Source of the DNA: Prevotella sp. | Lineage (GTDB): Bacteria > Bacteroidota > Bacteroidia > Bacteroidales > Bacteroidaceae | NCBI GenBank assembly: GCA_017619375.1 | Contig: JAFZSL010000017.1 | Span: 1-64,000 of the forward strand | DNA: 64,000 nucleotides | Reading direction: 5' to 3' | In this document: piece after piece, positions 1 through 64,000 of the stretch | Position numbering within the stretch: the first letter of the stretch is position 1 | Layout: each line of letters starts with the position of its first letter | Notes under the pieces: model-generated | The model's input: only the letters and a program-made list of their open reading frames with translations | What the model was told of the DNA's origin: nothing | Database searches by the model: none | Translations under genes and position numbers: made by a program

Positions 1-45
1 CAACGAGGCTACAAGAGCTATTCCCAATAATATTTTCTTAGTCAT
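1..45 (-). CDS. Exported protein, N-terminal fragment (cut by window edge)
   Basis: Only the first 15 codons are present (MTKKILLGIALVASL), reading leftward off the window. Two lysines followed by a hydrophobic run look like the start of a signal peptide. The gene lies 48 bases downstream of the SusE-like gene on the same strand, so it is probably the last or next-to-last gene of the susCDE operon, where SusF-like lipoproteins or an outer-membrane amylase are common. That placement is inference; the sequence shows only an exported N-terminus. Confidence 0.6.
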   Translation of the reverse strand, partial: MTKKILLGIALVASL

Positions 46-93
46 GATATGTTCATTTATTAAGTTGATGGGTTGGTGAGTTTTGCTCTCACT

Positions 94-1335
94 TTACTGT
101 TTGATGAAGCGGATGTAGCCCGTGATGTCGTTGAAGATGATCAGGTAAGTGCCGCCTTCCTCGAAGACGAGGTTGGCACCGCCGCCCACACCATAGACGT
201 ACATGCCTTCGCCGTAGTTGATGAACGAGCCGCCCTTGTTGAAGTCCCAGGAACCGGCTTGCTTGATCTTCACCTCGTCGCCAGCGGCGAAACTATAGGT
301 GATGTACCAGTCGTGGTTCTCCCAACCGGTGGAGCAAGGTGTCATGTCTGTGTCACCCCATTCATTGAACGAGCCGGAGATGGCCATGCCACTGAAGACA
401 GGTGCTGAGCCGTCGTATTTCTCGATTTTCAGTGCAGTGGTGTTATCACCCGCAGCGGCTTTTGCCAGTTCCGCTGTATTGAGGGTCACCTTGTAGATGC
501 CCGGTTCGCTGACAGTGATGTTTCCGGAGCCGCCGTCGTTCTTGACGAAGCCGCCGTCGTTCTGACCAATCTGGTTCTCCCATCCGTCATCGAGTGAGCC
601 ACGGAGTTTGAAGCCATTGCCGCCGAGGTAGCCGATCCATTGGATTTCGCCTTGTCCGGTCTTGGTGTCATATTCTGCACCGTCTATGGTCTGCATCGGG
701 ATAACGCACTTGGCCTTGTCGCCGCCCCATGAGCCGTCGGCGATGTCAGCGCCGATGAGCCACCAAATCTCAGGATCGGCGGGCTTCAGTTCAACATAAT
801 AGGGTACGGTGTTCAGTGTGACAACGTTGGAGTAGATGGTGCTGTATTCCCTGAACGAGGCATCGCGTATGGTCGATTTCACACGCACGGCGAGGGGAAG
901 CCTCTCGGGAGTGGTGGTGGGTGTCCATCCGCAAAGTTGCAACAGTTGGCGGTTCAGGTTCTGAAGGTTGATGTTCACGTCCTTTCCGCTGCTATAGGTT
1001 TCGTTCACGTTCACGAAGTCAGCACCAGTGTTGTCTTCGAGAGACTCGTCGAAGGCTTGGTTGAACTGTCCTGTAGGCGACACCTGCACGGTGTAGGTGG
1101 GCACCACGGGGGCGTTGAAATCGTTGTAGGGAGTGGGCTGCGACCAGGTGAGAGCCACCGTGGGCGTCTTTTCCATATCCACGAAGCCGGTGATGGCTGG
1201 TTCGTTGAGTACGAATGTGGTGGGCTGGGTCAGTGTGGGGTTCGAATCATTGTCGTCATCGCAGGAGGTGAGGACGAAGAGCCCCGCAGCGGCCAGCAGT
1301 ATGGTAGATTTGAATATAGTCTTCATAATTTTCAA
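94..1335 (-). CDS. susE: SusE/SusF-like starch-binding surface lipoprotein
   Basis: A 413-aa lipoprotein. The signal peptide ends in LTSC with Cys25 as lipid anchor, followed at once by DDDND. Acidic residues after the cysteine are the surface-export signal in this phylum, so the protein is probably on the outer face of the outer membrane. Residues about 40-180 resemble the SusE N-terminal immunoglobulin-like domain (ITGFVDMEKTPTVALTWSQP). Two beta-rich modules follow, each with the aromatic-rich pattern of SusE/F starch-binding modules (EIWWLIGADIADGSW, then SGSFNEWGDTDM). It is third in the susC-susD-susE order, 38 bases after susD, and would add glycan-binding sites to the SusCD complex. 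SusE and SusF cannot be separated by reading alone. A start at Met4 is equally possible. Confidence 0.85.
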   Translation of the reverse strand: MKIMKTIFKSTILLAAAGLFVLTSCDDDNDSNPTLTQPTTFVLNEPAITGFVDMEKTPTVALTWSQPTPYNDFNAPVVPTYTVQVSPTGQFNQAFDESLEDNTGADFVNVNETYSSGKDVNINLQNLNRQLLQLCGWTPTTTPERLPLAVRVKSTIRDASFREYSTIYSNVVTLNTVPYYVELKPADPEIWWLIGADIADGSWGGDKAKCVIPMQTIDGAEYDTKTGQGEIQWIGYLGGNGFKLRGSLDDGWENQIGQNDGGFVKNDGGSGNITVSEPGIYKVTLNTAELAKAAAGDNTTALKIEKYDGSAPVFSGMAISGSFNEWGDTDMTPCSTGWENHDWYITYSFAAGDEVKIKQAGSWDFNKGGSFINYGEGMYVYGVGGGANLVFEEGGTYLIIFNDITGYIRFIKQ

Positions 1336-1380
1336 TTATAAATTGTTAATTGTAAATTATTAATTATCAATTATCAATAT
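1327..1380. repeat. AT-rich AATTATTAATT-type spacer tract
   Basis: The susD-susE gap is filled by overlapping variants of AATTGTTAATT and ATTATCAATT in both orientations, so it can fold on itself. A very similar tract sits at 34404-34435 at the end of the OmpA-family gene. It is one of several spacer word families in this window. Confidence 0.6.
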
Positions 1381-2975
1381 CCAGGATTCTGCTTGAGGTT
1401 GGGGTTGGCGTTGACATCCTCTGCAGGAATGGCGAAGAGGTTGAGGTCTGCCGAGAAGGCAGCACCGTTTTGTGCACCGGCTTTCCACTCCCAGAGGTAT
1501 GCTCCACTGTTGGAGCCTCCGAAGTAGCCGTAGCGGATGAGGTCGGTGCGGCGGAATCCCTCGAAATAAAGTTCGCGTGAACGCTCGTCAAGAATCTGGT
1601 TGAGGGAGTAACTGCTCACTGTTGAAGTGTGTGCACGTTGGCGCAGTGCATTGATGTAGTTGGCACCAGCACTGGTCGTGGTTCCACCATTGAGTCTTGC
1701 ATCTGCCTCTGCTGCGATGAGGTAAGCCTCTGCTGAGCGCATGAGGAAGTAGTCGGCATCGATGAACTGTGAGTTGTGCGGACTTCCGCTTCCGGCGTAG
1801 GTGTTGCGGAACTTGCCCACGGAATAGCCGGAGGTGAATTCGGTCGGTGTGGAGATGTTCAGTTCGCGGTCGATTCCGTAGAACAGTGCGCGGTCGTCGC
1901 CAGCAGCCATCGCCATGTCGCTGATTTTCACCTGTGGTGCGTCGTTGTTGGGGAAGAACTTGGCCACGAGTTGTGGTCTTGCGCGGTTACCTGCCCAGAA
2001 TTCACTGGTGCTGTAGTTGCTCTCGGTGTCCATGTCGGCTTTCCATGTGGATGCCATGAGGAAGAGGGTGGTACACCATGCGGTGGTCTTCACGCCGTCC
2101 TGGAGCAGTGGGAGGATGGCCTCCACGGAGGCACCGTTGCTGCCATTGTCACCCATGAAGAGCATCTGGTAGGCGCTCCAGCCGTTAATGCCACCTGTAA
2201 AGAGTTTGTGCGGGCCGTTGATGACCTTCTCTGCATATTCCTTGGCCTCAGCCCAGCGTGCGGTGCCGGTGTATACCTCGGCATTGAGGTACATGCGGGC
2301 CAGCAACAGGTTGGCGGCATCCTGGTCGGCGCGACCATAACCGCTGTCAGTGTCCTTGCGGGCTGCGGGAGCCATCATCAGGTCTTTCACTTCCAGCAGT
2401 TCGCTCTCAATCCACTTGAAGAGTTCGGCGCGCTGGATTTGCTCCGGTGGTGTGGACATCAGTTTGGTGGCGAAAGGCACGTTGCCGAAGGCGTCCATCA
2501 GATGATAGTAGTACAGGGCGCGGAGGAACCTCACCTCTGCCTCGCGTGTGGCGTCAACACCTGCGCAAACCTCAAGATAGTGGTTGCAGAAAGCGATGCC
2601 GGTATAAAGTCTATAGTAGAATCCCTTGAGCATGGGATGTGAGGCGTCATACTGGTTGTAGTTGAAAGCGGGGATTCCCGGGTCGCCCCAAGCGCAGATG
2701 GCCTCGTCGGTGGTGAGTTCGTTGGAGTTCCACAACTGACGTACGAAGCCAGCGGTACCGCCATCCAGACCGTCGATGTCGCAGTCTCCACCTTGTCCAC
2801 CCTGGCCTTGCAGGGCCATGTTGGCGTAGCATTTGGTGAAGAGAGCCGGCTCGTCGGGCACCATGGTAGAACTGGGGTCGATAGGAGTGACGTCCAGGTC
2901 GCCAGTACAAGAACTCAGTCCTGCAACAACAAGTGCTGCTGCTGGAATCAGATTTTTGATATATCTTAAGTTCAT
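1374..2975 (-). CDS. susD: SusD/RagB-family glycan-binding lipoprotein
   Basis: A 533-aa member of the SusD/RagB family, the surface lipoprotein that captures oligosaccharide and lids the SusC channel. The lipobox is LSSC with Cys23. The typical SusD N-terminus follows (DLDVTPIDPS), then helical TPR-like segments (EAEVRFLRALYYYHLMDAFG, about 145-165) and the characteristic C-terminal stretch ILDERSRELYFEGFRRTDLIRYG (about 460-480). Length fits the family. It lies between susC and susE on the same strand. Given the surrounding GH13, GH77 and GH97 enzymes the ligand is probably starch or maltodextrin; that is inferred from context, since SusD sequence alone does not reveal specificity. Confidence 0.95.
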   Translation of the reverse strand: MNLRYIKNLIPAAALVVAGLSSCTGDLDVTPIDPSSTMVPDEPALFTKCYANMALQGQGGQGGDCDIDGLDGGTAGFVRQLWNSNELTTDEAICAWGDPGIPAFNYNQYDASHPMLKGFYYRLYTGIAFCNHYLEVCAGVDATREAEVRFLRALYYYHLMDAFGNVPFATKLMSTPPEQIQRAELFKWIESELLEVKDLMMAPAARKDTDSGYGRADQDAANLLLARMYLNAEVYTGTARWAEAKEYAEKVINGPHKLFTGGINGWSAYQMLFMGDNGSNGASVEAILPLLQDGVKTTAWCTTLFLMASTWKADMDTESNYSTSEFWAGNRARPQLVAKFFPNNDAPQVKISDMAMAAGDDRALFYGIDRELNISTPTEFTSGYSVGKFRNTYAGSGSPHNSQFIDADYFLMRSAEAYLIAAEADARLNGGTTTSAGANYINALRQRAHTSTVSSYSLNQILDERSRELYFEGFRRTDLIRYGYFGGSNSGAYLWEWKAGAQNGAAFSADLNLFAIPAEDVNANPNLKQNPGY

Positions 2976-3024
2976 AGTCTTCTATATATTATAATGTTCG
3001 ATATTCAATATTCAATCATCAATC

Positions 3025-3073
3025 TTCTTTCTTCGATTTCCAATTTTCAATTTTAAATCTCAAATCTCAAATC
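3025..3073. repeat. CAATCTTC/CAAATCTC spacer tract
   Basis: The susC-susD spacer consists of variants of CAATCTTC, CAATTTTC and CAAATCTC. The same heptamer family appears as a long tandem array at 42964-43130 and a short tract at 49987-50030. Confidence 0.55.
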
Positions 3074-6000
3074 TTAGAAGTTGAGGTTCACGCCAAGTTG
3101 CACTGTGAAGGGTCTTGGGTACATGTTGTTGTCGATGCCGCCAAAGACCTCAGGGTCGATTCCCTCATAGTTGGTGATGGTGAATACATTGGTGGCGGAG
3201 GCGTAGATACGTCCGTTGATGCCGTTGTACGAACCACCCTTGAAGAGGTTGTTGAACGAGTAGCCCAGTGTGATGTTGTCGCACTTGAGGAATGATGCGT
3301 TGTGCACGAAGTAGTCGGAGAGGGCGTGGTCATAGGTTGACCAGTTACGCTCAACGGCTCCCGGGATGACATTCTGCAGATAGCCGAAGGAGGAGTCGAA
3401 GCGTTTCGACACGTTGGAGTAACCTGCCTCCTTGTCCCAATAGACATAGTTGTCAAAGCTGGCACGGAGTCCGATTCCGAGGTCCCAGTTCCAGAACTGC
3501 AAGCGTGAACTCAGGCCTGCGGTGTATGGGGCGTCGGGGCTCTTGTAGAGGTAGCGGTCGGAGTCGTTGATGATGCCGTCGGCGTTACGGTCCACATAGA
3601 CACCCTCGAGAGGAATGCCGTTCTGGTCGTACACTTGCTGGAAGACATAGAACGAGCGCTTGGGATAGCCCGGGGTGTGGGCTTGCACTTGGTTGCCCGT
3701 ACCTGCCGATATGCCGCCGGTGAGGATGAGCGAGGATTCGCCGGTGAGTTCGGTGATTTCGTTCTCATTGTAGGTGAAGTTGGCAGTGACCTCCCATTGG
3801 ACTTTCTCCGTGGCAATGGGGCGCACGGTCAATGAAGCCTCCACACCTTTGTTCACGAGTGAACCGATGTTGGAGATGACCTGGTTGCGGAAGTTGGAAC
3901 CTGCCGAGACGGAAGCCCAGTTGATAAGGTCGGTGGTCTTGCGGTGATAGACATCGACGCTACCGCTGACCCTGTTGTGGAAGAACTGGAAGTCGAGACC
4001 GATGTTCTTGGTTGTGGTGGTTTCCCACTTCAGGTCTTGGTTGTATGCATCCGGGCGGTAGAGCAGACCGCTGTCGTTGATGCCGAGGAGTGGATAGCGT
4101 CCATCGACATTGGTGGAGTTGACGTTGTAGGATGCGAAATAGGGATAGTCGCTATTTACATCCTGCTGTCCGGTCTTACCCCAGCCGAGGCGTAGTTTTA
4201 TTTCGTCAATCCAGTTGGCACTCTTGAGGAACGGAAGTTCGTTGATCTTCCATCCGATGGCGAATGAGGGGAAGGTTGCCCAGTGGTCCTTGAACCTCGA
4301 TGAACCGTCATGACGGACGGTGGCGGTCAGCATGAGTTGGTCCCAAGCGATGTAGTTGGCACGTCCGAAGAAGGAGACGAGGTAGTTCTCTGTCCTCCAG
4401 ATGCTTGAGGTTGCTTTGTAAGGCTTGCCTGCAGCCGCTGCCGTGGTGCCGTCATCGTAGGTGATGACTTGTCTGGTTGTTGTAGGATAAAGTCCTGCAT
4501 AGTAGGAATGACCTGAATGCTTGCTGTGGCTCCATTCGTAGCCGCCCATGATGTCGAAGTGCTGTGTCTCCAGGAAGTCTTTGTAGTATTGGGCGTAGGT
4601 GGAGAAGGTGAGGTTGTATTTCTGCTCATAGGAGAAACCGCTGTTCCCATAGTAGAAGTTGGAGGGTCCCCAGTTGGCATAGTCGGTGTCCTGTTGGCCG
4701 TTGGCCCAATCGCCGCTGGCGTTGGCATGCAAGCGCAGGTCTTCGAATCCATGGACTTGGTAGTCCACCTCGACGTTGCCCATGTAGTCATAGGAGTTGG
4801 CGCGGTCGTTCTTCTCAAACAGGCGGGAGAGCGGGTTGGCCACGGTGTTGCGGTTCCACATGGTGGGATAGTTGCTGTCCATGAGTGATGCGCCGCTGTC
4901 GGTCCACTGCCAGTAGCCGTGATAGTTCTTGTAGGCGTCGGCTGTGGAGTAAATGGGCTGTGTGGGGTCCATGCGGGTGGCATCGCCGATGGCTGTCTCG
5001 TTGGCATAGCGGTTGTGTGCGTACATGAACTTGCCGTTGATGTTGAACTTCAGGTGGTCCTGGAAGAAGGATGGGTTCAACGTTACGCTGGTGGTCACAC
5101 GCTGGAAGTTGGAGGTCTTGAGGATACCGTTCTGGTCGGTGTAGCCGGCGCTGAAGCGGTATGGCATGTGCAACAGACCACCTTGCACGGTGACGTTGTG
5201 GTCGTGTGAAACGGCTCCGTGGAAGAGTTCTTCCTGCCAGTCGGTATCGGCATTGCCCAAGAGACCTGCGGCCTCGGACTCGGCACCGTAGTACTTTTTG
5301 ATGAAGTCTTTGTACTCGGCGGCATTGAGCACGTCGATAGTCTTCTTCTTTGTGGAATAACTGACGTTGCCGTTGTAACTCACCTTCGGAGCCATGTTGG
5401 CGCGGCCTTTTTTCGTGGTGATGATGATGACGCCGTTGGAGCCGCGGCTACCGTAGATGGCAGTTGCGGAGGCGTCCTTCAACACGGTGAAACTCTCGAT
5501 GTCGTTCGGGTTGACCATCGTGAGGGGGTTGGCTGCACCCTTCACACCGACGTTGTCCATGGCCAGACCGTCGATGACGATCAGCGGGTCTTCACTGGCG
5601 TTGAGCGACGAACCACCGCGGATGCGGATGGTGGCACCGCCACCGGGAATACCACCGCCTGTGGTGACGTTCACACCGGCGATCTTACCCTGGATCATGT
5701 CCTGGGCGTTGGTGATCATACCGTGGTTCTTCTCATCGGGTTTGAGTGCTGTTACGGATCCGGTGAGGTCGTTCTTCCTGGCCACACCGTAACCGATCAC
5801 CACCACTTCGTTGAGGGAGTGGGAGTCATCTTTGAGGAGAACCTCCACTTGAGGTGCTGCGGCAACTTCTGCTGTTTCGTATCCGATGTAGGAAATCGAG
5901 AGCATGTCGCCTTGCTTTGCTTCAATCGTGAAGTTACCGTCGAAATCGGTTATCACGCCGCCAGGTTGTCCGACAACGCGGACGGTGGCGCCGATAATGT

Positions 6001-6130
6001 CTTCGCCGGTAGCATCCTTTACATGGCCGTTGACAGTTAATGACTGTCCAAAGGCGCTTGCTGATAGGAACAGCCCCAACAAGAGGCCGAATAACCTAAC
6101 AGGAATTGCAAAATTTACCTGCTTCATCAT
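3074..6130 (-). CDS. susC: SusC-type TonB-dependent outer-membrane transporter
   Basis: A 1018-aa outer-membrane importer of the SusC/RagA family, powered by TonB. A signal peptide ends near FLSASAFGQ (about residue 29). A carboxypeptidase-regulatory-like domain with VNGHVKDATGEDIIGATV follows (about 30-110), then the SusC signature SLNEVVVIGYG, the plug (QDMIQGKIAGVNV, PLIVIDGLAMDNV, IYGSRGSNGVIIITTKKG) and a long beta-barrel ending in aromatic NLNF. It is first in the susC-susD-susE operon and diverges from the LacI-type regulator. Its -7 box is at 6214-6221, giving a leader of about 75 bases. Starch or maltodextrin as cargo is inferred from the neighbours. Confidence 0.96.
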   Translation of the reverse strand: MMKQVNFAIPVRLFGLLLGLFLSASAFGQSLTVNGHVKDATGEDIIGATVRVVGQPGGVITDFDGNFTIEAKQGDMLSISYIGYETAEVAAAPQVEVLLKDDSHSLNEVVVIGYGVARKNDLTGSVTALKPDEKNHGMITNAQDMIQGKIAGVNVTTGGGIPGGGATIRIRGGSSLNASEDPLIVIDGLAMDNVGVKGAANPLTMVNPNDIESFTVLKDASATAIYGSRGSNGVIIITTKKGRANMAPKVSYNGNVSYSTKKKTIDVLNAAEYKDFIKKYYGAESEAAGLLGNADTDWQEELFHGAVSHDHNVTVQGGLLHMPYRFSAGYTDQNGILKTSNFQRVTTSVTLNPSFFQDHLKFNINGKFMYAHNRYANETAIGDATRMDPTQPIYSTADAYKNYHGYWQWTDSGASLMDSNYPTMWNRNTVANPLSRLFEKNDRANSYDYMGNVEVDYQVHGFEDLRLHANASGDWANGQQDTDYANWGPSNFYYGNSGFSYEQKYNLTFSTYAQYYKDFLETQHFDIMGGYEWSHSKHSGHSYYAGLYPTTTRQVITYDDGTTAAAAGKPYKATSSIWRTENYLVSFFGRANYIAWDQLMLTATVRHDGSSRFKDHWATFPSFAIGWKINELPFLKSANWIDEIKLRLGWGKTGQQDVNSDYPYFASYNVNSTNVDGRYPLLGINDSGLLYRPDAYNQDLKWETTTTKNIGLDFQFFHNRVSGSVDVYHRKTTDLINWASVSAGSNFRNQVISNIGSLVNKGVEASLTVRPIATEKVQWEVTANFTYNENEITELTGESSLILTGGISAGTGNQVQAHTPGYPKRSFYVFQQVYDQNGIPLEGVYVDRNADGIINDSDRYLYKSPDAPYTAGLSSRLQFWNWDLGIGLRASFDNYVYWDKEAGYSNVSKRFDSSFGYLQNVIPGAVERNWSTYDHALSDYFVHNASFLKCDNITLGYSFNNLFKGGSYNGINGRIYASATNVFTITNYEGIDPEVFGGIDNNMYPRPFTVQLGVNLNF

Positions 6131-6213
6131 TTTTCTTTTAAGTTTTTATATTAGGTATGGTTAGTAAAAAATCTGAGTAATACAGTAAGAGGTTTTAATC
6201 GTCTTTCAGAATG

Positions 6214-6221
6214 CAAAAATA
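6214..6221 (-). promoter_or_regulatory. susC promoter -7 box
   Basis: Read on the minus strand this is TATTTTTG, matching the Bacteroidota consensus TAnnTTTG. No good TTTG -33 box is visible 19 bases upstream, which would suit an activator-dependent promoter. The expected start is near 6207, about 76 bases from the centre of the palindrome at 6274-6293. Confidence 0.65.
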
Positions 6222-6273
6222 GTTTTTTTTTGTTACCATTGTACTTTTTTAATGAAAAAATCTTTAATAATCA

Positions 6274-6293
6274 TTGCGCAAACGTTTGCGCAA
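6274..6293. promoter_or_regulatory. LacI-family operator, perfect 20-bp palindrome
   Basis: A perfect inverted repeat with core GCGCAAACGTTTGCGC and a central CG, the usual form of LacI/PurR/CcpA-family operators. It lies between the divergent susC and regulator promoters, about 76-77 bases upstream of each predicted start. A 14/16 match is at 9251-9266 upstream of the GH77 gene. Binding by the adjacent LacI-type protein is inferred. Confidence 0.8.
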
Positions 6294-6346
6294 CCAATTT
6301 TGCAATATAATAAAGAGGTGTGAGAACAACGTATTTGAATTTTTCT

Positions 6347-6354
6347 TATATTTG
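6347..6354 (+). promoter_or_regulatory. Promoter -7 box of the LacI-type regulator
   Basis: TATATTTG matches TAnnTTTG. Transcription would begin around 6360-6361, at or one base before the ATG at 6362. The message is therefore leaderless, or translation begins at the ATG at 6386. Confidence 0.6.
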
Positions 6355-6361
6355 CAGCCAA

Positions 6362-7387
6362 ATGAAAGACCATGCTCCACTCACGATGAAGGACATCGCC
6401 CAGGCGTTCGGCGTCTCCGTGGCCACTGTCTCAAGGGCTCTCAAGGACAGCCCTCGCATCAGTGTGGAGCGACGCGAAGCCATCAAGGCCTATGCCAGGG
6501 AGCACAACTTCGCTCCCAACCTCCTGGCGGAGTCGCTCCGCCACAGTCATGTCCATCCGGTGCGCATCATCGGCGTCATCATGCCGCAACTCAACCATTT
6601 CTATTTCTCCTCCATCCTTAGCGGCATCGAGGAGGAGGCTTCGGCAAGGGGTTACATGCTGATGGTGGCGCAGAGCGACGAGCGTTATGAGAAAGAGGTG
6701 CGCATCTGTCAGACGTTTTATGAGAACAAGGTGTGTGGCATCATCGTCTCACAGGCAAAGGACACGGTGAAGTATGACCATTTCAAATGGCTCATCGACA
6801 CCGGCGTGCCTTTGGTCTTCTTCGACCGCATCTGCACGGGACTCAACAGCAACCGGGTGGTGGTGGATGACTACATGGGGGCCTTCAATGCCGTCAACTA
6901 CCTCATCGAGACAGGATGCCGGAGGATTGCCTATTATGGTTCGTCCATGCATCTTGAGATTTCCAAGAATCGCTACAATGGCTATCGCGACGCCTTGGCC
7001 AGGCACGGGCTGGTGGCCGACGAGCGTTATATGCGCTTCTGTGACAACCGCGCCGACGCGGAGGCCATCACCCCGGAGTTGCTCTCCCTGGATGACAGGC
7101 CCGACGCTTTTTTCGCCGTCAACGACGATACCGCCATCGGCATTCTCTATACTGCAAAGAAGATGGGGCTTCAAATCCCAAGCGATGTGTCCATCTGCGG
7201 CTTCACCAACGGTGAGCGTGCCGTGGCGTGCGACCCCATGCTCACCACCGTGGAGCAACGGGGGGCCATGGTGGGTGAGGAGGCCGCCGATATCCTCATC
7301 AGCAAGGTGGAAGGCTCGCTCCCTGCCGACAAGGTGGAGAAGCGCGTCGTCCGCACCCGCCTCATCGTCAGGGGGACAACCCGCTGA
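6362..7387 (+). CDS. LacI-family transcriptional regulator of the starch locus
   Basis: A 341-aa regulator with an N-terminal LacI helix-turn-helix (MKDIAQAFGVSVATVSRALK, about residues 9-28) and the hinge-helix motif NLLAESLR. A periplasmic-binding-protein-like sensor domain follows (IIGVIMPQLNHFYFSSIL, VPLVFFDRI, DAFFAVNDDTAIGIL, CGFTNGERAV). The start at 6362 gives a normal LacI N-terminus but sits directly at the predicted transcription start; Met9 at 6386 is the alternative. It diverges from susC, and the MFS transporter begins 111 bases downstream. The expected effector is a maltose-type sugar or a sugar phosphate. It occupies the position where Bacteroides uses the membrane-spanning SusR. 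Whether it activates or represses is not known, but the operator positions favour activation. Confidence 0.88.
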   Translation: MKDHAPLTMKDIAQAFGVSVATVSRALKDSPRISVERREAIKAYAREHNFAPNLLAESLRHSHVHPVRIIGVIMPQLNHFYFSSILSGIEEEASARGYMLMVAQSDERYEKEVRICQTFYENKVCGIIVSQAKDTVKYDHFKWLIDTGVPLVFFDRICTGLNSNRVVVDDYMGAFNAVNYLIETGCRRIAYYGSSMHLEISKNRYNGYRDALARHGLVADERYMRFCDNRADAEAITPELLSLDDRPDAFFAVNDDTAIGILYTAKKMGLQIPSDVSICGFTNGERAVACDPMLTTVEQRGAMVGEEAADILISKVEGSLPADKVEKRVVRTRLIVRGTTR

Positions 7388-7466
7388 CCTCTAGCCCCCT
7401 AGGAAAACTAGTATCCCTAGTCTCCCTAGTGCCCCTAGGAAAACTAGTATCCCTAGGAAAACTAGA
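7388..7466. repeat. CTAGG-word spacer tract
   Basis: The spacer after the regulator repeats CCCTAG, CCTAGG and ACTAGT words (four CTAGGAAAACTAG-like units). Each word is self-complementary, so the tract can fold into alternative hairpins. Related tracts are at 9215-9246 and 19614-19650. Confidence 0.65.
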
Positions 7467-7498
7467 AAAAAAGAAACAACCTGAAAAAACAATATCTT

Positions 7499-8812
7499 AT
7501 GAAGACAAGACCTGATTTGAGTTTTTGGAAGCTTTGGAACCTCAGTTTCGGCTTCTTCGGCGTGCAAATTGCCTACGCCTTGCAGAGTGCGAATATCAGT
7601 CGCATCTTCCGCACATTGGGTGCCGACCCCCATTCTCTCAGTTTCTTTTGGATTCTGCCACCGCTGATGGGCATTCTCGTGCAACCCGTTGTGGGCTCTC
7701 TCTCCGACAAGACGTGGTGCCGCTTTGGACGACGCATCCCTTATCTCTTTGTGGGTGCGGCGATGGCGGTGGCCGTGATGTGCCTGTTGCCCAATGCCGG
7801 TTCCTTTGGCATGTCGGTGAAGGCTGCGCTCATCTTCGGCCTCTTTGCCCTCATGCTCCTCGACACCTCCATCAACATGGCCATGCAGCCGTTCAAGATG
7901 ATGGTGGGCGACATGGTGAACGAGAAGCAGAAGGCGAAGGCATACAGCATCCAGTCCTTCCTTTGCAATGCTGGTAGCGTGGTGGGTTTCCTCTTCCCTT
8001 TCATCTTTGCATGGATAGGATTGAAGAATGTCGCCCCCGAGGGGGTGGTGCCCGATACGGTCATCTGGTCGTTCTACATCGGTGCGCTCATCCTCATCCT
8101 CTGTGTGATTTACACTACCATGAAGGTTCGTGAGATGCCGCCAGAGGAGTATGCCATGTACCACGCCGTGGATGAAGGGAAGAAAGACAGCGCCAATTGG
8201 TTCGTATTGCTGAAAAACGCCCCTTCCACCTTTTGGAAAGTAGGTTTGGTGCAGTTCTTCTGCTGGGCAGCCATGCTTTATATGTGGACATACGTCGTGG
8301 ATGCCGTTTCTGAAGTGGTATGGGGCACTACCGACCCTGCTTCCGAGGATTACCAGGTGGCTGGCAACTGGACGGGCGTTCTTTACGCCATCCAGGCATT
8401 GGGCAGCGTCTGTTGGGCGGCCATCCTTCCACGTTTCAGCAACACCAAATTAGCCTATGCACTCAGTCTGGTCATTGGCGGCATCGGATTCATCCTCATT
8501 CCTTTCGTCCATGACAAGTATCTGATGATTGTTCCGTTCCTTCTTGTTGGTTGCGCGTGGGCTGCCATGCTGGCCATGCCTTTCACCTTTGTCACCAACG
8601 CCTTGAAGGGTTATGGACACATGGGTGCCTACCTGGGACTCTTCAATGGTACGATTTGCGTGCCTCAGATTGTTGCGGCATTGTTGGGTGGAACCATCCT
8701 TCACGCCATAGGCTCGAAGCAAAGTTCGATGATGATCGTGGCCGGGGTGCTGTTCATCATCGGTGCTCTATGCGTGAATGTCATCAAGGAAAATAAGGAA
8801 AAGCTTGCTTGA
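7499..8812 (+). CDS. MFS sugar transporter (SLC45/GPH-like), probable maltose permease
   Basis: A 437-aa inner-membrane protein with about 12 hydrophobic helices. The N-terminal signature SFGFFGVQIAYALQSANISR and the loop-2 motif GSLSDKTWCRFGRRIPY (about residues 64-80) are typical of the disaccharide-transporting MFS group that includes SLC45-like sucrose/maltose:proton symporters. It lies between the LacI-type regulator and the SemiSWEET, in the starch locus. The likely job is to bring maltose or short maltodextrins from periplasm to cytoplasm, where the GH77 enzyme (no signal peptide) would act. The substrate is inferred from context; the family call is firm. Confidence 0.85.
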   Translation: MKTRPDLSFWKLWNLSFGFFGVQIAYALQSANISRIFRTLGADPHSLSFFWILPPLMGILVQPVVGSLSDKTWCRFGRRIPYLFVGAAMAVAVMCLLPNAGSFGMSVKAALIFGLFALMLLDTSINMAMQPFKMMVGDMVNEKQKAKAYSIQSFLCNAGSVVGFLFPFIFAWIGLKNVAPEGVVPDTVIWSFYIGALILILCVIYTTMKVREMPPEEYAMYHAVDEGKKDSANWFVLLKNAPSTFWKVGLVQFFCWAAMLYMWTYVVDAVSEVVWGTTDPASEDYQVAGNWTGVLYAIQALGSVCWAAILPRFSNTKLAYALSLVIGGIGFILIPFVHDKYLMIVPFLLVGCAWAAMLAMPFTFVTNALKGYGHMGAYLGLFNGTICVPQIVAALLGGTILHAIGSKQSSMMIVAGVLFIIGALCVNVIKENKEKLA

Positions 8813-8826
8813 CATCAACACTTGTC

Positions 8827-8868
8827 TTTAAGGGCTTTAGTGACCCCAGGGTCCTTAAAGCCCTTAAA
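8827..8868. terminator. Hairpin between MFS and SemiSWEET genes
   Basis: A 13-bp perfect stem (8827-8839 with 8856-8868, TTTAAGGGCTTTA arms) encloses a second 5-bp stem GACCC/GGGTC. It is built from CTTTAAGG words and has no clear T-run. It could attenuate read-through or protect the upstream message. Confidence 0.5.
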
Positions 8869-8920
8869 ACCTCTAAAGACAACCTGTCTCATTTTATTAC
8901 ACCTTAAATAAATATAGATT

Positions 8921-9214
8921 ATGGAAGATCAAGGAACCCTTTTTGAAATTTTGGGATGGGTTGCCAGCATCACGATGATTCTTGGCTATCTTCCCCAGGC
9001 CATCCAGACCATCCGCACGCGGAACACGGACGGCATAGCCTTGCCCACTTTCCTAATGATGGGTATAGGAAGCGCATGTTTCATGCTTCAAGGCATCTTA
9101 CACAAACCCGACACCCTTTGGGCGCTTTTCATCACCAATCTCATCACCACCATCTGCAGCAGCATCGTTTTCGGCATCAAGATCTATAACGACTATTTCA
9201 AGAAGAAATCATAG
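8921..9214 (+). CDS. SemiSWEET sugar transporter (PQ-loop family)
   Basis: A 97-aa protein with three predicted transmembrane helices (about residues 9-27, 40-60 and 66-88). The PQ-loop signature is GYLPQAIQTIRTRNTDGIAL (about 21-40). SemiSWEETs are three-helix half-transporters that dimerise to pass mono- or disaccharides down their gradient. Length and topology are exactly those of the family. It is embedded between a probable maltose permease and a glucanotransferase that releases glucose, so it may let glucose or maltose cross the inner membrane. The direction is inference. Confidence 0.88.
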   Translation: MEDQGTLFEILGWVASITMILGYLPQAIQTIRTRNTDGIALPTFLMMGIGSACFMLQGILHKPDTLWALFITNLITTICSSIVFGIKIYNDYFKKKS

Positions 9215-9246
9215 GACGGCCTAGGATTTCCTAGGTTCTCCTAGGG
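9215..9246. repeat. CCTAGG-word spacer tract
   Basis: Three CCTAGG-type palindromic words follow the SemiSWEET stop (CCTAGGATTTCCTAGG and a third). The tract can form a small hairpin and resembles the tract at 7388-7466. Confidence 0.5.
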
Positions 9247-9250
9247 TCAA

Positions 9251-9266
9251 GTGCAATCGTTTGCGC
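9251..9266. promoter_or_regulatory. Second LacI-family operator, upstream of the GH77 gene
   Basis: GTGCAATCGTTTGCGC matches the operator core at 6274-6293 at 14 of 16 positions and keeps the central CG. It lies about 68 bases upstream of the probable start of the GH77 transcript, again an upstream rather than blocking position. This ties the enzyme genes to the same regulator. Confidence 0.7.
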
Positions 9267-9288
9267 TACATAAATGCAAAAATGTTGC

Positions 9289-9320
9289 CTTTTTGAATGA
9301 CAACCGATGGGAATAACCTT
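9289..9320 (+). promoter_or_regulatory. Weak promoter for the GH77 gene
   Basis: TTTTTGA near 9289-9295 and TAACCTTT near 9313-9320 resemble the -33 and -7 elements with a suitable gap, but the -7 box deviates from TAnnTTTG. A weak -7 fits regulated transcription from the operator at 9251-9266. Confidence 0.35.
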
Positions 9321-9376
9321 TAATTTTACAAAAAATTTCAGATAAGATACCGAAAGAATAACCAAACCTACATCTT

Positions 9377-12070
9377 ATGAACCTATATTTCCATATCGAC
9401 TACCAGACGAATTTTGGTGAGGAACTGGTGCTAAACCTTCTCTCGCCAGCACATGGCGGAGAAAGGGAGGCCACCCCTTGCCGCATGGAGACCAAGGACG
9501 GGATGAGATGGTCGTGTGTACTCAACAATGTGCACAAGGTCAGCGATTTCCTTGACTATTACTATACTTTGGTTAAGGGAGACGAGGTGCTCAGGAGAGA
9601 ATGGACCCTTGAGACCCATCGGTTGGAGATGGCCGCCACGAAAGCAAAGGATGTCACCATCTACGACCACTGGATCGACATCCCCGACAATGCTTACCTC
9701 TACAGTTCGGCCTTCACCGACTGCATCTGCCGCCACGACCGCATCACACCACACCCCCACGCCTTCCTGCAGACCGTGAGGATGAAAGTCCGTGCACCTC
9801 AGTTGAGGCGCGATGAGCGTCTGGCGCTACTCGGCAACGAAGAGGCGCTGGGCAACTGGTCGCCCCTCGTCGCAGTGCCCATGATGGAGCACAATTACAA
9901 CGAGTGGTGGGTGGACCTCGACGCCACGAGGTTGCGCAACCGCCGTTTGGAAATCAAATTCGTCGTCCTCGACGAAGAAGTGGATGCCACACCCGTCTGG
10001 GAGTTGGGCGACAACCGCGTCATCTTGCTCCCCGACATGAAAGACGGCGATGTCGTGGTGTATGAACTGCCCGAGGCCCGTTTCGACATCTACGAACTCA
10101 AATGCGCCGGCACCCTCGTCCCCGTATTCTCCCTTCGCTCCAACGACAGTTTCGGCGTGGGCGACTTCGGTGACTTGAGAAAGATGGTGGACTGGGTGGC
10201 ACACACCCGCCAGCGCCTCCTCCAGGTACTGCCCATCAACGACACCACCATCACCCACACTTGGACAGACTCCTATCCCTACAGTTGCATCAGCATCTTC
10301 GCACTCCATCCGCAATACGTCGACCTCACCGCACTGCCCGCCATCGAGGACGCAGCCAAGAGAGAGGAGATGGAATGCTTGCGTCAGGAACTCAACGCCT
10401 TGCCGCAAATCGACTATGAGCGCGTGAACAAGGCCAAGAACGAATACCTGCATATCCTCTTCGAACAGGAAGGGAAGAAAGTACTTGCCTCCCCGGCTTT
10501 CAAGGCATTCTTCGAAGGAGTCAAGCAGTGGCTCGTACCTTACGCACAATATTCCCTCCTCAGGGACAAGTATGGCACGGCCGATTCCAGCCAGTGGCCC
10601 GACCACAACACTTGGGATGAGGCCGACCGCCAAACCCTCTCGTCGCCAAGGACGAAGGCTTACAAGGAGGTGTCGTTCTACTATTATGTGCAGTTCGTCC
10701 TCAACAAGCAGATGCAGTCCGTACACGAGTATGCCAGGGAGAGAGGTGTCGTCCTCAAGGGAGACATCCCCATCGGTGTCAACAGATACGGATGCGACGT
10801 GTGGATGGAACCCCGGTACTTCAACCTCAATGGACAAGCGGGAGCACCACCAGACGACTTCTCCGCCAACGGGCAGAACTGGGGATTCCCCACCTACAAC
10901 TGGGAAGCCATGCTCGAAGACGGTTGTGCCTGGTGGGTAAGAAGGTTCGCCAACATGGCCAAGTTCTTCGACGCCTACCGCATCGACCATGTGCTCGGCT
11001 TCTTCCGCATATGGGAGATTCCCATACACTCCGTCCACGGGCTGCTCGGACAGTTCGCACCTGCCCTCGCACTGACGAAGACGGAAATCGAGAACAGCGG
11101 CCTGGCCTTCAAGGAGCAATACCTGCAACCTTACATCAGCGACAGCGTCCTTGACAGGATCTTCCACGAGCACGCCCAGGAGGTGAGAGACCGCTTCGTG
11201 GAGCGCACGGAGGACGGCCTCTACCGCATGCGTCCTGAATACGACACGCAACGCAAGGTGGAGAAGGTTTTCGCAGGAAAGACCGACGAAACATCCGTCA
11301 TGATGAGAGACGGACTTTATGCACTCATCAGCGACGTCCTTTTCATCAGGGACCACAGGGACCCGGAGAAATACCATCCCAGGATCGCCGTGCAGCTCGA
11401 CTTCGTCTATGAGACACTCAACGAGCAGGAGAAAGAGGCTTTCAACAGACTCTACAACGACTACTATTACCGTCGCAACAACCAGTTCTGGTACCAGGAG
11501 GCCATGCGGAAGTTGCCAAGACTCGTCGAGGCCACACGCATGCTCGTCTGTGCGGAAGACCTCGGCATGGTGCCCGACTGCGTGCCATGGGTGATGAACG
11601 AACTGCGCATCCTCAGTCTCGAACTGCAGTCGATGCCCAAAGACCCCAGTGTCAAGTTTGGACACCTCTCACGCAACCCCTACCGCTCTGTGTGCACCAT
11701 CTCCAGTCACGACATGCCCACCCTCAGGCAATGGTGGGACGAGGATCTGGACCGCACCCAGGAATATTACAACACCATGCTCTACCGTGGAGGCGAGGCG
11801 CCGCACCCGCTGTCGGGATGGCTTGCCAAGGACATCATCTCGAGGCATCTCACCAGTCCCTCCATGCTCTGTGTCATCTCCATACAGGACTGGCTCGCCA
11901 TCGACGAGAAACTCAGGCTGCCCGACGCCAACGCCGAGCGCATCAACATTCCCGCCAACCCGAGGCACTATTGGAGATACCGCATGCACCTCACCATCGA
12001 GCAACTCATGGCTGAGCATCGCTTCAACGACGAGATTGCCGACCTCATCGTGCAGAGTGGCAGGAAGTGA
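9377..12070 (+). CDS. malQ: 4-alpha-glucanotransferase, GH77 with N-terminal CBM20 domains
   Basis: An 897-aa cytoplasmic enzyme that transfers alpha-1,4-glucan segments between maltodextrins and releases glucose. No signal peptide is visible. Residues 1 to about 245 contain two CBM20-like starch-binding domains (from LYFHIDYQTNFGEELVL, and from VRMKVRAPQL with EALGNWSPLVAVPM). This is the layout of plant DPE2 and bacterial long MalQ. The GH77 barrel begins near SLRSNDSFGVGDFGDL. Catalytic residues are Asp537 in YRIDHVLGF (nucleophile), Glu727 in CAEDLG (acid/base) and Asp779 in SSHDMP (stabiliser). The region VNRYGCDVWMEPRYFN is the usual substrate loop. It is preceded by a LacI-type operator. 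The SusB gene begins 85 bases later, after a strong hairpin. Confidence 0.95.
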   Translation: MNLYFHIDYQTNFGEELVLNLLSPAHGGEREATPCRMETKDGMRWSCVLNNVHKVSDFLDYYYTLVKGDEVLRREWTLETHRLEMAATKAKDVTIYDHWIDIPDNAYLYSSAFTDCICRHDRITPHPHAFLQTVRMKVRAPQLRRDERLALLGNEEALGNWSPLVAVPMMEHNYNEWWVDLDATRLRNRRLEIKFVVLDEEVDATPVWELGDNRVILLPDMKDGDVVVYELPEARFDIYELKCAGTLVPVFSLRSNDSFGVGDFGDLRKMVDWVAHTRQRLLQVLPINDTTITHTWTDSYPYSCISIFALHPQYVDLTALPAIEDAAKREEMECLRQELNALPQIDYERVNKAKNEYLHILFEQEGKKVLASPAFKAFFEGVKQWLVPYAQYSLLRDKYGTADSSQWPDHNTWDEADRQTLSSPRTKAYKEVSFYYYVQFVLNKQMQSVHEYARERGVVLKGDIPIGVNRYGCDVWMEPRYFNLNGQAGAPPDDFSANGQNWGFPTYNWEAMLEDGCAWWVRRFANMAKFFDAYRIDHVLGFFRIWEIPIHSVHGLLGQFAPALALTKTEIENSGLAFKEQYLQPYISDSVLDRIFHEHAQEVRDRFVERTEDGLYRMRPEYDTQRKVEKVFAGKTDETSVMMRDGLYALISDVLFIRDHRDPEKYHPRIAVQLDFVYETLNEQEKEAFNRLYNDYYYRRNNQFWYQEAMRKLPRLVEATRMLVCAEDLGMVPDCVPWVMNELRILSLELQSMPKDPSVKFGHLSRNPYRSVCTISSHDMPTLRQWWDEDLDRTQEYYNTMLYRGGEAPHPLSGWLAKDIISRHLTSPSMLCVISIQDWLAIDEKLRLPDANAERINIPANPRHYWRYRMHLTIEQLMAEHRFNDEIADLIVQSGRK

Positions 12071-12082
12071 GATGCTGTCATG

Positions 12083-14369
<2,287 letters not shown>

Positions 14370-14401
14370 AAGGACGAGTCCGACGCTTTTTTCAACACTA
14401 T

Positions 14402-14430
14402 CTGCCCCAAAATTTTGTGTTTTGGGGCAG
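14402..14430. terminator. Hairpin overlapping the pullulanase promoter
   Basis: Arms 14402-14412 and 14420-14430 (CTGCCCCAAAA and its complement) form an 11-bp stem with loop TTTTGTG, right after susB. The loop supplies the TTTG -33 box of the following promoter, so hairpin and promoter share sequence. Confidence 0.6.
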
Positions 14431-14444
14431 AAATGTTAACTTTG
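14414..14444 (+). promoter_or_regulatory. Promoter of the pullulanase-SusA pair
   Basis: TTTG at 14414-14417 and TAACTTTG at 14437-14444 are separated by 19 bases, the exact consensus arrangement for the Bacteroidota primary sigma factor. The leader would be about 50 bases. No LacI-type operator is visible here. Confidence 0.75.
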
Positions 14445-14503
14445 CATGCTTTTAGGTGCTGAAAGACAGCACAGACCATTTTACAACCACTCTTCAAGAA
14501 AAG

Positions 14504-16474
14504 ATGAAAAGATTTTTGGCCGTTTTGGCAACATTGATGCTTATGCAAACCATACAGGCACAGCAATTCGATTTCAACGAATGTGATGTGGAACTCTTCA
14601 AGACCACCTTCCGGCTGTTGGCTCCGCCCGATGCCAAAGAGGTGAAACTAAGGCTTTACACCCAGGGCGTGGGAGGCAAACCCATCAAAACCATCAAGAT
14701 GACGTGTGAGAATGGCATCTGGACGACCACCGTGCCCATGGTGAAGGCATGGATGGTGGGGAAATTCTACACCTTCGACGTGCTGGGCGACAAGAAGAAC
14801 TGGAAAGAGACTCCGGGCGTCTTTGCCAAGGCGGTCGCCGTCAACGGGAGAAGGGCCATGGTTGTCGATTTGGAAGCCACCAACCCTTTTGAATGGGACA
14901 GAGACCGGGATAATCTCCCGAAAATCAAGTCGCCGGCCGACCTCGTCATCTATGAGATGCATATCCGCGACTTCTCCATCGCCAGGAACATCCACCTCGA
15001 CCCCGCTGAACTCAATGGGGGGCGTGTCTGCACCGACTATCCGGGAAAGTTCGTGGCGCTTGGTGAGAACTGGGCCATCAATCATCTCAAGTCCTTGGGA
15101 GTCAATGCCGTGCATATCTTGCCATCCTTCGACTTCGCCTCCATCGACGAGAGCAGTGACGAGCCAAAATACAATTGGGGTTACGACCCACTCAACTACA
15201 ACGTGCCTGAAGGGTCCTATGCCACCAACGCCTACGACCCGGCAACACGCATCCGCGACTTCAAGACGATGGTGAGCAAACTTCACAAGGCGGGCATCAG
15301 GGTCATCCTCGACGTGGTCTACAACCACACGTTCAACGTGGAGAACAGCAACTTCCAACTCACCTGGCCCGACCATTACTACCGCAAGACCGCCGACGGC
15401 AAATACAGCAACGGCTCGGGATGTGGCAACGAGACAGCCTCTGAAAGGCAGCACATGAGGGACTTCATGATCGAGAGCGTCAAATACTGGATCAACGAAT
15501 ACCACATCGACGGCTTCCGTTTCGACCTCATGGGCGTGCACGACATCGAGACGATGAATGCCATACGTGCCGAAGTGGACAAAATCAATCCCGAAATCTT
15601 CATCTATGGAGAGGGATGGTCGGCAGGGCAGTGCGCCTATCCGGCAGAAAAACTCGGCACCAAGGCCAACATCCCCAACATGCCTCGCATCGCCGCCTTC
15701 AGCGACGAAATGCGTGACGCGCTGAGAGGACCTTTCGACAACGACAACAAGGGCGCGTTCCTCGCAGGCATCCCCGGTGAGGAGGAAAGCCTCAAATACG
15801 GCATCGCCGGCGCCATCCGTCATCCGCAGGTCGACATGTCCAAGGTGAACTACACCAAGCAGCCTTGGGCCACGCAACCCACGCAGATGATTTCATACGT
15901 CAGTTGCCACGACGACCTCTGCCTCACCGACAGGCTGCGTTCTTCCATCCCCGGCATCTCCAATGACGAACTCATCCGCCTCGACCTGCTCGCACAGACG
16001 GCGGTGTTCACTTCGCAAGGCGTGCCGTTCATCCTCTCCGGAGAGGAGATGCTCCGTGACAAGAAGGGGGTGCACAACAGTTTCGAGTCGCCTGACTCTG
16101 TCAACGAACTGGAGTGGAGGAACATGGTCAAGTATCCCAACGTGTTCAAATACTACTCCCGCCTCATCCAGATGCGCAAGAACCATCCCGCCTTCCGTCT
16201 CGCCGATGCTGATAAAGTGAGGCAGGCGTTGGAGTTCTTGCCCACACAGCCCTGCACCGTGGCCTTCATCCTCAAGAACAATGCTGGAGGAGATGCTTGG
16301 AAGAACATCATCGTCGTGCTCAATGCCAGCAAGGAAACCAGGCAGGTGAGCATCCCTAACGGCAAATACACCGTCGTCTGCCGCAACGGCGCCATCGATG
16401 AAAACGGAATGGGCACCGTCAACGGTGCTTCCGTGCAGGTGGAACCACAGTCGGCGGTCATCATCCACAACTAA
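14504..16474 (+). CDS. Type I pullulanase-like GH13 debranching enzyme
   Basis: A 656-aa exported GH13 enzyme. The ATG at 14504 opens a signal peptide (MKRFLAVLATLMLMQTIQAQ); upstream in-frame codons lie across the promoter leader. A CBM48-like domain covers about 25-130, and the barrel opens with VIYEMHIRDFS. Family motifs are YNWGYDPLNYNVPEGSY, typical of type I pullulanases, DVVYNH (region I), FRFDLMG with nucleophile Asp341, YGEGW with acid/base Glu370, and VSCHDD with stabiliser Asp470. The expected reaction is hydrolysis of alpha-1,6 branches in pullulan or limit dextrins in the periplasm or at the surface. The SusA-like gene follows after 21 bases, so both are probably one transcript. 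Confidence 0.88.
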   Translation: MKRFLAVLATLMLMQTIQAQQFDFNECDVELFKTTFRLLAPPDAKEVKLRLYTQGVGGKPIKTIKMTCENGIWTTTVPMVKAWMVGKFYTFDVLGDKKNWKETPGVFAKAVAVNGRRAMVVDLEATNPFEWDRDRDNLPKIKSPADLVIYEMHIRDFSIARNIHLDPAELNGGRVCTDYPGKFVALGENWAINHLKSLGVNAVHILPSFDFASIDESSDEPKYNWGYDPLNYNVPEGSYATNAYDPATRIRDFKTMVSKLHKAGIRVILDVVYNHTFNVENSNFQLTWPDHYYRKTADGKYSNGSGCGNETASERQHMRDFMIESVKYWINEYHIDGFRFDLMGVHDIETMNAIRAEVDKINPEIFIYGEGWSAGQCAYPAEKLGTKANIPNMPRIAAFSDEMRDALRGPFDNDNKGAFLAGIPGEEESLKYGIAGAIRHPQVDMSKVNYTKQPWATQPTQMISYVSCHDDLCLTDRLRSSIPGISNDELIRLDLLAQTAVFTSQGVPFILSGEEMLRDKKGVHNSFESPDSVNELEWRNMVKYPNVFKYYSRLIQMRKNHPAFRLADADKVRQALEFLPTQPCTVAFILKNNAGGDAWKNIIVVLNASKETRQVSIPNGKYTVVCRNGAIDENGMGTVNGASVQVEPQSAVIIHN

Positions 16475-16495
16475 AACCTTAACACCCCAAGCCTT

Positions 16496-18388
16496 ATGAA
16501 AACAAGAATCCTCACCACTATCGTCGCACTACTCGCCACCATCACCATGACGGCTGCCATCAAAGTCACTCGCATCGACCCCACCGACTGGTATGTGGGG
16601 ATGAAAAACCCGACACTCCAACTGATGGTCTATGGGCCGGGCATACGACAGGCGCTCGTCACCACCGACTACCCGGGAGTGACCGTCGACTCCATCGTCA
16701 GGCTCGACTCACCCAACTACCTCCTGGTGTATCTCAACCTCAAGGATGCCAAACCCGGGCAGATGACACTCAAGTTCGCCAACGGCAAGCAGAAGCAGGA
16801 GGTGAAATACACCTTGAAGCAGCGCGAGAAGGCTGGTGACCAAAGGGTGGGATTTTCCAACGCCGACGTCCTCTATATGCTCATGCCCGACCGTTTCGCC
16901 AGCGGCAGCAGTGCCAACGACCAAATCAAGGGCCTCAACACCTATGTCAACGACCGTTCGCAGCCCAGTTTGAGGCACGGCGGAGACTTGGAAGGCATCA
17001 GGCAGCATCTCGACTATTTCAACCAACTCGGCATTACCGCATTATGGTTCACTCCCGTGTTGGAGAACAACTCCCCCGACAACAACGGCTTCAGCACCTA
17101 CCATGGCTATGCCACCACCGACTACTACAAGGTGGACCCGCGCTTCGGCACCAACGAGGAATACAAAAGACTTATCGACGAGGCACACCAGCATGGGTTG
17201 AAGGTGGTGATGGACATGATCTTCAACCACTGTGGCTTCGAACATCCCTGGGTGGCCGACATGCCTACCACCGACTGGTTCAACCTCTCGGGTTGGCTCA
17301 AGGAGTCGCAGGGAACGTCTGACCCCAGGGGAACCTCCTTCCTCCAGACCAGTTACAAACTCACACCGGTGGTCGACCCCTACGCCTCCAAAGTGGACCT
17401 CAAGGAAACCGTCGAGGGATGGTTCGTACCCACCATGCCCGACCTCAACCAGAAGAACCCACACGTGATGAACTATCTCATACAAAACAGTATCTGGTGG
17501 ATAGAGACCGTGGGCATCGACGGCATACGAATGGACACCTATCCCTATGCCGATGCAGAGGGAATGGCAAAATGGATGAAAATCCTCGACGAGGAATACC
17601 CCAATTTCAATACCGTGGGAGAAACTTGGGTCACCGAACCGGCTTACACCGCCACATGGCAGAAGGAGTCCAAGTTGGCCAAGGCCAACAGTTATCTCAA
17701 GACGGTGATGGACTTCAGTTTCTACGACAAGATCAACATGGCCAAGAATGAGGAGACAGACCCCTGGTGGAACGGCCTCAACCGCATCTACAACAGCCTT
17801 GTCTACGACTACCTCTATCCCAATCCTTCCAGCGTGATGGCCTTCATCGAGAATCACGACACCGACCGCTTCCTGGGCAACGGCAACGACACCCTGGCGC
17901 TCAAGCAGGCTCTCGCCCTGTTGCTCACCATCAACCGCACCCCCCAACTCTATTATGGCACGGAGGTGCTGATGAACGGCACCAAGGAGGTGACGGACGG
18001 CAATGTGAGGAAGGATTTTCCGGGAGGTTTCCCCGGCGACAAGAAAAACTGCTTCACGGCGGAGGGACGCACCAACGCGGAAAACGCCATGTTCGACTGG
18101 TGCAGCCGACTCCTGCATTGGAGGCAGGGCAACGAGGTGGTGATCAAGGGAAAGCAGACGCAGTTCATCCCCTATAACGGCATCTATGTCATCGCACGGC
18201 AATACAAAGGGCGCACCGTGATGACCATCCTCAACGGCACGCGACAGACTGCGGAATTGGACGTGAAACGCTATGCAGAGGTCATCGGCAGCGCCACCAC
18301 GGCCAAGGATGTCACCAATAACAGAAACGTCAGGTTGGACAAGAACATCTCCCTCAGGCCAAGACAAACCATGATACTGGATTTTTGA
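16496..18388 (+). CDS. susA: GH13 neopullulanase/alpha-amylase, SusA type
   Basis: A 630-aa exported amylase with signal peptide MKTRILTTIVALLATITMTAA. Residues about 22-115 form the cyclomaltodextrinase-type N-terminal domain (VTRIDPTDWYVGMKNPTLQL). The GH13 barrel follows from VLYMLMPDRFASG, with DMIFNHCG (region I), GIRMDTYPYAD containing nucleophile Asp347, TVGETW containing acid/base Glu376, and FIENHDTDR containing Asp455. A C-terminal beta-domain completes it. This is the SusA/neopullulanase layout: cutting imported maltodextrins in the periplasm to substrates for SusB. It is the last gene of the starch locus and converges on the chromate transporters. Confidence 0.9.
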   Translation: MKTRILTTIVALLATITMTAAIKVTRIDPTDWYVGMKNPTLQLMVYGPGIRQALVTTDYPGVTVDSIVRLDSPNYLLVYLNLKDAKPGQMTLKFANGKQKQEVKYTLKQREKAGDQRVGFSNADVLYMLMPDRFASGSSANDQIKGLNTYVNDRSQPSLRHGGDLEGIRQHLDYFNQLGITALWFTPVLENNSPDNNGFSTYHGYATTDYYKVDPRFGTNEEYKRLIDEAHQHGLKVVMDMIFNHCGFEHPWVADMPTTDWFNLSGWLKESQGTSDPRGTSFLQTSYKLTPVVDPYASKVDLKETVEGWFVPTMPDLNQKNPHVMNYLIQNSIWWIETVGIDGIRMDTYPYADAEGMAKWMKILDEEYPNFNTVGETWVTEPAYTATWQKESKLAKANSYLKTVMDFSFYDKINMAKNEETDPWWNGLNRIYNSLVYDYLYPNPSSVMAFIENHDTDRFLGNGNDTLALKQALALLLTINRTPQLYYGTEVLMNGTKEVTDGNVRKDFPGGFPGDKKNCFTAEGRTNAENAMFDWCSRLLHWRQGNEVVIKGKQTQFIPYNGIYVIARQYKGRTVMTILNGTRQTAELDVKRYAEVIGSATTAKDVTNNRNVRLDKNISLRPRQTMILDF

Positions 18389-18411
18389 GGAGAGGAACTA
18401 TTCTCAAGGAG

Positions 18412-18460
18412 AAAACAGGAGGTTTTAGGAGGTCTTAGGAATCCTATGACCTCCTGTTTT
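18412..18460. terminator. Bidirectional terminator between susA and chrA
   Basis: Arms 18412-18423 and 18449-18460 form a 12-bp stem (AAAACAGGAGGT and its complement), with an inner TAGGA/TCCTA pairing. A T-run follows on the plus side and A-rich sequence precedes, so it can work both ways between the convergent genes. It is made of CCTCCTAAAA-family words. Confidence 0.7.
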
Positions 18461-18492
18461 TTTCATAGGACTTCCTATTTTTCCTAAAACTC

Positions 18493-19068
18493 TCAATATA
18501 ACAGCAAGAGGCCGGCGAAGCCGGCGAAAGCCATCATCAGGATGGGGTTGACACGCATCACCTTGGTGCCTATCCAGGTGGCGAAGAAGAGTGCCACGCT
18601 GATGCAGAAACGCCAAGGGTCGTTGGAAAAGGTGCCGAAATTCTCCTCATTCATCAAGAGGAGGGCTGCGGCAGCCAGCAGTCCCACCACGGCAGGGCGC
18701 AGACCGCTGAAGATGCTCTCCACGAGCGGCGTCTTCATGTATTTCAGAAACAGTTTTGCTATGAGCACCATCAGGATGAAGGAGGGTAGCACGAGGGCGA
18801 AGGTGGCTGTGGCGCTGCCCAGGATGGCCATCGTGGACCCCATCCCTGCATTTTTCACGGCGGTGAAGCCGCAGTAGGTGGCCGAATTGATGCCTATGGG
18901 ACCTGGTGTCATCTGACTGATGGCCACGATGTTGGTGAATTCAGCCGATTTCATCCATGCATGATGGTGCACCACCTCGTTTTGTATGAGCGACAACATG
19001 CCATAGCCGCCGCCGAATCCGAAGATTCCTATCTCGAAGAATGTGACGAACAAGGAGAGGAAAATCAT
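18493..19068 (-). CDS. chrA: Chromate transporter half-protein, subunit 2
   Basis: A 191-aa membrane protein of the short-chain CHR family (Pfam chromate transporter). It has the glycine-rich FGFGGGYGMLSLIQNEVV motif (about 14-31) and SQMTPGPIGINSATY (about 49-63). Short-chain CHR proteins occur as adjacent pairs that together equal one full-length ChrA. Its start overlaps the stop of the upstream partner by four bases (ATGA), as expected for a coupled pair. Characterised pairs export chromate, but in an anaerobic gut or rumen organism the real substrate is uncertain. Confidence 0.88.
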   Translation of the reverse strand: MIFLSLFVTFFEIGIFGFGGGYGMLSLIQNEVVHHHAWMKSAEFTNIVAISQMTPGPIGINSATYCGFTAVKNAGMGSTMAILGSATATFALVLPSFILMVLIAKLFLKYMKTPLVESIFSGLRPAVVGLLAAAALLLMNEENFGTFSNDPWRFCISVALFFATWIGTKVMRVNPILMMAFAGFAGLLLLY

Positions 19069-19613
19069 TTCTCAACGGGTTTGATGAGACGGCCATAGAG
19101 GTATCCCCCAAGACCGGCCAGAAGGATGATGAAAACGGGGTTCACGTGCAGTGCCCAAATGGCGATGGCGCCAAAGATGGGAATCCAGCAGTTGGCCAGT
19201 GTGATTTTCGCACTCTTGGCCAGGGAGAAGGTCGGGGCGGCTATCAGCGCCACCACGGCGGGCCGGATGCCGCGGAAGATGGACTCCACCACGGGACTGT
19301 CCTGTATGCGGGCGAAGAACAACGCAATCAACAGGATGATGATAAACGATGGCAAGGCGGCACCCAGCGTGGCGCAGATGGCTCCGGGAAGTCTGCGGAG
19401 TTTGTAGCCGATGAATACGCTCATGTTGATGGCGAACACACCGGGACAACTCTGTGCTATGGCGATGATGTCGAGAAACTCCTCACGCTGTATCCAGCGG
19501 TGGCGGTCCACCACTTCCGACTCGATGAGGGGAATCATGGCATAGCCTCCACCGATGGTGAAGGCTCCGATGCTGAAAAAGGTCTTGAAACTATCCCAAT
19601 AAAACCTGTCCAT
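19065..19613 (-). CDS. chrA: Chromate transporter half-protein, subunit 1
   Basis: A 182-aa CHR-family membrane protein, partner of the overlapping downstream gene. Motifs are FTIGGGYAMIPLIESEVVD (about 18-36) and IAQSCPGVFAINMSVFIGY (about 51-69). Compared with its partner the PGP motif is altered to CPG, a normal difference between the two halves. The gene starts 33 bases after the purL stop, across a CTAGG-word spacer, so it may be read through from purL. Confidence 0.88.
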   Translation of the reverse strand: MDRFYWDSFKTFFSIGAFTIGGGYAMIPLIESEVVDRHRWIQREEFLDIIAIAQSCPGVFAINMSVFIGYKLRRLPGAICATLGAALPSFIIILLIALFFARIQDSPVVESIFRGIRPAVVALIAAPTFSLAKSAKITLANCWIPIFGAIAIWALHVNPVFIILLAGLGGYLYGRLIKPVEK

Positions 19614-19646
19614 GGGGCTCTAGGGTTTCTAGTATTCCTAGGGTTT

Positions 19647-22600
19647 CTAGTCTTTTCTTTCTTCTATCCAGCGGCGGGCGTTGACGAAAGCCTCCAGCCA
19701 CGGGGTCACCTCGTCTTTGCGGCGCTCGGCGGGATACCATCCGCATTGCCATGGGTAGATGGCGCGCTCCAGGTGAGGCATCATGGCCAGATGGCGGCCG
19801 TCGGCGCTGCAGATGCCTGCCACGGCATGGTCGGAACCATTGGGGTTGCCGGGATAACTGTCGTAACTGTATTTCGCCACGATATGGTATTTCTCCTCTG
19901 CTTCGGGGAGGTAGAACTTGCCTTCTCCGTGGGCCACCCAGATGCCGAGACGGCTGCCGCTGAGCGAACCCAGCATCACGCTCTCGTTCTGCGGGATGGT
20001 GAGTCCTACGAAGTTGCTCTCGAACTTGTGTGAGTCGTTGTGCAACATGCGGGTGGGTTGGCTGTGGTCAGGGTTGATGAGGTTCAGTTCCACCATCAGT
20101 TGGCAACCGTTGCAGATGCCGAGCGAGAGGGTGTTGTCACGAGCGTAGAATCGGTCGAGGGCCTCCTTCGCCTTCGGGTTGTAGAGGAAGGCACCTGCCC
20201 ACCCCTTGGCGCTGCCCAGCACGTCGCTGTTGGAGAATCCACCGCAGAAGACAATCATCGAGATGTCCTCCAGCGTTTCGCGGCCGCTGATGAGGTCGGT
20301 CATCATCACATCCTTCACGTCGAAGCCGGCGAGGTAGAGCGACCATGCCATCTCGCGCTCGCCGTTGGTGCCTTTCTCACGGATGATGGCAGCCTTCACG
20401 CCAGAGGGCTTGCGGCGGTTGGCGCTGAGATAGTAATTCACCAATTTTCCTTTGAAGGAGGCGGGGAAGCGCATCTCCAAAGGCTGTTTCTTATAGTTGT
20501 CGTAGCGCATGCGGGCGCGTCCGTTGCGGCTCTGCTTGCGGTCGAGCAGGTAGGAAGTCTTGTACCAGATGTCGCGCAGACGGTCGATGTCGAACTGATG
20601 TTTGTAGTCGTCCTTGACGATGGTGAGGGTGCGGTCGCCGGGGGTGGGGTAGCCGATCTTGGCATATCCCACGCCGAGGTCGTCGAGCAGTTCGCGCATC
20701 TCGAACTTGTATTTGTCGCTCACTTGGACAATGACGCCGGGATTCTCGGCGAAGAGCGTCTTCACCAGGTCTTCCTTCATGTTATAAAGGTTGATGCGCA
20801 TGCCGCCGGTGGTGTTGGCGAAGCACATCTCGAGCAGCGTGGTGAGCATGCCGCCGGCACTGATGTCGTGGCCGGCCATCACCCATCCCTTGCGAATCAT
20901 TTGTTGCACGGCGTCGAAGCAGCCGGCGAAATATTCTGCGTGATGGACGGTGGGGACGTCGTCGCCCACCTTGCCCAAGGACTGTGCCAGGGCCGAACCG
21001 CCGAGGCGGAGGTTGTCGAAACTGAAGTCGATGTGATAGATGGAGGAGTTCTTGTCGTTGACCAGCACGGGCGACACCACCTTGCGGATGTCGCTCACCT
21101 CGCCGCCGCTGGTGACGATGACGGTGCCCGGGGAGATGATTTTCTCGCCGTTGGGATATTGCTGGCTCAGGGAGAGGGAGTCCTTGCCCGTGGGGACGTT
21201 GATGCGCAGTTGCCGGCAGAAATCGCTGAGGGCTTCCACGGCATTGTAGAGACGGGCGTCCTCACCCTCTTGGGAGCGGCACGGCCACATCCAGTTGGCG
21301 GAGAGGGATACACCTTGCAGACCGTCGGTCAGTGGCGCCCACACGATGTTGGTGAGCGACTCGGCGACAGACAGCACGCTACCCTTTTCCGGGGAGGCCA
21401 GTCCGGCTTGCGGGGCGTGTCCCAGAGCGGTGGCGATGCCTTTCTTGCCTTGATAGTCGAGGGCCACCACGCCGCAGTCGGAGAGCGGCAGTTGCAGTTG
21501 CCCCTGGCATTGCTGGCGTGCTATCTTGCCCGTCACGGAGCGGTCCACCTTGTTGGTGAGCCAGTCCTTGCAGGCGACGGCCTCGAGTTGCAAGACCCGT
21601 TCGATGTATTCGTCGATGCGGTCAGGGTCATAAGGCACGTCGGCGTAGTGGCGTTCCACGGTGCGGTCCACCATGACCGTCTTGGGGGAGTGGCCGAACA
21701 TCTGCGCCACGTCGAGGTCGAAGGGGCGTACGCCGTCGGCTTGCTTGAAGGAGAAGTGGGCGTCGCCCGTCGTCTCTCCCACCACGTACAGCGGTGCGCG
21801 CTCGCGCTCGGCGATGCGTGCCACGTGTTCGATATGCTTCTCGTCGATGAGCAGTCCCATGCGCTCCTGGCTTTCGTTGGCGATGATTTCCTTTGCCGAG
21901 AGAGTGGGGTCGCCGATGGGAAGGGCGGCCATGTCGATTTCGCCGCCACACTCCTCCACCAGTTCGGAGAGGCAGTTGAGGTGTCCTGCCGAACCATGGT
22001 CGTGGATGCTCACAACGGGGTTGACCTCTTCTTCGCAGAGTGCGCGCACGAGGTTGTAGGCACGTTTCTGCATCTCGGGGTTGGCGCGCTGCACGGCGTT
22101 CAGTTCGATGCCGTTGGAGTAGCGGCCGGTGTCCACGGAGGATACGGAGCCTCCGCCGAGTCCGATGCGGTAGTTGTCGCCACCCACCACGACAATCTTG
22201 TTGCCTTTCTGGGGAGTCTTCTTCAGACAGTCGCGACGGGTGCCGTAACCCACGCCGCCGGCAAGCATGATGACCTTGTCGTAGGCATATTTCTCTGCTC
22301 CTTCCTGATGCTCGAAGGTGAGGACGGAGCCGCAGATGAGGGGTTGGCCGAACTTGTTTCCGAAGTCGGAGGCGCCGTTGGAGGCTTTGATGAGGATTTG
22401 CTCCGGCGACTGGTAGAGCCATTCGCGCACGGGGAGGATGTCTTCCCAGTCGCGGGCTTCGTCACGGGTGCCTTCATCGGTGAGCAGGCGGGGGTATGCG
22501 GTCATGTAGACGGCGGTGCCGGCGATGGGCCATGACCCCACGCCGCCACCCATGCGGTCGCGGATTTCACCTCCGGTGCCGGTGGCGGCTCCGTTGAAAG

Positions 22601-23369
22601 GCTCCACGGTGGTGGGGAAGTTGTGGGTCTCGGCCTTGAGGGAGATGACGCTCTCCACCTCCTTCACCTCGAAGAAGTCGGAGGTGGATTGGTCGCGTGG
22701 AGCGAACTGTTCCACCACGGGGCCTTTGGAGAAGGCCACGTTGTCCTTGTAGGCAGAGAGTATCTTGTTGGGGTTCTCCTGGGTTGTCCTTTTGATCATG
22801 GCGAAGAGCGACGACTCTTTCTCCACACCGTCGATGATGAACGTGCCGCTGAAGATCTTGTGGCGGCAGTGCTCGGAGTTGATTTGGGCGAAGCCGAACA
22901 CCTCGGAATCGGTGAGGGGGCGTCCCAATTGGCTCTCGATGTGGTGGAGGTATTCCATCTCTTCTTGGGAGAGGGCGAGTCCTTCCTCCTCGTTGTATTT
23001 TTCCAAGTCGGCCACTTGCTTGATTGGTTCCGGCTGGTGGTTGATGGTGAAGACGCGCTGGTCGAGTCCCTTGTACATGCGTTGGAGCATGGGGTCGTGT
23101 GCCGCTTCTTCATTCTCCACGGGGAAATATTCCTCGATGCGTCGGATGCCGGCGATGTTCATGTTTTGGGTGATTTCCACTGCGTTGGTGCTCCAGGGGG
23201 TTACCATCTCACGGCGAGGGCCTACGAAAAAGCCGTCGAGGGCTTCGCCGGGGAGTGCTTCTGCGTCGCCGAACAGCCATTTCAGGCGTTCAAGCGTTTC
23301 TTGGTTCAACTGCTGGGTGGCCTCTACGGCGATGATGCTCTTTGACTGGGTCTTGAAAAAATGAATCAT
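19647..23369 (-). CDS. purL: Phosphoribosylformylglycinamidine synthase (large single-chain form)
   Basis: A 1240-aa enzyme of de novo purine synthesis: FGAR plus ATP plus glutamine gives FGAM. It is the one-chain form joining synthase and glutaminase parts. Visible are the synthase motifs AQINSEHCRHK and ETHNFPTTVEPFNGAATG, a second repeat with GHDISAGG, and a C-terminal class-I glutaminase with nucleophile Cys1086 in GICNGCQLM and VAHGEGKFYLP near the end. The start at 23369 (MIHFFKTQ) is chosen because the promoter lies at 23392-23422 and the upstream open frame would run through it. Length matches the Bacteroidota enzyme. Confidence 0.96.
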   Translation of the reverse strand: MIHFFKTQSKSIIAVEATQQLNQETLERLKWLFGDAEALPGEALDGFFVGPRREMVTPWSTNAVEITQNMNIAGIRRIEEYFPVENEEAAHDPMLQRMYKGLDQRVFTINHQPEPIKQVADLEKYNEEEGLALSQEEMEYLHHIESQLGRPLTDSEVFGFAQINSEHCRHKIFSGTFIIDGVEKESSLFAMIKRTTQENPNKILSAYKDNVAFSKGPVVEQFAPRDQSTSDFFEVKEVESVISLKAETHNFPTTVEPFNGAATGTGGEIRDRMGGGVGSWPIAGTAVYMTAYPRLLTDEGTRDEARDWEDILPVREWLYQSPEQILIKASNGASDFGNKFGQPLICGSVLTFEHQEGAEKYAYDKVIMLAGGVGYGTRRDCLKKTPQKGNKIVVVGGDNYRIGLGGGSVSSVDTGRYSNGIELNAVQRANPEMQKRAYNLVRALCEEEVNPVVSIHDHGSAGHLNCLSELVEECGGEIDMAALPIGDPTLSAKEIIANESQERMGLLIDEKHIEHVARIAERERAPLYVVGETTGDAHFSFKQADGVRPFDLDVAQMFGHSPKTVMVDRTVERHYADVPYDPDRIDEYIERVLQLEAVACKDWLTNKVDRSVTGKIARQQCQGQLQLPLSDCGVVALDYQGKKGIATALGHAPQAGLASPEKGSVLSVAESLTNIVWAPLTDGLQGVSLSANWMWPCRSQEGEDARLYNAVEALSDFCRQLRINVPTGKDSLSLSQQYPNGEKIISPGTVIVTSGGEVSDIRKVVSPVLVNDKNSSIYHIDFSFDNLRLGGSALAQSLGKVGDDVPTVHHAEYFAGCFDAVQQMIRKGWVMAGHDISAGGMLTTLLEMCFANTTGGMRINLYNMKEDLVKTLFAENPGVIVQVSDKYKFEMRELLDDLGVGYAKIGYPTPGDRTLTIVKDDYKHQFDIDRLRDIWYKTSYLLDRKQSRNGRARMRYDNYKKQPLEMRFPASFKGKLVNYYLSANRRKPSGVKAAIIREKGTNGEREMAWSLYLAGFDVKDVMMTDLISGRETLEDISMIVFCGGFSNSDVLGSAKGWAGAFLYNPKAKEALDRFYARDNTLSLGICNGCQLMVELNLINPDHSQPTRMLHNDSHKFESNFVGLTIPQNESVMLGSLSGSRLGIWVAHGEGKFYLPEAEEKYHIVAKYSYDSYPGNPNGSDHAVAGICSADGRHLAMMPHLERAIYPWQCGWYPAERRKDEVTPWLEAFVNARRWIEERKD

Positions 23370-23391
23370 GATGGATGTCGTAAATTTCTTG

Positions 23392-23422
23392 CAAAGGTAC
23401 GAATAAGCGAGCGGAAAGCAAA
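23392..23422 (-). promoter_or_regulatory. purL promoter within a palindromic promoter element
   Basis: On the minus strand TTTG (23422-23419) and TACCTTTG (23399-23392) are 19 bases apart. The flanks up to about 23455 (GCGAGCGGAAAGCAAAA, then AACGAAGTTTTTGCT) match those at 27279-27490 and 53536-53620, marking a recurrent promoter-bearing element. Confidence 0.75.
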
Positions 23423-23461
23423 ACAAACAACGAAGTTTTTGCTATTGCTTTCCTGACAGAG

Positions 23462-23520
23462 AGGACCAATAGGAGGTTTTAGGAGGAAATAGGAGGCTTT
23501 AGGAGGTAATGCGAGGTGAT
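23462..23520. repeat. TTAGGAGG-word spacer tract
   Basis: Four to five degenerate AGGAGGTTTTAGGAGG-type words lie between cvfB and purL. It is the same word family as 18408-18492, 27500-27605, 43731-43827 and 49186-49270. Confidence 0.55.
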
Positions 23521-23526
23521 GGGCTC

Positions 23527-24363
23527 TCACACCAAGTGGAGCCCGTCATCCTCGATGGTGATGATGTGTCGGCGGTAGAGGTCGCCTACTGCTCGCTTGA
23601 ATGTTTTCTTGCTGACGCCGAAGACCTCCTTGATGGTTTCTGGCGAAGTCTTGTCGCCATAGGGGCAGTTGCCACCGTGTGCGATGAGGTAGTCGGTGAG
23701 TTCATCTGCGAAGTCGATGGTCTGTTGGCGGCCGGAGGGTTGGAGCATGACATCGATCTTGCCGTCGGGCCTCACTTGGTCGATATAGCCGCGAAGGCGT
23801 TCGCCGATATGGATGGGGCGGAACACCTGGTTGTTGTAGACCAGTCCTTGGTAGGTGTTGTCGATGATTACCTTGTAGCCCATGTCGGTCTTCTGCCATA
23901 TCAGCAGGTCGACAGTCTCGTTATGGTAGTAGTCGGCGGTTTCATCGCTCAAGTAATGCTCCACTTTCGCAGAGGCCATGATGCGGTAACTTTCCTCGTC
24001 GATGTGCACATGTACGATGTGGTGGCTTCCTTTCACCATCTTCCGCTTTTGCTCACGGAACGGGCAGAAGAGGTCTTTCATCAGTCCCCAGCGCAGGAAC
24101 GCCCCGTATTGGTTGACCCACGCCACTTCCATATAGCCGAACTCCCCCACCTTGGCGATGGGGCGCTCTGTGGTGGCGGTGAGCCGCTCGTCTTGGTCAA
24201 GGTAGATGAACACTTCGAGGGTGTCGCCGACTCGGGTGCCTTTCGGCACATAGCGTGTTGGCAGCAGGATTTCTCCTTCCTCTCCGCCGTCGAGATAGAG
24301 GCCGAAGTCCACTTCTTTTGTCACGGTCAATTGGTTGTAGTCGCCTAAACGGATGTTGCTCAT
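23527..24363 (-). CDS. CvfB-like S1 RNA-binding protein
   Basis: A 278-aa cytoplasmic protein resembling the CvfB/YitL family. Several S1-type OB folds lie in series ([20 protein letters not shown] at the N-terminus; [39 protein letters not shown]). A C-terminal winged-helix segment follows ([20 protein letters not shown]). Family members bind RNA and affect virulence and transcript levels in Firmicutes; the role in Bacteroidota is not established. Its ATG overlaps the stop of the LolD-type gene by four bases, showing translational coupling. Confidence 0.85.
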
Positions 24364-25082
24364 GATTCTTGTATGGTTGGGGTGGTTTCTGGGCTGGTGG
24401 ATGCAAGGACGTTTTCCTCATCATGGAGGTTGTCCACGATGCGTCCGTCTTTGAGGCAGATGGTGCGGTCGGTTAGTTCGGCGAGGCTTTCATCGTGAGT
24501 GACGATGATGAAGGTCATGCCGTATTTGTCGCGAAGGTCGAAGAAGAGTTGGTGCAGTTCGGCCTTGTTCTTCGAGTCGAGGCTTCCGGAGGGTTCGTCG
24601 GCGAGCACGACGGATGGCTCGTTGACGAGTGCCCTGGCCACCGCCACCCTTTGCTTCTCACCACCGGAGAGTTGGTTGGGCTTGTGATGGGCGCGGTCGG
24701 AAAGTCCCATGAACTCCAACAGTTCCTGTGCCCGGGCTTTCGCTGCAGAGGCGTTTTTCCCGGCGATATAGGCGGGAATCATGATGTTCTCTATCGCAGT
24801 GAATTCCGGCAGCAGTTGGTGGAACTGGAAGACGAAGCCCACATGCTTGTTGCGGAAGTCTGACAGCCGGTTGGACGACAGTTGGGCCACCTCTGTGCCG
24901 TCGATGACGACGGTTCCGGTGTCGGGGCGGTCGAGCGTGCCGATGATTTGGAGCAGCGTGGTCTTGCCGGCGCCACTGGGTCCGACGATGCTGACAATCT
25001 CTCCCTTGGCGATTTCCATGTTGATGCCCTTGAGCACCTGGAGGTCGCCGAAACTCTTGGTGATGTTCTCTATCTTGATCAT
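24360..25082 (-). CDS. lolD: LolD-type ABC transporter ATP-binding protein
   Basis: A 240-aa ATPase of the LolD/MacB (o228) family. Visible are Walker [10 protein letters not shown] (about 34-42), the signature [15 protein letters not shown], Walker [13 protein letters not shown] with its catalytic Glu, and the switch His in IVTHDES. LolD powers release of outer-membrane lipoproteins from the inner membrane with LolC/E permeases. No permease gene is nearby, so assignment to lipoprotein export rather than a MacB-like system rests on similarity alone. It sits 23 bases after the antiporter gene and is coupled to cvfB. Confidence 0.85.
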
Positions 25083-25105
25083 TGTTTTCGTATTTTCTAC
25101 TTTTC

Positions 25106-27262
25106 CTATTTCTTGCGGCCGCCCCTCAAACTGATAATCAGTGCTCGCTTTTTCTTCTCAAGCCAGTTCAGGAAACTTTGATAGGCGCTCTCTTCTTCCT
25201 GGTGCTGTGGCTCGGCGAAGGTCATGGAGTCCATACGGTCGCCGTGCTGGTCGGGGAAGATGATCATGAGGCTCTTGCCGGCGTAGAACTGCTCGATTTC
25301 CTTGGGTAGTTTCTCAAAGGCGGTCTTGTAACTGATGTTGCCCTTGCGGGAGATGATGAAGACCATCAGGTGGTCGTCATTCATGCGTTGGGCGATGTGG
25401 GGTATCTCGTTCCAGTGCTCCATATCCTCGAATTCCGCCCTGACGCTGGGATGTCGCGCTTGCAAATAGTCCTTGATGAGCATTTGGCAGTCGTGGCGGG
25501 CGTAGAACAGGATGCGGCAGTCGAGGTTGCCGGCCAGACGTGCGAGGCGTTCCAACCACCGGAGGAAGCCGGCCTCGAATTCCGCCCGCGAGGGTATGGC
25601 CACCTTGATGCATCGCAGGGTGTTGAGGGGCTGCTTGAGCCTGACGAACATGATTTGGCGGTTGAGGCCGTTGTAGAGGCTTTGGGCGAATTCTCCCCAG
25701 AATTTCGGTGAGATTTCCTTGTGGATGTGCAGGCCCATGATAATTTCGGAAGCTTCAAACTCCTTAAAGGCGTGCTTGATGCCGTTGGCGATGTTCGCGG
25801 CGATGCGCACCTGTGTCTGCAAGCGCACGTCTGAGGCGCTGGCGGTTTTCACCAGGCTGTCGAGGAGTTGCCGCCCCTTCTCCTGGTTTTCCTGTCGATT
25901 GGTGTCGTCATACACGATGTTCAGCGCCACCATGCCTCGGTTCAATTTCGGGTTGCGCACCATCATGGCGACGTTGAGCAGGCCCTCTGCCAATTCGGGG
26001 TATTTCACCGACAGGAAGATTTTCTCGTCGTCGTGGCTTTCGTCGATGGAGGTGCGTGTCTTGTCCTTGAGCACGATGCGCTTGGCGGAGCGTTCGGTGA
26101 TGATGCTGCTGATGATGCAGGTGAAGAGTATCATGATCACCACGCCGTTGAGCATGTTGTCGTCCACCAGGTAGTGGCTGGGGGATGTCTCAAGGCGCAT
26201 GCCCACCATCACCATGGCGATGGCGCCGGCGGCATGGGCGGAGGTGAGTCCGCACATCAGATGGCCGGAGCGGAGGGGCATTCGGAAGTGGATGCAGGCC
26301 ATGTAGGCGGCAAGGGCCTTGCCGAAGGTGCCCACGAAGACCATGAAGAGCACCACCCAGAGGATGTTGCCACCCATGAAGAGCACGCGGACGTTGATGA
26401 GCATGCCCACGCCGATGAGGAAATAGGGGATGAAGAGGGCGTTGCCGATGAACTCGATGCGGTTCATCAGGGGCGACAGGCGGGGGATGTAACGGTTGAG
26501 GATGAGGCCGGAAAGGAATGCGCCGAGAATGCCTTCGAGGTTGGCCGCCTCGGCCAATGCAGCACTGAAGAACATGATGGAAAGTACGAAGATGTACTGC
26601 ATCACGGCATCGGAGTAGCGATGGAGGAACCATCTGGTGGCGCGGGGGATGGCGACGATGAGGATGGCGCAGAAAATGGCGATTTTAAGGATGAACACCA
26701 ACCAGAACGCCACACCGCCACTACTGCCGAACGTCCCTGCCAAGGCGGCGATCATCGTCAGTGAGAGGAAGAGGGCTATCATCGTGGAACCTACGCTGAG
26801 GGCTGTGGCTGGATGCTGTTGCAGGCCATAGCGACACACGATGGGATAGGCCACAAGCGTGTTGGAAGCCATGATGCATCCCAGCAGCACGGAGGCTGCA
26901 TGCGTGTAACCCATCAGCAGGATGGAGATGACATAAGTGATGACGAAGGGGACGATGGCTGTGAGAAGGCCGAAGACGATGAAGTGGTTCTTCGACTTGC
27001 GCATGCTCTCCATGTCCATCTCCAAACCAGCAAGGAACATGATGTAGTACATGCCCACTTTGCCGAACAACTCAAAACTGCTGTCGCGCTTCAGAATGTC
27101 GAGACCGTATTTCCCTACAATAACCCCGGCAAGCACCATGCCCACGATATGGGGAATGCGGAGCTTGCCCATGATGATGGGAGCAAATAGGATGATGCTC
27201 AACACGACGAAGAATATCAACGTCGGGTTGCTGATGGGAAAATAATGGCTCAGGTCGGGCAT
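25106..27262 (-). CDS. CPA2-family cation:proton antiporter with cytoplasmic Usp-like domain
   Basis: A 718-aa inner-membrane protein. Residues 1 to about 400 form the Na+/H+ exchanger fold with about 12-13 helices, including [36 protein letters not shown] and [22 protein letters not shown]. These are typical of KefB/NapA-like CPA2 transporters. Residues about 430-700 are soluble and contain two stretches resembling universal-stress-protein folds. It probably exchanges Na+ or K+ for protons. It is the first gene of a minus-strand run with lolD and cvfB, and is preceded by three tandem copies of a promoter. Confidence 0.88.
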
Positions 27263-27278
27263 GTCTCGCTTTTATGGT

Positions 27279-27490
27279 GCAAAGGTAGTGAAAACCGAGT
27301 GAAAAGCAAAATATGCTGGCATGTTTTCTTTTCAGAGGTGCATCCTACCTTAGCTTGGGCAAAGGTAGTGAAAACCGAGAGAAAAGCAAAATATGCTGGC
27401 ATGTTTTCTTTTCAGAGGTGCATCCTACCTTAGCTTGAGCAAAGGTAGTGAAAACCGAGTGCAATGCAAAGCAAAAGACGAAGTTTTTGC
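27279..27490. repeat. 80-bp tandem repeat, each unit carrying a promoter
   Basis: Two near-identical 80-bp units (27279-27358 and 27359-27438, differing at about two positions) are followed by a third that diverges after about 35 bases. Each unit has minus-strand TTTG and TACCTTTG boxes 19 bases apart (-7 boxes at 27280-27287, 27360-27367 and 27440-27447). Units 1 and 2 are imperfect palindromes with tip ATGCTGGCAT; unit 3 instead has the AACGAAGTTTTT centre found at 23430 and 53577. Confidence 0.85.
27280..27310 (-). promoter_or_regulatory. Proximal promoter of the antiporter operon
   Basis: TTTG (27310-27307) and TACCTTTG (27287-27280) are separated by 19 bases and lie 18 bases upstream of the antiporter ATG, giving a very short leader. 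Two further copies lie 80 and 160 bases upstream. Confidence 0.75.
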
Positions 27491-27783
27491 TTTCATGGAT
27501 AGGTGGTCATAGGAGATTTTAGGTGGTCATAGGAGATTTTAGGAGGTCATAGGAGATTTTTTTGGAGGTCATAGGAGATTTAAGGCCGCTTTAAGAGTTT
27601 TTAGGCCTAGGCCTTTTTCTATTGCGGTCCATTTTTCCATCTTCATTTTTTCATTTTCCATTCTTTTTGTTTCTTGTTTTCAAATTTCCCGTGTTTTTTG
27701 ATGACATATCGGAAATTTTGCTTACATTTGCATCAAGAAAACCGCTTGAAACGTGGTAATGAATTAAAAAAAACTACAAGTCT
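27491..27783. other. Gene-free spacer with TCATAGGAGATTTTAGG repeats
   Basis: Bases 27500-27605 hold about four copies of a 20-base word (GGTCATAGGAGATTTTAGGT type), then TTAAGGCCGCTTTAA- and AGGCCTAGGCCT-type palindromic words. The rest up to 27690 is T-rich and unremarkable. I see no open frame of note. Confidence 0.6.
27697..27730 (+). promoter_or_regulatory. Promoter of the PH-domain/M48/NfeD/SPFH operon
   Basis: TTTG at 27697-27700 and TACATTTG at 27723-27730, 22 bases apart. The gene starts 53 bases after the -7 box. Confidence 0.6.
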
Positions 27784-28266
27784 ATGCAGAAAAACAATAT
27801 GATGGAAGGTGAAGTGGTGATTCGTGAAGCACAGTTTCACTGGATCATGTTTTGGCTGCCGGTGTTGCTAGCCATCCTGGCAGTGGTGTTCCCGTTCATC
27901 CCCATAGGAGAAGGAACGCTCAAAATACGGTTGCTTTTCACCGGCATCCTGCTTGTACTGGCCTTCCTTTGGTATATCGTCATCAACAATGGTAAGAAAT
28001 TCATACTCACCAACAAGCGCATCATCCTCAAGACGGGCATCGTGCAGCGCAATTCCAAGGAACTCATGCTAAGGAAATGCGAGAGCATCAATGTCCGTCA
28101 GAGCATCATGGGACGCATCCTGGGTTATGGCGATGTCATCGTCCTGGCTGGTGAGGAAAAGGATGTGTTCAAATACATCAAAAGCCCCATGGAGTTCAGC
28201 ACCAGGATCAACGAGCAAATCGACCAAATCAGCATGGCGGCAGGCAACAATCCTGCTGTGGTGTAG
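27784..28266 (+). CDS. Bacterial PH-domain membrane protein (YdbS/bPH2-like)
   Basis: A 160-aa protein with two adjacent transmembrane helices (about 19-40 and 47-67), then a soluble bacterial PH-like domain (KFILTNKRIILKTGIVQRNS, with MLRKCESINVRQSIMGRILG). This YdbS/bPH2 arrangement is common; the molecular role is poorly known. It opens a run with an M48 peptidase, NfeD and SPFH proteins, which suggests a part in membrane upkeep. Starts at Met6 or Met7 are possible. Confidence 0.8.
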   Translation: MQKNNMMEGEVVIREAQFHWIMFWLPVLLAILAVVFPFIPIGEGTLKIRLLFTGILLVLAFLWYIVINNGKKFILTNKRIILKTGIVQRNSKELMLRKCESINVRQSIMGRILGYGDVIVLAGEEKDVFKYIKSPMEFSTRINEQIDQISMAAGNNPAVV

Positions 28267-28331
28267 TTTATTATAGGCTTTAAAGCCCTTGAGAACCTTG
28301 ATATCAACAATAATCTTTAAAACTGACGAAT

Positions 28332-29153
28332 ATGAAAACAACGAAAAGCATCATGCTGTTCCTCGTGGCCACCATCCTTGCGGCCTGCATGGGGACCACG
28401 CGCACCGTGCCCGTCACGGGAAGAAAACAGAAAGTGTCTACCGACAATGCCACCATTTTGTCGCAAAGCCTGACCGAATACAGAAAATACGTCTCCTCGG
28501 CCAAGTTGTCCACCAATGCCAACAACACCAACATGGTGAAACGTGTGGGGCAAAGGCTCGCCAACGCCGTCATCACCTATCTTAAAAACAACGGCTATGC
28601 CAACGAGGTGCCCAACTACAACTGGGAGTTCAACCTTGTGGCAGAGAACCAGGTCAATGCGTTCTGCATGCCGGGAGGAAAGATTGTTGTCTATGAAGGA
28701 CTGCTCCCCGTCACTCAGACGGAAACATCCCTGGCCATCGTCCTTGGCCATGAGATAGCACATGCCGTGGCATACCACTCCTCCGAACAGATGGCCAAGG
28801 CAGAAAACATCAACATGATAGGCCAAGGCATCAGCATCCTCGGGTCGGTTGTCACCGGTACCAACACGCAGGCAGCCGTTTCCACCCTCTCCCAACTCTA
28901 TGGTCTGGGTTCGCAGGTTGCCACGCTGAAATATTCCAGGGACAATGAGACGGAGGCCGACCGCATCGGGCTCATCTTCGCCGCCATGGCCGGCTACAAC
29001 CCCAACGAGGCCCTTACTTTCTGGCAGAGGATGGCAGCCAAATCAGGAGGAAGTGGTCCGGAATGGATGAGCACCCACCCCTCCGATGCCACACGCATCG
29101 CCAACATCCAGAAATTCCTGCCTGAGGCGCTCAAATATTACAAACCACAATAA
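28332..29153 (+). CDS. M48-family zinc metalloprotease, lipoprotein (LoiP/YcaL-like)
   Basis: A 273-aa lipoprotein with lipobox ILAAC (Cys19). The M48 zinc motif HEIAH lies in VLGHEIAHAVAYHSSEQMAK, with the third-ligand region in YSRDNETEADRIG. The C-terminal part (MSTHPSDATRIANIQKFLP) is typical of periplasmic M48B/C proteases such as LoiP. It probably degrades misfolded envelope proteins from the inner face of the outer membrane or the periplasm. It lies 65 bases after the PH-domain gene on the same strand. Confidence 0.9.
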   Translation: MKTTKSIMLFLVATILAACMGTTRTVPVTGRKQKVSTDNATILSQSLTEYRKYVSSAKLSTNANNTNMVKRVGQRLANAVITYLKNNGYANEVPNYNWEFNLVAENQVNAFCMPGGKIVVYEGLLPVTQTETSLAIVLGHEIAHAVAYHSSEQMAKAENINMIGQGISILGSVVTGTNTQAAVSTLSQLYGLGSQVATLKYSRDNETEADRIGLIFAAMAGYNPNEALTFWQRMAAKSGGSGPEWMSTHPSDATRIANIQKFLPEALKYYKPQ

Positions 29154-29197
29154 AAGGCCATGGGCCTATATGACATCAAACCTTAAAAGACGCAACA

Positions 29198-29647
29198 ATG
29201 ATTGAATATCTTTCCAACAACGTTTGGTTGATATGGATTATCATATCCGTTCTCTGCCTTATCGTGGAATTGGGCTTTGGAGACCTCTTCCTCCTTTGTT
29301 TCGCCATAGGAGCACTCGCTGCCTCGCTCTCGGCAGCAATAGGAATGGGCATCATCCCCCAACTCATCGCTTTGGCGCTTTGTTCCTTGCTCAGCATCTA
29401 CTTCGTCAGGCCGGTGGCTCTCAGATACCTGCACCGGAATGAGGACGACAGGGTGAGCAACGCCGACGCCATCCTTGGTAAAGAGGGGAAAGTGACCCAG
29501 GCCATCGAAGAGGGTGGCTTCGGGCGTGTCTTGGCTGGCGGTGACGATTGGAAAGCAGTCTCCGCCGACGGGAAACGCATAGAGAAAAATGCCAAGGTCA
29601 AGGTGGTGGCAAGGGACAGCATCGTCATCACAGTGGAAAAAATCTGA
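29198..29647 (+). CDS. NfeD-family membrane protein (short form)
   Basis: A 149-aa protein with N-terminal transmembrane helices (about 8-70) and a C-terminal OB-fold typical of NfeD (DAILGKEGKVTQAIEEGGFGR ending in VKVVARDSIVITVEKI). It lacks the ClpP-like protease domain of long NfeD. Short NfeD proteins are nearly always encoded next to an SPFH protein, as here, and are thought to work with it at the membrane. Confidence 0.88.
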   Translation: MIEYLSNNVWLIWIIISVLCLIVELGFGDLFLLCFAIGALAASLSAAIGMGIIPQLIALALCSLLSIYFVRPVALRYLHRNEDDRVSNADAILGKEGKVTQAIEEGGFGRVLAGGDDWKAVSADGKRIEKNAKVKVVARDSIVITVEKI

Positions 29648-29703
29648 CATCAACCATTATTTCAAATCTTGTTTTATTCATTCATCAAAATATTTATATC
29701 GCC

Positions 29704-30657
29704 ATGTCACCTACCGTCATCGCATTAATCGTCATAGTCGTTCTTGTGGCCATCCTGGCTAAGAAAACATTGGTCGTCATACCACAGTCGGAAACGAAAA
29801 TCATTGAAAGGCTTGGAAAATATCACGCCACTTTGGAGCCTGGCATCAATATCATCATTCCTTTCATCGATGCTGCAAAAAGCATGGTCACCATGAGCCA
29901 TGGGAGGTATGTCTATTCCAATTCCATCGACCTAAGGGAGCAAGTCTATGACTTCCCCAAGCAGAATGTCATCACCAAGGATAACATCCAGATGGAAATA
30001 AATGCCTTGCTCTACTTCCAAATCTTCGACCCTTTCAAGGCGATGTATGAAATCAATAACCTGCCAGCCGCCATAGAGAAACTCACTCAAACCACATTGA
30101 GAAACATCATCGGCGAGATGGAACTGGACCAAACCCTCACCTCGAGAGACACCGTGAACACCAAACTGCGTGCCGTGCTCGACGAGGCCACCGACAAATG
30201 GGGCGTCAAGGTCACCAGGGTGGAGTTGCAGGACATCATGCCGCCGCAAAGCGTGCTCATGGCCATGGAGAAGCAGATGCAGGCGGAAAGAAACAAGCGT
30301 GCCGTCATCCTCACCAGCGAAGGCGAGAAGCAGTCGCAAATCCTGAAGTCGGAAGGCGAGAAAGCCGCCACCATCAACAAGGCTGAGGCGCTCAAACAGA
30401 AAACCATCCTTGAGGCGGAAGGTGTGGCTCAAGCACGCATCAGAAAGGCTGAGGCCGAAGCCGTCGCCATCCAGCGAATCACCGAGGCCGTGGGCGACTC
30501 CTCCAACCCTGCCAACTACCTCTTGGCACAGAAATACATTCAAATGATGCAAGACCTGGCCACCGGACAGGACGCCAAGACCGTCTATCTGCCTTATGAG
30601 GCCACCAACCTGCTGGGGAGTTTGGGAGGCATCAAGGATCTTTTCAACAATAAATAG
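29704..30657 (+). CDS. SPFH/band 7 protein (QmcA/paraslipin-like)
   Basis: A 317-aa stomatin-like protein. One N-terminal membrane helix (about 3-20) is followed by the band 7 domain (VVIPQSETKIIERLGKYHAT, then PFIDAAKSMVTMSHGRY) and an Ala/Glu/Lys-rich coiled coil (about 190-270) that drives oligomerisation. The start at 29704 places the helix at the N-terminus; the frame is open further upstream but overlaps nfeD. Paired NfeD/SPFH proteins form large membrane cages linked to protein quality control and lipid order. Confidence 0.9.
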   Translation: MSPTVIALIVIVVLVAILAKKTLVVIPQSETKIIERLGKYHATLEPGINIIIPFIDAAKSMVTMSHGRYVYSNSIDLREQVYDFPKQNVITKDNIQMEINALLYFQIFDPFKAMYEINNLPAAIEKLTQTTLRNIIGEMELDQTLTSRDTVNTKLRAVLDEATDKWGVKVTRVELQDIMPPQSVLMAMEKQMQAERNKRAVILTSEGEKQSQILKSEGEKAATINKAEALKQKTILEAEGVAQARIRKAEAEAVAIQRITEAVGDSSNPANYLLAQKYIQMMQDLATGQDAKTVYLPYEATNLLGSLGGIKDLFNNK

Positions 30658-30663
30658 GAACGT

Positions 30664-31779
30664 ATGAACATTTGCATTGTGGCAGGCGCAAGACCCAATT
30701 TCATCAAGGTCGCGCCTATCATGAGAGCTATAGAGAAAGCAAAAGAGCAGGGGAAGAACCTGCAATGCCAACTGGTGTATGCCGGAATGGAAAGCGACAG
30801 CACCTTGGAACAGTCGCTCTTCGATGACCTGCAGATGAGAAGGCCCGATGTCTTCCTGGGGGTGGAGTGCACCAGCCTGAACGAACTTACCGGGAGGGTG
30901 ATGGGAGAGTTTGAGAAATACCTCGAAACTCATCCCACCGACGTCGTCATCGTCGTCGACGACCTCGCATCAACCATGGCTGCGGCCATCGTCACCAAGA
31001 AGCAAGGCATCAAACTGGCGCACCTCGTGGCCGGGACAAGGTCCTTCGACATCAAGATGCCAAAGGAAATCAACCGGCTCGTCATCGACGGACTTTCTGA
31101 CCTGCTCTTCACCGCAGGGGCGGGAGCCAGCAACATCGTCACCAGGGAAGGTGTGCACCTCTCGCAGGTATACCAGGTGGGCAACATCCTCATGGACTCC
31201 CTCAGGGCCAACCATCCTCGTCTGAAAAGGCCGGAGGTGCTGGAACAATTCAAGGTGGAGGATGGGCAATATATCGTCTTCACCCTCAACAGGAAGGCGC
31301 TCATCGCCAATGACAACAACTTGAGGCTCATGCTCAAGGCCATCCTCGAGGCCGCCAATGGCATGCCTGTCATAGCACCGCTGCGACAACTCGCCAAGGA
31401 GAAGGTGGCAAACCTGTTGACCACCATCGATGAACCTCTTGACCACTTCCACCTCGTGGAACCCATGGGATACCTGGAATTCGGATACCTCACCGCCCAT
31501 GCCAAAGGAATCGTCACCGATTCGGGCAACGTGGCGGAGGAGGCAACGTTCAACAGCGTCCCTTGCGCCACCCTCAACAGTTACACCGAACACATCGAAA
31601 CCGTCAAGGTGGGTTCCAACATCCTTGTGGGAGAGGAACCGCAAAGGCTCAAGGAAGCCGTCGCCGACATGGTGGAAGGCAAGTGGAAGAAAAGCAACAT
31701 CCCCGACAGATGGGATGGCAGGGCTTCTGAGCGAATCGTGCAAATATTGCTTTCGGAATTTCAGAATACATCAAGATGA
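30664..31779 (+). CDS. wecB: UDP-N-acetylglucosamine 2-epimerase (non-hydrolysing)
   Basis: A 371-aa cytoplasmic enzyme of the WecB/MnaA type, converting UDP-GlcNAc to UDP-ManNAc for surface polysaccharides. Motifs are AGARPNFIKVAPIMRAIEK at the N-terminus, VAGTRSFDIKMPKEINRL, and GNVAEEATFNSVPCATLNSYTEH near the C-terminus. It begins six bases after the SPFH gene and its stop overlaps the next ATG. The N-terminal GARPNF and acidic catalytic stretches are intact. No other surface-sugar genes are near, so its pathway is open. Confidence 0.9.
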   Translation: MNICIVAGARPNFIKVAPIMRAIEKAKEQGKNLQCQLVYAGMESDSTLEQSLFDDLQMRRPDVFLGVECTSLNELTGRVMGEFEKYLETHPTDVVIVVDDLASTMAAAIVTKKQGIKLAHLVAGTRSFDIKMPKEINRLVIDGLSDLLFTAGAGASNIVTREGVHLSQVYQVGNILMDSLRANHPRLKRPEVLEQFKVEDGQYIVFTLNRKALIANDNNLRLMLKAILEAANGMPVIAPLRQLAKEKVANLLTTIDEPLDHFHLVEPMGYLEFGYLTAHAKGIVTDSGNVAEEATFNSVPCATLNSYTEHIETVKVGSNILVGEEPQRLKEAVADMVEGKWKKSNIPDRWDGRASERIVQILLSEFQNTSR

Positions 31780-32021
31780 TTCCTTTGCTTGACATAGTAA
31801 GAAATCCAGACCCGGAGCGCGATGCGTTTTCATTCCCTTCCGAAGAAAAGAAACGAGTATGGGACATCGATGAGGACTCCATAGGCTCTGTTCGTGAAGT
31901 GGCAGAAAAGGCTTCTTTAGAACACGCTTTGTTGCTCTGGATTTTGATTGCTCTTCTTGCATTGGCCATCGTCATCTTCCTGGCACTCCGATGGAGGAAA
32001 AGGAAAAGACTAAAAGGATGA
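31776..32021 (+). CDS. Small tail-anchored membrane protein, unknown
   Basis: An 81-aa protein whose ATG overlaps the wecB stop (ATGA), so it is translationally coupled. The first 45 residues are hydrophilic and acidic; one transmembrane helix (about 49-70, ALLLWILIALLALAIVIFLA) is followed by RWRKRKRLKG. This is a tail-anchored or single-pass arrangement with a basic cytoplasmic end. No family is recognised. Coupling suggests it may tether or assist WecB or the preceding membrane proteins. Confidence 0.7.
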   Translation: MIPLLDIVRNPDPERDAFSFPSEEKKRVWDIDEDSIGSVREVAEKASLEHALLLWILIALLALAIVIFLALRWRKRKRLKG

Positions 32022-32028
32022 ACTTACG

Positions 32029-32091
32029 GGCGGCCAAATGCCTCTTACTTCAATCCTGTTTTAGAGATAGAGACATCATTGCCGCCTTTTT
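32029..32091 (+). terminator. Terminator of the wecB operon
   Basis: GGCGGC with adjacent AAATG (from 32029) pairs with CAT and GCCGCC (to 32086), followed by TTTTT at 32087-32091. The loop is long, about 40 bases. It ends directly before the tRNA-like sequence. Confidence 0.5.
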
Positions 32092-32092
32092 G

Positions 32093-32215
32093 GGACTGGT
32101 CGTCTAATGGTTAGGACGCATGCGAATCTTAGTGGTATGATTATCTGTGAAGGTCCAAATATCACTTACTTCTTTTTCCTGGCGTGAGATGTTGGTTCGA
32201 GTCCAACCCAGTCTA
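32093..32215 (+). tRNA. tRNA-like gene with a 58-nt anticodon loop (interrupted or degenerate)
   Basis: The acceptor stem is GGACTGG (32093-32099) with CCAGTCT (32208-32214), seven pairs with a terminal G-T. T8-C9 is followed by D-arm GTCT-AATGGTTA-GGAC (32102-32117), close to a tRNA-Glu D-arm. The anticodon stem is CATGC (32119-32123) with GCGTG (32182-32186), the variable loop is AGAT, and the T-arm is GTTGG-TTCGAGT-CCAAC (32191-32207). The loop at 32124-32181 is 58 nt instead of 7. It contains an 8-bp hairpin (32131-32138 with 32159-32166). CCA is not encoded; TTTTTT follows at 32220. No removable stretch leaves a normal loop with U33 and purine 37, so it may be a pseudogene, an intron-bearing tRNA with unknown splicing, or a tRNA-like regulatory RNA. 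Confidence 0.6.
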
Positions 32216-32230
32216 CAAGTTTTTTATATG

Positions 32231-32270
32231 ATAGTCGGAGGAACCGGAAAAGCCCGGTTCCTCCGACTAT
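32231..32270. terminator. 17-bp perfect hairpin
   Basis: Arms 32231-32247 and 32254-32270 (ATAGTCGGAGGAACCGG and complement) are perfectly paired around AAAAGC. It lies between the tRNA-like gene and the convergent cobC and may end transcripts from either side. GTCGGAGGAATC words continue to about 32330 and recur at 40517-40600. Confidence 0.6.
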
Positions 32271-32320
32271 TCTGATTCCTCCGACAACTCTGATTATTCC
32301 GATTCCTCCCCGGGCTTTCT

Positions 32321-32848
32321 TCAAACTTCAATCTCCAAAACACCTCCGAAGGGGGGCTGGTGGGAGAAGGCATCGCTTTCGCTGAACAATCCCGCATGCA
32401 GGCCGGCGGCCACGATGACGCCACCATGGGTGAAGACGGCCACATGGCGGTAGGGGAGGGTGCGCAACTCATCGAGGAAACAGCCTACGCGCTGGCACAG
32501 CATCGGGAAACTCTCTCCACCGGTGGCGGGGAGGTGCATGTAGTCGGCATACCATCGCTGCAAAGCCTCGTCGCGTATCTCATCGTAGCGTTGCATTTCC
32601 CATGCGCCCATGTTCATCTCGCGCAAGCGGTCGTCCACGGTGGCGTCGGGGAAGCCGCAAAAAGCGGCAAGACGCCGGGCGCGTGTCAAAGGGGAAGTGA
32701 AGGCGTGGTCGAATGCCATGCCGTGAAGTCGCTGCTGTGTCACCACCGCCTCTTCCTCAAAGGTGTCGGCCAACGGCACGTCGCTCCATCCATAGCAAGT
32801 GCCACGGGGCACTGCGACGCTGGTATGTCGGACAAGGGTCACCTTCAT
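32321..32848 (-). CDS. cobC: Alpha-ribazole phosphatase (histidine phosphatase family)
   Basis: A 175-aa phosphatase with the catalytic histidine motif LVRHTSV near residue 8 and the CobC-type continuation GTCYGWSDVPL. The second histidine is in VFTHGGVI and SPLTRAR supplies a phosphate-binding arginine. It removes the phosphate from alpha-ribazole-5'-phosphate or adenosylcobalamin phosphate in nucleotide-loop assembly. The start at 32848 overlaps the cobS stop by four bases. The frame remains open upstream across cobS but that part is not coding. It is last in cobU-cobS-cobC. Confidence 0.9.
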   Translation of the reverse strand: MKVTLVRHTSVAVPRGTCYGWSDVPLADTFEEEAVVTQQRLHGMAFDHAFTSPLTRARRLAAFCGFPDATVDDRLREMNMGAWEMQRYDEIRDEALQRWYADYMHLPATGGESFPMLCQRVGCFLDELRTLPYRHVAVFTHGGVIVAAGLHAGLFSESDAFSHQPPFGGVLEIEV

Positions 32849-33681
32849 GGCGTGACGTTGAAGTTGATGATGCACAAGATGAGGTATATGGTCAGTTCCA
32901 ACAAAAGGAAGATGGCTCCGCAGCAGTCGCCTGTATAGCCATGGAGTGTGCGGTAAATCTTCTGATAGAGGAAATACATCACTATGCATGGAATGAAAAC
33001 CACCAGTTCCCAGCCTGTGGTCAGACCGCCGAAGAGCAACAGCGGGATGGCGGGGAGCAGTCCTTGGAAGGCGAGGGCGATGCTGCTGCCAATGCTCACC
33101 TTGCGGTATACCACCTTTGATTTCGCCTCGTTTTCGTTGCGTGCGTAGGGGAGCATCTGCACCACCTGACTGGCAAGCATCTTGGAGAAAGGGTCGGCGG
33201 CAATGACCGACAAGGCCGCCGACAACGGCGGAAGGTTGTAAAGGCAGAGGAAAAGGAGGGCGAAGTAGGCGACAAGGCCTATCACGCCATAGGCACCGAT
33301 ATGGGAGTCCTTCATGATGTCGAGCACCCGCTGGCGGTTGCTGCCGCCACCGCCGAAACCATCGATGAAGTCGGCCAGGCCATCCTCGTGGAATGCTCCG
33401 GTGAGCAACAAACGAGCCACGATGGCCAGGGCCACGGCGAGAGCGTAGGGCATCACCATCGAACCAAAATAGAGTGTGGCGGCCATCACCGTGGCTGTCA
33501 GCCAACCCGTCAAGGGCCAGAACTCCACCACGGCACGATAGGCGGCCTTGGGTGGCTCGTAGATTTTATAAAAGGGCAGTCGGGTGAAGTAGATGAATGC
33601 CGCCCATGCATTGTTATACCATTTGGAGGTGTTGAGGGATTGCTGCATTTTTTTCGGAATAATAGGAGTGGTCTGACTCAA
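32845..33681 (-). CDS. cobS: Adenosylcobinamide-GDP ribazoletransferase
   Basis: A 278-aa inner-membrane enzyme joining adenosylcobinamide-GDP with alpha-ribazole (phosphate) to make adenosylcobalamin (phosphate). The CobS signature GAFHEDGLADFIDGFGGG (about 93-110) contains the acidic metal-binding residues, preceded by AAFIYFTRLPFYK. About six hydrophobic segments are present. It lies between cobU and cobC. cobT, which normally supplies the lower-ligand ribotide, is not in the window. Confidence 0.93.
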   Translation of the reverse strand: MSQTTPIIPKKMQQSLNTSKWYNNAWAAFIYFTRLPFYKIYEPPKAAYRAVVEFWPLTGWLTATVMAATLYFGSMVMPYALAVALAIVARLLLTGAFHEDGLADFIDGFGGGGSNRQRVLDIMKDSHIGAYGVIGLVAYFALLFLCLYNLPPLSAALSVIAADPFSKMLASQVVQMLPYARNENEAKSKVVYRKVSIGSSIALAFQGLLPAIPLLLFGGLTTGWELVVFIPCIVMYFLYQKIYRTLHGYTGDCCGAIFLLLELTIYLILCIINFNVTP

Positions 33682-33714
33682 TTTTTCGCTTCGATGATTT
33701 TTGTCGCGACTCGG

Positions 33715-33757
33715 CAGTGTTTAATTTTCAATTTTCAATCTTCAATTTTCAATTTTT
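33715..33757. repeat. TTCAATTTTCAA spacer tract
   Basis: Four degenerate TTTTCAATCTTCAA units at the end of cobU, which uses the last of them as coding sequence (C-terminus RIKIEN). The cobU C-terminus may therefore have been changed by tract growth. Confidence 0.5.
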
Positions 33758-34299
33758 ATTCTCACCGCTATTCCGCTCACCATGAGGATGACGGTGTCGG
33801 CACGAGCAGCGACATATTGGTTGAGCCATCCAAGCAGGTCGGTGAAGCGTCGTTGTAGTACATTGGCACTCACCCCGCCACAGCCGATTTCGTTGGTGAC
33901 GAAGATGAAAGTGGCGTCTTGGGAAACCAGGCGGTCGAACTCTGCGCACATCTCTTTCAAGATATGGTCGATATCGGGGAGGGCGTCGCTTTCAGGGTCT
34001 TCCGCCTGCCCTTGATTTTCCGGCGAGTAGAAAAAGTTGGTGCACCAAAGCGTGAGGCAGTCTACCAACACCACACGACCACTGACGTCGTGACGACTGA
34101 GTAGGCGCTCCTCTTCGATGTTGGTCCAACAGGGCCCGCGGCGCTCTTGATGACGGCGGATGCGCTCGCGGAACTCTTCATCCCATACATGGGCGGTGGC
34201 CATGTATACAGGGTTGGGAGAGAGTTGCAGCGCCATACGCTCGGCATAGGAACTTTTGCCGGAGCGTTGCCCCCCGGTGATGAGGATGATTTTGCTCAT
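33742..34299 (-). CDS. cobU: Adenosylcobinamide kinase / guanylyltransferase
   Basis: A 185-aa bifunctional enzyme (CobU/CobP) that phosphorylates adenosylcobinamide and adds GMP to give adenosylcobinamide-GDP. Visible are the P-loop ITGGQRSGKSSYAE (about 7-20), the family motif YMATAHVWDEEFRERIRRHQ containing the guanylylated histidine region, and VLVDCLTLWCTN and FVTNEIGCGG. It is first in cobU-cobS-cobC, which implies salvage or completion of cobalamin. No cobalamin riboswitch was recognised upstream. Confidence 0.93.
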   Translation of the reverse strand: MSKIILITGGQRSGKSSYAERMALQLSPNPVYMATAHVWDEEFRERIRRHQERRGPCWTNIEEERLLSRHDVSGRVVLVDCLTLWCTNFFYSPENQGQAEDPESDALPDIDHILKEMCAEFDRLVSQDATFIFVTNEIGCGGVSANVLQRRFTDLLGWLNQYVAARADTVILMVSGIAVRIKIEN

Positions 34300-34361
34300 A
34301 AGGTGTAATGATTCCTGGTATCCCTTGCATCCCTAATATCCATAGAAATATTAGAGCATTT

Positions 34362-34403
34362 AGAAAAACCCTGGAAGCCCTAAATCTACTTCAGGGCCTC
34401 CAG
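34362..34403 (-). terminator. Terminator of the OmpA-family gene
   Basis: On the minus strand an 11-bp stem (34403-34393 with 34381-34371, one G-T pair) is followed by GTTTTT. It lies about 30 bases after the stop of the OmpA-family gene, past an AATTATTAATT tract at 34404-34435. Confidence 0.7.
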
Positions 34404-34433
34404 AATTATAAATTATTAATTGTTAATTATTAA

Positions 34434-35540
34434 TTATTTGACATAGACGATGGCGAGGCGGTTGGAGGTGTTGCCTTGCACGCCCTTGCCCAAAGCCTCG
34501 TCTACGATGACGCCACGGTCTCTGAGGTAGGCTGCTACGGCATCGGCCCTGGCCTGTGACAGCCTCTTGTTGAGGTCGGGGTCACCCTCTGGCGATGCAG
34601 TGCCCACGATTTGCACGTGAGAGCCTGCCTTCACGGTGTTGAGTGCATCCATGGCCTCCTTGGTGAGTAGTGACTTTCCTTGTGCGAAGGTGACGAAGAC
34701 GAGGTTTTCCACCCTCACTTCCCTGTTGTTCTCCACCGTCACCTCTTTCACCACTTCCTTGACCACCTCCTTGGGTTTCTGGGCAAGTTCTGCCCTGAGG
34801 TCGTTGATGATGCCGTTGAGACGGTCGATTTCGTAACTGTTGTCGCTGGCCACGCCTCGATAGAGTTTGAAATTATGTGTCCCGTTGGAGTTGCGGAATT
34901 TGTAGATGAGTCCGGCGTTGAGTTGCACGGCGGCATTGTTCACGTTGTAGCGTGGTTGCTCGTCGCTCCAGGAGAGTTTGTAGGGGTCTTGCACTGCCGG
35001 CTGGTTCTTGGAACCGAGGAATGCCCAGGTGACGGATGGCTCGATATAGAACTGCCATTTCTTGGCACTTCCAAGGTTGAAAGTGAAGTCGAGTCCTGCC
35101 TTGGAGGTCATCTTGTTGGTGGGCTCGTAGATATCATGGTTTGAGGTGTAGAGATGTCCCCATCCCAGTCCGTAGAGGCCAACGACCTCGAAACAGCGTG
35201 GTTCGCCGGGATATCCTCCGAAGAGGTTGGTGAAATTGACTGTTCCCAGGAGTGAGACGTTGGTGGCCTTTACTATCGTCCCTGTCTCGATGTAGGGTTT
35301 GTTGTTGAAATAGGCCGTCCCGTCGATGGCCAGACCGAATGAAGGTGTGATCCATTTGCCCAAGCGCACGCCGGCGTTGCCGTTGAGGTTGTCGAGCCAT
35401 TTCACGCCGGTGGCCTTGGTGGCCACGCCTCCGTTGATGCCAAAATAGATGTTGTCGAGGCCCTTACTTCCCTCCACCGTCTGTGCTGTTGCCGTCATCG
35501 CCATGGCAGCGGCGGCAATCCATAAAATCATCTTTTTCAT
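34434..35540 (-). CDS. OmpA-family outer-membrane porin-like protein
   Basis: A 368-aa protein with signal peptide MKKMILWIAAAAMAMTATAQ. An N-terminal beta-barrel domain covers about 25-215 (GGVATKATGVKWLDNLNGNA, with aromatic-rich strands). A short coiled linker (KPKEVVKEVVKEVTVE, about 245-262) leads to an OmpA C-terminal peptidoglycan-binding domain with VQIVGTASPEGDPDLNKRLS and ARADAVAAYL. It probably anchors the outer membrane to peptidoglycan. A terminator separates it from cobU, so it is likely monocistronic. Confidence 0.9.
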   Translation of the reverse strand: MKKMILWIAAAAMAMTATAQTVEGSKGLDNIYFGINGGVATKATGVKWLDNLNGNAGVRLGKWITPSFGLAIDGTAYFNNKPYIETGTIVKATNVSLLGTVNFTNLFGGYPGEPRCFEVVGLYGLGWGHLYTSNHDIYEPTNKMTSKAGLDFTFNLGSAKKWQFYIEPSVTWAFLGSKNQPAVQDPYKLSWSDEQPRYNVNNAAVQLNAGLIYKFRNSNGTHNFKLYRGVASDNSYEIDRLNGIINDLRAELAQKPKEVVKEVVKEVTVENNREVRVENLVFVTFAQGKSLLTKEAMDALNTVKAGSHVQIVGTASPEGDPDLNKRLSQARADAVAAYLRDRGVIVDEALGKGVQGNTSNRLAIVYVK

Positions 35541-35584
35541 AGTTTCCTTTTATTTATAGTCTTGATCAAGTGCGTTTACGATTG

Positions 35585-35592
35585 CAAATATA
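35585..35592 (-). promoter_or_regulatory. Promoter -7 box of the OmpA-family gene
   Basis: TATATTTG on the minus strand, about 45 bases upstream of the start codon. The -33 region is a T-rich run (TTCGTTTTTTTTG) without a sharply placed TTTG. Confidence 0.55.
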
Positions 35593-35721
35593 AACAAAAA
35601 AAACGAATGCGATGTAAAACTAAGGAAAATATTTAAATAAAATACCATCCCGTCGTGTGCACGGCGGGATGGTATGGTAAGGAAGGGATGTCTATAGAGT
35701 TCTCAAGTCATCTTTAGTGCA

Positions 35722-38505
35722 TCAATGTGAGGAAAGAATCATATTGACGATGAGCGTGACATCGGTGATGTTGACATCGGGAGTGCCATCTTCTGTAAAA
35801 TCGCCATTGACGTTTGCATTCTCAAGTATGATGAATGATGAATCTCCAGTGAGCACATAGTCCACTGTGACAGTGACATCGGCAATGTTCACGGCACCGT
35901 CATTATTGGCATCGCCGAGGAGTTTGCCAGCATCCTTGTAGGTCACCTTGATGGTGCTGATATAAGGCTTGATGTTGCCAGCGAGGGTCAGCACCACGTT
36001 TTGTGCGTCTCCTGCCCAGGATTTTCCTCCGAATTCACCCACGTTGGCGGTGAAGGCATCGTTTACGCCAACCACGAAGTCGATGGCTGTGATGGACTTG
36101 CCAGAAGGTACTGAGAAGGTGAGTTTGGTAGTTTCCTCCTCGTTCACGATATTGGAATACAGGCGCAGGGTGTTGCCATTTGTTCCCGTCCACCAACGAT
36201 ACTTGCCGGAGGTGACGAGCGACACTGGGTCGTTCTTCCAAGTAGAGTCATCATAGATGTAGACGGATCCGTCATTTGTAGGCTCTACTCCTGAGCCGTA
36301 GTCCTCGGTTCCTGTAAAGTCATAGGTGACATCGGAAGCAGCGGGGTCTTTCACGGTGAGCGTGTAGAAGGCAGAACTCTCAAGGTAGTCAGGTGTGGAA
36401 GGCGTGGTGGCCTTGATGGTGGTTGTACCGGCGCCCACAATGGTCACGGCACCTGTTGCGCTGATGGTGGCCACGTTCTCATTGCTGCTGGTGTAGGTGA
36501 TTTCACCGTTGAAGCCTTGAGCATAGGAGAGGGTGGGGGCGGTGAATGGCTGGCCGAGGGTGGCTGTGGCTGACTCTGCACTCCATGCAAACGCTGGGTC
36601 GATGCGGTTGCCGCCGTAGTCCACGGTGATGGTCTTGATCTGGATGGTTCCACTGCCGTTGTAGGTCAGCACCACGGTCTGTGCTTCTCCCGTCCAAGCA
36701 CCATTGGAGAGTTCGCCGCTGTCGGCGGTGAAGTTGTTGGTGCCGCTGCCAGTAAAGTCAATCTTGTTGATTTTCTTGCCTGCGGGTACGGAAAGGGTGA
36801 TCTTCGTGGTCTGCTCTTCCTCCACCAAGTTGCTGTAGAGGCGCAAGGTGTTGCCACTGGCGTTGAGCCACCAACGATATTTGCCTTCGACATTGAGGAC
36901 GACGTTGCCGGCAGTCCATGTGGAAGGATCATAGATGTATTCGTTGCCATCATCAGAGGGAGTCAGGCCTGAGCCGTAGTCGGTGGCATCAGTGAAGTCG
37001 AAGGTGCCGTCCACCACCTCGTGGGTGTTTTGCGGCTCTGCCACGTTGATGGTGTAGGATGCATCGGCAGCCTCGTAGTTTTCGGTTTCAGTGGCAGTTG
37101 CCTTGATGGTAGCCCTGCCGACGACATTCTTGATGGTCACAGCACCGGTTGTAGCGTTCACGGTGGCCACCTCCTCGTTGTCGGAAGCATAGGTCACAGT
37201 GCCGTCGCCGTCATAGGTCAGTTCAGGAGCGGTGAAAGTGCCACCCAGGAAGAAGTTGACGTAGTTGGGAGTGAACTTCATAGTAGGAGTCTGCTTCTCA
37301 GGAGGAGTATCGCCGTCGGTGTAGGTCACGGTGATGGTCTTGATCTGCTTTGTCCCTGAGCCGGAATAGGTCAGCACCACGCTTTGTGCTTCGCCCGTCC
37401 ATTTGCCACTGGCAAACTCGCCCACATCGGCAGTGAAAGCCAAACTGCTACCGGATAGAGCAATTTCGGTGATGGTCTTTCCTGCTGGTGCGGAGATGGT
37501 CATCTTTGAAGTCTGCTCCTCTTCCACCAAGTTGCTGTAGAAGCGCAGGGTGTTGCCACTACTGGCATTGAACCACCAGCGGTATTTGCCTTCGGTCACG
37601 AGGGTGATGTTGCCTGCAGTCCATGTGTTGGGGTCGTATTCGTAGTCGTGCTCGGGGTCAGTATACAAACCAGGAGTCAGTCCTGAGCCGTAATCGGTGT
37701 TGTCGGAGAAGTCGAATACACCGTCCACTATCTCATGGGTGCCTTGTGGGTTGGCAGCGGTGATTTTGTAGGATGCCGATGCTTCCTTATAATTGCTGGT
37801 TTCCGGGGCGGAGGCGGTGATGTTGGCAACACCTGCAGCCACGACATCCACTTCTCCGGTGCTGGCATCCACGGTGGCCACTTCCTCATTGTCTGACGAG
37901 TAGGTCACGGTGCCGTCGCCATCGTAGGTGAGCACGGGTGTTGCGAAGTCTTCTCCCACAACGACAGAGATGGATGAGGGGCTGAATGACATGGTAGGTG
38001 TGGGCTTGACAGTCTGGCCGCCAGCCTTGTAAACCTTGATCGCCGTGATTTGAGCGTTTTTCTCACTCACTTTCAAGGTGTAGATGTTGCCGGCGGCTTG
38101 GTAGTCGGCCGCGATTGCGAAGGTGTTGGTGCTTGTTGAGCCGGTTGCCTCGGTACTGACCGCCACATCACCCACGTAGATGTTCTCTTTGGTTTTACCG
38201 GAAGCACCGGTTCTGCCCACAACCTCGATGGTGCTTACGGCGAAGTCGAAAGCGGGGAGGGAGAGGGATGCTCCTGGTGTGAGCATCAGGTAGCCGGTGT
38301 TGTAGTAGTAGCCGTCGGCCAAGGTGATGGTGTAGCCGTCATTGGTGAAGGTTTTTGTTTCCGTGGTACTGTTGCCAGAGCCTTCTGGGAATTGCCACAC
38401 ATCATTGGTGGTGAAGTCGAGGGTGACAGCGGGCGTTTGTCCCCATGTCACTCCGAGCACTGCGCATAGCAGTGCAGTCATGAATAGTCGTAAATTCTTG
38501 TTCAT
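35722..38505 (-). CDS. Modular secreted protein: three Big2-like/beta-module repeats and a dockerin-like end
   Basis: A 927-aa exported protein with signal peptide MNKNLRLFMTALLCAVLGVTWGQ. After an N-terminal beta-domain (about 25-160) come three copies of a Big2-like Ig module (for example TVTYSSDNEEVATVDASTGE). The first two are each followed by a roughly 110-aa module with YRWWLNASGNTLRLYSNLV; a third such module follows the last Big2. The C-terminus has two dockerin-like calcium repeats (GDANNDGAVNIADVTVTVDY, then DVNITDVTLIVNMIL). No catalytic domain is recognised. The repeats are close enough at DNA level to allow recombination. The function may be adhesion or glycan binding at the surface; that is inference. 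Confidence 0.8.
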   Translation of the reverse strand: MNKNLRLFMTALLCAVLGVTWGQTPAVTLDFTTNDVWQFPEGSGNSTTETKTFTNDGYTITLADGYYYNTGYLMLTPGASLSLPAFDFAVSTIEVVGRTGASGKTKENIYVGDVAVSTEATGSTSTNTFAIAADYQAAGNIYTLKVSEKNAQITAIKVYKAGGQTVKPTPTMSFSPSSISVVVGEDFATPVLTYDGDGTVTYSSDNEEVATVDASTGEVDVVAAGVANITASAPETSNYKEASASYKITAANPQGTHEIVDGVFDFSDNTDYGSGLTPGLYTDPEHDYEYDPNTWTAGNITLVTEGKYRWWFNASSGNTLRFYSNLVEEEQTSKMTISAPAGKTITEIALSGSSLAFTADVGEFASGKWTGEAQSVVLTYSGSGTKQIKTITVTYTDGDTPPEKQTPTMKFTPNYVNFFLGGTFTAPELTYDGDGTVTYASDNEEVATVNATTGAVTIKNVVGRATIKATATETENYEAADASYTINVAEPQNTHEVVDGTFDFTDATDYGSGLTPSDDGNEYIYDPSTWTAGNVVLNVEGKYRWWLNASGNTLRLYSNLVEEEQTTKITLSVPAGKKINKIDFTGSGTNNFTADSGELSNGAWTGEAQTVVLTYNGSGTIQIKTITVDYGGNRIDPAFAWSAESATATLGQPFTAPTLSYAQGFNGEITYTSSNENVATISATGAVTIVGAGTTTIKATTPSTPDYLESSAFYTLTVKDPAASDVTYDFTGTEDYGSGVEPTNDGSVYIYDDSTWKNDPVSLVTSGKYRWWTGTNGNTLRLYSNIVNEEETTKLTFSVPSGKSITAIDFVVGVNDAFTANVGEFGGKSWAGDAQNVVLTLAGNIKPYISTIKVTYKDAGKLLGDANNDGAVNIADVTVTVDYVLTGDSSFIILENANVNGDFTEDGTPDVNITDVTLIVNMILSSH

Positions 38506-38546
38506 AGTAATAATGGGTATTAAGTTGAGATGATATTGATTTTGTG

Positions 38547-38554
38547 CAAAGTTA
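38547..38554 (-). promoter_or_regulatory. Promoter -7 box of the modular secreted protein
   Basis: TAACTTTG on the minus strand, about 40 bases upstream of the start codon. No good TTTG -33 is visible. Confidence 0.55.
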
Positions 38555-38591
38555 GGAAAAATTATGTTTCGTTGTACCGAAAAGTTGGAAT

Positions 38592-39770
38592 TTATTTTTT
38601 CTCCATGTCGACTTTCGGTGCCTCAGAGCCGTCGAGCATGTATTCCTCGATGCCTTTGTTGTGCTTGGCGAAGAGTTCGCGTGTGGTTTTGAGGAAGGTT
38701 TCCCTCTTGGTTCGCTCGGTGGCGGTGAGTCCTTCAGTGGTGTGGCATGCAGGGTAGACCACATATCCGTGCTTGTTGCCGCTGTCGGCCGGTCGCGACA
38801 CCCAGTAGAGGTTGTAGCCGCAGTCGGTGAGTGTTGTCTTGCCGTCCTTTTTCGTCAGCGTCATGCGTATCATCGTGCCGCCGTAGGTGTTGGGGCGCGA
38901 CTGGTTGCTCACGAAGTTGCCGAGGGAATAGGCGAGGAGATGCTTGCCGTCCACGCCCTCGCGCACCTCTATGGGCTCCACCACATGCGGGTGTCCGCCG
39001 ACGATGTGGTCCACGCCTTTCTCAAACATCCAGTCGGCGAGGGTTTGCTGGGTCTTGTTGGGTAGCAGTTTGTATTCGTCTCCCCAGTGTGGCATGCAGA
39101 TGATGACGTCGGGAGAGAGTGCTTTCGCTCTTTCGATGTCCTGTGCGATGACGGCGGTGTCGATGAGGTTGACGATGTAGGGTTTGGGCACGGGGATGCC
39201 GTTGGTGCCGTAAGTGTAGTTGAGCAGGCAGATGCGTATGCCGTTCTGCTCGATGATGAAGGGATAGAGTTGGTTGCGCTCCGCCTCGTTGCGGTAGGTG
39301 CCGAGGTGCTTCACGCCGAGGGAGTCCATCATGGTGATGGTGCGGTCGATGCCGCGTCCGTATGTGTCCACGCTATGGTTGTTGCAGGTGGTGAGGATGT
39401 CGAATCCGCAGTCTATGCAGGCCTGCAGGTATTCGTCGGGAGCGCAGAACTGTGGATAGCCTTTGTAGGGAGGGCCGCCAAGCGTCACCTCGAAGTTGGC
39501 GATGGCGAGGTCGGCTTTTTTGATTTCAGGAGCCATCAGGTCGAAGACGCCGCTATAGTTGTAAGTGCCGTCGGGTTGGTGAGCCGACTTGAACTGCCCT
39601 TCGTGCTGCATGAGGTCGCCACCGAAAAGCAGGGTCACTTTTTGCTCTTTGGGTTCGTTGGAAGGTTTGTCGCCGCCGTTGCGGGCGTTTCCGCTGCAGC
39701 AGCATGCGGTTGTCACGATGAATAGGAGACCCAATTGCTGTAGACGGGTCTTCAAAAAGGTAATTCTCAT
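38592..39770 (-). CDS. CapA-family lipoprotein (PGA_cap metallophosphatase-like)
   Basis: A 392-aa lipoprotein; the signal peptide ends TTACCC, so Cys23 is the likely anchor. The rest is a CapA/PgsA-type fold related to calcineurin-like phosphatases. Motifs in order are LLFGGDLMQHEG, IANFEVTLGG, TCNNHSVDTYG, CMPHWGDEYK and IVGGHPHVVEP. In Bacillus CapA belongs to poly-gamma-glutamate export, but no other cap genes are here and many Bacteroidota carry lone copies of unknown role. It is downstream of the modular secreted protein gene only in coordinates; each has its own promoter. Confidence 0.85.
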   Translation of the reverse strand: MRITFLKTRLQQLGLLFIVTTACCCSGNARNGGDKPSNEPKEQKVTLLFGGDLMQHEGQFKSAHQPDGTYNYSGVFDLMAPEIKKADLAIANFEVTLGGPPYKGYPQFCAPDEYLQACIDCGFDILTTCNNHSVDTYGRGIDRTITMMDSLGVKHLGTYRNEAERNQLYPFIIEQNGIRICLLNYTYGTNGIPVPKPYIVNLIDTAVIAQDIERAKALSPDVIICMPHWGDEYKLLPNKTQQTLADWMFEKGVDHIVGGHPHVVEPIEVREGVDGKHLLAYSLGNFVSNQSRPNTYGGTMIRMTLTKKDGKTTLTDCGYNLYWVSRPADSGNKHGYVVYPACHTTEGLTATERTKRETFLKTTRELFAKHNKGIEEYMLDGSEAPKVDMEKK

Positions 39771-39827
39771 GTTGTTCAGACTTTGAGTGTTGTTTTCCGG
39801 GTGTATCCCGTTTCTTTATGATGAGGG

Positions 39828-39835
39828 CAAAGATA
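39828..39835 (-). promoter_or_regulatory. Promoter -7 box of the CapA-like gene
   Basis: TATCTTTG on the minus strand, about 58 bases upstream of the start codon. Confidence 0.55.
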
Positions 39836-39895
39836 GTGTTTTTTTCTATAATAAGGTAGGTGAAGGCATTTTTTTTCGTTTTTATGATGGTTTTT

Positions 39896-39928
39896 GACAA
39901 AATGTCAGTCAAATGGTGACATTTTGTC
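39896..39928. promoter_or_regulatory. Inverted repeat upstream of hsp20, possible activator site
   Basis: GACAAAATGTCA at 39896-39907 and its exact complement at 39917-39928 are separated by 9 bases. It ends 15 bases before the sigma-54 type promoter, about 40-72 bases upstream of the predicted start. It is a plausible site for an enhancer-binding activator or a stress regulator. Confidence 0.6.
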
Positions 39929-39942
39929 TTGTTTTTCGGTCT

Positions 39943-39958
39943 TGGTACGCTCCTTGCA
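39943..39958 (+). promoter_or_regulatory. Sigma-54 (RpoN) type promoter of hsp20
   Basis: TGGTACGCTCCTTGCA matches the -24/-12 consensus TGGCACG-N4-TTGCA with one substitution and exact spacing. The predicted start is near 39968, leaving a leader of about 74 bases. No TAnnTTTG box is visible in this spacer on the plus strand. Confidence 0.65.
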
Positions 39959-40041
39959 AGATAGGGTGTGAAGGCGCGATGAAACGTGAGGCGCCATGAG
40001 ACAAGAACATTTTACAAACTTAAAAATAGGAGATAAAGAAA

Positions 40042-40467
40042 ATGAGAACTATGAATGGAAATGGTTGGTTACCCGAGTTGTTCAACGACTTGATGAATGC
40101 TGGTTTGCAGGCTGCAAGACCTTGCACCACCGCACCTGCTACTAACGTGATGGAAAACGAAGAGATGTATGTCGTGCAACTTGCTGCACCGGGCATGAAG
40201 AAGGAGGATTTCTTTGTAAACATCAATGACGAGGGCAACTTGGTCGTAAAGATGGAGCAGAAAGCCGAAGAGAAGAACACCGACGAGAAGATGCACTACC
40301 TCCGCAGGGAGTTCTCCTACACCAAGTATGAGCAGACCCTCATCCTCCCCGATGATGTGGACAAGAACAAGATTGAGGCCAAGGTCGAGGACGGCATCCT
40401 CACCGTCAAACTCCCCAAGGTGGAGGAGGCAAAGGTGAAAGTCGCCAGATCCATCGACATCCAATAA
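40042..40467 (+). CDS. Small heat-shock protein, Hsp20 family
   Basis: A 141-aa alpha-crystallin-type chaperone that holds unfolded proteins. The N-terminal arm (about 1-35) includes NGWLPELFNDLMNAG. The alpha-crystallin domain (about 36-130) includes YVVQLAAPGMKKEDFFVNI and VEDGILTVKLPK. A short tail follows. It appears monocistronic, preceded by a sigma-54 type promoter and inverted repeat and followed by a strong terminator at 40484-40517. Confidence 0.93.
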   Translation: MRTMNGNGWLPELFNDLMNAGLQAARPCTTAPATNVMENEEMYVVQLAAPGMKKEDFFVNINDEGNLVVKMEQKAEEKNTDEKMHYLRREFSYTKYEQTLILPDDVDKNKIEAKVEDGILTVKLPKVEEAKVKVARSIDIQ

Positions 40468-40483
40468 CCTCTTCATTTGGCTC

Positions 40484-40517
40484 AAAAAGGGCGCTCCCTG
40501 TGCGGAGTGCCCTTTTT
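40484..40517 (+). terminator. hsp20 terminator
   Basis: Arms 40484-40497 and 40504-40517 form a 14-bp stem with one G-T pair (AAAAAGGGCGCTCC), loop CTGTGC, ending in TTTTT. This is a textbook intrinsic terminator, usable in both directions. Confidence 0.85.
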
Positions 40518-40600
40518 GTGTCGTCGGAGTGGTCGGAGTAATCGGAATGGTTGGAGTAATCGGGGTGGTCGGATTATTCCGATTCCTCCGATTCAATTTC
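40517..40600. repeat. GTCGGAGTAATCGGA spacer tract
   Basis: Six degenerate GGTCGGAGTAATCGGAATGG-type units end in an inverted copy (ATTCCGATTCCTCCGATTC), allowing a long hairpin. The words match those around 32231-32330. Confidence 0.6.
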
Positions 40601-40609
40601 TCATATTGT

Positions 40610-40640
40610 TTTGTGTTTTGGAAAAAAAGTGCTAATTTTG
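40610..40640 (+). promoter_or_regulatory. gpmI promoter
   Basis: TTTG at 40610-40613 and TAATTTTG at 40633-40640 are 19 bases apart, a full consensus match. The leader is about 45 bases. Confidence 0.75.
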
Positions 40641-40689
40641 CACGCTAAAAGAAAGATGGATTAAAAAGAAAATAACACAACTCACAATT

Positions 40690-42204
40690 ATGGCAAAAAA
40701 AGCACTTTTGATGATACTCGACGGATGGGGTATCGGTAAACACAACGAGGGAGACGTCATCTTCCAGACACCCACACCATATTTGGACTATCTCAACGCA
40801 GTGAGTCCTCATGCGCAACTGAATGCTTCTGGAGAAGACGTCGGTTTGCCCGACGGCCAGATGGGAAATTCCGAGGTGGGGCACCTCAATATCGGTGCCG
40901 GAAGGGTGGTTTACCAGGACTTGGTGAAAATCAACCGCGCCTGCCGTGACAACTCCATCTTGGAGAATCCGGAAATCGTCTCGGCCTATTCCTATGCACA
41001 GAAGACAGGGAAGAGGCTCCACCTCATGGGGCTCACCTCCGACGGAGGCGTGCACTCCTCACTCGACCATCTCTTCAAACTTGTGGAAATCGGCAAGCAA
41101 TACGGACTGAAGGAGACCTACGTCCACTGCTTCATGGACGGTCGCGACACCGACCCCAAGAGCGGCGTGGGATTCATCAGCCAACTCACCGACGTGTGCA
41201 AGGCCAACGATGCCGCCATCGCATCCATCGTGGGACGATTCTACGCCATGGACCGCGACAAGCGATGGGAGAGGGTGAAAGAGGCTTACGACCTCCTCGT
41301 GGAAGGAAAGGGCAAGCAAGCCACCGACATGGTGAAGGCCATGGAGGAAAGTTATCTGGAAGGGGTGACCGATGAATTCATCAAGCCCATCAACAACGCC
41401 AACGTCGACGGCACCATCCAGGAGGGCGACGTGGTCATCTTCATCAACTTCCGCAACGACCGTGCCAAGGAACTCACCACCGTGCTCACCCAGCAGGACA
41501 TGCCGGAGGCTGGCATGCACACCATCCCGGGACTGCAATACTATTGCATGACACCCTATGACGCCAACTTCAAGGGCGTGCACATCCTCTTCCCCAAGGA
41601 GAACGTGGAAGACACCCTCGGAGAATATCTCTCCAAACTCGGGAAGAAGCAGTTGCATACCGCCGAGACGGAGAAATACGCACACGTCACCTTCTTCTTC
41701 AACGGAGGAAGGGAAGCACCCTACGAGAACGAGGACCGCATCCTCGTGCCCTCACCCAAGGTGGCCACCTACGACCTCAAACCGGAGATGAGCGCCTACG
41801 AGGTGAAAGACAAACTCGTGGAGGCCATCAAGACCGAGCAATATGACTTCATCGTGGTCAATTTCGCCAATGGCGACATGGTGGGACACACCGGCGTATA
41901 TTACGCCATCGCAAAGGCCGTCTGGGCCGTCGACCACTGCGTCAAAGAGGTCGTCGAGGCTGCAAAGGCCGCCGACTACGAGGTGGTCATCATCGCCGAC
42001 CATGGCAATGCCGACAACGCCATCAACGAGGACGGCACACCCAACACCGCACACTCCCTCAATCCCGTGCCCATCATCTATGTCACCAACGACAACAGCC
42101 GCAAGGTGAAGAATGGAAGACTCGCCGACGTGGCTCCCACCATCCTCCACATCATGGGACTGGAGCAGCCTGGCGACATGACGGGTGACAACCTCATCTA
42201 TTAG
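40690..42204 (+). CDS. gpmI: 2,3-bisphosphoglycerate-independent phosphoglycerate mutase
   Basis: A 504-aa glycolytic enzyme interconverting 3- and 2-phosphoglycerate, in the alkaline-phosphatase superfamily. The catalytic serine is in [20 protein letters not shown] (about 54-73). Metal ligands are in ILDGWGIGK at the N-terminus and in [12 protein letters not shown] and ADHGNADN near the C-terminus. Length and motif order are standard. It is followed by a CTTTAAGG-word tract and ung. Confidence 0.97.
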
Positions 42205-42262
42205 TCTTCAGGGTCTTTAAGGTCCTTAAGGTCTTCAGGGGCCTTAAGGGCCTTAAAGTCAC
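42205..42262. repeat. CTTTAAGG-word spacer tract
   Basis: The gpmI-ung spacer consists of CCTTAAGG, CTTCAGGG and GGCCTTAAGGGCC words in both orientations, able to fold into hairpins. The same family is at 8820-8882 and 28267-28315. Confidence 0.6.
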
Positions 42263-42289
42263 TATGACCCTTGATAACATCACACATCA

Positions 42290-42955
42290 ATGGACGTAAA
42301 AATTGAGCCTTCCTGGAAGGAACGTCTGGAGAAGGAGTTCCAACAACCTTATTTCGCCCAACTCGTGCAGATGGTGCGACAAGAATATGCGCAGCACACT
42401 TGTTACCCACCGGGAAGACTCATCTTCAACGCCTTCAACCTTTGCCCTTTCGACAAGGTGAAGGTGGTCATCATCGGACAAGACCCTTACCATGAGCCGG
42501 GGCAGGCCATGGGGTTGAGTTTCTCCGTGCCGCAAGGGGTGCCGATGCCGCCGTCGCTCATCAACATCTTCAAGGAGATTCAAGGCGACGTGGGGACGCC
42601 CATGCCTTCCTCCGGCGACCTCACCCGATGGGCCACGCAGGGCGTATTGCTCCTCAATGCCACATTGACCGTCAGGCAGCATGCCGCTGGAAGCCACCAA
42701 CGGAAGGGATGGGAGATTTTCACAGATGCCGCCATCAGGGCGCTCAACAAGGAGCGTGAGCACCTCGTCTTCATCCTATGGGGGACGTATGCCCGCAGCA
42801 AGGCGGCCTACATCGACAAAAAAAGGCATCTTGTGCTCCAGTCGGTTCATCCTTCGCCGCTCTCCGCCAATCGTGGAGGGTGGTTTGGAAACCGCCATTT
42901 CTCCCAAGCCAACACGTATTTGGAAGCCAATGGGGAGACCCCCATCCAATGGTGA
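42290..42955 (+). CDS. ung: Uracil-DNA glycosylase, family 1
   Basis: A 221-aa DNA-repair enzyme that removes uracil from DNA. The water-activating motif [16 protein letters not shown] (about 63-78) and the DNA-loop motif [10 protein letters not shown] (about 188-197) are intact, with LLNATLTV between them. Size is typical. It follows gpmI after 85 bases of hairpin-prone spacer and is followed by a long heptamer tandem array. Confidence 0.96.
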
Positions 42956-42963
42956 TGGCGCCC

Positions 42964-43130
42964 CAATCTCCAATCCCCAATCTCCAATCCCCAATCTCCA
43001 ATCTCCAATCCCCAATCTCCAATCCCCAATCTCAAATCTCCAATCTCCAATCTCCAATCTCCAATCTCCAATCTCCAATCTCCAATCTCCAATCTCCAAT
43101 CTCCAATCTCCAATCTCAAATCTCAAATCT
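42964..43130. repeat. Heptamer tandem array (CAATCTC), about 24 copies
   Basis: About 24 consecutive heptamers, mostly CAATCTC with CAATCCC at the left and CAAATCTC-type at the right edge. The array ends one base before the ATG of the DUF3109 gene, so it forms that gene's entire leader. Tandem arrays of this kind are prone to copy-number change. Confidence 0.9.
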
Positions 43131-43131
43131 A

Positions 43132-43731
43132 ATGACCTCTCCGGTTCCTCCCATCATCCAAGTAGGAAATGTTTTGCTCTCGTCGGACATCTTGACGCAA
43201 TGCTTCTGCTGCGACTTGGAAAAATGTCATGGGCAATGTTGCGTGGAAGGCGATGCCGGAGCGCCCGTTACCTTGGAAGAGATTGACCAGTTGGAGGAGT
43301 CGCTCGATACCGTATGGGGTGACATGACGGCGGCGGCACAGGCCGTGGTCGACAAGCAGGGCGTGGCTTATCCCGACATCGACGGGGATATGGTCACCAG
43401 CATCGTGGCGGGACGCGACTGCGTGTTCACCTGCCACGAAGACGGCCTCTGCCTCTGCACCTTGGAGAAGGCTTTCCGAGAGGGGAGAAGCAAGTTCTGC
43501 AAACCCATCAGTTGCGCCCTTTACCCCATCAGGGAGAAGGTGTTCGCCAATGGCACTGTTGGACTCAACTACCACCGATGGGATGTCTGCAGGGATGCCG
43601 TGGAAAAGGGAAACCAGTTGCATCTTCCCATCTATCGCTTCCTCAAGGAGCCGCTTGTTCGCAGATTTGGCGAACAATGGTACAAAGAGTTGGAGGAAGT
43701 GGCCTCACAGTTGGAAGCAGGCTTCTCCTAA
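43132..43731 (+). CDS. DUF3109-family cysteine-rich protein
   Basis: A 199-aa cytoplasmic protein with many conserved cysteines ([20 protein letters not shown] at about 25-44; [19 protein letters not shown] at about 101-119; [13 protein letters not shown]). This matches DUF3109, a Bacteroidota family suspected of binding zinc or iron-sulfur, with no known role. The start at 43132 is chosen because the family begins here; the frame stays open leftward through the heptamer array and the end of ung, but that part is low-complexity. Its stop is followed by a CCTCCTAAAA tract converging on the C10 protease. Confidence 0.85.
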
Positions 43732-43827
43732 AGCCTCCTAAAATCTCCTAAAACCTCCTATTTCCTCCTATAATCTCCTATTTCCTCCTAAAATCTCCCA
43801 TTTCCTCCTAAAATCTCCTATATCCTC
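43731..43827. repeat. CCTCCTAAAATCT spacer tract
   Basis: About seven degenerate 13-14 base units of CTCCTAAAATCTCCTA type fill the whole gap between the convergent DUF3109 and C10 protease genes. All units have one orientation, so no strong hairpin is formed, unlike the related tract at 49199-49240. Confidence 0.7.
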
Positions 43828-46800
43828 CTATCTATTCAGCACGATGTTTACGAGGCAGGTCATGTCGATAACGTTGATTTCGCCGTCGCCGTTGACATCT
43901 GCATTGGAAATATTGATGTTCGTGCAAGGTCTTTCGAGGATGTAATCCACCAAGGTGGTGATGTCGGAGATGTTGATGGTGGCATCGCCGTTGATGTCGC
44001 CTATGAGGCTGGCTAAGGGTAACAACATGGGAGCGTCTGCCAGATTCAGGCTTGTGATGAAGTATGCTTGGAAGGCATCCACGTCGCCGATGTTGGTGAG
44101 CATGAAGGCGGTGCCCTCGTCATTCAGGACATAGGCATCGCTCACCGACTTGTCACAGGTCGTGCCGATGAACTGGTAGTTCTTGCTTTTCATGATGCAG
44201 GCAGGAGTTTTCAACACCCATGCGTCGTCGGCGCCCAACACGAGGTCATGGTCTTTGCAACTGGCGGATGTGCCGAAGAGGAACGGGGTGTTGGGTGTCC
44301 ATTCATCCACGTCGGAGAAGTTCACGTTGACTCCGTCATCGCTGTCGAACATTTTCAACCAATAGCCTTCTTCTGAGGAGGCGTCATGGAGTTGGCTGAG
44401 GGTGCTGCCGTTCGAGGTCACCTCTTGCACGGGGAAAGGCAGGTGGATGGTCTGCCATCCTGTCTGCCCGTCGCAGGCGAGGGTGGGTCTGCGTGTATAG
44501 GCTATATGGGAGGTATGGAAAGTCTTTGGCACATGGTAGTCGTGGCCGTCGGTGAGCGTGATGCTTTCGGCCTTGGTGTCCTTCACCACGTTCCTGCCTT
44601 GCAGGATGTCAGGTACGGAGGCCTTTTTATGAAGGTAATAGAGGGTGTTGGGGTTGTCGTTGGCGGTGATGGTGTAGGAGGACAGGGCGCCCAGTTCCTC
44701 GAAACTCACTGCGGCGGCATCGTCAGGCACGGCCAGGGTGTCGGTGGGCGCTGTTGCCGTGCGTTCGCCATCGGCTTTCCAAGTGACGAATGCCGCTTTC
44801 ACCGTCTTGGCGGGGATGTTGGCGTAAGTCTGGTTGCTGTCGTAGATGGACAGCCTGAATTTCTCGCCCACGCTGATGGGGATTTGGAAGGCTGTGGTGA
44901 CGGTCTGCCCTGCCGGGATGTAAACCGGCAGGGTTTCGGTGAACACCCACCACACGTTTGAACTTTTCGGTTTCATCAGTTTCAGCGACAGCGGACTGTC
45001 GTAGTCGACGGACGTGTTGTTGGTCAGGGTGATGCTGCCGTCGATGAGGCTGCCATACATGTAATTGTCTTCTATGTTCTTGACCTCGGCCGAGACAAAG
45101 TCGAGTACAGGGATGGTGCTCTCGTCGGTAAGGACGAAGGCGTCGTTGGAGTAGATGATGTTGGACGGTCCGCTGCCCAGGGAGAAGGTCACCTTATAGG
45201 TGCCTGCATTCTTTTTCAGATAGAAGTCGATGTAGTCTTCCGCTCCCGGGGGAAGGTAGGGGGTCTCATAGGTGACAAGGCTGTCCTTCCCCGATTTGTT
45301 GTTCATGTAAAAATAGATGGGAGAGTTGAAATCGTTATCGCCGTTGTTCTTCACGAAGACCCTGATGCATTTGGGCGAGGTGCCGGTGTTGTGATTCTGC
45401 ATCACCTGATTCACTGTTATGTCGGCGGCCTCCTTGGTGTGGAGTGTTGCCTGGTCTCCGCTTTTCTCCACTTGCAGGTAGTATCTGCTTGCGTTTTTGC
45501 TGAGACGCCATTCCTCGGTGCCGTTGATCCGGTCGATGCCCTTGATTTCATAGGTGCCGTCGTCGAGGTTCCTGCCGAAAGAGGTGAGATAGAACGTGTT
45601 GGAGGCGTTGGTGTTTGGACCGCTTTGGTAGTTGCTTCTCACCAAACGCGTGTCTATCATCTGCCCGTCTTTGTCGAAAAGGCCGATGCCTACGTCATAG
45701 GATGGTTCCACGCCGATGCGGGAGTATAGGTATTTCACCCTGAAGGGGCTGAGGCCATTGGTGGCATCACAGGTGTCGGTCGCCACATCTATCTCGGTCT
45801 TGCTTTCGTCGATCAGTGTGAAACCAGTGTTGATGATGCCGAAGATGCTGTCGCCGCAGAAAGGCTCCAAAGGTTGCGGACTGATGCCTATGATGGCATA
45901 TTGGCCATTGGAATAGCCGCCGGAGGTCGAACTGCCTCCCGTCCCTTGCGACAACGGGTTGAGGGCTTCCAGCCTGAAATAGCCGTCGCTCAGGCCTCCC
46001 CACCCCCAGTTGATGTGGAACAGCCCTTGTCCATCGAAGCCGTCGCAGACGAAGGCGTGGCTCATGTTGGAGGAGGAGGCGCTGTAGATGACGGGTCGGC
46101 CGGCTGCCAACTCCTCATAGACGAGTGCGAACCATCCGTTGATGTCGTATTTGTCACGCTTCACCATTGTCGCAAGATTGTCATAACCGAAATAGTTGCA
46201 CAATGCATTGGGAATGGAGGCGGTGGCGGCGGTCGCCACCCCCGAGTAGTATTTCATTTGCACGGCATGGCCGCAATACACCATCAGGGTGGAGACAGCC
46301 TTGTTGGAAGGGTTGCTCGTACTGCTGCTTTCGTTATAGGAGTCCAGCATCGACGCCCAGTCGAAGGTGACGGACGGCAGGGCGGAATAGGTGCTATAGG
46401 CAGGGATTTCCGTAGTGCTTGTGCGGGGCCATTTGTAGTAGTACATCACCTGTGCGAGGGCGGTGGCCACGCATCCTGTTACTGATTGCGCGCCGCTGGT
46501 GGTGAAGCATTGATGGTTGTATGGTGACTTCTGGGCCCAATGGCAGGTGAGCAGCGGGGCGACGACCTTTAGGGCGTCGTTGGTGTCCGATGGAGCGTTG
46601 GCGGGTGCGTAGTCTGTTGAAGCAACGTTGGCGCGTGCCCAGGCGATGTCGTTAGCGTAGTCGTCGAGCAACGCTTGCAGGTTCTTCGGGACATCGGTCT
46701 GGTCGAAGCGTCCTTCATCGGAATACCCCAGGATGTCGTAAGCGGCATCGTCGCCCGAGACGATGACGAAACCTTGCCCGTCGCCTTGGTTGAACACGTA

Positions 46801-46998
46801 ATAGCAGGCCTCCTTTGTCGCCTGGTTAGAGGGGGCGCCTTGACGTTCTTGTCGGACCAATGAAAGATTGGGCTTGCTGCCTCTTGCTGAGAGGAATATG
46901 GCGGCTTTCTGCAGGGCTTGTGCAGGGGTGACGGGCGCTCCGGAAGAAGGCATGAGGACCACGGCCACCAGTAGCAGTGTAAGAAAGGCTTTTCTCAT
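43828..46998 (-). CDS. Secreted C10-family cysteine protease with dockerin-like C-terminus
   Basis: A 1056-aa exported protease related to streptopain and Prevotella interpain. The start at 46998 (MRKAFLTLLLVAVVLMPSSGA) is chosen because the promoter at 47048-47079 rules out the longer frame. A Spi-like propeptide covers about 22-140. In the catalytic domain the nucleophile is Cys176 (SVTGCVATA) and the histidine His314 (NMSHAFVCDGF), followed by HINWGWGG. A long run of beta-sandwich modules (about 400-980) precedes two dockerin-like repeats (GDINGDATINISDITTLVDY and NGDGEINVIDMTCLVNIVL). It probably acts outside the cell on host or dietary proteins. Confidence 0.9.
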   Translation of the reverse strand: MRKAFLTLLLVAVVLMPSSGAPVTPAQALQKAAIFLSARGSKPNLSLVRQERQGAPSNQATKEACYYVFNQGDGQGFVIVSGDDAAYDILGYSDEGRFDQTDVPKNLQALLDDYANDIAWARANVASTDYAPANAPSDTNDALKVVAPLLTCHWAQKSPYNHQCFTTSGAQSVTGCVATALAQVMYYYKWPRTSTTEIPAYSTYSALPSVTFDWASMLDSYNESSSTSNPSNKAVSTLMVYCGHAVQMKYYSGVATAATASIPNALCNYFGYDNLATMVKRDKYDINGWFALVYEELAAGRPVIYSASSSNMSHAFVCDGFDGQGLFHINWGWGGLSDGYFRLEALNPLSQGTGGSSTSGGYSNGQYAIIGISPQPLEPFCGDSIFGIINTGFTLIDESKTEIDVATDTCDATNGLSPFRVKYLYSRIGVEPSYDVGIGLFDKDGQMIDTRLVRSNYQSGPNTNASNTFYLTSFGRNLDDGTYEIKGIDRINGTEEWRLSKNASRYYLQVEKSGDQATLHTKEAADITVNQVMQNHNTGTSPKCIRVFVKNNGDNDFNSPIYFYMNNKSGKDSLVTYETPYLPPGAEDYIDFYLKKNAGTYKVTFSLGSGPSNIIYSNDAFVLTDESTIPVLDFVSAEVKNIEDNYMYGSLIDGSITLTNNTSVDYDSPLSLKLMKPKSSNVWWVFTETLPVYIPAGQTVTTAFQIPISVGEKFRLSIYDSNQTYANIPAKTVKAAFVTWKADGERTATAPTDTLAVPDDAAAVSFEELGALSSYTITANDNPNTLYYLHKKASVPDILQGRNVVKDTKAESITLTDGHDYHVPKTFHTSHIAYTRRPTLACDGQTGWQTIHLPFPVQEVTSNGSTLSQLHDASSEEGYWLKMFDSDDGVNVNFSDVDEWTPNTPFLFGTSASCKDHDLVLGADDAWVLKTPACIMKSKNYQFIGTTCDKSVSDAYVLNDEGTAFMLTNIGDVDAFQAYFITSLNLADAPMLLPLASLIGDINGDATINISDITTLVDYILERPCTNINISNADVNGDGEINVIDMTCLVNIVLNR

Positions 46999-47047
46999 AA
47001 AGGTAGGAAGGTAAGATGGTAAGAAGGTAAGTAAGATGTTTCGCTTG

Positions 47048-47079
47048 CAAAAATAGGAAATTTGTTTGACATCGGCAAA
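47048..47079 (-). promoter_or_regulatory. Promoter of the C10 protease gene
   Basis: On the minus strand TTTG (47079-47076) and TATTTTTG (47055-47048) are 20 bases apart. The leader is about 43 bases and contains AGGTAAGA-type repeats just before the start. Confidence 0.75.
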
Positions 47080-47283
47080 TGTTTGACTCCTTTTTCTCTT
47101 GATGTTTAAGAACATCAAGTCCCTGGATGTTGTCGATGACTTTGAGCAAAGCGCCAACTTCTCCATTTTTCATACCACTTGCCCGTGTCCAAGGCACTCA
47201 AGGTCGTTGTGGCAATTTTTTACTAAAAATGCTGTTTTTTGAATATTTTTGTTTGAAAATGCCGTTGTTTTGAAAAAGTTGTT

Positions 47284-47291
47284 TATTTTTG
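47284..47291 (+). promoter_or_regulatory. Promoter -7 box of the glycine-lipid operon
   Basis: TATTTTTG on the plus strand, 25 bases before the chosen ATG at 47316. It shows that translation does not begin at the TTG at 47289. A GTTG at 47264-47267 may serve as -33. Confidence 0.6.
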
Positions 47292-47315
47292 CATTTCAAT
47301 AGTAAAACAAATGTC

Positions 47316-48143
47316 ATGGCAGAGGTAATGGAGCAAACCATCAACATCGAGAAGGTCCTTCAGGAAAAAATGGGGTCCAAGGCGAAATTCGTGCCCTCTT
47401 TCGCAGTCAGTTGGCTCAAGCGCATCGTGCATCAGGACGAGGTGAACAGGTTCTTGTGGGAAAGCCGCGACAAGACTGGTGTGGAGTGGTTGGAGGAATG
47501 CGTCAGATACCTGGATATGACACTCCAGATAGAAGGTGCGGAGAACCTGCCTTCAAAGGATGATGGGCGACTATACACCTTCGTAAGCAACCACCCCCTC
47601 GGTGGCGAGGATGGCGTGGCTCTCGGAGCGGTCATCGGCCGTCATTACGACGGGAAATTCAAATACCTGGTCAACGACCTGCTGATGAACCTTCCCGGAC
47701 TGGCGCCATTGTGCATCCCCATCAACAAGACCGGAAACCAAAGCCGCAACTTCCCTGCCATGGTGAACGCGGGCTTCAACAGCGACTACCACATGCTCAT
47801 GTTCCCTGCTGGACTGTGCTCAAGGAAAACCAACGGGCAAATCAGGGACCTCCCGTGGAAGAAGACTTTCATTTCCAAAAGCGTGCAAACGCAAAGGGAT
47901 GTCGTGCCCATTCATTTTGGCGGGTCCAATTCTGAAAAATTCTACCGCATCGCCAACCTGTGCAAAACCCTTGGCTTGAAGGTCAACCTGGCCATGCTCT
48001 TCCTTGTGGACGAGATGTACAAGAATGTGCACAAGACCTTCAGGGTGGCCATAGGAAAACCCATACCATGGCAGACTTTCGACAAGTCGCGCACGCCGGC
48101 GGAATGGGCGCAATTTGTGCAAGACAAGGTCTATGAACTCTGA
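47316..48143 (+). CDS. glsA: PlsC-like acyltransferase, probable glycine-lipid O-acyltransferase
   Basis: A 275-aa acyltransferase related to 1-acylglycerol-3-phosphate acyltransferases. The catalytic H-x4-D type block is SNHPLGGEDGVALGAVIG (about 88-105), with a substrate block MLMFPAGLCSRK (about 158-169). The start at 47316 (MAEVMEQ) follows the promoter at 47284-47291. The next gene is a GNAT-like N-acyltransferase. This pair matches GlsA/GlsB, which in Bacteroides make glycine lipids: GlsB N-acylates glycine and GlsA adds the second acyl chain to the hydroxyl. Assignment to glycine rather than ornithine lipids follows the phylum and is inferred. Confidence 0.8.
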   Translation: MAEVMEQTINIEKVLQEKMGSKAKFVPSFAVSWLKRIVHQDEVNRFLWESRDKTGVEWLEECVRYLDMTLQIEGAENLPSKDDGRLYTFVSNHPLGGEDGVALGAVIGRHYDGKFKYLVNDLLMNLPGLAPLCIPINKTGNQSRNFPAMVNAGFNSDYHMLMFPAGLCSRKTNGQIRDLPWKKTFISKSVQTQRDVVPIHFGGSNSEKFYRIANLCKTLGLKVNLAMLFLVDEMYKNVHKTFRVAIGKPIPWQTFDKSRTPAEWAQFVQDKVYEL

Positions 48144-48167
48144 TACTACCCTATAGATAACTAACCC

Positions 48168-49175
48168 ATGGAACAGATCATCCCCCCTGTAGACAAAGAA
48201 TTGATCAAGAGTGAGTTGACTCCTGAAAAAAGGTTGAGAATGACCAACAAGAGTAACAACCAAATCTATGTTGTCGACTGCCATGACTCACCCAACGTAT
48301 TGAGAGAAATAGGACGTCAACGTGAGGAAGTCTTCCGTGCTGCAGGTGGCGGAACGGGAAAGGCACTTGACCTTGACGAGTTCGACGTCATGGACAATTG
48401 CTACAAGCAACTCCTCGTCTGGAATCCAGAAGAAGAGGAAATCATCGGCGGATACAGGTACAAACTTGGAACGGAGGTGGACTTCGACAGCAATGGCCAA
48501 CCCATTCTTGCCACCAGCCACATGTTTCATTTCTCCGACAAATTCATTAAGGAATACCTGCCACAGACCGTGGAACTGGCACGCTCATACGTCACCCTGC
48601 CTTACCAGAGCAGCAAGATGGGGGCGAAGAGCCTCTTCGCGCTCGACAACCTGTGGGACGGACTGGGGGCGCTCACCGTCATCATGCCCAATGTGAAGTA
48701 TTTCTTCGGCAAGATGACCATGTATCCCTCTTACAACAGGTTGGGGCGTGACATGATCCTCTTCTTCCTCAACAAGCATTTCGGCGACAAGGAAAAACTC
48801 ATCACGCCAATGACCCCGCTGAAGATAGAGAACGACCAGGAAATGCTCGCTTCCATCTTGTGCAAGGATGACTTGAGAGAAGACTACCGCATCCTTAACA
48901 CGGAAATCAGGAAGTTGGGCATCAACATCCCGCCATTGGTCAATGCCTATATGGGACTCAGCCCGACCATGAGGATGTTCGGAACGGCCATCAACGATGG
49001 CTTTGGCGACGTGGAGGAAACCAGCATTCTCATCGCTGTCGACGAAATCTTGGAGCAGAAGCGCATACGACACATCGACTCCTTCATCAGGGAGCACCCG
49101 GAAGTGTTGCAGTTCACCTCCGGTGGCGACTTGGGGAGAATCCTCTCAAATCGTTTCAGCCAGGCACAGAATTGA
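48168..49175 (+). CDS. glsB: GNAT-like N-acyltransferase, probable glycine-lipid GlsB
   Basis: A 335-aa protein of the hemolysin/OlsB-like acetyltransferase family (Acetyltransf_5). Motifs are REIGRQREEVFRAAGGGTGK, then DEFDVMDNCYKQLLVWNPEE and IIGGYRYKLG (about 47-105), with ELARSYVTLPYQSSKMG. Such enzymes use 3-hydroxyacyl-ACP to N-acylate an amino acid. In Bacteroides GlsB makes commendamide (N-acyl-3-hydroxypalmitoyl-glycine), a ligand of a human G-protein-coupled receptor. It lies 24 bases after glsA and surely shares its transcript. It ends at a strong terminator. Confidence 0.82.
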   Translation: MEQIIPPVDKELIKSELTPEKRLRMTNKSNNQIYVVDCHDSPNVLREIGRQREEVFRAAGGGTGKALDLDEFDVMDNCYKQLLVWNPEEEEIIGGYRYKLGTEVDFDSNGQPILATSHMFHFSDKFIKEYLPQTVELARSYVTLPYQSSKMGAKSLFALDNLWDGLGALTVIMPNVKYFFGKMTMYPSYNRLGRDMILFFLNKHFGDKEKLITPMTPLKIENDQEMLASILCKDDLREDYRILNTEIRKLGINIPPLVNAYMGLSPTMRMFGTAINDGFGDVEETSILIAVDEILEQKRIRHIDSFIREHPEVLQFTSGGDLGRILSNRFSQAQN

Positions 49176-49198
49176 TAGGGGAGTCTTTAGAAAGTTAT

Positions 49199-49241
49199 AG
49201 GAGGTTTTAGGAATTTCCAAATGTCCTAAAACCTCCTTTTT
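49199..49241. terminator. Terminator after glsB
   Basis: Arms 49199-49212 and 49224-49237 form a 14-bp perfect stem (AGGAGGTTTTAGGA and complement) followed by TTTTT. It lies between convergent genes and is built from the CCTCCTAAAA word family, showing that these words can act as terminators. Confidence 0.8.
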
Positions 49242-49279
49242 ATTTCCTAAAACCTCCTGTTGTCTCTTAGGAGAAAATC

Positions 49280-49780
49280 TTACAGAAACTTGCAGAAAAG
49301 CCAAGTGCCGATCACTTGCAACAGCAGGCCGGGCCATCCTATGGTGAAGTCCTGGATGGTGGCATCGATGCCGCCAGTCAGAGCCAGTTCGCCCAGTCCG
49401 CCAAGCACCTCCGCTGCCAGCACCACGCCGACAATCAGTGGGAGTGTCGCTTTCTTGAAATGCTGGGCGGCGAGTCCGGCGACGAGGGCCAGCACCACAA
49501 GTTTGAGCGTCATCACCTGAAGCACGCCCCAGGCGGGTTGGCCGGATAAGGTGTGGTTGAGCAAAGGAGACGCCACGGCTGCCAGCAAACCGACTTTCCA
49601 ACCGAACTTGTAGGCTCCGGCAAGAATCACCAGCGAAAGCGGGGCGAAGATGATGCCTCCTTGGGGGATAAGGTGAAACACATGAGGCAGGACGATATTG
49701 CAGGCCACGAACACTGCCGCCCAGACATAGGTCTTTGCCTCGTCATAATTCAAGGTGTAGAGTCTTGCTTTGGATTCCAT
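49280..49780 (-). CDS. Small integral membrane protein, possibly ECF-transporter S-component-like
   Basis: A 166-aa protein with about five to six hydrophobic helices (AAVFVACNIVLPHVF, IIFAPLSLVILAGAY, VGLLAAVASPLLNHTL, LKLVVLALVAGLAAQ, LIVGVVLAAEVLGGLG, GLLLQVIGTWLFCKFL). Size and helix count resemble substrate-binding S components of ECF vitamin transporters, and the N-terminal AAVFVACNIVLP is suggestive, but no family motif is certain. The start at 49780 is preferred; an in-frame ATG at 49840 lies inside a 7-bp hairpin (49835-49852) in the leader. No ECF ATPase genes are nearby. Confidence 0.6.
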   Translation of the reverse strand: MESKARLYTLNYDEAKTYVWAAVFVACNIVLPHVFHLIPQGGIIFAPLSLVILAGAYKFGWKVGLLAAVASPLLNHTLSGQPAWGVLQVMTLKLVVLALVAGLAAQHFKKATLPLIVGVVLAAEVLGGLGELALTGGIDATIQDFTIGWPGLLLQVIGTWLFCKFL

Positions 49781-49834
49781 ATCGTAGGAGTTTTGATGAT
49801 TATTCTTGGTCTTGCTATAATTGCCGGATGTCTT

Positions 49835-49872
49835 GGACATTGCAAAATGTCCTAAATGCATCTGCAAAGATA
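49835..49872 (-). promoter_or_regulatory. Promoter and leader hairpin of the small membrane protein gene
   Basis: TATCTTTG on the minus strand at 49872-49865 is the -7 box. The early leader folds GGACATT/AATGTCC around a GCAA tetraloop (49835-49852) and contains an alternative ATG at 49840. The hairpin could modulate which start is used. Confidence 0.45.
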
Positions 49873-49952
49873 TGTTTTTTTTTGAAAAAATGCAACAGAT
49901 GATGCCGTTTTTTGGAACAATCATCATTTTTTGTATTCAGGGATGATGAAAA

Positions 49953-49986
49953 GTCTGACTAGTCTGATGCATCAGACTAGTCAGAC
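49953..49986. terminator. 34-bp perfect palindrome
   Basis: GTCTGACTAGTCTGATG (49953-49969) is followed directly by its exact complement, giving a 17-bp stem without spacer. On the minus strand it is followed by TTTTCATC, so it may terminate the operon of the ECF sigma factor. Internally it repeats CTGACTAGTCTGA-like words. Confidence 0.7.
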
Positions 49987-50030
49987 CAAATCTCCAATCT
50001 CCAATCTCAAACCTCAAATCTCAAACCTTC
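49987..50030. repeat. CAATCTC/CAAACCTC spacer tract
   Basis: Six heptamers of the CAATCTC family directly after the palindrome, running to the end of the neighbouring gene. It is a short relative of the array at 42964-43130. Confidence 0.6.
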
Positions 50031-50610
50031 ACTCTTCAATCTTTTTCAATTCCTCTATCTGCTCAATCATTTCCTTGTATTGCCGTTGCGTCTTGAAGTG
50101 TATGAAGAGTCCGATGGCGGTTCCGATGGCGGCTCCGGTAAACTCACCTACGAACATGCCATTTGCGACTTCATTCCCTTGACAATATAATTCATAGGTC
50201 AACCAGCCCAGCCAGATGAGGCAAAGTGGGATTCCGATGAGCAACCAGTTGGCATCCAACTTCTTGGCACGTGCCAGGTGGCTCTGACTTTCCATCAGGT
50301 CTTTTTCGAAGAGGTTCGTTCCCTTCAGGTTCTGGCTGTTGTATAATGACACGCCCATGCAAATCAGCATGAAGATGCTCGTCCCGATCCAGAATGCCAT
50401 GGAGCAATGGTTGAGTTTGACGAATACCCAGTAACTAAAGGGTATGATAAGGATGCATAGCAAGGTGGTGATGTAGTAATGAGTGAGGATGCTGGAGGCG
50501 TTTTTCTTTATCGTTTGCCGGATGATGCTTTCGTTGATGATTTCCTGCTTCTCGAGTTTCTTTTTCAAGATGGCCATTTGCTGGCGCATTTCTTCAAATG
50601 TGGTATCCAT
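50029..50610 (-). CDS. Four-helix membrane protein downstream of an ECF sigma factor
   Basis: A 193-aa protein with an N-terminal coiled coil (MRQQMAILKKKLEKQEII, about 8-25), four hydrophobic helices (about 42-65, 73-92, 121-141 and 150-168) and a C-terminal charged coiled coil (RQYKEMIEQIEELKKIEE). No family is recognised. It begins 14 bases after the sigma-factor stop, the place where an anti-sigma factor is normally encoded, but it lacks a zinc-binding anti-sigma domain or a FecR-type domain. It may be a non-canonical membrane partner of the sigma factor; that is inference from position. Confidence 0.6.
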   Translation of the reverse strand: MDTTFEEMRQQMAILKKKLEKQEIINESIIRQTIKKNASSILTHYYITTLLCILIIPFSYWVFVKLNHCSMAFWIGTSIFMLICMGVSLYNSQNLKGTNLFEKDLMESQSHLARAKKLDANWLLIGIPLCLIWLGWLTYELYCQGNEVANGMFVGEFTGAAIGTAIGLFIHFKTQRQYKEMIEQIEELKKIEE

Positions 50611-50623
50611 GTTGCTTGTAGTT

Positions 50624-51103
50624 TTAATCGTTTGACATTTTCTTTAGTTGTTCCTTGATGCGATACAGTCTGACACTGACATTCGTCTCAGAGATGCCGA
50701 CAATTTGTCCGATTTCTTCGTAACTGAGGTTCTCGAGCCAGAGCAGGACAATCGCACGGTCGAAGGGTTTGAGTTTGGAGATGCGCTTGTGGAGCATGTC
50801 TACTTGACGCGTGTCCTTGTCTTGGTCTTCGAAGAGGTTGATGTCCATCGTCAGGCGTACGGTGGCGGCGCGGCGCTTCTTCCTCTCCTGCGAGATGCAG
50901 GTATTGAGGGCGATGCGGTAAATCCACGTCTTGATGTCGCTGCGATGCTCAAAGGAGGAGAACCCTTTCCATAGGTTGACCAATGTTTCTTGGAAGAGGT
51001 CGTTCACCTCGTCGGCGTCTTGGGAGAACATGTAGCACACCGTGTAGATGGTGTCCTTGTGTTCGGAAACGGTTTGCGCAAACTGTTTTTCTGTCGTTGT
51101 CAT
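50624..51103 (-). CDS. ECF-family RNA polymerase sigma factor
   Basis: A 159-aa sigma-70-family regulator with only regions 2 and 4. Region 2 contains DADEVNDLFQETLVNLWKGF and SDIKTWIYRIALNTCISQ (about 27-70). Region 4 contains FDRAIVLLWLENLSYEEIGQ and VGISETNVSVRLYRIKEQL (about 112-152). It lies upstream of a membrane protein gene transcribed with it. Upstream at 51139-51146 the minus strand has TGCCTTTG, a one-base deviation from the -7 consensus. Confidence 0.92.
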   Translation of the reverse strand: MTTTEKQFAQTVSEHKDTIYTVCYMFSQDADEVNDLFQETLVNLWKGFSSFEHRSDIKTWIYRIALNTCISQERKKRRAATVRLTMDINLFEDQDKDTRQVDMLHKRISKLKPFDRAIVLLWLENLSYEEIGQIVGISETNVSVRLYRIKEQLKKMSND

Positions 51104-51252
51104 TGTCGTCTTGTTATTCGTTTTTTACCCATTAGACGCAAAGGCATGAATAAAACTACAAAAAAAATGAAAAAAATTTCCAGGGATTATAGTGGCTATA
51201 GGAAAACAAGTGGCTCCTAAGAATACAAGTGCTCATAGGATTCATAGGGCTC

Positions 51253-52590
51253 CTATACTATCGGCAGTGAGATGCCGTTGATTTTCTGGTAGATGTCGAG
51301 GGCGTAGACATCGGTCATCCCGCTGATGTAGTCCACCACGGCCATCAGGCGTGTCTCCAGGTCGTCGGCGACGATGTCATATTGGCTGCTCACGCGGTTG
51401 ATGAGTTGCTGGGAGTAGTAGCGGTCGGGATTCACCACGGCTTCCACCATCTTCTCCATCAAAGTCTCGATGATTTTATAACCGGATAGTTCCACGTCGA
51501 GCACCGGCTTGCTGTTGTAAATCCTGGCCCGCGAGACTTTCTCGCAATGCTTGTAGGCGGAGCGGGTGCGCTCGCTCACATGGTCGATGAGGCTTCCCTC
51601 GAACTCCCCTTGGAGGATTTCTGTCTCGTGTTCCACGAAAGCCTTCGCACATTCGTATTCCAACAGTCCTATGACAGACGCACGCATGTAAACCACTTGT
51701 TCGTTGCGGTCGGTGATGCCCTCGTCGATGATGCGGCGGCGCATCTTCGACTGCCGTTCTTCGGTGAAGAAGCCAAGGAGGAGGTCGGAGGTCTCCTCGA
51801 AAGACAGGATTTTCAACTTGTGCGCATCCTCGATGTCCATGATTTCATAACAGATGTCATCGGCGGCCTCCACGAGGTAAACCAACGGGTGTCGAGAGAA
51901 GCGCATGCCAGCGTTGGTGCTCTCCAATTGTCTGATGCCCAAATCTTTGGCTATCTTGACATAGATGGGCTCCTCGCTGAGGAAAAAGCCGAACTTCCCT
52001 TTCTTTCCCGCCATGGTCGACGAATGAGGGTATTTCACGATGGAGGCGAGGGTGGAGTAGGTGAGGACGAAACCGCCATCGCGGCGACCTTTAAAACGGT
52101 GGGTCAGCAGGCGGAAGGCATTGGCGTTGCCCTCGAAATGTGTGATGTCGCTCCAGAACGCCTCGCTCACCTTTTCGCGTAGATGACGACCCGGACCCTC
52201 GGTGAAGAAGGTCTGGATGGCTCGTTCGCCGGAATGTCCGAAAGGCGGGTTGCCCATGTCGTGGGCAAGGCAGGCGGTGGAGACGATGGTGCCGATTTCC
52301 TCGAACAAGGTGCCACGTAGTTCCGGGTGGATGGAGGTGAGTTGTCGGGCGACATCGTTGCCCAGCGACATCCCCACACTCGACACCTCAAGGCTGTGTG
52401 TCAAGCGGTTGTGCACGAAAACGCTGCCTGGCAGCGGGAACACCTGTGTCTTGTTCTGAAGACGACGGAAGGGAGCGGAGAAAATCAGGCGGTCGCTGTC
52501 GCGCTTGAACTCCGAGCGGTCGTCGTGGCGCTCGATGTGCCGGTTTTCCTGACCCAGGCGCTTGTTGGATATCAGTTGGTTCCAGTTCAT
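51253..52590 (-). CDS. dgt: dGTPase-like deoxynucleoside triphosphohydrolase (HD domain)
   Basis: A 445-aa HD-domain enzyme that splits dNTPs to nucleoside and triphosphate. The metal ligands are visible in RLTHSLEVSSVG (His), CLAHDMGNPPFGHSGE (HD) and EAADDICYEIMDIED (distal Asp). The N-terminus GQENRHIERHDDRSEFKRD and the core RLQNKTQVFP are typical of Dgt. Such enzymes control dNTP pools and can restrict phage. It is flanked by spacer tracts and appears monocistronic. Confidence 0.92.
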   Translation of the reverse strand: MNWNQLISNKRLGQENRHIERHDDRSEFKRDSDRLIFSAPFRRLQNKTQVFPLPGSVFVHNRLTHSLEVSSVGMSLGNDVARQLTSIHPELRGTLFEEIGTIVSTACLAHDMGNPPFGHSGERAIQTFFTEGPGRHLREKVSEAFWSDITHFEGNANAFRLLTHRFKGRRDGGFVLTYSTLASIVKYPHSSTMAGKKGKFGFFLSEEPIYVKIAKDLGIRQLESTNAGMRFSRHPLVYLVEAADDICYEIMDIEDAHKLKILSFEETSDLLLGFFTEERQSKMRRRIIDEGITDRNEQVVYMRASVIGLLEYECAKAFVEHETEILQGEFEGSLIDHVSERTRSAYKHCEKVSRARIYNSKPVLDVELSGYKIIETLMEKMVEAVVNPDRYYSQQLINRVSSQYDIVADDLETRLMAVVDYISGMTDVYALDIYQKINGISLPIV

Positions 52591-52650
52591 ATTATGATAG
52601 GTTGATGGTCAAAGTGGATGACCATGTGTATGAAACGACAAGTCAAATGA

Positions 52651-52730
52651 CCTTCGGGGTTGTTATGTGTGTCGCCTATACCGGTGCTACACCCCCGGCT
52701 GTGGTCTTATCGCCCCTTCGGGGCTTGGTT
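52651..52730. repeat. Dispersed CCCCGAAGGGG-type repeat, single unit
   Basis: This roughly 75-base unit is the reverse complement of the unit at 58873-58945, by eye about 85% identical, including ACAGCCGGGGGTG, GGTATAGGCGACACACATA and ACAACCCCGAAGG. It lies in the spacer upstream of dgt. Two differently oriented copies within 6 kb indicate a mobile or otherwise dispersed element. No transposase is attached. Confidence 0.75.
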
Positions 52731-52782
52731 GCATCAACGATATTGAAGTGGGCAATTCAGTATGGCATATTATATAGAGTAG

Positions 52783-53511
52783 TTACTCTATTTCAAAATA
52801 TTTAAGGAACTCTTTTTCTAGTTCTGTCTCGTCTCCGAATATTTTATGAATGACGGCTTTGTAGTCGAAGTCGTAACGTTTAGAAGTCTCAATTACTTTA
52901 TTTACATTGGGTTTAAATGCTTCCAACCTTTTGTCATTAGGAGCTAATTTAAAACATTTAATTACCTCATCAAATATTTGGTTCAAAGTCTCTTGGGCTT
53001 CTTTTCTAGCCTCTTCGCTCTGTTTTCTAGCCTCTTCGCTCTGTTTTCTAGCCTCTTCGCTAAGTTGATTGAGATATGCTTTTAATCCATTTCCGTATTT
53101 TTCACGGCATTGTTCCCACTTGTTGTCCTCATTTAGCGATAAATAATCATCGTATCTTTTATCATTTCCGTCACCTCCATAGTAAAGATAATCATTAGTG
53201 AGTTCTGTAAAGCATTCACTTAAAAGGAAAAGGTATTGGTCTTGCTTGTTGATTCCCATGTCCTCTTTCATCTGCTCCACGATGAACTTTTCCGTATAAT
53301 CGATTACATTTTTAGACTGGCAGATTTTGTATTTCTCGATGAACTTCCTTGCCTCAGCATAGTAATTGTCAGGTAGTTTGAGATTGAGTGCCTTGTTGAG
53401 TCGGTCCACGAGATTCTCCTGCGCAAGCATTTGCGTGGGTGTGAGTGCAAATATGAAGGCAAGCACCGCTGCTATAAGCAAATAGGATTTATTATTTTTC
53501 ATATATGACAT
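52783..53511 (-). CDS. Secreted protein of unknown function with QSEEARK repeats
   Basis: A 242-aa exported protein; the signal peptide runs to about TPTQMLAQ (residue 31), and Met4 is an alternative start. The mature part is helical and charged (YYAEARKFIEKYKICQSKNV, EKFIVEQMKEDMGINKQDQY). Three exact heptads of QSEEARK type (about 148-170) should form a coiled coil. No family is recognised. The coding sequence is noticeably more AT-rich than its neighbours, and together with the AT-rich flanks it suggests recent acquisition. It has a full consensus promoter in a palindromic element. Confidence 0.65.
   Translation of the reverse strand: MSYMKNNKSYLLIAAVLAFIFALTPTQMLAQENLVDRLNKALNLKLPDNYYAEARKFIEKYKICQSKNVIDYTEKFIVEQMKEDMGINKQDQYLFLLSECFTELTNDYLYYGGDGNDKRYDDYLSLNEDNKWEQCREKYGNGLKAYLNQLSEEARKQSEEARKQSEEARKEAQETLNQIFDEVIKCFKLAPNDKRLEAFKPNVNKVIETSKRYDFDYKAVIHKIFGDETELEKEFLKYFEIE
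53002..53064. repeat. 21-bp in-frame tandem repeat, three copies
   Basis: Three exact copies of a 21-base unit (CTCTTCGCTCTGTTTTCTAGC register) encode the QSEEARK heptads. The unit length keeps the frame, so copy number can change without truncating the protein. Confidence 0.85.
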
Positions 53512-53536
53512 TATTAAGTGGTGATTGTTTCATTTG

Positions 53537-53567
53537 CAAAAATAGTGCAAGCCGAGCGAAAAGCAAA
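53537..53567 (-). promoter_or_regulatory. Promoter of the QSEEARK protein gene, in a palindromic element
   Basis: On the minus strand TTTG (53567-53564) and TATTTTTG (53544-53537) are 19 bases apart. The flanks to about 53625 (CCGAGCGAAAAGCAAAAT, AACGAAGTTTTT, then CCGAGGCGCCGCCTATCTTCG) match the elements upstream of purL and the antiporter and are nearly palindromic. Confidence 0.75.
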
Positions 53568-53715
53568 ATAAATAACGAAGTTTTTATTTTCTTTTCCGAG
53601 GCGCCGCCTATCTTCGCCCGAAGGTCACATTTGAATGAGGTGGGAATCTTCAGTGAAAAAACCTAAAAACGCCTTTTTTTACACTAAAAAATGGTGGTTT
53701 TTGGGGGGAATTGGT

Positions 53716-53723
53716 TATTTTTG
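53716..53723 (+). promoter_or_regulatory. dut promoter -7 box
   Basis: TATTTTTG, 26 bases upstream of the dut ATG. The -33 position is not clear; a TTTG lies only 12 bases upstream. Confidence 0.55.
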
Positions 53724-53749
53724 CAGTCTATTCAAAATGCTAAACCTCC

Positions 53750-54187
53750 ATGGTCAATATAAAAGTAGTCAATAAAAGCCGTCATCAGTTGCCTGAGTAC
53801 GCCACGGCGTTGAGTGCCGGAATGGATCTCAGGGCCAACATCCCAGAACCTGTAACCCTGCGCCCTTTAGAGAGAAGGCTCATACCCACAGGACTTTACA
53901 TTGCCCTGCCTCCAGGGTTCGAGGCGCAGGTGAGACCGCGAAGCGGACTTGCCCTCAAGCGTGGTGTCACCGTGCTCAACACCCCCGGCACCATCGATGC
54001 CGACTACCGTGGAGAGGTGATGGTGCTGCTGGTGAACTTCTCACAAGAGGATTTCATCGTGGAAGATGGCGAACGCATCGCCCAGATGGTGGTGGCCCGC
54101 CATGAGCAAGCCAGGTGGGAAGAGGTGGTAATTCTCGATGAGACAGAACGGGGAGCCGGAGGTTACGGCCATACGGGAGTGAAATGA
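53750..54187 (+). CDS. dut: dUTP diphosphatase
   Basis: A 145-aa homotrimeric enzyme that hydrolyses dUTP to dUMP, keeping uracil out of DNA and feeding thymidylate synthesis. All five family motifs are visible: SAGMDLRA, the PRSGLA motif, [21 protein letters not shown] and a C-terminal [10 protein letters not shown]. It is the first gene of a tightly coupled plus-strand operon whose later genes act at the cell envelope; its stop overlaps the next start. Confidence 0.97.
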
Positions 54188-55992
54188 TGATGAAAGGTTG
54201 CTCATGCATGCAAAAGGCCACAAGGGGGTTGATACTCATCCTCCTGGGGTTGATGACGTGCCTCTCCATCGAGGCGCAGAAGAAACAGAAACCGGTCGAC
54301 AACGGACAAGTGCGACCGGTGTTCCGCATGCAACTCAGCGAAAACGACGCCAAACGCTTCAACTATTTCTTCCTCGAAGCCGTCAGGCAGCAGCAGAACG
54401 AAAAATATGCCGCCGCCTTCGACCTCTTCAAGCATTGTCTTGACATCGACCCACAGGCTCCGGAAGTGCATTTCGCCCTCGCCAACCTTTATCGTGGCAT
54501 GAACGACAGGGTCGCCATGCTGGAATGCATGAGAAAGGCGGCGGAGATGGCACCCGGCAACGACACCTACCTGGAGAACCTGGGAGAGGCTTATCTCGGA
54601 ATCCATGATTTTGAAAGCGCCATAGGCATTTATGAGAAGTTGCTGGCCAACAACCCCGGAAGGACAGACGTGCTCTCCACGCTCATCCAACTTTACAACT
54701 GGAGGCCCGACTACCCCAAGGTCATCGAGGCTCTCAACAGGTTGGAGACCATAGAGGGGAGCAGCGAGGACCTCACGCTTTCCAAAATGCAGGTTTACTC
54801 CCTCCTGGGAGACAAGAAAAAGGAATACAACGAGTTGCGCAACCTCGCCAAGCAACATCCCTACGACTACAACTACAGGGTGATGATGGGCAACTGGCTT
54901 CTTCAAAACGGCAAGAAGAAGGACGCTCTCGCTGAATACAACGCCGTGTTGAAAAAGGAACCCAACAACATCATGGCTCGCATGTCCATTCTCGACTACT
55001 ACAAGTCGGAAAACATGGATTCGCTCGCCAAGGAACAAACCATCCAACTATTGCTGGACCCCGGCACCGAGGCCGAAAGCAAGATGCTCCTCATGAGACA
55101 GTTCATCTCCGATAGCGAGACCGACGAGGCCACCGACAGCACGCAAGTGCTCGACCTGTTCAAGAAAATCCTTCAGATGCCGCAAGCCAACGCTGACATG
55201 GCGGAATTGCAAACCGCTTACATGTCGCTCAAGAAAATGCCTGAGGACACCATCAACAAGGCGCTCGAACGTGTGCTGGAGATTGAGCCGGGAAACGTGG
55301 GGGCACGCATCCAACTGCTCCAGAACGCCTGGGGGAGGAAAGATTTCGACCGCATCATCAGCCTTTCCAAACCCGCCATCGAGTACAACCCCGACAACAT
55401 CGTCTTCTACTATTTCCAGGGATTGGCCTACGCTCAGAAGGATGACAACGACAACGCACTTGATACGTTCAGAAAAGGCGTGGGGCAGGTCAACGAGACC
55501 AGCAACAAGGACCTGGTTTCCGATTTCTACAACATCATGGGCGACATCCTCCATGAGAAAGGGTTCGACGAGGAGGCTTATGCGGCTTACGACAGTTGCC
55601 TGCAATGGAAGCCCAACAACATCCCCTGCCTCAACAACTACGCCTACTACCTCAGCGTGAAGGACAGGGACCTGTCGAAAGCCGAACAGATGAGTTACCG
55701 GACCGTCAAGGCGGAACCCAAGAACTCCACCTATCTCGACACCTACGCCTGGATTCTCTTCAGGCAGCAGCGTTATCAGGAGGCCAAGGTCTATATCGAC
55801 CAGGCACTTGCCAACGACTCCACCGCAGGCAGCGTCATCGTCGAGCATGCAGGAGACATCTACTTCATGGCCGGGGAAGAGGAAAAGGCCATGGAGTTCT
55901 GGAAAAAGGCGCTCAAGATGGGTGAAGAGGAAAACGCATTGTTGGAAGAGAAAATCAAACAGAAACAATATATCGACGACATTCAAAAATGA
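54184..55992 (+). CDS. TPR-repeat protein, exported
   Basis: A 602-aa protein almost wholly of tetratricopeptide repeats (for example [60 protein letters not shown]). The N-terminus has a signal peptide: [20 protein letters not shown] from Met9 (54208) is the likelier functional start, while the ATG at 54184 overlaps the dut stop. TPR scaffolds bind partner proteins; in Bacteroidota this gene commonly stands next to the DUF4292 and LytM genes, as here, suggesting an envelope-assembly role. Its stop overlaps the next ATG. Confidence 0.85.
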
Positions 55993-56900
55993 ACATGATA
56001 GGAGAACAATTCAGACGAATGGCCAAATTGGCCTTGCTCTTGGCACCCCTCGTCATCACGGCGTGTGGTTCCAAGAAAAACCTTGTGAAGGAAAACAATA
56101 CGGGCAACAACACGGTGAATGTCACGAACACCGGAAATACGACGACACCCGCACGCGATAAAGCCGACAACGCCACGTACCTCGCAAAAGTGCTCGACAA
56201 CGCCCCAACGCAAAATGCCATGGTGGCCAGCATCGACTTCAACCTCAAATCGGGAAAGAAGGACATCACCGTGGATGGCAAGTTGTCGATGAAAAGGGGA
56301 GAGGTCGTCAGGATACAACTCACCCCCATGGGGCTCATGGAGGTGGGAAGGATGGAGTTCACCAAAGACTCCGTGCTCATCATGGACCGCATCCACAAGC
56401 AATATCTCAAAAGCAGTTACGACCAGGTGAGTTTCCTCAAGAACAACGGCATCGACTTCAACGCCCTGCAAGCGCTCTTCTGGAACCAACTGTTCCTCCC
56501 GGGGCAGGAGACGCTGGGGGAGAATCAACTGAATGCTTTCGAGGTCGATGGGACGAACATCACCTATCACAACGGGAAAATGGATTACCAGTGGAAGATG
56601 GACGACGGGATGGAGCACCTCGTCTCGGCACTGGCCACCTATACAGGCACCAACTCGGGAAAATCGCTACTGGGATGGGAATACTCTGATTTCAAAACCT
56701 TTGGAGGGAAACCCTTCCCGGCAAGCCAACTCATCACACTCGACACCCACGCAAAAGGCTCGCAAAAAGTCATCAACGTGGGACTGACTCTCAAAAACAT
56801 GAAGACGGACGGCAACTGGGATACCGTCACCAAGGTGTCGAGCAAATACAAACCCGTGAAACTCGAAGATGTCATTAATCAAATTCTTAAAATACAATGA
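55989..56900 (+). CDS. DUF4292-family lipoprotein
   Basis: A 303-aa lipoprotein with lipobox VITAC (Cys26). The mature part resembles DUF4292 (MVASIDFNLKSGKKDITVDG, MVRIQLTPMG-like strands, ITYHNGKMDYQWKMDDG), a LolA/LolB-like fold that may bind lipid or lipoprotein acyl chains. It overlaps the TPR gene by four bases and is overlapped in turn by the LytM gene. The function is not established. The tight coupling suggests that the three proteins act together at the envelope. Confidence 0.82.
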   Translation: MNMIGEQFRRMAKLALLLAPLVITACGSKKNLVKENNTGNNTVNVTNTGNTTTPARDKADNATYLAKVLDNAPTQNAMVASIDFNLKSGKKDITVDGKLSMKRGEVVRIQLTPMGLMEVGRMEFTKDSVLIMDRIHKQYLKSSYDQVSFLKNNGIDFNALQALFWNQLFLPGQETLGENQLNAFEVDGTNITYHNGKMDYQWKMDDGMEHLVSALATYTGTNSGKSLLGWEYSDFKTFGGKPFPASQLITLDTHAKGSQKVINVGLTLKNMKTDGNWDTVTKVSSKYKPVKLEDVINQILKIQ

Positions 56901-58750
56901 AAAAGGTCATCATGGCATTACTCGCCCTGATATTGGTGTTGCCAATGGGGGCGCAGACAAGGCAAAAGCATAGGCAAAGCACCAATCGAACCACCACTAC
57001 CACACAGACGAACAGACGTGCGAAAAAGAGTGGGAGGGCAGCAACGACGACGAAGCCCCAAAAGCAAAACTACACCACCAACGAAATCAGGGGACTACAA
57101 AGCCAAAGACAGCAAATCGAACAGGACATCCGCAATCAGCAAAACAGATTGAGGGCCAACAAGGAGGATGTGGAGAAAAGACTCAACAACCTCTTGGTGA
57201 TCAATGGGGAAATAGAGTCCAAGCAAAAGGATATCGAGGGATTTGAAAACGATATCCAAAAACTCGACGGGAACATAGAAATCCTCAAGTCGCAGATGGC
57301 CACCTTGCAGGAACAACTCAAAGACCGGCAGGAAAAGTACATCAAATCGGTCAGGTACATGGCCAAACATAGTTCCATACAGGAAAAACTGATGTTCATC
57401 TTCAGCGCCAACAGTCTCACGCAGGCATATCGGCGACTCAGGTTCGTACAGGAGTACGCGGATTTCCAAAGGGCTCAAGGTGAGCAGGTAAGGCTCAAGC
57501 AAGAGGAAATCAATGCCAAGGACCAGCAGTTGAAAGTGGTCAGGAACCAGAAGAACCAACTCCTTTCCAAAGGGAAAGACGCCAAGGCCGAATTGGTGGT
57601 GAAGCATACGGAGCAGGAGAAGATAGTGGAAGACCTGAAGGGCGAACAGAAAACCATACAGGTCATCATTGCCGACCAAGAGAAGAAAAACGCCCAAATC
57701 AACGCTGAAATAGACCGACTCGTGGCTGTCGAGGTGGAGAAGGCGCGTGCACGCGCTGCCGCCGAGGCTGCGAGAAAGGCCGAGGCTGCGGCAGCCAAGA
57801 AAAGAGCCGAAGAAGACGCCAAGCGCAAGGCTGCCGAAGAGAGGGCCAAGCGTGAGGAGGAGAAACGCATCGCTGCCGCCAAAGCCGAGGAGGCAAGGGC
57901 AAAAGCCGCTGCCGAACAAGCACGAAGGGAGGCGGAGCGCAGGGCGGCTGCGGAAAGGGCTGCGGCAGAGAGAAGAGCCGCCGCTGAGAAGGCGGCCGAA
58001 GAGGCACGTCAAAAAGCGGCTGCCGAGGCGGCTGCCAAACGCGACGCCGAGAACAGGGCCAAGCGTGATGCCGAAGCCAAGGCCAGACGCGATGCCGAAG
58101 CCAAGGCCAAACGTGAGGCGGAGAAGCAGGCTCGTGCGGCTGCAGAGGAGGCAAGGGCTGCCGAGGAAGCCGCCAGAAAGGCTGCCGCCGAGCAGCAGAA
58201 AGCCGAACAGGCTGCAAGAGAGGCCGAGGCCGCTCGCGTGGCTGCAGAGCGCAAGGCTGCCGCCGACGCACAACGGCGTGAGAGAGAAGCCGCTGCTGCC
58301 GCCAGGGAAGAGACGAAGGCTGAAACCATGTCTGTCGTCGACCGTCAAATCAGCGGAAGTTTCGAGAACAACAGGGGAAGGCTCCCCATGCCTGTGACCG
58401 GCTCATACAAGATTGTCAGCCATTTCGGGCAATACAACGTCGAAGGGTTGTCCAATGTGCAACTTGACAACAAAGGCATCAACATCCAGTGCCAGCCGGG
58501 TGCCAGCGCACGCTCCATCTTCGACGGCGAGGTCGCTGCAGTGGCCAGCGTGGCAGGGCAACTGGTGGTGATGGTGCGCCATGGCGATTTCATCTCCGTT
58601 TATTGCAACCTCAAGAACGTCGTGGTGAGAAAGGGACAGCAAGTGACCACAAGGCAGGTCCTCGGAACCGTCGGCCAGGACAACATACTGCAGTTCCAAC
58701 TCAGAAGAGACATCCAAAAACTCAACCCCGAAGTCTGGCTGGGAAGATAA
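56897..58750 (+). CDS. EnvC-like coiled-coil protein with degenerate LytM (M23) domain
   Basis: A 617-aa exported protein: signal peptide to about residue 22 (MGAQ), a basic low-complexity stretch, then coiled coils (about 60-280). A very Ala/Lys/Glu/Arg-rich helix follows (about 280-475), then a C-terminal LytM domain (about 490-617). The LytM zinc ligands are lost: the usual H-x-G-x-D is DNKGINIQ, and the later histidines are replaced in VYCNL and LQFQL. It is therefore probably an activator of peptidoglycan amidases in cell separation, like E. coli EnvC, not a protease. It is last in dut-TPR-DUF4292-envC. Confidence 0.88.
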   Translation: MKKVIMALLALILVLPMGAQTRQKHRQSTNRTTTTTQTNRRAKKSGRAATTTKPQKQNYTTNEIRGLQSQRQQIEQDIRNQQNRLRANKEDVEKRLNNLLVINGEIESKQKDIEGFENDIQKLDGNIEILKSQMATLQEQLKDRQEKYIKSVRYMAKHSSIQEKLMFIFSANSLTQAYRRLRFVQEYADFQRAQGEQVRLKQEEINAKDQQLKVVRNQKNQLLSKGKDAKAELVVKHTEQEKIVEDLKGEQKTIQVIIADQEKKNAQINAEIDRLVAVEVEKARARAAAEAARKAEAAAAKKRAEEDAKRKAAEERAKREEEKRIAAAKAEEARAKAAAEQARREAERRAAAERAAAERRAAAEKAAEEARQKAAAEAAAKRDAENRAKRDAEAKARRDAEAKAKREAEKQARAAAEEARAAEEAARKAAAEQQKAEQAAREAEAARVAAERKAAADAQRREREAAAAAREETKAETMSVVDRQISGSFENNRGRLPMPVTGSYKIVSHFGQYNVEGLSNVQLDNKGINIQCQPGASARSIFDGEVAAVASVAGQLVVMVRHGDFISVYCNLKNVVVRKGQQVTTRQVLGTVGQDNILQFQLRRDIQKLNPEVWLGR

Positions 58751-58801
58751 AAATCGGAATATTTGGAGTACTCGGAATACTCTGAGTACTGAAGTTTCCC
58801 A

Positions 58802-58945
58802 CCCTGAAGGCCGAAGGCCTGGTTAGACCACAGGCAGGGGTGAAACCCCTGCTAATAAGTGGTTTATACAATACCCCGAAGAGGTGGTAAGACTACAGCC
58901 GGGGGTGAAACCCCCGGTATAGGCGACACACATAACAACCCCGAA
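58802..58945. repeat. Tandem pair of CCCCGAA/GGGGTGAAACCCC repeat units
   Basis: Two diverged units of about 70-75 bases (about 58802-58872 and 58873-58945) share the order GGTxAGAC, ACAGxC, GGGGTGAAACCCC, TATA and ACCCCGAA. Each contains a self-complementary GGGGTxxAACCCC core. A third copy in inverse orientation is at 52651-52730. Confidence 0.75.
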
Positions 58946-58988
58946 GGGGTGACAGAATGGCCTGTCACCCCTTCGGGGTTGTTATGTG
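58929..58988. terminator. 27-bp perfect hairpin between convergent genes
   Basis: Arms 58929-58955 and 58962-58988 pair without mismatch around AATGGC. It separates the EnvC-like gene from the convergent M20 gene. It is formed by the edge of the dispersed repeat plus an inverted partial copy of it. Confidence 0.75.
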
Positions 58989-59003
58989 TTTGTGTTTCGA
59001 CTG

Positions 59004-60068
59004 CTAACCCTCAAGTTTCACGCCATCGAGGAGCCGGATGTATTGCTCGATGGCGTCTTCTATCTCTGAAATGCAGATGAACTCGTCGGCGGAATGGGAA
59101 CGGGAAGACTCGCCCGGACCCATCTTCAACGACGGGAAAGGCATCAACGCCTGGTCGCTCAGCGTGGGCGAACCAAAGGGCTGCTTCCCCATGTCCACAC
59201 AACGCTTGACCACCGGATGGTCGAGGGAGATGGAAGATGATTTCAAACGGAACGAGCGAGCCTTCACCTCGCTGCGCACATGGGAGCGGATGATGTCGAA
59301 CACCTCCTCGTTGGTGTACAATTCATTGGTGCGTACGTCGATGACAGCCTGGCATGTGTCGGGGATGACATTGTGCTGGGTGCCGGCATTCAGCACCGTG
59401 ACATTCATCAGCGTGGGGCCGAGCAGCGGACTCACCTTCTCAAAGCGATGCTCCCGAAGCCACAGCAGGTCGTCGAGCATCAGGTACAAGGCGTTCACAC
59501 CCTCACCGCGGGCGGCGTGCCCCGACTTCCCATGGGCCACCATGTCGACCACCATCAATCCCTTTTCCGCCACTGCGGGCTGCATCCCCGTGGGTTCGCC
59601 CACCAATGCCGTGTCGATGGGGGGCAGGAGGGGCAGGACGCGGCTCAGTCCGTTGGCTCCCGACACTTCCTCCTCGGCGGAGGCCAGGTACACCAGGTTG
59701 TAGTGCTGGTGCGTGCTCGACAGATGGATGAATACCTGGAGCAGCGACACCAGGCCGCCGCCACAGTCGTTGCTGCCCAGGCCATGGAGGCGGTCGCCCT
59801 CGAGAGTGGGGGTGAAGGGAGGACGTACCCATGACGACACGGGACGGACGGTGTCCAGATGGGCGTTCAGCAACAGCGTGGGGCGTGACGCATCGTAACC
59901 GGGAGCGATGGCCCACACATTGTTCATCTCGCGATGAGGCGAAAGCCCTGAGGAGGAGAGGGCGGACTCCATCAAGTCGGCTGCTGCATGCTCCTCGCGG
60001 CTGACGCTGGGAGTGGCTATCAGTTCACGGAGCAAGGCGACGGCTTTTTCTGAATAATGGTTTGGCAT
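59004..60068 (-). CDS. M20-family deacylase (ArgE/DapE-like)
   Basis: A 354-aa zinc-dependent amidohydrolase. Visible are the first metal motif NAHLDTVRPV (about 68-77), GLGSNDCGGG with the bridging Asp (about 96-105), the catalytic SAEEEVSG, and GEPTGMQPAVAEKGLM. The group includes acetylornithine and succinyl-diaminopimelate deacylases. In Bacteroidota the closest role is usually the deacylation of N-acylcitrulline in arginine synthesis. No arginine or lysine genes are adjacent, so the substrate is open. Confidence 0.85.
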   Translation of the reverse strand: MPNHYSEKAVALLRELIATPSVSREEHAAADLMESALSSSGLSPHREMNNVWAIAPGYDASRPTLLLNAHLDTVRPVSSWVRPPFTPTLEGDRLHGLGSNDCGGGLVSLLQVFIHLSSTHQHYNLVYLASAEEEVSGANGLSRVLPLLPPIDTALVGEPTGMQPAVAEKGLMVVDMVAHGKSGHAARGEGVNALYLMLDDLLWLREHRFEKVSPLLGPTLMNVTVLNAGTQHNVIPDTCQAVIDVRTNELYTNEEVFDIIRSHVRSEVKARSFRLKSSSISLDHPVVKRCVDMGKQPFGSPTLSDQALMPFPSLKMGPGESSRSHSADEFICISEIEDAIEQYIRLLDGVKLEG

Positions 60069-60290
60069 GGTGTTGAATCGTGGTGTCGTGACTTATGATT
60101 TTGCAAAATTAAGGCTTAACGTCCATATGACAAGTGGTTTGGAGGCATGAATATATGTTAAAATTTGTAAAACAGTCTGTAACAAGCATAAAATTTTATA
60201 TTTTTACATCGTCTAATCATAGGTGAATGCTTGTTTGACAGGGTATTCGCGACAAGGACACGCTATTTCTATATTACAAACCATGCTATT

Positions 60291-63029
60291 ATGAGATATC
60301 TCTCCCTTACCATAGCCTTGTGGCTGGCGACTCTGGGCGCTTCTGCCGGCGATGGCGACGTGCAGCAGGCCATGCGACGCGCCACGCAATACATGATGGA
60401 CGTGGCTTCCTACAACGGTGGCTTCGTGTGGAACTACCTGCCCGACTACTCGCGACAATGGGGGGAGTTGGAGGCGCCTCGCACCATGGTGTGGCTGCAG
60501 TCGCCTTCCACGCCCGATGTGGGGCAGGTGCTGCTCGATGCCTACCACGCCACCAACGATGAGTATTATTACGAGTGTGCACAATGCGTGGCCTTGTGCA
60601 TCATGCAGGGACAACTCCCTTGCGGCGGGTGGAACTACATGTTCGACCTCGAACCAGAGGACTCCCTCAAGACATGGTATGAAACCATAGGAAAACAGGC
60701 TTGGAGACTGGAGGAATTCCAGCACTATTACGGCAACGCCACCTTCGACGACAAAGTCACCAAGCATTGTGCCGAATTCCTCTTGAGAATCTATCTGGAG
60801 AAACACGACAAGACTTTCCTTGCGCCGTTGGAAAAGGCCATCGACTTCTTTGTGAAAAGCCAATATCCCAACGGAGGATGGCCGCAGAGGTATCCTCTCA
60901 TGAGCGATTTCAAGGAAAAGGCCGACTACACGTCCTATGTCACTCTCAACGATGGCGTGATGGAAGAGAACATCGACTTCCTCCTGCAGTGCTACACCTC
61001 GCTGGGAAGGGAAGACTTGAAACAACCCATCCTCAAGGCCATGCACCTCTTGAGAGACTTGCAGCAGAAGTCGCCGTTGGCTGGGTGGGCTGACCAGTAC
61101 ACCCCCGACGACCTCCTGCCTGCCTCTGCACGCTCCTACGAGGCCAGGGCCGTCAACACCGCGACCACCTTCGCCATGGCCAACAAGATGATGGAGTTCT
61201 ACTCCCTTACAGGCGACCCCTCTTTCCTCAACGGCATACCCGATGCCATTCGGTTCCTTGAAAGCCAGCAACTTCCTGAAGATGTGGTGAAGAAGGTAAT
61301 GCGCTATCAAATGATGGATGGGATGGTCATGATGCCCAGGTTTGTCAATCCCGACAACGGAAGGCCTCTTTATGTGCACCGCAAGGGTTCCAACACGGGC
61401 AATGGTGCTTATTTCACCGACGAGAATCCGGAAGCGACCATCGCCCATTATAATTCATTCGCCATCGTCGACATCTCACGACTGAAGGCTGCTTTGGAGA
61501 GAGAGAAGAAGAAGGTGAGAAAGGACCTCGAGCGCAACTCACCCCTGCTCCAGGCCAAGACGGCAGGACCGAAGACTTGCTATTTCGACCTCCGTGAGGA
61601 AAGCATCAGGAGAGGGATTCCAATGGCAAGCGTCAGCGACATCGTGGCTTTTCCGGATGAAGAGGGACGTTGGCTGTCGCCTTTGAGGCAGGTGTCCAAT
61701 CCCTACAAGCCACTGCCCAAAGACATGGCGCCAAGCGAGGACATGACCTACGCACAGACCATGGTGGGTGATGAATACGACACCTCGCCGTATGAGAATC
61801 GCGAGGTCAAGGGCATCTCCACACGCACCTACATACAGAACATGGCCACGCTGATTGCCAGTTTGAAACCGATGAGCGTCACCCTGTCGGGACTCGACCC
61901 GGAACGCTTCGTCTCCACCGTGGAAGGAAAGCCCACCGCTCTCTACGTACTGTCCAACAAGAGGATTGAGGCTTGCATCACCAACTATGGGGCAAGGGTC
62001 GTCTCGCTGATGATACCCGACAAGAACGGAGAGTTGCAGGATGTGGTGCTCGGCTTCGACAACATCGACGACTACCATCTCTTCAAGCAGAATTTCGGAA
62101 GTGTTGTCGGACGGTATGCAGGACGCATCAAGGACGCGCATTACACCCTTGACGGGAAAGAGGTGGAATTGCAAAGGACAGGAGCGAACATCTCCCATGG
62201 AGGATACCCCGGCTTTGCCGACAAGGTGTGGGAGATGGTGGAGCACAACGACAGCACGCTGAAACTCAAACTGGTGTCGCCCGACGGGGAGAACGGCTTC
62301 CCCGGGACGTTGGAGGTCGTCGTCACCTATCAACTTACATATGACGACGCCCTCGTCGTTGAATATGAAGCCGTCACCGACCAACCCACCGTCGTTAACC
62401 TCGCCAACCATACTTTCTTCAACATCTCCGGGACACCCACATCCCAAGTGCTTTCACAGATGTTGAAGGTTGATGCGAAATACATCGCCACCTACGACAA
62501 GAACAAGAACCTCGACGGGAATTTCATGAAAGTGAAGAACACTCCCTTCGATTTCACATCATCCAAGGCGATAGGAACCGACATCGACCTCTTCGACGAG
62601 CAAATGGGAATCACCAAGGGCTACGACCACTCCTTCGTCTTGAGGCATCCCGGAAACCTGAACAAACCGGCTGCCGTGCTCTATGACGAGCAGAGCGGGC
62701 GCAGCATGAGCGTCTTCACCACGGAACCCGCCATACACGTCTATACCGCGAATGGGTTGGATGGTTCGCTGGTGGGGAAGAACGGCGTCGAATACCAGAA
62801 GCAAAGCGCCGTGTGCCTGGAAACCATGCACCTGGCAGACAGTCCCAACCATCCCGTGTTCCCGTCGACGGTGTTGCGGCCGGGAGAAACCTACAAGTCG
62901 AAAACCATCTTCATGTTCTCCGACCAAACACATAAGAAGCGAAACCTCGTCAGTTCCATATTGATGTATGGCACGGCGGCAAGCCTCACCGGACTGGGCA
63001 TTGTGGGAGTCGTCTCGCTTGCCAAGTGA
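60291..63029 (+). CDS. Apparent fusion of a PL10-like pectate lyase and an aldose 1-epimerase
   Basis: A 912-aa exported protein. The ATG at 60291 gives the signal peptide MRYLSLTIALWLATLGASA. Residues about 20-400 resemble PL10 pectate lyases: CGGWNYMFD, SQYPNGGWPQRYP, YVTLNDGVMEENIDFL and PASARSYEARAVNT, the last around the family's catalytic arginine. After a linker (about 405-530) comes an aldose 1-epimerase domain (about 535-900): RYAGRIKDAHY, ISHGGYPGF, NLANHTFFNISG with catalytic His707, and VCLETMHLADSPN with catalytic Glu844. A hydrophobic tail (about 885-910) follows KKR. The likely role is cleaving a uronate-containing glycan and interconverting product anomers. The lyase half is diverged, so its activity is uncertain. 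Confidence 0.75.
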   Translation: MRYLSLTIALWLATLGASAGDGDVQQAMRRATQYMMDVASYNGGFVWNYLPDYSRQWGELEAPRTMVWLQSPSTPDVGQVLLDAYHATNDEYYYECAQCVALCIMQGQLPCGGWNYMFDLEPEDSLKTWYETIGKQAWRLEEFQHYYGNATFDDKVTKHCAEFLLRIYLEKHDKTFLAPLEKAIDFFVKSQYPNGGWPQRYPLMSDFKEKADYTSYVTLNDGVMEENIDFLLQCYTSLGREDLKQPILKAMHLLRDLQQKSPLAGWADQYTPDDLLPASARSYEARAVNTATTFAMANKMMEFYSLTGDPSFLNGIPDAIRFLESQQLPEDVVKKVMRYQMMDGMVMMPRFVNPDNGRPLYVHRKGSNTGNGAYFTDENPEATIAHYNSFAIVDISRLKAALEREKKKVRKDLERNSPLLQAKTAGPKTCYFDLREESIRRGIPMASVSDIVAFPDEEGRWLSPLRQVSNPYKPLPKDMAPSEDMTYAQTMVGDEYDTSPYENREVKGISTRTYIQNMATLIASLKPMSVTLSGLDPERFVSTVEGKPTALYVLSNKRIEACITNYGARVVSLMIPDKNGELQDVVLGFDNIDDYHLFKQNFGSVVGRYAGRIKDAHYTLDGKEVELQRTGANISHGGYPGFADKVWEMVEHNDSTLKLKLVSPDGENGFPGTLEVVVTYQLTYDDALVVEYEAVTDQPTVVNLANHTFFNISGTPTSQVLSQMLKVDAKYIATYDKNKNLDGNFMKVKNTPFDFTSSKAIGTDIDLFDEQMGITKGYDHSFVLRHPGNLNKPAAVLYDEQSGRSMSVFTTEPAIHVYTANGLDGSLVGKNGVEYQKQSAVCLETMHLADSPNHPVFPSTVLRPGETYKSKTIFMFSDQTHKKRNLVSSILMYGTAASLTGLGIVGVVSLAK

Positions 63030-63067
63030 CATGGAGGCAACAGGTATCCCGTGGAGGCATGATGTAG

Positions 63068-63088
63068 GGGCGGGTCTCGTGCCCGCCC
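63068..63088. terminator. GC-rich hairpin after the PL10-GalM gene
   Basis: GGGCGGG (63068-63074) pairs with CCCGCCC (63082-63088) around TCTCGTG. T-rich sequence follows only after 12 bases, so it is a weak intrinsic terminator at best. Confidence 0.5.
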
Positions 63089-63182
63089 GTAATATGCATT
63101 TTGTTTGGCTGGGATAAGAATCCCACGTTCAAAAAAGTAAGAAATATTCGTTTTTTTTGCACACGGAATCATTTTTTTGCAC

Positions 63183-63190
63183 TATCTTTG
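63183..63190 (+). promoter_or_regulatory. pepP promoter -7 box
   Basis: TATCTTTG on the plus strand with a TTTG at 63156-63159 (23-base gap), 32 bases before the ATG. Confidence 0.55.
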
Positions 63191-63222
63191 CACATTCATC
63201 AACAATCTATACATGACCGCAT

Positions 63223-64000
63223 ATGTTTAGCAAAGAGACATACGTCAGACGACGTGCTGAATTGAAAAAATTGGTCGGCGAAGGCATCATCCTGCTCTTC
63301 GGCAACAACGAGTCGCCATGCAACTATCCCGCCAACAGTTATTATCCGATGCGTCAAGACTCATCGTACCTATACTATTTCGGTCAGAAACGTGATGGCC
63401 TGGTGGGCGTCATCGATGTCGACAACGACGTGGAGACACTCATTGGCGACGACATCGACATTGAGGACATCGTGTGGTATGGCAGCGTGGAGAGCGTGGC
63501 TGACCTGGCCGCACAGGTGGGCGTGGCCAATTCCGCCCCCATGGCAACCTTGAAAACCATCTGCGATGCCGCCAAGGGACGCACCATCCATTTCCTGCCG
63601 CCCTACCGTCACGACATCAAGATTCAATTGATGGACCTCTTGGGCATCCACCCCTCACAACAGAAAGCCGCTGCTTCCATGCCGCTTATCAAGGCCGTGG
63701 TGAAGATGCGCTCCACCAAGGAACCGCAGGAAATCGACGCCATCACCGACGCCTGTGCCATCGGATACAAGATGCACACCACGGCGATGAAACTCATACG
63801 CCCCGGAGTGACGGAGAAATACATCGGAGGACAGGTGGACGGCATAGCCCATTCCTATGGGGCGATGGTCAGTTTCGCCACCATCTTCTCACAGCATGGG
63901 GAAATCATGCACGGCAACCCCTCTGACACGCCGTTGCAAGAAGGTCGTCTCGCCCTCTGCGACTGCGGTGCCGAGACCTTGGAGCACTACTGCTCCGACA
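63223..64000 (+). CDS. pepP: Xaa-Pro aminopeptidase (M24), N-terminal part, cut by window edge
   Basis: The first 259 codons of an aminopeptidase P, which removes N-terminal residues preceding proline. The N-terminal domain runs from MFSKETYVRRRAELKKLV with NYPANSYYPMRQDSSYLYY, and the M24 pita-bread domain begins near MRSTKEPQEIDAITDACAIG. The window ends inside the first metal motif, LCDCGAETLEHYCSD, whose two Asp residues are metal ligands. An upstream ATG in another frame soon meets a stop, which supports the start at 63223. The C-terminal half is not in the window. Confidence 0.93.
   Translation, partial: MFSKETYVRRRAELKKLVGEGIILLFGNNESPCNYPANSYYPMRQDSSYLYYFGQKRDGLVGVIDVDNDVETLIGDDIDIEDIVWYGSVESVADLAAQVGVANSAPMATLKTICDAAKGRTIHFLPPYRHDIKIQLMDLLGIHPSQQKAAASMPLIKAVVKMRSTKEPQEIDAITDACAIGYKMHTTAMKLIRPGVTEKYIGGQVDGIAHSYGAMVSFATIFSQHGEIMHGNPSDTPLQEGRLALCDCGAETLEHYCSD

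Follow-up and report, generated by a model that had tools for sequence, protein, structure and literature searches.

A spacer behind a wecB-like gene of Prevotella sp. carries what is probably a noncoding module with two Y-RNA-like parts, a stand-alone hairpin and a tRNA mimic with a docking stem, that is bound by a RING protein and serves a non-translational role; we put the probability of this reading at about 0.6. Instead of serving translation, the RNA seems to be part of an RNA-handling system about which little is known. Both parts lie in the window, by which we mean the whole 64,000-nucleotide stretch of DNA that was analyzed (Table 1).

Table 1. Features of the wecB downstream spacer, in window positions
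Feature	Position	Strand	Evidence or description
Epimerase_2 (wecB-like) gene	30664..31779	+	Pfam; free hairpin begins 249 nt past gene end
81-aa ORF	31776..32021	+	Ends 6 nt before the hairpin at 32028-32087
Free-standing Y-stem hairpin	32028..32087	+	Model R3, 52.7 bits
Helix A of free hairpin	32028-32034 / 32081-32087		Internal loop CAA / CATT
Helix B of free hairpin	32038-32045 / 32069-32076		UACUUC after the 5' strand
T-run ending helix A (GCCGCC-TTTTT)	32087..32091	+	Terminator-like; conserved in three orthologues; function predicted
tRNA-shaped RNA, Y-stem in anticodon position	32093..32215	+	Rfam tRNA, 42.4 bits; 18-sequence covariation; acceptor 7 bp, D arm 4 bp, anticodon stem 5 bp, T arm 5 bp, discriminator A
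Capped Y-stem in anticodon position (36 nt)	32131..32166	+	Covariation
Helix B of capped Y-stem	32131-32138 / 32159-32166		8 bp
Internal loop of capped Y-stem			GATT / CCAA
Helix A of capped Y-stem	32143-32146 / 32151-32154		4 bp; GNRA cap GUGA at 32147-32150
Motif GGUCCAA in capped Y-stem	32152-32158	+	
UACUUC element adjoining helix B	32167..32172	+	Common to hairpins and own-genome Ro60-locus RNAs

The original prediction described a tRNA cloverleaf with a 58-nt anticodon loop at 32093-32215 and proposed a covariance-model search, which confirms it: the Rfam tRNA model (RF00005) aligns over all 71 of its positions (42.4 bits, gathering threshold 29, E 9.6e-8), and 58 nt separate the two halves of the anticodon stem in place of an anticodon loop. 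The 8-bp hairpin predicted inside that loop is also present, together with an inner, GNRA-capped 4-bp helix that the prediction had lacked. The sequence does not have the 7-nt anticodon loop with U33 of a functional tRNA; ARAGORN reports no tRNA in the 64-kb window, and a fast-filter Rfam scan of the whole window misses the match. The minimum-energy fold of the lone sequence contains no cloverleaf and is of ordinary stability (z -1.09; 32 of 200 shuffles equal it). The case for a tRNA-shaped RNA therefore rests on comparison.

A DNA search with 151 nt across 200 genomes of the genus found one homologue besides the own copy (genome G049; 82% identity over 147 of the 151 bases), which lies between wecB and cobC as in the window. 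These two sequences differ by both-sided changes in two anticodon-stem pairs; with no more than two sequences, the shuffle control falls short of significance (123 of 500). The covariance model built from the pair (R1) matched stretches of 119-127 nt in at least 10 of 398 genus genomes, a lower bound given that the best eight candidates per genome were scored and the tRNA-type RNAs of G042 and G162 were missed; the other matches listed are 66-72 nt, ordinary tRNA length. Scanning a genome collection of 84,980 species for the capped stem gave 11 matches, ten labeled Prevotella or Prevotellaceae and one "bacterium P3," all of which lie within tRNA-type RNAs as judged by R1. A further member, in an array preceding a RING gene, comes from another family of the same order (G583). 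It was the useful result of the order-wide search with model R2, which gave matches in every one of the 393 genomes, for the most part of tRNA length; with eight candidates per genome scored, that search is uninformative on absence elsewhere. Phage records (18) gave short matches in the T-arm region only, covering at most 26% of the query, and plasmids gave none, so that both were rejected as sources. Pattern scans of viral contigs returned 30, 3, and 0 stretches, of which the 15 examined look like chance matches, and no relative of wecB or of the RING protein was confirmed in viral contigs. A gathering-threshold Rfam scan of six array loci for known ribozymes or riboswitches returned tRNA only (16 matches).

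Eighteen sequences were compared. In the model-fitted alignment, which leans towards its own model, 94.9% of 574 cells are paired (shuffled mean 74.8%; none of 500 shuffles attains the observed value), 25 of 33 pairs show changes in both partners, and versions of the structure slid out of register reach at most 41.9%. Manual segmentation, with the variable-loop length picked for best anticodon-stem pairing, gives 94.4% with every helix above all 300 shuffles; its weak spots are the fifth anticodon pair (paired in 10 of 18) and pairs 4, 5, and 6 of helix B (13, 11, and 14 of 18). The set omits a weaker match (L110:2048-2201), the arm-poor forms, and the later-found G583 member, and it includes two mutually similar RNAs each from G080 and from Prevotella ruminicola KHT3, the carrier of array L108. 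All six helices covary, including the insert stem; the compensatory changes that the original prediction had proposed to look for are therefore there, its view that the locus is not simply decaying is borne out, and its option of a tRNA-like regulatory RNA stands as regards the tRNA-like RNA. U8, A14, the D-loop GG, and TTCGA occur in 18 of 18 sequences, and the tertiary pair 15-48 is G-C in 13, A-U in 4, and A-G in 1; the tRNA body is thus retained.

The Y-stem also exists as a free-standing hairpin, and neither the copy at 32028-32087 nor the link to a RING protein figured in the original prediction. The hairpin opens at helix A and is closed at the other end, the reverse of the capped Y-stem, and it is conserved in genomes G049 and G212, with one helix A pair changing from C-G to U-A. 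It is the only match of hairpin model R3 in its genome at E <= 0.01, having itself been one of the 22 sequences from which R3 was built; an R3 match at window position 52907-52970 (19.2 bits) looks like chance. In the 64-kb window the motif GG[UCA]C(N)AA...C[UA]UAC is present at two places, each within this element. Ten sources (215 kb including the window) contain 31 such places, every one of which, on inspection by eye, belongs to an RNA of this kind; loosening the regular expression brought in two further loci (L148 and L149) where no RNA was recognized. A crude filter of 60 motif places in 23 sources yielded 41 candidate hairpins, of which 38 have 11 or more of the 15 pairs, with many pair types among them, the partner placement having been picked by best score, which favors pairing; two of the other three are misfiled tRNA-type stems (L047 9402 and L048 9740). 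Free hairpins and tRNA mimics are mixed in arrays elsewhere (for example L046, L047, and L048). Reading by eye suggests a third array RNA form, with an acceptor, a T arm, and a Y-stem but apparently no D or anticodon arms (L046:8334-8423 and counterparts in L047, L048, and L113).

The arrays are followed by a gene whose 754-aa product matches Prok-RING_4 below threshold. This protein scores 169.6 bits (E 9.6e-50) against the MXAN_6230/SCO0854 RING family (NF041916), under the equivalog cut-off of 600, and by this measure is a relative of the family and not an equivalog. The window's own genome encodes it at G000:C61:172391-174643. Among the 398 genus genomes it is found in 54 (two as fragments), including all 10 that carry tRNA-type RNAs and 44 of the 388 others (Fisher 9.8e-10, counting genomes as unrelated). 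In held-out genus genomes R3 matched 33 of 34 with the RING protein and none of 34 without it. The former set comprised 34 of the 39 RING-positive genomes outside the building of R3, leaving out G045 and G094 (fragment matches) and G080, G176, and G263 (loci already inspected); the latter was a non-random draw of 34 low-numbered genomes from 344. In G068, the only genome missed, searching the stretch before the RING gene alone brings up a hairpin match (30.3 bits) at a distance of 30 nt. Same-strand placement 9-254 nt upstream of the RING protein match holds for 31 of the 33 hairpins, 25 of them within 60 nt, and in G009 and G250 the hairpin and the RING gene are on different contigs. In the window's clade (G000, G049, and G212), the stretch before the RING gene itself showed no hairpin.

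The RING protein was considered as a Ro60 homologue and, on sequence, rejected: it has no Pfam TROVE match, and hhalign against 23 Ro60-type proteins gives a probability near 0. No solved relative was found by sequence. A PRK00872-like gene adjoins the RING gene in the window's genome (L144:3774-4301), and a similar-looking gene is downstream of the tRNA-type RNA in G405 and G388 (L042 and L045).

The combination of a tRNA-like module with a docking-type stem recalls the Y RNAs. YrlA has a large stem, in which its 5' and 3' ends pair, and a tRNA-like module whose arms are the acceptor, D, and T arms; the stem holds Rsr and the module holds PNPase, and in some species YrlA and rtcB share an operon (PMC8394870; PMC7790460). 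In the layout of the Rfam YrlA model (RF02553) the order within the stem is T arm, closed acceptor-like hairpin, D arm. Modification by DusA/TruB is a further trait of YrlA. The window RNA has the same three arms joined to a docking-type stem; however, whereas the YrlA stem is formed by the RNA's own ends, 32093-32215 ends at the acceptor and its stem is capped by GUGA, an open stem being found here only in the separate hairpin. Compared with YrlA, the window RNA is on its predicted fold a circular permutation, with its tRNA module open at the acceptor and its stem capped. Up to E 10 it gets no match from RF02553, and up to E 5 the hairpin model finds nothing in the genome's own Ro60 locus (L099); for these reasons we call it Y-RNA-like and not, by sequence, a YrlA member. 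Of the 10 genomes with tRNA-type RNAs, 6 have no TROVE match and 4, the window's among them, have one. With animal Y RNAs it shares the succession of lower stem, bulge, and upper stem, and GGUC(C/U)AA compares with GGUCCGA, which forms part of the Ro60 site and adjoins a bulge (PMC11277228); the free hairpins, which have no tRNA module, are similar in layout. The differences from animal Y RNAs are the extra UACUUC element and the likely partner, a RING protein with no detectable similarity to Ro60.

Ro60 itself deserves weighing. The window's genome encodes it, and the RNA could be a YrlA-like Y RNA of this Ro60/Rsr (TROVE) protein, with the RING protein a mere neighbor. The genome's Ro60 gene lies behind its own tandem tRNA-like RNAs, which have CUUACUUC in common with the window RNA and are partly matched by the Rfam YrlA model (43.5 bits, gathering threshold 69); TROVE occurs in 4 of the 10 RNA genomes, this one included, and in 18 of 388 others (Fisher 0.0012). 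The RING protein accompanies the RNA in all 10, however, and the failure of the hairpin model at the genome's own Ro60 locus also speaks against this reading, which we regard as unlikely though the strongest of the rivals; it is compatible with the preferred RING-bound module, since both proteins could bind. Somewhat less probable again is that the hairpins are cis-regulatory leaders of the RING gene (an attenuator or translational operator), with the window copy a relocated 3'-UTR element for processing or termination. The placement of most held-out hairpins just upstream of the RING gene fits, as does the run of helix A into a T-run in the window, but copies away from the RING gene exist in G009, G250, and G069, and the tRNA fold is left unexplained. 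As autoregulation, the leader function too is compatible with the preferred reading.

Two further rivals start from the tRNA half. tRNA introns are of the BHB type in archaea and group I introns in bacteria, and the RNA resembles an intron-bearing tRNA in where its insertion sits, namely the anticodon loop. A genuine tRNA gene carrying a short intron there, which some nuclease would cut and RtcB would join, is nevertheless improbable. Over every way of drawing seven loop nucleotides from the two flanks (about 15% expected from base composition), U33 and purine 37 occur jointly in 0-6 sequences, at best in 6 of 16 by number, when the 3' flank supplies the whole loop, and in 3 of 6 by share, so that no splice choice yields a conserved anticodon loop. 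The flanks between stem and insert vary from 0 to 8 and from 6 to 19 nt, one member having 0 nt between the two, and the insert motif also stands free of any tRNA. RtcB, probably the joining enzyme that an intron here would need, speaks for this reading: rtcB lies directly upstream of two arrays (L108 and L113), and among 19 same-genus genomes Pfam finds RtcB in 7 of 10 RNA carriers (in G375 a C-terminal fragment only) and in none of 9 controls. Yet G405, G388, and G328 (completeness 99, 93, and 99) carry the RNA and have no RtcB match. The interrupted tRNA offered by the original prediction is thus disfavored on loop bases, flank lengths, and RtcB distribution alike. We consider doubtful, on a par with the leader, a decoy RNA that would soak up anticodon nucleases or further toxins directed at tRNAs by looking like a tRNA with nothing to cut; the intact tRNA core, the missing anticodon, and the rtcB and WYL regulator genes near array L113 agree with a decoy, which alone leaves the conservation of the Y-stem and the hairpins lacking a tRNA unexplained. 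The original prediction's young pseudogene, a tRNA-Glu gene with an insertion, is refuted: the silence of ARAGORN and the ordinary lone-sequence folding are what it would lead one to expect, but all helices covary and relatives exist in other genomes of the genus and in another family of the order.

In the RING-bound module that we prefer, the stem (an internal loop, GGUC-NAA / AUUACC, together with an 8-bp helix that has UACUUC on its flank) would most likely be bound by the RING protein (G000:C61), the likely partner of the RNA, perhaps joined by Ro60. A partner that handles tRNAs, such as processing, modification, or decay enzymes, or RtcB repair, would recognize the tRNA-shaped half. With one partner docked on the stem and the other on the tRNA half, the RNA would act as a tether or gate, as YrlA joins Rsr to PNPase; it would be neither spliced nor used in translation. 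With its T-run, the hairpin may terminate transcripts ahead of the tRNA mimic, and the RING protein may also dock on its own mRNA leader and so regulate itself. We observe the conserved fold, the co-occurrence with the RING protein, and the genomic positions; transcription of the RNAs, binding, tethering, and tRNA-type processing of their ends are inferences. A wider proposal, to which we give slightly less than even odds, is a second, Ro60-independent class of Y RNA, in which MXAN_6230/SCO0854-related RING proteins would bind a Y-like stem in three forms (own-gene leader hairpin, free hairpin RNA, and circularly permuted tRNA mimic), regulating themselves and tethering tRNA-handling enzymes.

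Burroughs and Aravind reportedly described, in 2016, a novel tRNA-like molecule tied to SPFH/Band-7 modules in RtcB RNA-repair systems. A tRNA-like RNA with a link to RtcB repair is common to both descriptions, and an SPFH gene lies upstream in the window; however, the closest correlate here is the RING protein, and SPFH is also found upstream of wecB in 16 of 28 loci that have no motif, on which ground an SPFH-linked RNA was rejected. An earlier description, for example theirs, may nonetheless concern the same RNA. Among the titles and abstract openings of the matches listed from the open-licence PMC literature, outside which most subscription papers fall, none describes this RNA, and that literature contains no mention of MXAN_6230 or SCO0854. 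If the reading is true, the tRNA-mimic and docking-stem design of Y RNAs occurs in either circular permutation and can have a protein besides Ro60 as its partner, and an uncharacterized RING family, sometimes beside RtcB, gains a testable RNA-protein pair. For annotation it is a warning, as tRNA finders miss such genes or would label them interrupted tRNAs.

A wecB match was found in 57 of 70 genus genomes, and 30 of the loci were examined for the motif; the original prediction had proposed to align the spacers downstream of wecB. The RNA is kept in G049, and the motif is absent in the remaining 28 of 30 loci (two of them with shorter flanks), so that within 900 nt downstream of wecB only the window's genome and G049 have it. 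R1 on the same loci matched these two genomes and one stretch of 72 nt. G212, outside the 30-locus draw, also has the motif after wecB (L049). With the motif missing from 28 loci and no hairpin before the RING genes of the window's clade, the copy in the wecB spacer looks like a relocation. The intervening 81-aa ORF has no Pfam match and no protein match among the 29 other relatives searched.

The Bacteroidetes-type promoter box is TAnnTTTG, and none was found on the + strand of 30601-32230; the window RNAs may consequently be made only within a longer transcript, cut from that of the upstream genes. Between the RNA and a convergent cobC-like gene is a perfect 15-bp GC-rich inverted repeat (32233-32268), with TCCGA repeats after it; the two may share this region as a terminator. 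In the window's genome, the tandem RNAs directly upstream of the Ro60 (TROVE) gene (L099:810-1320 in G000:C3; gene at 1349-2899) are Y RNAs with circularly permuted tRNA modules, and when they are read across two neighbors the tRNA model matches too, with a 75-nt loop. A WYL-domain regulator gene is divergent from rtcB and the RNA array at L113:218-1243 (Pfam) and L108:2410-3528 (similar by eye), which suggests regulated expression. In G009, at a locus with no tRNA-type match and with the RING gene on another contig, a free Y-like hairpin (L224:1586-1648) sits right behind a promoter-like box, TATATTTG, and is possibly a stand-alone RNA of 60 nt.
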